Shown in pieces: positions 1-10,793 of a stretch of DNA of 10,793 bases; the stretch's first letter is position 1, and each line of letters begins with the position of its first letter. Source of the stretch: Virgibacillus ihumii (GTDB taxonomy: Bacteria; Bacillota; Bacilli; Bacillales; Amphibacillaceae); the NCBI RefSeq assembly GCF_902726655.1, contig NZ_CACVAN010000002.1, positions 1 through 10,793 of the forward strand. Reading direction: 5' to 3'. The notes beneath the pieces were generated by a model that saw only the letters and a list, made by a program, of their open reading frames with translations, searched no databases and was not told the origin of the DNA. Made by a program: the position numbers and the translations under genes.

Positions 1-21
1 AACACGAAGACAATGCTTCAA

Positions 22-27
22 GGGCGC
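22..27 (+). repeat. Isolated GGGCGC core, possible decayed copy of the array element (R0)
   Basis: The core GGGCGC is present and is preceded by CAA, as in other copies. The AATAA block expected 8 nt downstream is not there (ATCCT instead). It is either a decayed copy or chance. The rest of positions 1-121 holds two weak inverted repeats (60-66 with 75-81; 86-96 with 104-112, the latter with a 2-nt bulge) and no gene. Confidence 0.25.
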
Positions 28-121
28 AGAACGACATCCTCTCTCTGATTTAAATCCATTATACCTTGAATAATAGGTATATAGGATTAACACCAGAAAA
101 AATCTGGTTAATAATAATATA

Positions 122-143
122 CGAGGGCGCTTTTCCCTAATAA
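122..143 (+). repeat. Array element copy R1
   Basis: GGGCGC at 125-130, then 8 nt (TTTTCCCT), then AATAA at 139-143. The 19 nt from GGGCGC through AATAA are identical to copy R2. It lies upstream of the ASCH pseudogene. An inverted repeat with 7-bp arms (139-145 with 153-159) overlaps its right end. Confidence 0.85.
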
Positions 144-206
144 TAGCACTAGTATTATTTACACGAGGTTGAAATAAAAGTAAAGCTATGTATGGAGGTT
201 ATAATT

Positions 207-651
207 ATGAATCAGGATGCTCAGGCGTACTGGAATGAATATTGGAAAGATCGAGATCAGCCTCAGTCAGTTAGTGCATGGCAATTTGGAGATGATCCTG
301 ATTATCTCGCACGATTGGTAAGATGGCATTAAAACTGCCACTTGCTCAGGATATATATTTTATGAACTGGAGAATGAACCTCTTCCGACAACAGAAGATT
401 ACAGTATTATATTAAACAGTCACGACAAACCTGTAGCAATCATTAAGACAGTGGAGGTTACACTAACTCCAATGAATGAAGTTACTGAAGAGTTTGCTGT
501 TGCAGAAGGTGAAGGGGATAGGACTTACCAATATTGGTGGAAGGCTCATGAAAAATTCTTTGGAAACGAATTGAATGCAATCGGACGGAAATTTTCTGAA
601 GACATGCTCCTTGTTTGTGAACGCTTTAAAGTGATTGATGTAAAAAAATAA
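207..651 (+). pseudogene. ASCH-domain protein, frameshifted
   Basis: The ATG at 207 follows GGAGG (194-198) with 8 nt spacing. The frame reads 41 codons and stops at 330-332. A second frame, open from about 322 to the stop at 651, continues the same protein. Joining them gives about 148 residues, the usual size of a stand-alone ASCH protein. Just after the joint comes GIKTATCS, which fits the ASCH signature G-x-KTAT. A WW-x-AHEKFFGNEL segment and a FSEDMLLVCERFKVID strand near the end also fit the family. ASCH domains have a PUA-like fold and are thought to bind RNA or modified nucleotides; the substrate here is unknown. The shift lies around 318-322 and looks like loss of two bases from a codon after Leu-Val. 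A GTG at 451 could only start a 66-residue fragment lacking the KTAT motif. A sequencing error remains possible. Confidence 0.75.
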
Positions 652-673
652 GTAAAAGATCCATTCTTAAGTA

Positions 674-695
674 ATCGGGCGCTTTTCCCTAATAA
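674..695 (+). repeat. Array element copy R2
   Basis: GGGCGC at 677-682, 8 nt TTTTCCCT, AATAA at 691-695. It lies 22 nt after the ASCH stop and is identical to R1 over 19 nt. It is followed by a small inverted repeat ATGCG/CGCAT (699-703 with 711-715, 7-nt loop). Confidence 0.9.
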
Positions 696-750
696 AAAAA
701 TGCGTTAATATCGCATATAGGGACTATATTGCTGGAATTATCATTATTTA

Positions 751-757
751 GGGAGGG
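751..757 (+). promoter_or_regulatory. Strong Shine-Dalgarno that places the DUF5412-like start near 763-766
   Basis: GGGAGGG at 751-757 lies 5 nt before ATT 763 and 8 nt before TTA 766. No ATG, GTG or TTG in the frame is near it. It is the main evidence that the protein begins with the upstream hydrophobic helix and not at GTG 874. Confidence 0.6.
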
Positions 758-762
758 TTATC

Positions 763-1296
763 ATTTTAATTTTATTTGGTTACTTAATTTCTTTCATTAC
801 CATCATATTATTTTTAGTTTTATGTGCTAACATAATAACTTCTTTCATTAAAAAGAAACCTTTTCCTAAAAAAGTGCTAGTTGCAACGTTGTCTGGGTTT
901 GTTCTGGTGTCTTCAATCTATGTATATGAAATGTACTTTTTTACATTTAGTGAAATTGATAGAGGATCCACTCAAAAGGGACCTGGACCTGTAACATCAC
1001 CCACGGGGGAATATACAGCTAGTGCTTATTATGAATTATATGGTGGTGCAGCAGGCGGAGTTAATGTATGGGTGGAAATAACGAATGACGATGAAAATGA
1101 TAAAAAGAAAACAATATATTATAGTGACGCAAATAAAAGTATCAGTTTAGAATGGGCAAATGAAGATACGCTATTCATTAAAAACGAAAAAAATAGTATG
1201 AAATTAAACGTGGAGAAAGAGATTTATCACGATAGAGGATTAGTCTGCCAGAGTTTACTGATGAAAGATGAGTATGAAACTTGCTACCAAAACTAA
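763..1296 (+). CDS. DUF5412-like membrane-anchored protein; start codon rare or lost
   Basis: The frame is open well upstream of the first conventional start (GTG 874). It encodes a hydrophobic N-terminal helix (about residues 2-24), a basic KKKPFPKK linker and a second hydrophobic segment (about 38-55), then a soluble extracytoplasmic domain. That domain has GPGPVTSPTGEYTASAYYE, GGAAGGVNVWVEIT, an IYYSDA strand and a LEWANEDTLFI strand, which I associate with the DUF5412 family; the function is unknown. A strong Shine-Dalgarno GGGAGGG sits at 751-757, but the codons at a suitable distance are ATT (763) and TTA (766). I give the ATT as the nominal start, making about 177 residues. TTA at 766 would be an ideal TTG start with one base changed. 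Starting at GTG 874 would remove the first helix and has no good ribosome binding site. The gene lies between copies R2 and R3. Family assignment is from memory of the pattern, moderate confidence. Confidence 0.65.
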   Translation: MLILFGYLISFITIILFLVLCANIITSFIKKKPFPKKVLVATLSGFVLVSSIYVYEMYFFTFSEIDRGSTQKGPGPVTSPTGEYTASAYYELYGGAAGGVNVWVEITNDDENDKKKTIYYSDANKSISLEWANEDTLFIKNEKNSMKLNVEKEIYHDRGLVCQSLLMKDEYETCYQN

Positions 1297-1312
1297 TATC
1301 TTTTATTACATT

Positions 1313-1334
1313 ATCGGGCGCTTATCTGTAATAA
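1313..1334 (+). repeat. Array element copy R3
   Basis: GGGCGC at 1316-1321, 8 nt TTATCTGT, AATAA at 1330-1334. It lies 16 nt after the DUF5412-like stop and is followed by a small inverted repeat ATAC-CC-GTAT (1341-1350). Confidence 0.85.
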
Positions 1335-1406
1335 AGATCGATACCCGTATTGTACATAAGAGTCATTTAATGGAATAATCGTATCGGTCAGAACGGGGGA
1401 AGAACG

Positions 1407-1865
1407 ATGACAGTAACATTAAAAACAATGAGTTCAGAAGAATTTCAACAATATTTGAGTTATGCAATTGATAACTTTGCAAACGAGCAAATTAAATCTG
1501 GAAATTGGAAGCAAGAGGGAGCAATCAGTAAGGCAGCGAAGGAACACAAACATTTACTTCCTGACGGACCAAATACCGATAACAATTATTTATTTACAAT
1601 TCGTGATGGAGACTTAAAGGTTGGAATGGTATGGCTAGCAAACAAGGATGATAATAAGGGTTTCATTTATGATATTAACATTTGGACAGGCAATCAAGGT
1701 AAAGGTTATGGAAAACAAGCAATGAAGCAAGTTGAAATCATAGCCAAAGAGATTGGATTGAAAATGATAGGACTTCATGTCTTTGGTCATAACAAAGTGG
1801 CAAGGAGCCTATATGAACAACTAGGATATGTTGAAACAAATATAAAAATGGAAAAATCATTATAG
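1407..1865 (+). CDS. GNAT family N-acetyltransferase
   Basis: Encodes 152 residues, a normal length for a single-domain GNAT enzyme, which transfers an acetyl group from acetyl-CoA to an amine. The acetyl-CoA loop is visible as QGKGYG at about 97-102 (family pattern Q/R-x-x-G-x-G/A), preceded by the beta-4 strand GFIYDINIW and followed by helix alpha-3. Motif B is at about 129-141: N129, then LYEQLGY with Tyr136 in the position of the usual general acid. The N-terminal half (beta-1 to beta-3, about 1-80) is intact. The ATG at 1407 follows a GGGGGA site at 1395-1400. The substrate cannot be told from sequence; small-molecule, protein and antibiotic acceptors are all known in the superfamily. 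It is flanked by copies R3 and R4 with only short gaps. Confidence 0.9.
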   Translation: MTVTLKTMSSEEFQQYLSYAIDNFANEQIKSGNWKQEGAISKAAKEHKHLLPDGPNTDNNYLFTIRDGDLKVGMVWLANKDDNKGFIYDINIWTGNQGKGYGKQAMKQVEIIAKEIGLKMIGLHVFGHNKVARSLYEQLGYVETNIKMEKSL

Positions 1866-1876
1866 GTTATTGAGGA

Positions 1877-1898
1877 ATTGGGCGCGCTAATCGAATAG
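1877..1898 (+). repeat. Array element copy R4
   Basis: GGGCGC at 1880-1885, 8 nt GCTAATCG, AATAG at 1894-1898. It begins 11 nt after the GNAT stop, and the hydrolase ribosome binding site starts 2 nt after it, so the element fills nearly the whole gap. Confidence 0.85.
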
Positions 1899-1913
1899 AT
1901 AGGGGGATGGAAA

Positions 1914-2819
1914 GTGGGAAGAACTTCAAACGAAAAATTAATTCATATTCGGGGAAAAGATATGTACGTAGAAGTTCATGGTTCGGAAAATAAACCACCT
2001 CTTTTATATCTACATGGAGGACCTGGTGAAAGTTGTTACGAGTTTTGTTATCACCAGGGGAAAAGGTTACATGAAGATGTTAGACTTATTGCGGTTGACC
2101 AGAGAGGTGTTTGTCGATCAGAGGCGATTGATAGAGAGGAAAGTTTTTCTTTAACTGATATTGTGATGGACTGTGAGGAGCTAAGAAAAGAATTGGGTAT
2201 TAAAAAATGGGCTTTGTTGGGGCATTCTTTTGGTGGTTACTTATGCCTTTTATATGCCACCATTTTTCCAGAGTCAGTTAGCCGAATCATTTTTGAATGT
2301 CCCACATTTGATTTTGGACTAACTACAAGAAATTCGTTAAGAAAAGCATCAAAATTGTTCAAAGATGAGGGAAAGAAAAATTTAGCAGAACAATGTTTAA
2401 TGCTATCCAAATCTGGTAAAACAACCAAAGATTTAATGTTGGAATTTATGAAGATACGTCCTGAATTAGGTGAAAGGGGAATGGAGATACACGTTCATAA
2501 TTTTGATAATCCAACTGATTATTCATCATACACAGATGATGAATGGGAGCAGTTTTTCAAAAAAACTGATATACATAATGATCGATTATTGGATGGTGAT
2601 GAAATGTTTAATTCGTTGCTTCCAAGGCTTAAGGAAGTTACCCAGCCCGCTATTTTAATAAACGGCCAATATGATCCGGTAACTTGTGATGAACAGATTA
2701 AAACCTTTCTCGCTGATGTGGAGCATAGTGAAATAGTTACACTAAAAGATAGTGGTCATTTCCCTCATTTTGAAAAACCAGAAAGTTTCAAAGAAATTGT
2801 AGTTGACTTTTTACAATAA
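1914..2819 (+). CDS. Alpha/beta hydrolase, prolyl-aminopeptidase-like (S33)
   Basis: A 301-residue alpha/beta hydrolase, full length for the family. HGGPG (34-38) supplies the oxyanion-hole loop and DQRG (62-65) follows; this pair is typical of S33 proline iminopeptidases and close relatives. The nucleophile elbow is GHSFGG with Ser105. The acid is most likely Asp254 in NGQYDPV and the base His282 in DSGHFPHFEKP, giving a complete triad. A cap region of about 130-230 lies between core strands 6 and 7. There is no signal peptide, so the enzyme is probably cytoplasmic. The start is GTG 1914, 6 nt after AGGGGGA (1901-1907). Peptidase versus small-ester hydrolase activity cannot be settled from the motifs. 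It lies between copies R4 and R5a. Confidence 0.9.
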   Translation: MGRTSNEKLIHIRGKDMYVEVHGSENKPPLLYLHGGPGESCYEFCYHQGKRLHEDVRLIAVDQRGVCRSEAIDREESFSLTDIVMDCEELRKELGIKKWALLGHSFGGYLCLLYATIFPESVSRIIFECPTFDFGLTTRNSLRKASKLFKDEGKKNLAEQCLMLSKSGKTTKDLMLEFMKIRPELGERGMEIHVHNFDNPTDYSSYTDDEWEQFFKKTDIHNDRLLDGDEMFNSLLPRLKEVTQPAILINGQYDPVTCDEQIKTFLADVEHSEIVTLKDSGHFPHFEKPESFKEIVVDFLQ

Positions 2820-2837
2820 TTTTGTCGATGTTCCGTA

Positions 2838-2859
2838 AACGGGTGCGATTCCCGAATTG
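2838..2859 (+). repeat. Array element copy R5a (GGGTGC variant)
   Basis: GGGTGC at 2841-2846, 8 nt GATTCCCG, AATTG at 2855-2859. One base differs in the core and two in the right block. It begins 18 nt after the hydrolase stop. CGGG/CCCG within it could form a 4-bp hairpin. Confidence 0.7.
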
Positions 2860-2862
2860 AAT

Positions 2863-2880
2863 GCGGCTTTTCCCTAATGA
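2863..2880 (+). repeat. Array element copy R5b (degenerate core)
   Basis: GCGGC at 2863-2867, then TTTTCCCT and AATGA (2876-2880). The 11 nt TTTTCCCTAAT match R1 and R2 exactly. It lies only 3 nt after R5a, so this gap carries two head-to-tail copies. Confidence 0.65.
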
Positions 2881-2904
2881 GCACAGTTTAGTTAAAGAAG
2901 AAGT

Positions 2905-2910
2905 TATAAT
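2905..2910 (+). promoter_or_regulatory. Probable -10 box upstream of the lipoprotein gene
   Basis: A perfect TATAAT lies 80 nt before the lipoprotein ATG. No good -35 is visible 16-18 nt upstream, so the promoter call is tentative. If used, it would place a roughly 75-nt leader ahead of the gene containing the inverted and direct repeats at 2928-2968. Confidence 0.4.
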
Positions 2911-2927
2911 ATAATATGATTAGAGTA

Positions 2928-2942
2928 ATCCTTGGAAAGGAT
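2928..2942 (+). repeat. Inverted repeat in the lipoprotein leader
   Basis: ATCCTT (2928-2933) and AAGGAT (2937-2942) are perfect 6-bp arms around a 3-nt GGA loop. The repeat lies between the TATAAT and the ribosome binding site, so it could be an operator or a leader hairpin. No T-run follows, so it is not a terminator. Confidence 0.45.
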
Positions 2943-2946
2943 CTTA

Positions 2947-2968
2947 TCCTAACTAAATCCTAACTAAA
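2947..2968 (+). repeat. Perfect 11-bp tandem direct repeat
   Basis: TCCTAACTAAA occurs at 2947-2957 and again at 2958-2968 with no spacer, 9 nt before the AAGGAG of the lipoprotein gene. It could be a regulator half-site pair or a simple duplication. Confidence 0.6.
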
Positions 2969-2990
2969 CGCACAATGAAGGAGACGATAT

Positions 2991-3662
2991 ATGAGACACC
3001 TATATCTGTTTGGGGGTTTAATTTTGATGTTTGCGCTACTATTTGGGTGTTCCTCCGAACCTCAAACAGCTGACTCTAACGATGCCGATGAACCAATGAA
3101 AGAAAATTCTTCAAGATCTACAGAACTTTCCAAAAAACAAAACGCAACTAAAAAAGACAAAGCTACATATGAAGAAAATCAAGAAATGAATAATGACAAC
3201 AATCCTCGCTCAAAAACAAAGTCAGATAGTGTTTCTCAAGAAAAAATGGAGCAATTAAAGAAAACATTGAGAACTTATATATTTGATGAGTATATGGATA
3301 GCTCCGATTATGTTTATGCAAAGGGAATTAATTGGACTAAGAATTTTTATGACAATCTAACCGCTAAAGAAATTTGGACTGTTATGGAGGAATATAAAGA
3401 AAAGAATAACGGTAAGGAAGGGACATTGTTTGATAAAGCTAATTATCTTTCGGTAAATGCACCTATAAAAGATAATTGGAAAGAGTTATTTTTAGTAAAT
3501 TGGAAAAACAGCCCCTACTCAGGAAATGATAACGAAATCGTAAAGATGATTGATAAAGGTGATGTAGTGTGGGTTTATACAGAACAGATTTCTTATACAG
3601 GTGAAGAAAACAATTATCCTTATATCGTTTTAGATAAGAGAACTGGTTTTTGGCACGGATGA
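2991..3662 (+). CDS. Putative lipoprotein, function unknown
   Basis: Encodes 223 residues. The N-terminus is a lipoprotein signal peptide: MRH, a hydrophobic stretch, then a lipobox LFGC with Cys20 as the expected lipidated residue, followed by SSEP. Residues about 21-80 are a polar, Lys/Glu/Ser/Asn-rich linker typical of Bacillus lipoproteins, lifting the domain off the membrane. A globular part of about 85-223 follows, rich in Trp and Tyr (INWTKNFYDN, WTVMEEYKEK, LFLVNWKN, VVWVYTEQISY) and ending in the strand-turn PYIVLDKRTGFWHG. I do not recognise the domain. AAGGAG (2978-2983) lies 7 nt before ATG 2991. It probably acts on the outer face of the cytoplasmic membrane. Copies R5a/R5b precede it and a degenerate copy follows. 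Confidence 0.85.
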   Translation: MRHLYLFGGLILMFALLFGCSSEPQTADSNDADEPMKENSSRSTELSKKQNATKKDKATYEENQEMNNDNNPRSKTKSDSVSQEKMEQLKKTLRTYIFDEYMDSSDYVYAKGINWTKNFYDNLTAKEIWTVMEEYKEKNNGKEGTLFDKANYLSVNAPIKDNWKELFLVNWKNSPYSGNDNEIVKMIDKGDVVWVYTEQISYTGEENNYPYIVLDKRTGFWHG

Positions 3663-3682
3663 GAAACAATTTTAATTCATAC

Positions 3683-3704
3683 AACGGGTAACATAGACTA
3701 GTAA
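3683..3704 (+). repeat. Very degenerate possible element copy (R5c)
   Basis: AAC-GGG is followed by TAA in place of CGC, then 8 nt and AGTAA (3700-3704). The gap geometry fits the other copies, as does the position 20 nt after a stop. The sequence match alone is weak. Confidence 0.3.
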
Positions 3705-3720
3705 TAGGCAGATGCGAAAT

Positions 3721-3870
3721 ATGAAAAAAGGGATAGCTTTGTTGTTTATGGGATTAGTAATTTTTATGTTAGGTATATATTTATCCATTCACTGGGTTGT
3801 GATTGGAACCTTTCTTGGCGTTGGTGGAGGAATCATAATCGGTAGCAGCTCTTATTTTAAAATTAAATAA
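3721..3870 (+). CDS. Small two-helix membrane protein (49 aa)
   Basis: Encodes 49 residues beginning MKKGIALLFMG. Two hydrophobic segments (about 4-22 and 24-43) are joined by the short IHW turn. The second is glycine-rich (GTFLGVGGGIIIG), and the tail YFKIK is basic, so both ends are probably cytoplasmic. No family recognised. An in-frame ATG at 3712 would add three residues, and neither start has a strong Shine-Dalgarno; only a weak AGG lies near 3706-3708. Support comes from the membrane-protein composition and the position between flanking genes. Copy R6 lies 34 nt downstream. Confidence 0.55.
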   Translation: MKKGIALLFMGLVIFMLGIYLSIHWVVIGTFLGVGGGIIIGSSSYFKIK

Positions 3871-3903
3871 TATTGCTTTCCGAAACAACTAACTTATGTC
3901 GCT

Positions 3904-3925
3904 AACGGGCGCGGTTATCGAAGGT
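3904..3925 (+). repeat. Array element copy R6
   Basis: AAC then GGGCGC at 3907-3912 and GGTTATCG (8 nt). The right block is AAGGT instead of AATAA. The core is exact and the right block is weak. Confidence 0.65.
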
Positions 3926-4280
3926 ATACGGGGCAAATGATCCAATTTTAATTTTAGACATCAGCATATATAATCCCTATGAACAGACAGGCTTTATTTT
4001 TTATTGGCTAGAAGACGTTCAAACAAAACCCTGGGAACGCAGACTCCTAAATAGTTGAGCCACTGGATAATAAAGCATCGCCTCAAACGATCCTAAGACC
4101 ATTCTCCGGGAGTGTTCCGAAGCAATAAATCTGCAATTTGTATTCTTTGCTTAGCCCGGAATACAAGACTTAGATTCATTTGTCAAGGAACAAAACAAAT
4201 TGGAAATTGACATCAACTGTGAATTAAAACTTATTATACGAGGATGGGTACATTATGCAAAAATTTTCGCAAGAGGTTAT
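3921..4280 (+). pseudogene. Decayed protein-coding remnant, unrecognised
   Basis: One reading frame (codons in phase with 3957) gives protein-like text broken by four stops: a stretch with DPILILDISIYNPYEQTG and FIFYWLEDV up to a TGA near 4056, two adjacent TAA codons near 4070, then TILRECSEAINLQFVFFA, a TAG near 4156, and DLDSFVKEQNKLEIDINCEL running into the start of the next gene. All four parts lie in the same frame without indels, which fits a gene dying by point mutation. No start or family is recognisable. The alternative is chance openness in AT-rich DNA. It directly follows copy R6, where the other gaps have a gene. Confidence 0.35.
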
Positions 4281-4983
4281 TAATAAACTAAAACATTATG
4301 TCTATACTTATGCTGAGCCGATAACGGATGAGGTGTTTTATGTTGGAAAAGGCGTTGGTAATCGCGTGTTTTATCATTTGACTGATACGGAAGATACTCC
4401 CAAAACCCGTATGGTTAAAAGTATCCGGGAAAGGGGAATGGAACCGAAAATTGAAATACTCACTCATGGCCTGGAGGATAGTGAAACGGCATTAAAAGTA
4501 GAGGCTGCGGTAATTGACTTAATTGGGAAAGAAAAATTAACCAATGCAGTACGAGGATTTCAAAGTGGGGTGTATGGAAAAGTTGGTTTAAACCAACTCA
4601 TTTCTCATTATGATCGGGAAGTGGCTAGTATAGAGGAACCGGTGATACTAATTCGATTGAATAAAATTTTCCGCTATGATATGACTGATATAGAATTATA
4701 TGATGCAACAAGAGGTGCTTGGAAAATAGGGAAAGATCGAGAGAAAGCAAAGTACGCTTTTGCGGTATTTGATGGAATTGTACACGAAATATATAATGTA
4801 GTATCTTGGTTTAAGGCAGGAAGTACGTTTAATACCCGGGCAGATGCTAACGAGGAAAATCGCTGGGAGTTTGTTGGAAAGATTGCAGATGATTCTGTAC
4901 GAGTAAAATACCTCCAAAAGTCGGTAGAGCAATATTTAACAAAAGGAGCACAAAACCCAATTAAATATGTAAACATCAAATAA
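4255..4983 (+). CDS. GIY-YIG domain protein (COG3680/LEM-3-like) with an extra C-terminal domain
   Basis: Encodes 242 residues. The N-terminal part is a GIY-YIG nuclease module of the COG3680/LEM-3-like type: the first strand YVYTYAEP (15-22), FYVGKG (28-33) as the YIG strand with Gly31, then Arg37 in GNRVFYHL as the expected catalytic Arg. Glu83 in the helix KVEAAVIDLI is the expected metal ligand, and LTNAVRGFQSG closes the domain near 105. All key residues are present, so it could be an active nuclease. Residues about 128-242 form a second domain (ILIRLNK, TRGAWKIG, AKYAFAVFDGIVHEIYNV, WFKAGSTF, WEFVGKI, and the end GAQNPIKYVNI). The order of elements suggests a PUA/EVE-like reader fold, which is my inference. 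ATG 4255 follows AGGATGGG (4241-4248). The role is unknown; DNA processing, defence or element biology are possible. Confidence 0.8.
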   Translation: MQKFSQEVINKLKHYVYTYAEPITDEVFYVGKGVGNRVFYHLTDTEDTPKTRMVKSIRERGMEPKIEILTHGLEDSETALKVEAAVIDLIGKEKLTNAVRGFQSGVYGKVGLNQLISHYDREVASIEEPVILIRLNKIFRYDMTDIELYDATRGAWKIGKDREKAKYAFAVFDGIVHEIYNVVSWFKAGSTFNTRADANEENRWEFVGKIADDSVRVKYLQKSVEQYLTKGAQNPIKYVNIK

Positions 4984-5073
4984 TAACCAAGGAACGGAAA
5001 GAAGATGTTAGTTTCTTAAAAATTATCAAAAACAATAATTAAGAGTTAAACGAAAATTAATTTGCTTTTGCTG

Positions 5074-5094
5074 ACAGGGCGTTAGTAGTAATGT
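5074..5094 (+). repeat. Array element copy R7 (degenerate)
   Basis: ACA then GGGCGT at 5077-5082, with a TAATG block slightly displaced from the standard spacing. It lies 48 nt upstream of the good copy R8, making a second gap with two copies. Confidence 0.4.
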
Positions 5095-5121
5095 ATTAAT
5101 AATATACTTTTACCTTCAAGA

Positions 5122-5143
5122 ATTGGGCGCGATTCACTAATAA
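5122..5143 (+). repeat. Array element copy R8
   Basis: GGGCGC at 5125-5130, 8 nt GATTCACT, AATAA at 5139-5143. It is followed directly by a small inverted repeat GGTGT-CA-ACACC (5145-5156). The gap 4984-5221 otherwise holds nothing I can support. Confidence 0.85.
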
Positions 5144-5221
5144 TGGTGTCAACACCGCATACTGGATCAGATTGTTGAACAGATGGGAGTGCATTCTTCG
5201 TAGCTTGAATGAGGTGAGTAA

Positions 5222-5401
5222 ATGCTTAAACATTTTTTGTTTTTTATAATTATGTTAGTTGGTTTGTCTATATGGAATCTTGTGTTTCCTTCACATAGTC
5301 AAAGCATATTAGAAATAATAGGTACTTCAATCGTTGCTACACTTGCTTATTGGTTTATAAGCTGGCCAGAGTCTAAAAAAAACAAATCAGATGAAGACTG
5401 A
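5222..5401 (+). CDS. Small two-helix membrane protein (59 aa)
   Basis: Encodes 59 residues starting MLKHFLFFIIML. Two hydrophobic segments (about 4-23 and 29-49) have a short polar loop PSHSQS between them and a charged tail SKKNKSDED that should be cytoplasmic. ATG 5222 follows AGGTGA (5212-5217) at a short 4-nt spacing. No family recognised. Support is the ribosome binding site, the membrane-protein pattern and the position between copies R8 and R9. Confidence 0.65.
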   Translation: MLKHFLFFIIMLVGLSIWNLVFPSHSQSILEIIGTSIVATLAYWFISWPESKKNKSDED

Positions 5402-5416
5402 TTGTTTTTTAAAACA

Positions 5417-5438
5417 ATTGGGCGCTGTTCCGGAATAA
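5417..5438 (+). repeat. Array element copy R9
   Basis: GGGCGC at 5420-5425, 8 nt TGTTCCGG, AATAA at 5434-5438. It begins 15 nt after the preceding stop and is followed by the palindrome CTAG-GCGT-CTAG (5441-5452). Confidence 0.85.
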
Positions 5439-5495
5439 AACTAGGCGTCTAGCCCTGCAGAAAAGGATCATTTTGCGGCAAAAGAGGTGAATAGT

Positions 5496-5819
5496 ATGGG
5501 AACCGAAACTGCTAGTGATTGGCTAAAGGATAAGGGACTATCAAATGCTGATATTGATTTTGTTGAAACGATATTGACTTTCACGTCTACTACCAAGGAA
5601 CAAAAAAACAAATTAGTTGAGATTAATAAAACACTTCAAACGTCTTTTCCCGATAAAAAGGCAGAGATTGATCCAAACTTAACACTTTCGCAATTTGATA
5701 AAATACTGCGGGATAATGGGATAGCTATTGATGTAATTGAAATGCTCACAAGGTATAAAGAACAAGGTTTATGCACGAATTTATGTAATCGATTATTAGA
5801 AGGTCAGCTGTATCATTAA
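5496..5819 (+). CDS. Hypothetical soluble protein (107 aa)
   Basis: Encodes 107 residues from ATG 5496, which lies 6 nt after AAGAGGTG (5482-5489). The in-frame GTG at 5487 falls inside that ribosome binding site, so I reject it as the start. The sequence is polar and looks all-helical: TASDWLKDKGLSNADIDFVE, a KEQKNKLVEINKTLQ helix, LTLSQFDKILRDNG, IDVIEMLTRYKEQG, and a final CTNLCNRLLEGQ with a C-x3-C pair at about 94 and 98. There is no signal peptide or membrane segment. I do not recognise a family; a small regulatory or immunity-type helical protein is possible but unsupported. Its stop codon TAA is the first part of copy R10. Confidence 0.75.
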   Translation: MGTETASDWLKDKGLSNADIDFVETILTFTSTTKEQKNKLVEINKTLQTSFPDKKAEIDPNLTLSQFDKILRDNGIAIDVIEMLTRYKEQGLCTNLCNRLLEGQLYH

Positions 5820-5839
5820 CGGGCGCCATTCTTGAACAA
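5817..5839 (+). repeat. Array element copy R10, overlapping a stop codon and next to an RBS
   Basis: The TAAC at 5817-5820 holds the stop codon of the upstream gene. GGGCGC at 5821-5826, 8 nt CATTCTTG and AACAA at 5835-5839 follow. The last two bases begin AAGGGGA (5838-5844), the ribosome binding site of the next gene. The entire intergenic space is therefore the element plus an 8-nt spacer. Confidence 0.85.
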
Positions 5840-5851
5840 GGGGATTATTTT

Positions 5852-6244
5852 TTGCTAAAAAAACGTTTGACATTAATATTTTTATCTGGGTTGTCTATGT
5901 CGGTATTTTATTTATTGATGGAATCCTTTCCATTTAGCCTTTCGTTTGAAGCAATATACATTGTTTTCTTTTTTGGATTAGTGTTTGGTGGATCGTATAG
6001 TTTATTCGCTTTACCAATCCAAATATTGTTAAATAAATATCTTGATGCTCGTAAGTTCAATATTACATATTTTGTAGCATATCTATTAGGATCTTTAATT
6101 GTATATTTAGTAATTTACGGGGTCTTTAATAATTACGAATCTTTTTATGCAAACTTGGAATTTTATTTGTATGTATTTGTTTCAGCATTGTTTTTTTGGA
6201 CATGGGATTCAATAATTATGTGCAGGGACTCAATTTCGGCATGA
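5852..6244 (+). CDS. Four-helix integral membrane protein, function unknown
   Basis: Encodes 130 residues, highly hydrophobic, with four predicted helices (about 5-24, 33-57, 70-91 and 102-125). MLKKR at the N-terminus and the basic stretch NKYLDARKF between helices 2 and 3 suggest a cytoplasmic N-terminus and loop. There is no cleavable signal or recognisable domain. The start is TTG 5852, set by AAGGGGA (5838-5844) with 7 nt spacing. Only copy R10 separates it from the preceding gene, so the two should share a transcript. It ends at TGA 6244, 31 nt before copy R11. Confidence 0.75.
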   Translation: MLKKRLTLIFLSGLSMSVFYLLMESFPFSLSFEAIYIVFFFGLVFGGSYSLFALPIQILLNKYLDARKFNITYFVAYLLGSLIVYLVIYGVFNNYESFYANLEFYLYVFVSALFFWTWDSIIMCRDSISA

Positions 6245-6275
6245 GGATATTGTTGAATGAAATTGCCACAATACG

Positions 6276-6297
6276 AACGGGCGCAGTTGGGGAATAA
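6276..6297 (+). repeat. Array element copy R11
   Basis: GGGCGC at 6279-6284, 8 nt AGTTGGGG, AATAA at 6293-6297. It lies in the 242-nt gap before the YfkM-like gene. Confidence 0.85.
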
Positions 6298-6397
6298 AGA
6301 CCAGCTCCCAAATGCCATTGTAGTGCACGTTTATGTAACACGATAAGGTAGAAGGGAACAAGTGCCTGTCAGTTAGAGCATCGTTATTTGGTTCGTG

Positions 6398-6403
6398 TAT
6401 AAT
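6398..6403 (+). promoter_or_regulatory. Possible -10 box upstream of the yfkM-like gene
   Basis: A perfect TATAAT preceded by TCGTG lies 84 nt before the ATG. No convincing -35 is seen at 16-18 nt. I also looked for a SigB promoter, since B. subtilis yfkM is a general stress gene; GCTTAA (6422) with GGGCAG (6437) has a spacing too short for that class. Confidence 0.35.
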
Positions 6404-6486
6404 ACGGTTCATGAGCATACTGCTTAATAAAGTTATGGGCAGTCTGCTAGAATATATTCGAGAATGATAAAGGGAGGAAGTGCTAT

Positions 6487-6999
6487 ATGAGTCGACACAT
6501 TGCAGTCCTTGTAACAGACATGGTAGAAGAAATTGAATTAACTGATCCTGTGAAAGCTTACAAAGAAGCTGGGCATACGGTAGATATTATCAGTAATGAA
6601 GCAAAAAAAACCATCAATGGCAAAAATGGGGACGAAATACAAGCAGATAGAGGCATAGATGAAGTAAATGCAAACGATTATGATGCATTACTCGTACCTG
6701 GCGGGTTTTCTCCTGACTTACTACGTATTAATCCGAAGAATAGTGAGTTTGCGAAAACATTTTTCCAAGATAATAAACCCATATTTTCAATTTGCCATGG
6801 TCCACAGTTTCTCGTTAATACAGACCAACTAAAAGGTAGAGAGCTAACAAGCTTTGTTTCCGTAAGAAAAGACTTGGAAAATGCAGGAGCAACTGTAAAA
6901 GATGAAGAAGTAATCGTAGATGGAAACCTTGTAACAAGCAGAACACCTGATGATCTTCCTGCATTCAATCGCGAATCTCTAAAGCTTTTAGAAAAATAA
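6487..6999 (+). CDS. yfkM: DJ-1/PfpI family protein, YfkM (general stress protein 18)-like
   Basis: Encodes 170 residues, the standard length of the short DJ-1/PfpI class. The nucleophile elbow is SICHGPQ with Cys103 followed by His104. The conserved acidic position lies in the early loop MVEEIEL (Glu14-Glu17). PGGFSPDLLR (71-80) is the family's glycine-rich strand-turn. The end TSRTPDDLPAFNRESLKLL is very close to what I recall of B. subtilis YfkM. Members act as cysteine-dependent deglycases, glyoxalases or peptidases on damaged proteins or aldehydes in the cytoplasm; the substrate here is not deducible. AAGGGAGG (6470-6477) lies 9 nt before ATG 6487. A strong terminator follows, so it is the end of its transcript. 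Confidence 0.9.
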   Translation: MSRHIAVLVTDMVEEIELTDPVKAYKEAGHTVDIISNEAKKTINGKNGDEIQADRGIDEVNANDYDALLVPGGFSPDLLRINPKNSEFAKTFFQDNKPIFSICHGPQFLVNTDQLKGRELTSFVSVRKDLENAGATVKDEEVIVDGNLVTSRTPDDLPAFNRESLKLLEK

Positions 7000-7013
7000 T
7001 TCGTCGATCGTAT

Positions 7014-7056
7014 AGGGGGGCTGTTAATCATGCAGCCTCTCTTTATTTTTTATTTG
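7014..7056 (+). terminator. Rho-independent terminator after the yfkM-like gene
   Basis: The arms 7014-7023 (AGGGGGGCTG) and 7033-7042 (CAGCCTCTCT) pair over 10 positions, two of them G-T, around a 9-nt loop. TTTATTTTTTATTT follows. It starts 14 nt after the stop codon. Confidence 0.85.
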
Positions 7057-7100
7057 ATAATAGATAAAGCGCTCATGCCCATCTGCCATGATCTTCCTCA

Positions 7101-7122
7101 AACGGGCGCTTTTCTTGAATAA
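7101..7122 (+). repeat. Array element copy R12a
   Basis: AAC, GGGCGC at 7104-7109, 8 nt TTTTCTTG, AATAA at 7118-7122. It is the closest copy to the overall consensus and lies 45 nt after the terminator. Confidence 0.9.
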
Positions 7123-7140
7123 GGCGCTCTTTCTTAATTG
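7123..7140 (+). repeat. Array element copy R12b, abutting R12a
   Basis: GGCGC at 7123-7127, 8 nt TCTTTCTT, AATTG at 7136-7140. It starts on the base after the AATAA of R12a, giving a head-to-tail pair. It is the last copy in the window. The following 7141-7329 holds no gene I can support. Confidence 0.65.
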
Positions 7141-7340
7141 GACCATAGGTATGGGAATTAGTTCTCGGCAAATTCCTTATTCCACCTTTTCGAGGGGTTG
7201 TGCAAAAATACCCTTATTGCGACAAGCGTATTATGTGGTTAGCCGGTTTTTTTCTGGTTGCCCTATTTTTTTAGGTACTATATTTGTAGTGAACAACATA
7301 AACATTCTATGGCAGAAAATTATTTCTATAGGAGGTTTCC

Positions 7341-8321
7341 ATGGATCAAAAGGATCAAAGTCGTCAATTAGACCAAATAAAGCAAATGCAACAAATGTTT
7401 AAAGAGAACATGAAAACTCAACCTTATCCAATGTACCCTAACTATGGGAAAATCACACGTTACGAAGAAATTCCGATCAGTGTTCCGGAACAACGACAAC
7501 TCCAGCACCCGGGTGTCGAGGAACTTATGGTACCCCTCCCAATTATCGAAAACCCGAACTACAAAGGGAGCGAGAAATTATGTGGAAAGGTTGCACTCAT
7601 TACAGGCGGTGACAGTGGTATTGGTGCAGCAGCAGCGATTGCGTTCGCTAAAGAAGGCGCAGATGTTGCTATTTCATACTTAGATGAACATGAGGATGCA
7701 AATAGAACAAAAACGAGGATTGAACAACTCGGACAACGTTGTTTTCTAATGCCTGGTGACTTGCGAGACAAACAACAGTGTATCTCTATTGTAGAACAAA
7801 CAGTAAATACGTTTGGACGTCTCGATATTCTTTGTAACCACGTTGGTATCCAATTTCAACAACTAAGCCTGCTTGACATTACAGATGAGCAATTCGATGA
7901 TACCTTCAAGGTTAATATATACTCTCATTTTTACACAACAAGAGCAGCGCTTCCTCATTTAAAACCAGGCAGCTCAATCATTGGCACAACTTCAGTGGTG
8001 ACGTATGTAGGTGAGCAGCAAATGATTGATTATACGGCCACAAAAGGCGCAATAGTTGGCTGGACACGTGCCTTGGCCAAAAATGTCGTGAAACAAGGGA
8101 TCCGAGTCAATGCCGTCGCTCCCGGCCGAATTTGGACTCCACTTATTCCAGCAAGTTTCTCGTCAGACCAAGTCGCTGTATATGGAGCATTTAATCCAAT
8201 GGAACGAGTTGCCCATCCATTTGAACTCGCACCAACCTTTGTCTATCTTGCTTCTGATGATTCTCGTTTTGTTACTGGTCAAGTTCTTCATGTTGATGGG
8301 GGAGAATCCACACATTCCTAA
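7341..8321 (+). CDS. SDR family oxidoreductase (YdaD/YhxC/YhdF type, long N-terminus)
   Basis: Encodes 326 residues, with the extended N-terminus (about 1-80, [27 protein letters not shown]) that marks the Bacillus general-stress SDR group. The Rossmann fold begins at GKVALITGG, with TGGDSGIG at 88-95 as the NAD(P) loop. GDLRD (139-143) is the adenine pocket. The usual NNAG is CNHVG here (165-169). Catalytic residues are most likely Ser218, Tyr231 and Lys235 (YTATK), with Asn192 completing the tetrad. [16 protein letters not shown] (255-270) and [11 protein letters not shown] close the fold. It is a cytoplasmic NAD(P)-dependent dehydrogenase or reductase of unknown substrate. AGGAGG (7330-7335) lies 5 nt before ATG 7341. 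A small gene follows 18 nt after the stop. Confidence 0.92.
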
Positions 8322-8339
8322 TGGAAAGGGGTTACCATT

Positions 8340-8504
8340 TTGAGGTATGAATTTAATCCACAAGTAAAGCTATTGCTAGTAAACCATTCAAATGAAAAAG
8401 TTAAGATGGTCTATATGGAGGATTCCTGGCCCATGCCAAAAATAGGACTGAGACCACCATACTATTGCTACCCAAGTTACGAGCTGAATTATCCAATAAT
8501 CTAA
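8340..8504 (+). CDS. Small hypothetical protein (54 aa), TTG start
   Basis: A short frame starting at TTG 8340 is supported by AAAGGGG (8325-8331) with 8 nt spacing. It encodes RYEFNPQVKLLLVNHSNEK, then VKMVYMEDSWPMPKIGLRPP and a Tyr-rich end YYCYPSYELNYPII. The strand-like, aromatic composition is protein-like and there is no membrane segment. It begins 18 nt after the SDR stop and ends 12 nt before the shared terminator, so it would be co-transcribed with the SDR. I do not recognise it. Confidence 0.5.
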   Translation: MRYEFNPQVKLLLVNHSNEKVKMVYMEDSWPMPKIGLRPPYYCYPSYELNYPII

Positions 8505-8516
8505 CATTTTATAAAA

Positions 8517-8558
8517 AAGCCTGCAGTAATGATTATGGAAAACCATTACTGCAGGCTT
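8517..8558. terminator. Bidirectional terminator between convergent genes
   Basis: A perfect 15-bp stem (8517-8531 with 8544-8558) encloses a 12-nt loop. On the − strand it is followed by TTTTTT (complement of 8511-8518), a strong intrinsic terminator for the dehydrogenase gene, whose stop lies about 30 nt away. On the + strand the tail is CTTCTTCT, weaker but probably serving the SDR unit. Confidence 0.85.
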
Positions 8559-8588
8559 CTTCTATCCTATTACAGGATTAACCCTCTT

Positions 8589-9722
8589 TTACGGCTTTAA
8601 AATGACCTTGACGCAATTATCCTGATGATCATTAAAGATGCTATACCCTTCACTTGCATTCTCAAGAGGGATTTTGTGTGTAATAATTTCTTTGGGATCA
8701 AACTCTTTATTCATAATCTTTTCAAACAATTTAGACATGAAGTGAATAACTGGGGCCTGCCCCATCTTAAGCATAATATTCCTTATCCAAAAGGCACCTA
8801 ATGGAAACGCATTGTAGTTGCTGCCGTAAACGCCGGTTAGTTGAACCGTTCCAAATTTCCTGACAGCTTTTGTTGAAATTTGAATAGGTCCAAGTGTTCC
8901 GCCTTGCAGCTTTAGTTTTTGTTCCATATATTCCAAAGGTGATTTTTTTCCATCCATGCCCACACAATCAATGACAACGTCTGCCCCGCCATGAGTGATT
9001 TCCTTTAAATACTCGCCCATGTCATCGTTTTTGGTGAAATCAAACACTTCAACATTGTTGATTCGTTTTGCATGGTTTAAACGATAACCAAGGTGGTCAA
9101 TAGCGATTACACGTTTTGCGCCTTCCATCCATGCGAACTTTTGTGCCATCAGTCCAACAGGGCCACAGCCAAGCACAATAACGGTATCGTCCTTTTTCAC
9201 TCCGGCATTTACCACACTCCAGTAGGCAGTGGGAAGAACATCAGATAAAAAGAGAAGGGATTCATCTTCCAGTTCACACGATTCAGGAACAACAAAAGGG
9301 GTGAAATTCCCAAAAGGCACTTTTAAATACTCAGCCTGGCCGCCCGGGTGGTTTCCGTACTTTTCGGAATAACCGAAATACCCTCCTGAATCGTAATGCG
9401 GATTGGAATTGTCACATTGACTTTCCATCTCATGCTGGCAATAAAAGCACTGTCCACATGAAACATTGAAAGGAACAACGACACGGTCCCCTTTTTTTAC
9501 CTTTGTCACTTCAGGGCCGACTTCTTCGACAATCCCCATTGGTTCGTGACCAATGACATATCCTTCAGGTAACGGGATATTCCCTTGATACAAGTGTAAA
9601 TCAGACCCGCAAATGGCTGTTGAAGTTATTCGAACAAGAACGTCATCTTTTTTCTCAAGCTTTGCGTCCGGTACCTCTTTAACAGTTACATTATTCGGTC
9701 CTTGATAGGTTACAGCTTTCAT
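8589..9722 (-). CDS. Zinc-dependent medium-chain alcohol/aldehyde dehydrogenase (AdhB/FDH-like)
   Basis: Encodes 377 residues from ATG 9722 (− strand), 6 nt after GGAGTG (9734-9729); the longer start at 9761 adds 13 residues with no ribosome binding site. Catalytic zinc ligands are Cys38 (CGSDLH), His59 with Glu60 (GHE) and probably Asp161 (LSDVLPTAYW). The structural zinc site is Cys89, Cys92, Cys95 and Cys103. The cofactor loop is GCGPVG (185-190) and Asp209 ends the second strand, favouring NAD. PHYDSGGYFGYSEKYGNHPGGQAEYL (written here as family marker, about 108-132) places it in the glutathione-independent formaldehyde-dehydrogenase-like group that includes B. subtilis AdhB. It would oxidise a small alcohol or formaldehyde-type substrate in the cytoplasm. 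It is a single-gene unit with the terminator at 8517-8558. No clear promoter was found upstream. Confidence 0.92.
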   Translation of the reverse strand: MKAVTYQGPNNVTVKEVPDAKLEKKDDVLVRITSTAICGSDLHLYQGNIPLPEGYVIGHEPMGIVEEVGPEVTKVKKGDRVVVPFNVSCGQCFYCQHEMESQCDNSNPHYDSGGYFGYSEKYGNHPGGQAEYLKVPFGNFTPFVVPESCELEDESLLFLSDVLPTAYWSVVNAGVKKDDTVIVLGCGPVGLMAQKFAWMEGAKRVIAIDHLGYRLNHAKRINNVEVFDFTKNDDMGEYLKEITHGGADVVIDCVGMDGKKSPLEYMEQKLKLQGGTLGPIQISTKAVRKFGTVQLTGVYGSNYNAFPLGAFWIRNIMLKMGQAPVIHFMSKLFEKIMNKEFDPKEIITHKIPLENASEGYSIFNDHQDNCVKVILKP

Positions 9723-9817
9723 TTTCTTCACTCCAATCCAAAATAAATGGCTTTCAATCATTTAGACTGCCCGTCTCAAACGGAATGCATGATTATCTAT
9801 AGTATTTCACTTACTGA

Positions 9818-10117
9818 TTTAAATCATTCGTCCTCATAACTAATAATATTGCAAACTGTAGGTTTATAAAAAAGTTCAATCAAAAATATTCTATAATCGT
9901 TGATTTTACACCACATGGTAATTTTGTTATAAAAAAGATTGATCAAAACGTATTATTAGATAAGGAGTATACAGTAATTTTTATAATAAAGTTTAATCGC
10001 TTCTTATATAAAATCATTGATGATATATCAATGATTGGTTGGCAATCTTCCTTTTTAACGGTGCATCTTTGTTTTAAACAGTGGATCTTTTTTATAAACG
10101 GTGTAACTTTATTTTAA
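9818..10117 (+). other. Startless 99-codon open frame in an otherwise gene-free gap
   Basis: Between TGA 9815-9817 and TAA 10115-10117 one + strand frame has no stop for 99 codons, despite very AT-rich DNA. Its first ATG is only at about 10031, and no TTG or GTG start with a ribosome binding site is seen before it. Part of it reads like protein (KYSIIVDFTPHGNFVIKKID, then NVLLDKEYTVIFIIKFNRF), while the end coincides with the palindrome and the tandem repeat. It may be the C-terminal remnant of a lost gene or chance. The rest of 9723-10207 holds no other gene I can support. Confidence 0.3.
10012..10036. repeat. Palindrome with 10-bp arms
   Basis: AATCATTGAT (10012-10021) and ATCAATGATT (10027-10036) are perfect inverted repeats around GATAT. 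No T-run follows. It could be an operator for a dimeric regulator, or part of a mobile-element end next to the tandem repeat. Confidence 0.7.
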
Positions 10118-10119
10118 AC
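10052..10119. repeat. Tandem repeat with a 20-bp period, about 3.4 copies
   Basis: AACGGTG (10057), AACAGTG (10077), AACGGTG (10097) and a broken AACCCAC (10117) recur exactly every 20 bp. Each of the first three is followed by an ATCTTT or AACTTT block and a T-rich stretch ending in TAAAC. The unit is close to TTTTAAACGGTGNATCTTTT. Confidence 0.75.
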
Positions 10120-10207
10120 CCACACCAGGAGAATAATTTTCCCCTTTCAGAAAAAGATTGGCATACATATTTTCTGTAGGGAATAAACCTTTAAACCTTT
10201 CTAATGA

Positions 10208-10642
10208 TTCCGCGACGGACAGATAGTGGGACTCATTGACGTTGAGTACGAAAAAGAAGAGCGTACGGTTTGTTCAAGAGGAGAAGGGTTAGGCGGGATG
10301 ATTTGGCATATAGCCGTCCATCCTGACTTTTCTCGCCAAGGAATCGGAAAACAGTTATTGGATATTGCTGTAAATAAAGCTAAAGCAATTGGATTAAATC
10401 GTTTGGAAGCTTGGACTAGGGACGATTTTTGGGTTCAAAATTGGTACGAGAAAATGCATTTCAAGAATGTTGATTCCTATTATCATATCTATTTTGAAGG
10501 TGATGAAATGAATCAACAAATCCAGTGTGCAACGCCAAAGCTTTATTTAGTGAATGCCTTTGCACATTATGTCGGGGACGACATAGAGCAATTTAAAAAT
10601 AAGCGTATTCACCAGTGTGTTTGCTTTGAAAAAACCTTTTGA
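10208..10642 (+). pseudogene. GNAT acetyltransferase lacking its N-terminal part
   Basis: The frame is open from after a TGA at 10205-10207 to the stop at 10642, and the first possible start is GTG 10226 (138 residues) with no ribosome binding site. The text FRDGQIVGLIDVEYEKE is the middle of a GNAT fold (strands 2-3). Then come beta-4 MIWHIAVHP, the acetyl-CoA loop RQGIGK (37-42 counted from the GTG), EAWTRDDFWVQNWYEKMHF with the motif B Tyr, and a C-terminal extension ending FAHYVGDDIEQFKNKRIHQCVCFEK, which I recall from a Bacillus GNAT subfamily. In that subfamily about 50-60 residues precede this point. Here they are missing or scrambled. The frame upstream of TGA 10205 (reading LSNDSATDR) may be leftover sequence. 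I infer a 5'-truncated, probably non-functional gene; a short product from GTG 10226 cannot be excluded. Confidence 0.65.
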
Positions 10643-10724
10643 TATTACGCTTTCTTAATCAGTATCTACCGCAATACCAGCCAATAGCTGTCAACAATTA
10701 AAGGTAAAAAAGTTTAAAAAAACA

Positions 10725-10733
10725 TGTTATACT
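10725..10733 (+). promoter_or_regulatory. Possible extended -10 promoter for a gene beyond the window
   Basis: TG-T-TATACT at 10725-10733 matches the extended -10 form used by sigma-A. The region 17 nt upstream is only AT-rich with no clear -35. No start codon with a ribosome binding site follows before the window ends, so the target gene is outside. Nothing else is seen in 10643-10793. Confidence 0.4.
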
Positions 10734-10793
10734 AAAATCGGACATGCCAAATAGCCTTACCGTTGAATTGATAAGGTTTCAAAAGATTGGCAA

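Follow-up and report, generated by a model that had tools for sequence, protein, structure and literature searches.

A short site with the core GGGCGC-N8-AATAA recurs between small genes in a 10,793 nt stretch of Virgibacillus ihumii DNA (the window). Comparison across genomes makes it probable, at roughly 0.8, that recombination in an integron-like gene-cassette system of Bacillales takes place at this site, with a XerA-like tyrosine recombinase as the likeliest catalyst. Exchange breakpoints at the core, mobility of whole cassettes, one-way arrays, linkage to the recombinase and covariation in a hairpin all emerge from the sequences compared. We hold, with reasonable but lesser confidence, the wider view that Bacillales own a platform for gene capture that arose from a XerA-like recombinase independently of integrons, with chromosomal arrays of >100 exchangeable cassettes in one genome, shared between species, marked by lineage-specific site letters, and often outliving loss of the recombinase.

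The window contains the hexamer GGGCGC 11 times, always on the plus strand (mean in dinucleotide shuffles 1.1; 0/200 shuffles reach 11). The element surrounds 10 of the 11, the hexamer at 22 lacking it. When up to two mismatches are tolerated, GGGCGC-N8-AATAA has 12 matches (shuffle mean 2.25; 0/200 reach 12). Seven are exact (125, 677, 1316, 5125, 5420, 6279, 7104), two carry one mismatch (1880, AATAG; 5821, AACAA), and three carry two, two of these being on the minus strand and one within an ORF at 2545. Including a degenerate copy at 3907 and a GGGTGC variant at 2841, the window hosts 11 element copies, all co-oriented. An earlier sequence-only reading, which had judged chance recurrence unlikely and reported ten GGGCGC cores with an element around them, is borne out, as is its claim that two copies are identical over 19 nt (GGGCGCTTTTCCCTAATAA, at 125 and 677). 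Its statement that all copies are intergenic and on the plus strand holds as far as they lie between likely genes in the same direction, but ORF 5487-5819 ends in a stop codon that takes in the first two bases of the copy at 5818, and a mechanically called ORF (7088-7402) spans the copy at 7101. The genome scan proposed in that reading returned copies that are clustered, co-oriented and above the reversed-pattern control, and a random background does not describe them; in one genome (G003) that control was high, 30/37. Curated RNA models (Rfam) gave four weak sub-cut-off matches in the window, none at any element copy. Near-identity search of the window against phages returned nothing; against plasmids, it matched only the region of the SDR gene at 7267-8504 (7 records) and a short part of a dehydrogenase at 9400-9635 (9 records). 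The core pattern is present in one viral contig.

Table 1. Cores and putative cassettes of the window.
Feature	Positions	Strand	Remarks
Core 1, CGAGGGCGCTTTTCCCTAATAA	122..143	+	5' boundary of ASCH cassette
Core 2, ATCGGGCGCTTTTCCCTAATAA	674..695	+	Tail same as L110:9136, head different
Core 3, ATCGGGCGCTTATCTGTAATAA	1313..1334	+	
Core 4, ATTGGGCGCGCTAATCGAATAG	1877..1898	+	
Core 5, GGGTGC variant	2838..2859	+	
Core 6, 3' part degenerate	3904..3925	+	
Core 7, ATTGGGCGCGATTCACTAATAA	5122..5143	+	
Core 8, ATTGGGCGCTGTTCCGGAATAA	5417..5438	+	
Core 9, AACGGGCGCCATTCTTGAACAA	5818..5839	+	
Core 10, AACGGGCGCAGTTGGGGAATAA	6276..6297	+	5' boundary of DJ-1/PfpI cassette; cross-genome identity begins
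Core 11, AACGGGCGCTTTTCTTGAATAA	7101..7122	+	3' boundary of DJ-1/PfpI cassette; last window copy
Cassette 1, ASCH-domain protein, broken reading frame in window	122..673	+	PF04266
Cassette 2, DUF5412 protein	674..1312	+	PF17428
Cassette 3, GNAT acetyltransferase	1313..1876	+	PF00583; window 1364-1884 matches G005 DNA at 90%
Cassette 4, alpha/beta hydrolase	1877..2837	+	PF00561
Cassette 5, lipoprotein-like 223-aa ORF (no Pfam family) and 52-aa ORF	2838..3903	+	
Cassette 6, GIY-YIG (LEM-3-like) protein	3904..5121	+	PF22945
Cassette 7, 59-aa membrane-like ORF	5122..5416	+	
Cassette 8, 110-aa ORF, no Pfam family	5417..5817	+	
Cassette 9, UPF0715 protein	5818..6275	+	PF17094
Cassette 10, DJ-1/PfpI protein, 825 bp mobile unit	6276..7100	+	PF01965

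The pattern is part of a site of ~75-80 nt, because full copies extend into the inverted repeat GGCGC..TTC..AATAA..GAA..GCGCC, are preceded by TNTTCMRCA, and in 138/487 elements are followed ~45 nt further on by a second box, GGGCCA-N7-GAATAA, all of which had escaped the sequence-only reading. In the inner hairpin, covariation analysis found 99 and 94 of 141 pairs formed (shuffle means 64 and 57), counts inflated by kinship among the elements. The outer arms do not covary, neither inside a junction nor inside a cassette. Outer-arm pairing inside the junction was rejected on this ground, as was a pairing between the tail of a cassette and the second box in the head of that cassette. DNA folding of four site strands gave z-scores of -1.6 to -3.2, set aside as evidence; lowest-energy folds contain the outer stem in one of the four and the inner hairpin, in some form, in all. 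The weight matrix used to collect sites turned partly palindromic during iteration, and opposite-strand echoes were therefore merged by best score. Some minus-strand matches are such echoes, a few being counted alongside their partner (e.g. L166 6433 and 6502). Reversed-sequence controls gave 3 matches, and none in 40 stretches once merging was applied.

The core is the point at which unrelated flanks are swapped. Among 420 distinct copies, 66 pairs have a common upstream flank (tail) and 81 a common downstream flank (head), with a single pair sharing both; 63 pairs have the upstream flank in common and not the downstream one, and 80 the reverse. The switch of identity is located inside the 9 bp AWMGGGCGC. 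When pairs were limited to a single use of every element (15 and 13), the match between heads started at +3 and that between tails reached the core; letters +1 and +2 are tied strictly to neither flank, as would be compatible with a double-stranded overlap. It is the downstream gene that the hairpin part accompanies. Eight distinct cassettes, each with the same head and tail, recur without any common neighbour on either side; sizes of recurring cassettes are for example 333, 404, 679, 825 and 532/533 bp. Flank exchange and cassette recurrence support the first of three options among which the sequence-only reading had made no choice, a recombination site delimiting gene cassettes. Its other options, a protein-binding site only or an RNA processing or translation signal, would not predict such exchange. 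A clean pair of empty and filled sites was looked for among the compared loci and none was found; two candidates were rejected, as both turned out to be a single tandem-like repeat covered by two loci that overlap.

Longer matches to the DJ-1/PfpI cassette number 11 and fall in 6 of the 12 Lentibacillus genomes. Nine of them, distributed in six Lentibacillus genomes, are 98.1-99.9% identical, have differing neighbours and end at the core; at core 11 cross-genome identity stops at 7109, or at 7122-7124 where the next head happens to resemble. Of the 66 pairs that can be drawn from these 11 loci plus the window, a common upstream flank, which is a group II intron, was seen in one and a common downstream flank in none. 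Two loci without a left GGGCGC (L205, L215) had been taken as insertions at a foreign secondary site, which was rejected as the flank is a group II intron within the core. Group II introns were found inserted in sites. DNA of the ASCH cassette matches L. kapialis (G005) at 93%, starting at window 125, and window 60-130 has two counterparts at 97-99% in another genome (G166), a different head being visible at one (L240).

Arrays run one way. L. jeotgali carries 129 sites in 19 array stretches, none with both orientations. The longest ORF is co-oriented in 125/148 cassettes, and in 102/116 when it measures at least 80 aa. A few sites in opposite orientation are found in G162. Site letters differ among recombinase-bearing genomes (GGGCGC, GGGTGC, GGGGGC), a variation that suggests possible co-evolution with the recombinase.

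A cassette would be defined as the segment from one core to the next, comprising a head, in most cases a single gene, and a tail whose end is TNTTCMRCA-A. The head would be the GGGCGC-nn-TTC-n3-AATAA hairpin, partly with a second half-site. Exchange between two sites would swap all that lies downstream of AWMGGGCGC, so that cassettes could be excised, inserted and reshuffled as units, keeping the direction of the array. The XerA-like recombinase may act on the inverted arms TTATTCCRCAA ... TTCYGGAATAA, which would enclose an overlap no longer than 8 bp. We infer that circular intermediates are formed and that the hairpin has a role in the process.

Members of a family of ~280-aa XerA-like tyrosine recombinases sit in or beside arrays. 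Twenty stretches around the recombinase contain 81 sites in 390,284 nt, 20 control stretches 6 in 400,000 nt; in this count, made with the Lentibacillus matrix, 5/20 recombinase stretches have no site and four have one, three supply 39 of the 81, and some matches are second-box-like (GGGCCA). The gene lies 168-205 bp behind a core at three loci (L119 of B. piscicola, L120 of P. marinus, and L121), and within arrays in G163 and G166. Integrons have attI and the cassette promoter at the integrase gene; here a conserved leader with the half-site GATTGTTGAATAA and an inverted repeat precedes the recombinase gene at five loci. The protein matches PF00589, and the catalytic R, K, H-x-x-R, H and Y of tyrosine recombinases (R141, K165, H232, R235, H258 and Y267 in L119 numbering) are invariant in 23/23 aligned sequences. 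Residues and fold are those of a XerA/XerD-like enzyme. Linkage to the sites makes the family the likeliest candidate for the cassette recombinase. In a set of 150 genomes, those with the recombinase have on average 5.6 sites, those without 3.2 (p = 0.001), a significant, modest difference; 15 of the 150 have at least 6 sites and no family member at E <= 1e-90. RIT-like tyrosine recombinase trios, found in several of 8 genomes and on an array contig (L107), were dropped as catalyst; in G001 they reside on a contig without listed sites.

That host XerC/XerD or another recombinase moves the cassettes, the linked XerA-like gene being a passenger, is unlikely, although several data agree with it. 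At E <= 1e-60 the XerA-like family is absent from 4/12 Lentibacillus genomes, including L. jeotgali with its large arrays, and is partial or broken in 4 more, thus 8/12 are without an intact copy, whereas strains G161, G163, G165 and G166 have one; recombinases scoring as XerC/XerD-like were found in 8/8 genomes searched, and passages on Acinetobacter describe Xer-driven modules. The local linkage of sites to the XerA-like gene, its copies inside or beside arrays, some of them broken, and the site letters varying between recombinase-bearing genomes speak for the linked enzyme. Very unlikely is a true integron, in which sites would be diverged attC and the enzyme IntI. Chromosomal integrons and CALINs likewise have head-to-tail arrays of small cassettes in one orientation, a tyrosine recombinase beside some of them, arrays whose genome has no intact recombinase, sites with structure, and group II introns in sites (for group IIC introns of integrons, see passages of PMC7923331); some homologues of the recombinase bear the label 'integron integrase'. 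Against this reading, the IntI model TIGR02249 scores three members at 102.0, 106.1 and 103.1 bits, far short of its cut-off of 265 and with the match split into two stretches, and the best PDB matches are XerA and XerD, IntI4 being much lower (predicted model, pLDDT 75, TM ~0.5). The attC consensus is RYYYAAC ... GTTRRRY; it was found in 2/420 sites (0/420 after shuffling), and the core RYYYAAC in 0/420. By these tests the system lacks an IntI-type integrase, the attC consensus and a structured site at the 3' end of the cassette gene, where attC resides; the hairpin part described here is 5' of the gene with which it travels.

Dispersed terminator-like repeats recombining by ordinary homology are a still less probable explanation. 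T often comes after the hairpin (e.g. GCGTCTTTTT) and repeats can act as homology, but switches are confined to one 9-bp stretch, very short for RecA, sites are co-oriented and units hold mostly one main ORF. Least credible is that each cassette is a separate small transposon inserting beside others: the ends of units are fixed and a single genome can hold a unit at several places, but adjoining units share a single core, and their ends combine freely with those of unrelated units. The cassette system with its own XerA-like recombinase is thus the reading that we retain.

In the open-licence literature, to which the search was confined, no published description of such a site or system was found. 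No match to a characterised element was seen, a match being what the sequence-only reading had named as counting against it; Bant-1 (72 bp) and Bhal-1 (74 bp) were compared by size only, and are near this site in length (passages of PMC2267715). Like bcr1 and other Bacillus stem-loop families, the site is a structured repeat in tens of copies; in contrast, the words 'integron' and 'recombin' are absent from the main text of PMC2267715, and its passages on these families draw no link to cassettes or a recombinase. Acinetobacter plasmids also carry gene modules bounded by Xer-type recombinase sites (pdif). Sites of the pdif type are short, alternate in orientation and rely on the XerC/XerD of the host, whereas arrays here are one-way, with longer hairpin sites and their own linked recombinase.

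Large cassette arrays are a known integron trait nearly unreported in Firmicutes, in which, according to passages of PMC9024848, IntegronFinder 2.0 detected one complete integron (Limnochorda pilosa) and a few CALINs. If the proposed system is real, a second, apparently independent solution would exist in a large bacterial group of soil, marine and food habitats. Gene flow between species would have a new route, and a large, still unread reservoir of small accessory genes would come with it. The system would also offer a natural case for testing which features of integrons (folded sites, choice of strand, orientation of genes) are essential. Cassette genes include acetyltransferases, toxin-antitoxin-like parts and one macrolide phosphotransferase-like gene.

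Copies of the GGGCGC core recur 11 times in the window, all on the + strand, against 1.1 expected. The pattern GGGCGC-N8-AATAA was found 12 times at up to 2 mismatches (seven exact), with a shuffle mean of 2.25 and none of 200 shuffles reaching 12. The sequence-only reading had described these cores as an intergenic element of rigid geometry on the + strand, and the description holds: the series lies between likely genes of the same reading direction. Coordinates of this and other features are collected in the table.

Features of the window and of related stretches (L numbers, extracted DNA)
Stretch	Positions	Strand	Feature
Window	122-7122	+	Series of 11 cores, ten with exact GGGCGC and one with GGGTGC
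Window	122-673		ASCH cassette; recurs in L. kapialis at 93%
Window	208-651		ASCH-domain gene, split between frames; single 162-aa ORF in L. kapialis
Window	1313-1876		GNAT cassette; most of it recurs in L. kapialis at 90%
Window	5818	+	Element copy touching the stop codon of the preceding gene
Window	6276-7100		DJ-1/PfpI cassette (825 bp)
Window	7267-8504		SDR-family gene right of the array; plasmid genes in seven records match it at 91-95% identity (Halobacillus, Peribacillus, Priestia, one Staphylococcus aureus record)
Window	10672-10793		~120 bp stretch with 78-98% identical copies in many Lentibacillus contigs, including several that hold arrays
L088	~3490-4348		Group II intron in a site core, with inferred start; 10 of 12 Lentibacillus genomes match its 3' part
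L092	597	+	Cassette gene, macrolide phosphotransferase-like by translation
L107	7987-10427		Three adjacent tyrosine recombinase genes, which we take to be a RIT-like trio; such trios also in other genomes
L110	10336-10710		Cassette gene, MazF-type toxin-like by translation
L112	4688	+	Cassette gene, ParE/RelE-type toxin-like by translation

A 22-base core pattern, scanned over 84,980 species genomes, is matched in 87 stretches. Among the matches listed, 75 of the 80 titled stretches belong to Bacillales, the remaining five to SAR116 (2), Pantoea, Bdellovibrio and Lachnospiraceae. The alignment of 93 copies yields the consensus TNTTCCRCA-AACGGGCGC-nn-TTCY-n-K-AATAA-GGA-nn-GCGCC, in which positions fixed by the search pattern are uninformative. 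A second box, GGGCCA-N7-GAATAA, lies ~45 nt downstream in 138 of 487 elements (masked matrix); read on the opposite strand, its consensus gives the left part of the site. The inner hairpin, scored by eight fixed pairs, has seven or more of them in 147 of 420 elements, vs 13 of 420 with the downstream part shuffled. A regular core is present in 141 of the 147, and here the two free positions are paired in 99 and 94 cases (64.3 and 56.5 on average after shuffling, at most 83 and 74); related elements in the sample inflate these counts. Outer arms showed no covariation within the same junction (n = 138) or the same cassette (n = 91). Core letters vary among recombinase-bearing genomes (GGGGGC, GGGCGC or GGGTGC in L163, L164, L169 and L180).

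A 19-base pattern (at most 1 mismatch) gave 402 matches in 11 genomes reached via core-pattern loci, the reversed control 37, 30 of which fall in one genome; a looser one gave 547 matches in 150 genomes of the order, vs 78 in the control. Four further Lentibacillus genomes carry 62/6, 14/42, 73/86 and 6/51 sites per strand (controls 2/1, 3/5, 4/3 and 9/6). Among the places listed (the Lentibacillus genome G161 and part of G162) sites are mostly arranged in one-way blocks, with few opposite sites in G162. L. jeotgali features 129 register-checked sites in 19 stretches, picked for holding sites, none with both orientations. Where two adjacent sites are separated by 200-2500 bp, the unit between them was counted as a cassette; the 148 cassettes so defined in L088-L118 have a median of 694 bp. 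Their longest ORF is co-oriented in 125 cases, and among the 116 cassettes with a longest ORF of at least 80 aa this holds for 102.

Sites exchange partners at the core. Among 420 distinct elements, the 150 nt upstream (tail) are alike in 66 pairs and the 150 nt downstream (head) in 81, making up 24 and 35 clusters, respectively; the other side lacks detectable similarity in 63 tail-sharing and 80 head-sharing pairs, and one pair only is alike in both. In a stricter set, with an identity threshold of 88% and no element used twice (15 tail and 13 head pairs), head agreement starts at +3, tail agreement reaches the core, and letters +1 and +2 match neither side strictly. Since heads agree from +3 and tails up to the core, the exchange falls within A-WM-GGGCGC; GGGCGC being almost invariant, the switch point is not resolvable inside it.

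Whole cassettes move likewise. Fourteen rows of shared cassettes were obtained, ten of which correspond to 8 distinct cassettes of equal or nearly equal length with different neighbours at both sides, two being copies within L. jeotgali; of the other rows, two repeat the same loci, one reflects overlapping stretches of one locus, and one is a 90/44-bp unit. A search with window 6200-7180 against 12 Lentibacillus genomes gave 11 longer matches (89-100%), spread over six of them. Nine start at 6276-6284 and stop at 7109-7124, and these full PfpI cassettes are 98.1-99.9% identical to the window; for the two incomplete ones (91 and 89%) flanks were placed by extrapolation. Among the window and the 11 loci the upstream flank is common to 1 of 66 pairs, the downstream flank to 0 of 66. 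The one exception is the pair L205 and L215, whose common upstream flank is a group II intron sitting in the core (75.8 bits to RF02004, 42 bits to RF00029). Of 15 distinct 3' junctions of the same intron end, nine continue with C-nn-n6-AATAA, two of them with this same PfpI head; these introns resemble those that use integron sites.

A ~280-aa recombinase family was found in array contigs among PF00589 matches (8 genomes). L119, L120 and L121 each carry an intact gene, 168-205 bp behind a core; the L. kapialis and L. halodurans copies are broken. The family has 1208 relatives at E <= 1e-30 and scores 215-221 bits with the XerA-type model NF040815 (cut-off 220). A relative is also present on each of seven plasmid records. 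Catalytic residues are kept in 23 of 23 sequences. XerA and XerD are the nearest solved chains; XerA also ranks first for a moderately confident AlphaFold model (pLDDT 75, pTM 0.55), at TM-scores of only ~0.5. A conserved leader ~100 nt before the gene (L231-L234, L119) carries the half-site GATTGTTGAATAA and an inverted repeat around AATCAA...TTGATT; it could be attI-like or an operator.

Members at E <= 1e-90 occur in 26 of 150 genomes (35 matches). Surroundings of twenty matches, in 18 genomes, hold 81 sites in 390,284 nt (15 of 20 stretches; 39 sites concentrated in three). Twenty control stretches, taken from 12 of the 18 genomes at distances of about 90 kb to 1.1 Mb, contain 6 sites in 400,000 nt (2 of 20). 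The genome-wide association is weaker (mean 5.6 vs 3.2 sites, p = 0.001), and 15 genomes with at least 6 sites lack a member. Of 12 Lentibacillus genomes, 4 have an intact recombinase, 4 a partial or broken one and 4 none at E <= 1e-60; arrays without an intact gene would be the counterpart of integron CALINs. The gene resides inside the array in G163 and G166, just behind five sites in G165, and ~3 kb from the nearest site in G161.

All this is most simply explained by a tyrosine recombinase, which would exchange sites whose inverted arms, TTATTCCRCAA and TTCYGGAATAA, flank a stretch of no more than 8 bp. In the few pairs available, letters +1 and +2 follow neither flank, which would fit the heteroduplex overlap of a double-stranded reaction. 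In its working the cassette system is like an integron, yet it is not classed as one, departing from integrons in the three features tested: its recombinase reaches 102-106 bits with the IntI model (cut-off 265); the attC consensus is found in 2 and the attC core in 0 of 420 sites; and the hairpin side differs from that of attC. Firmicutes are named among phyla with integrons in a review (PMC8618304), and titles and abstract openings of the open-licence literature hold no description that we recognised of Bacillales cassette arrays. PMC2267715 tabulates, without sequence, two repeat families of similar size to the site, Bant-1 and Bhal-1; on this comparison by size only, the bare repeat may therefore have been seen earlier.
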